From a bacterium (GTDB lineage Bacteria; AUK180): a DNA stretch of 7,126 nt. The stretch's first letter is position 1. Every line of letters starts with the position of its first letter. The notes beneath the pieces are model-generated. The model searched no databases. It was given only the letters and a program-made list of their open reading frames with translations, and had not been told where the DNA came from. The translations under genes and the position numbers were made by a program. Positions 1-7,126 of this stretch are shown here, one piece after another. The stretch spans positions 1 to 7,126 of the forward strand of contig JAUXGM010000110.1 in NCBI GenBank assembly GCA_030622125.1, written 5' to 3'.

Positions 1-234
1 GGGGAATAAAATCCATAACAATCCATTATATCCATAGCTAGGGGAAATAAAAATTTTATTTAAACTCAAAAATATTTTTGTAGATCCTGGTAATTTAGCC
101 CCCATTAATTCTATTTTTTCCTGAAACATGTAATCTATAATCGATACAAAACCACAAAAAATAAAAATGCTAAAGCATGAAACAATATATAAAAAAATAA
201 ACACACCTTTTTTAACAATATTATTTATATTCAT
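1..234 (-). CDS. Partial small membrane protein, candidate immunity protein to the Rhs tip
   Basis: An open frame of 78 codons runs from an ATG at 234 off the left edge without a stop. The start is preceded by a strong Shine-Dalgarno sequence (AAGGAGGG, 245-238) at a 3-nt spacing, and it lies only 9 nt after the Rhs-tip stop, so the two are probably co-translated. The visible product has a lysine-bearing N-terminus, one clear membrane segment at about residues 10-33 (VFIFLYIVSCFSIFIFCGFV), a loop of about 35 residues with the stretch GAKLPGSTKIF, and the start of a second hydrophobic segment (GLLWILF) at the edge. Small multi-pass membrane proteins directly behind a toxin tip are commonly its immunity protein; that role is inferred here from position and topology only. 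The GxxLPxxTK-type loop faintly recalls the LPxPTR segment of type II secretion F-domain proteins, a resemblance I cannot test. The existence of the frame is well supported; its function is not. Confidence 0.6.
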   Translation of the reverse strand, partial: MNINNIVKKGVFIFLYIVSCFSIFIFCGFVSIIDYMFQEKIELMGAKLPGSTKIFLSLNKIFISPSYGYNGLLWILFP

Positions 235-237
235 TTT

Positions 238-245
238 CCCTCCTT
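238..245 (-). promoter_or_regulatory. Strong Shine-Dalgarno sequence overlapping the Rhs stop codon
   Basis: AAGGAGGG on the minus strand sits just before the ATG at 234 and shares bases with the TAA stop (246-244) of the Rhs fragment. It fixes the start of the downstream membrane protein and suggests that ribosomes finishing the Rhs tip can re-initiate there. By contrast, the Rhs fragment itself has no such site. Confidence 0.7.
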
Positions 246-828
246 AATAGTATCTATTAAATTTATCCCAACACTCTTCTGAAAATTTTGCTGCTTCAAT
301 AGCATCTAAAATATTTTGATAAGTTAAATTTGGATCTCCATAATATTTTAAATTACCTGCTGCTATATTATTTGAATTTTCTTTTACATACTCAACTGCT
401 GCCTGTATTGTAGCAGTGGGATTTTTAGATAAATAATTTAATATTTCTTCATTAACACCGACCATATTTCCTGGAGTATTTTTCCCTTCAAATGCAATCA
501 ATCCCTTCACAATATCCGGTTTCATCCACCTTCCATTGTTATAGTCAAGGTAACGAGCACCGAAATAATCAAGATTTGATTCAGAATCACGCTCTTTCCC
601 CGTGAAGTTGTAATTAGATGATAGATGATCGATGTTAGATGTTAGTAAAGTCTTTTGTTCACTTATTATGTTACCGAATGGTCCAAATAAGGTTTTTTCA
701 ATCCAATCACCATTCTCATCCGTAAGCATTACATTACTGCCCAATATATCTTGATGAAATACCTCTTCACCTTCAACCACTAAGCCTTTAAGTAATGAGA
801 TTATTACGGATTTTTTCAAAATCCTCAT
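244..828 (-). CDS. Rhs core C-terminal fragment with polymorphic toxin tip (5'-truncated)
   Basis: This 194-codon frame encodes the last part of an Rhs/YD-repeat protein. Residues 24-105 match the Rhs-associated core: FHQDILGSNVMLTDENG, FGPFGNIISE, FTGKERDSESNLDYFGARYLD and GRWMKPDI. That core closes the Rhs shell just before the variable tip. Residues 106-194 are an acidic tip ending in WDKFNRYY that I do not recognise; in this family such tips are usually toxins released inside target cells. Full Rhs proteins exceed 1,000 residues, so nearly all the YD repeats, export signals and shell are missing. The first 22 residues are not Rhs-like and overlap a perfect hairpin in the DNA. The ATG at 828 has no Shine-Dalgarno sequence, and the frame stays open upstream only to a TAA at 876-874. 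The core part is visibly less AT-rich than the tip, the usual sign of tip exchange. It may be a silent tip donor, a pseudogene or a read-through product of the ATPase operon. Confidence 0.8.
   Translation of the reverse strand: MRILKKSVIISLLKGLVVEGEEVFHQDILGSNVMLTDENGDWIEKTLFGPFGNIISEQKTLLTSNIDHLSSNYNFTGKERDSESNLDYFGARYLDYNNGRWMKPDIVKGLIAFEGKNTPGNMVGVNEEILNYLSKNPTATIQAAVEYVKENSNNIAAGNLKYYGDPNLTYQNILDAIEAAKFSEECWDKFNRYY
808..824. repeat. Perfect hairpin GGATTTT-TTC-AAAATCC
   Basis: A 7-bp perfect stem with a 3-nt loop sits in the first codons of the Rhs fragment. A second short palindrome, TGACtgcGTCA, lies just outside at 831-841. Neither is followed by a T-run on either strand, so they do not look like terminators. 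They fall between the 13-bp repeat (860-872) and the recognisable Rhs core, in a segment that is neither Rhs nor ATPase, and may belong to the mobile or REP-like element that made the junction. Confidence 0.5.
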
Positions 829-859
829 AATGACTGCGTCACTTTTGACTTGTTTTTTT

Positions 860-872
860 GGTGTGTCCCGGA
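860..872. repeat. 13-bp direct repeat, left copy (GGTGTGTCCCGGA)
   Basis: This 13-mer recurs exactly and in the same orientation at 7072-7084, on the other side of the ATPase operon. Here it begins 12 nt past the ATG that overlaps the atpA stop, at the point where the expected atpB sequence is lost. Both copies are preceded by T-rich sequence containing TTGTT or runs of T. It resembles a short interspersed repeat or element end. No transposase is visible in the window. Confidence 0.6.
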
Positions 873-884
873 TTTATTTTTCAT
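873..884 (-). pseudogene. Possible four-codon stump of atpB (V-ATPase subunit B)
   Basis: The atpA stop TGA (883-881) is overlapped by an ATG (884-882) in the ATGA arrangement also used at three other junctions in this operon. The new frame reads M-K-N-K and then enters the 13-bp repeat, ending at a TGA 15 codons later after an unconvincing peptide. Subunit B normally follows A directly in V/A-type ATPase operons, so this ATG is best read as the original atpB start, cut off after four codons. The evidence is positional; four codons are too few to identify a gene by similarity. Confidence 0.4.
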
Positions 885-2605
885 TCTTCCATTTCATTCT
901 TGATAAAATCAATGTCATCATCAAATTTTTTTGATGGGAAGGGATGAAATTTCAATCGTTGTATCTTCTCAACACTTTCCAAATTATTTAATTTATTAAA
1001 TGAGACACCTTCCCGTAATTTTTCAATCCCAAAATCAAAAAATTCAAGTATTATTTCAGCAAGTTTCACCTGCTTTTCAGGCACACAGTAATTATCTATC
1101 GTATCATAAGCATCCTGTTGTAAGAATCCTCTTTTTATTAGATTGGCGGTAAGAACATTTAATTTCTGTCTGTCGGGAAGTGATTCAAATCCAACTATTT
1201 TTATAATATTCTCAAGCTTATCCGCTGTTTGAAGAATTGCCTTTATCTTTTTTTTCATACCGATCCAATCAATATTCCCTTTCAATTGCCACCAGTCCTT
1301 GAGTTCTTCATCATATTCCGAATAACTTGTTTTCCATGATATTGCAGGAAAATGCTTTGCCGACGACAATGTTTTATCAAGTGCCCAAAATCCTCTAACA
1401 AACCGTTTTGTATGTTGAGTTACCGGTTCGGAAAAATCTCCGCCCTGAGGAGATACGGCACCGATAGCGGTAATACTTCCCTCTTCCTTGTTTAATGTCC
1501 GAAAATGCCCCGCTCTTTCATAGTATTCGGCAAGACGAGAAGCAAGATATGCGGGATAACCTTCCTCGGCAGGGATTTCTTCAAGGCGAGATGATATTTC
1601 TCTTAATGCCTCAGCCCATCTTGATGTGGAATCGGCAAGTATCGCAATATTATATCCCATATCCCTATAATATTCTGCAATTGTTATACCTGTATAGATA
1701 CTTGATTCCCTTGCGGTAACAGGCATATTCGATGTATTTCCAATTATTATTGTTCTTTCAATGAGCGGCTTTTTCGTTTTCGGGTCGATTAACTCCGGAA
1801 ATTCCTCTAAAAGTTGAGCGATCTCATTTCCTCTTTCACCACAACCTACATAGATTATTATATCCGCATTACTCCATTTTGCAATTGAGTGCTGTACTAC
1901 CGTTTTACCTGCTCCAAAACCACCCGGAATTGCAGCAACTCCCCCAAGTGGAATAGGAAAGATAAAATCCAATACTCTCTGCCCTGTAAAAAAGGGTATA
2001 TTTATATCAAGACGGTCGATTACCGGTCTTTTTGTTCTTACTCCCCAGGTTTGATAGCCTTTTATTTCATAGATAGATCCATTTTCAAGTTCTATTTTTG
2101 CAAATATATCCCTTACTGTCCGATCACCTTTTTGTATCTCTTTTATTTTTCCATTTATTCCCGGTGGAACCATAATGAAGTGTTTTATATCGTATTCATA
2201 AACATAACCGAGTTTTTCACCCTCAAAAACAACATCTCCGCTTTTTTTCAATGCCTCAAACTTATAGGTTCTTTTATCATCCAATGGAAAAGGAAATAAT
2301 CCTCTTTTTATAAAGCCGTCCTCAGGAAATCTTTTTAGCGGTCTGCCTATACCATCATATATGGAACCCAAAAGTCCGGGACCAAGACAAACAGAAAGCG
2401 GATGTCCCGATGAATCTACTTTTTCTCCGATCTTTAATCCGGTTGTATCCTCATAAACCTGCACGATAACATTTTCCTTATTTAATTCAATAACCTCACC
2501 TATGATATTTAATTGCCCGACATTGACCATTTCACCCATTTTCACTATGCCGTCATTATCACACTTTATAACAGGTCCGTTGATACTCTTAATCTTCATA
2601 TTCAT
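881..2605 (-). CDS. atpA: V/A-type ATPase catalytic subunit A
   Basis: Catalytic subunit of the soluble V1/A1 head. With subunit B it forms the A3B3 hexamer that hydrolyses or makes ATP and turns the central stalk. The 574-residue length is normal. In order: an N-terminal beta-barrel beginning IKSINGPVI, the A-specific bulge at about 110-190, the P-loop GGFGAGKT (228-235), the catalytic-glutamate motif GERGNE (256-261), the Walker B-like [15 protein letters not shown] (322-336), [17 protein letters not shown] (338-354), and [23 protein letters not shown] (380-402) around the nucleotide pocket. A helical C-terminal domain follows. No key residue is missing. The ATG at 2605 was preferred over the one at 2599 because a GAGGA site (2618-2614) lies 8 nt upstream of it. 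It overlaps the E gene by 17 nt. The C-terminus looks complete, but subunits B and D do not follow, so any product from this locus would need partners encoded elsewhere or beyond the left edge. Confidence 0.97.
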
Positions 2606-3125
2606 TTAGCAGTTCCTCATTTAATTTCCGATCGACCAATTTACTCATTTCTTCTTTTAAATAAAATTCCGAAAAATCTATCTCGGTATTTCCATCATCA
2701 TATAAGATCTTAAAACCATAATTAAAGTTTCCTTTCCTGTACCCTTCTATATTTTGCAACCTACCTATCAATACAATTGATTTTTTCTTTGTATCTAAAA
2801 TTTCTTTGAGGTGAGCTTTAAGTTTAATTTCTTTTGATGGTGAAAGAAGATCCGCTTCCAATTTTTCTAATAGGACTTCTTTAAAATGAATTGAAAGTGT
2901 GGAAAGTAATTTTAATCTTTCCCTTTGTTCCATAAGTTCCAATTTTTTTTGAGAAACCTTTTCTTTATGATCTAAAAATTTTTCTAAATTTTCTTTCTTT
3001 TTTTTATAATCTTCTGCTAATGCCTCCTTCTTTTTATCATAAGTATCCCCGAGCACTTTCAGTTTACTTTCCCATTTCGCCTTTATTTCATTTAGCATCT
3101 CAATTTTAAAGCCGAGTATTTCCAT
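2589..3125 (-). CDS. atpE: V/A-type ATPase subunit E (peripheral stalk)
   Basis: Peripheral-stalk subunit that pairs with the H/G coiled coil to hold the A3B3 head against rotation. The roughly 178-residue protein is close to the usual length. Residues 8-75 are a charged coiled coil rich in K and E (for example EALAEDYKKKKENLEKF). The C-terminal half is a mixed alpha/beta globule with the family-like ending GFKILYDDGNTEIDFSEFYLKEE, matching the G-x-x-V-x-x-x-D-G-x-x-x-x-D-x-T/S-F pattern of E subunits. I chose the ATG at 3125, which follows a GGAGG site (3136-3132) at 6 nt and overlaps the F stop as TGATG. A TTG one codon earlier would also fit. An A8 run within the coiled coil keeps the frame intact. 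Identification rests on shape, C-terminal motif and position between F and A. Confidence 0.88.
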   Translation of the reverse strand: MEILGFKIEMLNEIKAKWESKLKVLGDTYDKKKEALAEDYKKKKENLEKFLDHKEKVSQKKLELMEQRERLKLLSTLSIHFKEVLLEKLEADLLSPSKEIKLKAHLKEILDTKKKSIVLIGRLQNIEGYRKGNFNYGFKILYDDGNTEIDFSEFYLKEEMSKLVDRKLNEELLNEYED

Positions 3126-3406
3126 CAAATGCCTCCGACCATCTTTTTCAACATTCTCTCAATCGAACCTTTTGATATCTCGCCTCGATTTTCTCTATCG
3201 GGAATTGGAATTATGGCTTTCCGGAGTTTTAGATCTATTGAATCCTCAATTTCCTTAAAAATACCCTCGGTAATCAGGATCAATGGAAAATTCTCATTCT
3301 CAATAATGGAAAGCACTTTATCGGGATCCTTTACGATCTTAACATTGAAACCAAAGTTCTTATAATTAAGAAAAAATTTGTCATCACTTATGAAGATATG
3401 TTTCAT
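3125..3406 (-). CDS. atpF: V/A-type ATPase subunit F (central stalk)
   Basis: Small Rossmann-like subunit that binds the rotor shaft (subunit D) and can modulate activity. At 93 residues it is slightly short for the family (about 100). It shows the typical alternation: strand MKHIFISD, strand VKIVKDP, helix DKVLSIIENE, strand FPLILITEGIFKEI (matching the I-x-L-I-T-E signature of F subunits), then AIIPIPDRENRGE and a C-terminal helix SIERMLKKMVGGI. That Pro-rich stretch followed by a helix resembles the family's IP..x-G ending. It overlaps subunit K upstream by ATGA (3406-3403) and subunit E downstream by 1 nt, so it is almost certainly translationally coupled to both. Its partner D is not present in the window. 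Confidence 0.9.
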   Translation of the reverse strand: MKHIFISDDKFFLNYKNFGFNVKIVKDPDKVLSIIENENFPLILITEGIFKEIEDSIDLKLRKAIIPIPDRENRGEISKGSIERMLKKMVGGI

Positions 3407-3789
3407 ATCCTGAACAGGATCAATAATGCTACGATTACCCCATAAATTGCAATACCTTCGGCAAGACCGACATATAATATCGTTTTTCCAAAAAGCTCCG
3501 GTTTTTCAACAATAGCACCTATTGAAGCACTTCCTACTCTTTCTACCGCTTTACCGGCAGCAATAGAGCCAAGTCCAACCGCTATTGCAGCAGCAAGGAC
3601 ACCGCCTATAAATTTTATTGCGTCGGATTTTGTAACCTCTTTTTTTTGCACTATTTTTTCTTCATCGTTCGCACTTAACTTTTGTGGCAAAAAAAGTAAA
3701 AATGAAAAGATCAATGCAAAAGCAATTTCACCTATTAAGATTATGATCTTTGCTCTTTTCAATTTTTCCACTGCTTTTTCTCTATTCAT
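3403..3789 (-). CDS. atpK: V/A-type ATPase proteolipid subunit K (rotor ring) with N-terminal signal-like extension
   Basis: Ring-forming, ion-carrying subunit of the membrane sector. The core (about 55-128) is one two-helix hairpin: FIGGVLAAAIAVGLGSIAAG, a polar loop VERVGSASIGAIVEKPELFGK, then TILYVGLAEGIAIYGVIVALLILF carrying the ion-binding carboxylate E111. The PELFGK loop and AEGIAIYG are family hallmarks. Unusually, about 50 residues precede the hairpin: a basic N-terminus, a hydrophobic segment (14-35) and LPQKLSA-NDEE, which reads like a cleavable signal peptide. The Thermus proteolipid is also made with a signal sequence, and c-type rings have both termini outside, so the extension is plausible. 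Neither the Gln seen in helix 1 of Na+-binding rings nor the polar residue after the glutamate is present (E111 is followed by Gly), which hints at proton use; this is inference. AGGAGG (3802-3797) overlaps the subunit I stop and sits 7 nt before the ATG. Confidence 0.93.
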   Translation of the reverse strand: MNREKAVEKLKRAKIIILIGEIAFALIFSFLLFLPQKLSANDEEKIVQKKEVTKSDAIKFIGGVLAAAIAVGLGSIAAGKAVERVGSASIGAIVEKPELFGKTILYVGLAEGIAIYGVIVALLILFRI

Positions 3790-3796
3790 AATAGTA

Positions 3797-3802
3797 CCTC
3801 CT
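3797..3802 (-). promoter_or_regulatory. Strong Shine-Dalgarno sequence for the proteolipid gene
   Basis: AGGAGG sits 7 nt before the K start and overlaps the subunit I stop (TAG, 3803-3801). This is the only place in the operon where genes are separated rather than overlapped. A strong independent ribosome binding site here suits the need for many copies of K per complex. Confidence 0.7.
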
Positions 3803-5606
3803 ATATCTTTAAGGGATCGTATTCTATACCATCCGCTGTAAAAAATTTGCTGAAAAATTCATAAAAATTCAACCTCATTGACTGAACAAACACAACGAGA
3901 CCTTCAAGTAAAATAACAAAAGCATTCCATATAATTAAAAGCAATATGCTCGAAAATCTATCCATATTGACGCCTTTTATTATCATATAACATGCAGAAG
4001 AAAGGGCGACATGGGCAAGCAAAAAAGCAGCAACCCTGATAAATGACAGCGTGTTGGATAAAAATTCTATGAACCATATTGAAATAAGAATGGTTTGGAT
4101 CATTCCACTTTCTAAACCCTCTTTTCGTATTGTCCAAAAGACCTTTATCAAAATCTCTATTATTATAAGACAGATCAACAGAGTAATTCCAAATTTTGTC
4201 GGTATTTTCTTCATAAAAATAAGTCCGGGGATGATTAGAAGTTCAAGGTAAAATACAAGCGAAAGTAATCCCCACTCTCCAAATATCATTTCAAAATGAT
4301 CCTTTTGGACAATTTTTTGATAAATATTAAAAAGCATTCCGATGATATTTATAAATATGCCGGCAAAAATTACTATAATCATAATAGTCTGGAAATTGGC
4401 TACCGGTTTAAAAAGCAGCGGATTTATTATCTCTTCCTTTCCAAAAAAAGAACCGAACAAAAATCCGAATATAATGGATGAAGATCCCAATATCAAAGCA
4501 AGCGCAGCATATTTTTTGTAAAGAGGAGAAAAGAGCATTAAAACTCCGAAGAGGAAAATGACACCGCCATGCCCCATATCCCCGAACATAAAACCGAATA
4601 AAACGGTATAGATCATTGTGAAAATAATTAAAGGATTAATAAAGCCGTAGCGTGGATTGCCGTACTGTTTGATAAGTTCGTTGAACGGAGCCAATATTTT
4701 GCTTGTAGAAAATTGGACAGGAATCTCCTTTTTTCCAAATTTCTCCTGATATAGCTCATAGTAAAGATCATGTTTTTTTAGAACCGTTTCAAAGGATTTA
4801 ATTTTATCCTCAGGCAGCCAGCCTGAAAATATGGATACATAATTACCTTCATAAACTCCCGCTTTAAATTTATCCACCTCTCTATAGAAACGAAGAGCAA
4901 ACTTGTATTGCCCCATCTTTTTCCTTATATCATCTTTGAAATGGATAAATTTGAGATTAAATCCTCGCTTTGCATCAATCAATGCCCATTTTTTAGTTTC
5001 AATCGCATCAAATAGATCCCGTTCCTTTGCGAATTTTACAATATTAAAAAAATGGTAACCACCGAGTTCGTTCACTATGTCATATATAATATTTTTTGTT
5101 GTTTTTTCCATTGATACAAGGAAATAAACAACATAGTCCTTAAATTCCTCATAAGTCCCCAGTAATTGGTATTTGTCTATATATTCGTTCATTATGTTTA
5201 TATCTTTTCTGTCAATAATAAAAAAAAGATATTCTTTTTTCAAAATACTTGCTGCTTTCGGATATATTTCAAAGAAAGCGGAGAAATTTTGGATTATTTT
5301 TGTCCTTTTATCCAACCTCTTAGTAGCAATTGATAAGGTTTGATATTTATTGTATATATGTTTGATCTCAATTTCAATATCATCGTAATTTAATAATTTC
5401 TCTTCTTCTGGAAATTTTTCGTTGAATTCACTTTCAAAAAATTCTATAATATCCGATAAATCTTTTATATTTGAAAATTCAGGGGATGTCTTTGTTTCTA
5501 TGTGAAGTGCTTTGCTCTTTAAAATATCGGGAAGAATAAACGGAAGCTTTTCATTTGGAGTTGCAACAAGAAATTTGTACATCTTATCCGATATTAACAA
5601 GCTCAT
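3801..5606 (-). CDS. atpI: V/A-type ATPase subunit I (membrane stator, a-subunit)
   Basis: Large stator subunit that provides the ion half-channels beside the K ring and anchors the peripheral stalks. The 601-residue length is typical for bacterial subunit I. Residues 1-310 are the cytoplasmic arm, beginning with a beta strand (MYKFLVATP) and with a conserved-looking FSGWLPEDKIKSFE near 260-273. The membrane half runs from about 322: NPLIIFTMIYTVLFGFMFGDMGHGGVIFLFG carries the FGDxGHG signature, followed by about seven more hydrophobic segments. The essential arginine of the channel is R524 in NTLSFIRVAAFLLAHVA, and the protein ends with the typical LNFYEFFSKFFTADGIEYDPLKI. An AGGA site lies 10 nt before the ATG, which overlaps the C stop as ATGA. 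The cytoplasmic half is poorly conserved, as is normal in this family, but the membrane half leaves little doubt. Confidence 0.95.
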   Translation of the reverse strand: MSLLISDKMYKFLVATPNEKLPFILPDILKSKALHIETKTSPEFSNIKDLSDIIEFFESEFNEKFPEEEKLLNYDDIEIEIKHIYNKYQTLSIATKRLDKRTKIIQNFSAFFEIYPKAASILKKEYLFFIIDRKDINIMNEYIDKYQLLGTYEEFKDYVVYFLVSMEKTTKNIIYDIVNELGGYHFFNIVKFAKERDLFDAIETKKWALIDAKRGFNLKFIHFKDDIRKKMGQYKFALRFYREVDKFKAGVYEGNYVSIFSGWLPEDKIKSFETVLKKHDLYYELYQEKFGKKEIPVQFSTSKILAPFNELIKQYGNPRYGFINPLIIFTMIYTVLFGFMFGDMGHGGVIFLFGVLMLFSPLYKKYAALALILGSSSIIFGFLFGSFFGKEEIINPLLFKPVANFQTIMIIVIFAGIFINIIGMLFNIYQKIVQKDHFEMIFGEWGLLSLVFYLELLIIPGLIFMKKIPTKFGITLLICLIIIEILIKVFWTIRKEGLESGMIQTILISIWFIEFLSNTLSFIRVAAFLLAHVALSSACYMIIKGVNMDRFSSILLLIIWNAFVILLEGLVVFVQSMRLNFYEFFSKFFTADGIEYDPLKI

Positions 5607-6394
5607 ATTATTGCATTCCTGAGTGTTTTTCTTTCAATACCGAGTTGCAGACAATTCAAGCTTGACAGAATTAATTCCGACTGCCTTATAAAAAGCAGCA
5701 GGGTTGAAAATATTCGCGATAAGATATTCTCATAGTCAAAGGTATATTCCATTTTAATTAGATATGAATAAAATATTACCTTTCCTGCTTCAAATACCCT
5801 GTCTACTTCCACGGTATCAAATGCACTTTTATATTTTGGTAGCATTGGTTTTAGTTCACTAATATCCCCGGTATCAAAAATTATATCAAGCAATTTTTTA
5901 TAGTCAACGATATTTGTTTCTAATTTTCTTTTTTGGAAACTTATTTTCTTGTACCCATACCGCTCTTTCAATCTAATAATAAATAGAACAAGCAAAAAAT
6001 CATACCATTCAAAGAATAATTCTCTTCCTTTCCATTTGCTTTTTTTTAATAACAAAAGATTTTTATGAATACTATTGAATGCTTTAAAAACATTGTCAAT
6101 ATTTTGCATTTTTTCTTTATATGAAAGTAGAGAGTCAATATTGAATTGGTCTAAATTTATTTTTATAAAAGGCTTTATTTTTTTCATATATTCATTTATC
6201 AGGTATTTAAAATAATTATCCACATCCCGACTTGTATTTAGTTCTTTGTTAATATTGAACATTGTCTTAATACGCTTATAAAATTCCTCTTCGTTTTCAA
6301 TTTTTGTGAATTGGATCAATTCTTCTTTGTTTAAAAGCCAACGCTTTAATCCCTGAAGAATAATGAATACCTCTAAAAAATCATAAGAGTTCAT
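5603..6394 (-). CDS. atpC: V/A-type ATPase subunit C-like (rotor-to-ring adaptor, AC39 family)
   Basis: Probable homologue of subunit C/d, the cup that joins the central stalk to the K ring. The start resembles the family opening: LKRWLLNKEELIQFTKIENEEEFYKRI fits the R-x-R-x-LL-x-x-E-x-x-x-LL-x-x-x-S-x-x-E-F pattern. The end, FIRQSELILSSLNCLQLGIERKTLRNAII, resembles the closing helix (x-x-E-x-x-x-L-x-x-I-x-x-G). The middle is helical and rich in K, F and Y, as expected for the three-fold helical bundle. At 263 residues it is clearly shorter than the usual 320-350, so one helical repeat may be reduced. It overlaps the coiled-coil gene by 14 nt upstream and subunit I by ATGA downstream. Its place at the head of the operon, rather than between E and F as in Thermus-like operons, is uncommon. 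The shorter DUF2764-type C-like subunit of some bacteria is an alternative, but its typical N-terminus is not seen. Confidence 0.72.
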   Translation of the reverse strand: MNSYDFLEVFIILQGLKRWLLNKEELIQFTKIENEEEFYKRIKTMFNINKELNTSRDVDNYFKYLINEYMKKIKPFIKINLDQFNIDSLLSYKEKMQNIDNVFKAFNSIHKNLLLLKKSKWKGRELFFEWYDFLLVLFIIRLKERYGYKKISFQKRKLETNIVDYKKLLDIIFDTGDISELKPMLPKYKSAFDTVEVDRVFEAGKVIFYSYLIKMEYTFDYENILSRIFSTLLLFIRQSELILSSLNCLQLGIERKTLRNAII

Positions 6395-6695
6395 TTTCCA
6401 GCCATTCTAATATCTCTGTTTCTTTTTCATTAAATTTTTTTTCTATCTTACCTTTCATTTTCTTTAGATCATCATTTATGATCTTTTCTGCTTTCTTCTC
6501 GTTATTGTCAATTTGCTGCTTTCGTTTAATGCTAAGTAGATCAAGTTCTTCTTTTAATTTTTCTTCATCTTTTTGAAGAACTTTTTTATATTCTGTTTCT
6601 GCTTTATTGTGTTCATTTTTATATTTGTCTTTTTCTTTCTCTAATTCCTCATTGATCTTATAGAGCTTGTCAATAAAATTTTTATCCTGTTTCAT
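6381..6695 (-). CDS. Coiled-coil V/A-type ATPase peripheral-stalk subunit (H/G type)
   Basis: This 104-residue protein is almost entirely a charged coiled coil. It is dominated by Lys and Glu with hydrophobic residues at heptad spacing (for example IDKLYKINEELEKEKDKY and KKMKGKIEKKFNEKETEI), and it has no Pro or Gly-rich breaks. Size, composition and position match the H/G (AhaH, NtpF) subunit, which winds around subunit E to form the peripheral stalk between the soluble head and subunit I. Low-complexity coiled coils cannot be assigned firmly by eye, so the call leans on context. The ATG at 6695 overlaps the TGA of the upstream miniprotein (ATGA). The nearest good Shine-Dalgarno, AAGGAG (6718-6713), is 17 nt away, so translation likely depends on coupling. 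The 3' end overlaps the C-like gene by 14 nt. Confidence 0.78.
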   Translation of the reverse strand: MKQDKNFIDKLYKINEELEKEKDKYKNEHNKAETEYKKVLQKDEEKLKEELDLLSIKRKQQIDNNEKKAEKIINDDLKKMKGKIEKKFNEKETEILEWLENELL

Positions 6696-6805
6696 TTTTC
6701 TTTTCTAAATAGCTCCTTAAATATATAGTAAAGCAAAAGTCCCAAAGCTGCGATCTTTATAATAGAAAAGAGATATGCAAGGATCAGATCTATTGTTTTA
6801 ACCAT
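6692..6805 (-). CDS. Single-pass membrane miniprotein, first gene of the ATPase operon
   Basis: A 37-codon frame starts with ATG at 6805 and ends in TGA at 6694-6692. The product is MVKTIDLILAYLFSIIKIAA followed by LGLLLYYIFKELFRKEK: one hydrophobic segment (about 6-29) with a strongly basic tail, predicting N-out/C-in topology. Its stop overlaps the start of the coiled-coil subunit as ATGA, the same coupling used elsewhere in the operon, and it lies directly behind the only clear promoter. A second in-frame ATG at 6835 would give 47 residues, but it lies only about 4 nt from the likely transcription start. Neither ATG has a well-spaced Shine-Dalgarno sequence; AAAGGG is about 18 nt from the 6805 ATG. 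I know of no named V/A-type ATPase subunit like it. Small membrane proteins that help ring assembly do occur in some F-type operons. A translated leader acting only in coupling is an alternative. Confidence 0.55.
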   Translation of the reverse strand: MVKTIDLILAYLFSIIKIAALGLLLYYIFKELFRKEK

Positions 6806-6845
6806 AGAGTAAGAGATACAAATCCCTTTCTGCATTTCATATTTT

Positions 6846-6874
6846 ATTATAACACTTTATCAATACTATTTCAA
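6846..6874 (-). promoter_or_regulatory. Sigma-70-type promoter of the ATPase operon
   Basis: On the minus strand a TTGAAA -35 box (6874-6869) and a perfect TATAAT -10 box (6851-6846) are separated by exactly 17 nt. Transcription should begin near 6839-6840, giving a leader of about 34 nt before the miniprotein ATG at 6805. It is the only strong promoter seen, and no terminator is visible down to the window's left edge, so one transcript could cover all ATPase genes and continue into the Rhs fragment. Confidence 0.75.
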
Positions 6875-6921
6875 CTTTGGGAAGGAAATAGTTCTTTGCG
6901 AAATAAGAAATATAATAACCA

Positions 6922-6940
6922 CAGCACCAAAAAGGTGCTG
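6922..6940. repeat. Perfect hairpin CAGCACC-AAAAA-GGTGCTG
   Basis: A 7-bp GC-rich perfect inverted repeat with a 5-nt A loop lies about 50 bp upstream of the -35 box, a GC-rich island in AT-rich DNA. No T-run follows on either strand, so it is not a standard terminator. It could be an operator-like dyad or part of an interspersed repeat; I cannot choose between them. Confidence 0.5.
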
Positions 6941-6947
6941 GATATAC

Positions 6948-6963
6948 CACAGAGCACACAGAG
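6948..6963. repeat. Paired CACAGAG direct repeats
   Basis: CACAGAG occurs at 6948-6954 and again at 6957-6963, separated by two bases. Strings of CACAGAG-like words in intergenic regions recur in many environmental bacterial genomes, from memory and unchecked. It adjoins the hairpin and the heptamer tract, so all three may be one composite interspersed repeat. Confidence 0.4.
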
Positions 6964-6973
6964 ACTAAAATAG

Positions 6974-7001
6974 TTGAGAATTGACAATTGAGAATTGAGA
7001 G
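6974..7001. repeat. Four tandem heptamers (TTGASAA type)
   Basis: Four consecutive 7-mers read TTGAGAA, TTGACAA, TTGAGAA and TTGAGAG. This is a short tandem array, with the first and third units identical. It lies upstream of the promoter and in no gene, and is probably a slippage-prone minisatellite or part of an interspersed repeat. Confidence 0.6.
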
Positions 7002-7035
7002 TAAAACAATATTAATCTCCGTTCCAAACAAAAGA

Positions 7036-7081
7036 GGGACATTACCTCAACAAAGAGATTTTTTTTGTTGAGGTGTGTCCC
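7036..7081. repeat. Long near-perfect palindrome with 13-bp repeat in its right arm
   Basis: The left arm is GGGACA (7036-7041), two unpaired T, then ACCTCAACAAA (7044-7054). The right arm is TTTGTTGAGGT (7064-7074), one unpaired G, then TGTCCC (7076-7081). That gives 17 base pairs around a 9-nt loop. The right arm leads into GGTGTGTCCCGGA, the 13-mer also found at the atpA junction, and the left arm carries a degraded inverted copy of it. There is no T-run after the stem. It looks like a REP-type or element-end palindrome. Confidence 0.65.
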
Positions 7082-7084
7082 GGA
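7072..7084. repeat. 13-bp direct repeat, right copy (GGTGTGTCCCGGA)
   Basis: Exact match, in the same orientation, to 860-872. Here it forms the right edge of the long palindrome, about 200 bp upstream of the operon promoter. The two copies bracket the whole ATPase segment, 6.2 kb apart. Confidence 0.6.
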
Positions 7085-7126
7085 CTCTTCCTTAGATAAC
7101 GATAAATTACCCGAAAACAGTATCGA

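Follow-up and report, generated by a model that had tools for sequence, protein, structure and literature searches.

The genes of V/A-type ATPases are kept together in the closest relatives of the genome studied here (G000). In all four same-family genomes compared, hereafter the sisters (G001; G002, JAGGYO010000074.1; G003; and G004, JAGLGN010000004.1), subunits A, B and D are followed by x3, x4 (EIIA), birA, coaX and a TPR gene, contiguously on one contig. No more than 4 nt separate the stop codon of A from the start codon of B: TAG is directly followed by ATG in G001 and G004, and the junction reads TAATG in G002 and TAG-TAAT-ATG in G003. The same adjacency holds for 80 of 80 loci of a genome collection that were picked for their similarity to A and for nothing else: B comes next on the strand of A, and the gap between the matched parts does not exceed 263 nt. 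A search for relatives found no second genome of the same genus as G000. Separation of A from B occurs in two unrelated genomes: about 7 kb of unrelated genes lie between them in G007 (L235, 5385-12409), and one gene of about 1.4 kb, in a gap of about 1.5 kb, in G044 (L236, 4413-5943). In bacterial evolution, according to the abstract of PMC4481853, the division of gene blocks is frequently observed; a literature search for scattered V/A ATPase operons returned nothing useful.

The window, meaning the whole stretch of 7,126 nucleotides that was analysed, is an entire contig (C192) of G000, whose assembly comprises 2.08 Mb in 192 contigs and is 96% complete. On its minus strand follow, in this order, a small membrane-protein ORF and the genes of subunits H, C, I, K, F, E and A (Table 1). 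The membrane part of a V/A-type ATPase is thus present with K and I. Neither an ORF search nor a profile search finds atpB or atpD within the window, and their absence from it, as originally noted, is confirmed. The 37-aa membrane ORF at the head of the operon resembles an ORF at the equal position in G001, G004 and G003. It is absent from the list of open reading frames and may encode a small ATPase-associated protein.

Table 1 Features of the window (contig C192), in order of position.
Feature	Position	Strand	Basis or remark
ORF after the Rhs tip, at least 78 aa, runs off the contig	1..234	minus	immunity-type by position only; without family match
Truncated Rhs tail: Rhs-associated core fragment and variable C-terminal tip	244..828	minus	TIGR03696, 6.4e-10
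Second dispersed palindromic repeat, GTCATTATGAGG...CCGTAATAATCTC	794..834	minus	41 bp exact match to other contigs
Dispersed repeat, TCCGGGACACACC...	848..872	minus	25 nt exact match to other contigs
AATGAAA: atpA stop and possible relic of the atpB start (M-K)	879..885	minus	same heptamer begins intact atpB from C39:258
Subunit A, 574 aa, complete	881..2605	minus	NF003220, 8.1e-234; P-loop GGFGAGKT
Subunit E-type	2589..3128	minus	34-41% identity to equally placed sister ORF; without Pfam match
Subunit F	3125..3406	minus	PF01990, 9.1e-8
Subunit K, rotor ring	3403..3789	minus	PF00137, 2.3e-17
Subunit I, 601 aa	3801..5606	minus	PF01496, 8.1e-24
Subunit C-type, 263 aa	5603..6394	minus	39-47% identity to equally placed sister ORFs; without Pfam match
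Stalk subunit H/G-type, 104 aa	6381..6695	minus	position and homology to G003; without Pfam match
Small membrane-protein ORF, 37 aa, MVKTIDLILAYLFSIIKIAALGLLLYYIFKELFRKEK	6692..6805	minus	ATGA-coupled to H; heads the operon
Candidate promoter of the H-to-A half, TTGAAA-N17-TATAAT	6846..6874	minus	11/12, TG before -10; consensus match only

Complete atpB and atpD were found on another contig of the same assembly, C39, by a profile search of the genome's contigs. Behind 258 bp of non-coding DNA, atpB starts with the ATG at C39:259 and encodes 457 aa beginning MKYEKLYRSIKEIKG (MKYEKLYR), with three Pfam domains (PF00006, PF22919 and PF02874). The product of atpD is full length (PF01813, 5.4e-33). 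Next come a 145-aa ORF and genes for a PTS EIIA-type protein, a biotin-ligase-family protein, a type III pantothenate kinase and a TPR protein; the same genes come after atpD in the sisters. Overlaps of the ATGA type couple C to I, K to F and F to E in the window, and D to x3 on C39. Subunit B had been proposed to be lost; this does not hold, with B and D of the same ATPase intact on C39. The alternative offered alongside, which placed B and D at another site behind a different promoter, is supported by the C39 locus and its predicted TTGAAA-N17-TATAAT promoter.

G000 also encodes a second V/A ATPase, whose A and B genes lie on C137 and whose D gene lies on C29. We rejected the assignment of the C39 B to this enzyme, which has its own A, B and D: the C39 B is 67-71% identical to B of the contiguous sister loci, versus 55% to the paralogue. 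From this greater closeness we take the C39 B and D to be the partners of the window's A. Between C137 and C29, the contigs of the second set, there is an overlap of 284 bp that contains 5 mismatches and hints at a mixture of strains in the assembly.

On the minus strand, atpA ends in GAA GAA TGA, with the stop codon at 883-881, and an ATG at 884-882 overlaps it as ATGA. The frame opened by this ATG reads ATG AAA AAT AAA TCC GGG ACA CAC C... and stops after 19 codons: M-K-N-K takes up 884-873, and TCCGGGACACACC follows at 872-860. This succession of ATGA, M-K-N-K and a 13-bp repeat is as originally described. The further proposal that atpB itself began with M-K-N-K is rejected, B starting with M-[KR]-Y in the four sisters and with M-K-Y-E-K-L-Y on C39; at most, M-K is a remnant of the atpB start. 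Nor can the junction be fixed between 872 and 873, as had been claimed. The A side and the B side have AATGAAA in common, so the breakpoint may lie anywhere from about 879 to 872.

This heptamer flanks both ends of the break; being only 7 bp long and AT-rich, it could be there by chance. Those seven bases may also represent a target duplication left by an insertion. If the ancestral A and B were ATGA-coupled, duplication of AATGAAA on insertion would preserve the stop of A as well as the start of B, as seen; read as a target duplication, the shared AATGAAA would restore an ATGA-coupled A/B junction. Another candidate duplication, AATGAAAAA near C39:240, was set aside: it implies an ancestral gap between A and B of more than 15 nt, against at most 4 nt in the sisters.

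G000 is the exception among the same-family genomes: its A is followed by dispersed repeats, the Rhs tail and an ORF, and its B is preceded by a different repeat and a promoter, so that both ends of the break carry DNA absent from the sisters. The 13-mer TCCGGGACACACC has a second copy in the window, at 7084-7072, and 68 exact copies in the whole genome, versus 0 for the reversed control; the repeat is therefore real, far beyond chance. None of six related genomes (the four of the same family and two of the same class) contains it. It often occurs within a unit ...TATCGTTATCTAAGGAAGAATCCGGGACACACCTCAAC..., sometimes in tandem at 71-72 bp, with hairpin potential. Besides these copies, G000 has four matches to the Y1 transposase family (Y1_Tnp). 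REP/REPIN elements made by RAYT transposases would be marked by numerous palindromic copies scattered between genes together with a Y1 transposase; a connection of the 13-mer with the Y1 matches would be conjectural. The Rhs tail lacks its N-terminal part and is an orphan, cut on its 5' side at the palindromic repeat. An Rfam search of the window and the start of C39 gave no match.

On the B side, C39:62-197 is a dispersed repeat, 86-92% similar to sequences on C75, C171 and C74, that differs from the repeats on the A side. The predicted promoter lies at C39:214-242, 16 nt before the ATG of atpB, and scores 11 of 12. Promoter calls of this kind are consensus matches in AT-rich DNA: in a stretch of 400 bp, 3 sites were found versus 1.7 expected. 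Within the repeat, at C39:173-197, is an element, TTAACATTTTCATATTGTAACAATA, of which 12 copies were examined in G000 and 8 in the sister genus G002 (C39:173-242, L017; copies L150, L151, L153, L217-L225 and L227-L234). In 19 of the 20 copies the best -35/-10 pair starts 15-16 nt after TTAACATTTTCATATTGTAACAATA and matches at 9 or more of 12 positions; in 16 copies it matches at 10 or more. With shuffled flanks, this outcome was reached in 2% and 0.3% of trials, respectively, and by no more than 3 of 20 copies in any of 500 replicates. Among the 19, L225 is set apart by a poor -35 and the lack of an ORF downstream; about 18 of the 20 copies look like they precede true promoters.

The genes downstream of TTAACATTTTCATATTGTAACAATA, named by eye from their sequence, look unrelated across the two genera: a methionyl-tRNA synthetase-like gene and atpB in G000; a lysyl-tRNA synthetase-like gene, an initiator-type tRNA and a gcvT-like gene in G002. 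The element may be a global activator site, an UP-like element or a mobile promoter. That a dispersed promoter cassette (TTAACATTTTCATATTGTAACAATA 15-16 nt before -35/-10) landed directly in front of atpB, so that the B-D half became a transcription unit of its own, is a speculative and rather doubtful step. If true, a mobile promoter let a V/A ATPase operon split without loss of function, and A and B may be under different control.

Taken together, the data favour, with a probability of roughly four in five, the splitting of a V/A ATPase operon between atpA and atpB by repeat-rich DNA, its function kept in two transcription units. In the lineage of G000, a working operon would have been divided by repeat-rich intergenic DNA into an upstream half, the window (small membrane ORF, H, C, I, K, F, E and A), and a downstream half on C39 (B, D, x3, PTS-EIIA, birA, coaX and TPR). 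Both halves are whole at the break, the stop of A and the start of B (ATG AAA TAT) being kept. The B-D half would be driven by its own predicted promoter, of sigma-70 type and joined to the promoter-linked dispersed repeat. One complete enzyme would then be made from two units, the first transcribed from the promoter at 6874-6846 and the second from that on C39; the function of both promoters and the assembly of the enzyme are deduced here from sequence. The original view of a working operon interrupted by an insertion or rearrangement is borne out by the contiguous A-B-D order in the sisters and the A-B adjacency in the 80 loci.

How the halves came apart is less certain. Both contigs end near the break and no sequence joining C192 to C39 was seen, so that insertion and translocation cannot be told apart; the split would, on our estimate, somewhat more readily be explained by insertion. 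Alternatively, recombination between dispersed repeats may have moved the B-D half far away, by translocation or inversion. The different repeat families at the two break ends would fit such an event, as would the lack of a transposase in the sequenced part of the A-B interval, 1.1 kb in all. However, the contigs end close to the break, 0.88 and 0.26 kb from it, and are oriented as expected after an insertion, and insertions between A and B are known from G007 and G044; a translocation or inversion is possible, if on the unlikely side. More improbable is an assembly chimera, in which A and B adjoin in the real genome and the assembly of both contigs went wrong at repeats. In its favour, 21 of 41 examined copies of the 13-mer are no more than 300 bp away from a contig end, versus about 2 expected, and the overlap of C137 with C29 hints at mixed strains. 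Yet a chimera needs two independent wrong joins, each falling within the few bases that separate A from B. Exact sharing across the A-side join extends over 25 bp at most, with 41 bp nearby, which is short for a misjoin, and the DNA upstream of B has a proper predicted promoter at the right distance.

The least probable reading is that the split-set ATPase is dead, its B and D unexpressed or nonfunctional, and that the second V/A ATPase (C137, C29) works instead. A second set of A, B and D does exist in G000, but each of the four sisters also has two types of A. Each subunit gene of the split set has an open reading frame from end to end. Their identity to the G001 partners is 70% for A, 71% for the C39 B and 57% for the C39 D, compared with 64%, 70% and 51% between G001 and G002. 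The divergence of A, B and D from the sisters thus stays within that found among the sisters themselves, without accelerated decay, and the branch of the G000 A is not long in a tree of 86 sequences. The earlier suggestion of a dead enzyme finds no support in these comparisons; an intact ATPase, encoded by two transcription units, is probably what G000 has.

The preferred reading of a split operon with its function kept removes a claimed gene loss: annotation contig by contig would call this ATPase broken, and the genome encodes all of it. It also offers a clear example from nature of a conserved operon that was broken at the junction of its two main head subunits and retained both halves. The repeat and the promoter at the break suggest how operon splits are survived.

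Compared with the contiguous V/A-type operon of the sisters, G000 has the same genes in the same order, including x3, EIIA, birA, coaX and TPR downstream. The difference lies at the junction of A and B: they abut in the sisters, whereas in G000 they are kept apart by repeat DNA, by the truncated Rhs tail and by a gap between contigs or some distance. As in G007 and G044, unrelated DNA separates A from B; in those two genomes the halves share one contig and one strand, whereas in G000 the join is unassembled and the break is marked by dispersed repeats. The case of G000 is probably an ordinary operon split, not a dead enzyme, and operon splitting itself is already known. As with the gene-block splitting treated in PMC4481853, a conserved block has been divided and its genes kept. 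We see no difference in principle from what is set out there; the particular feature of G000 is that the second half stands behind a repeat-linked promoter.
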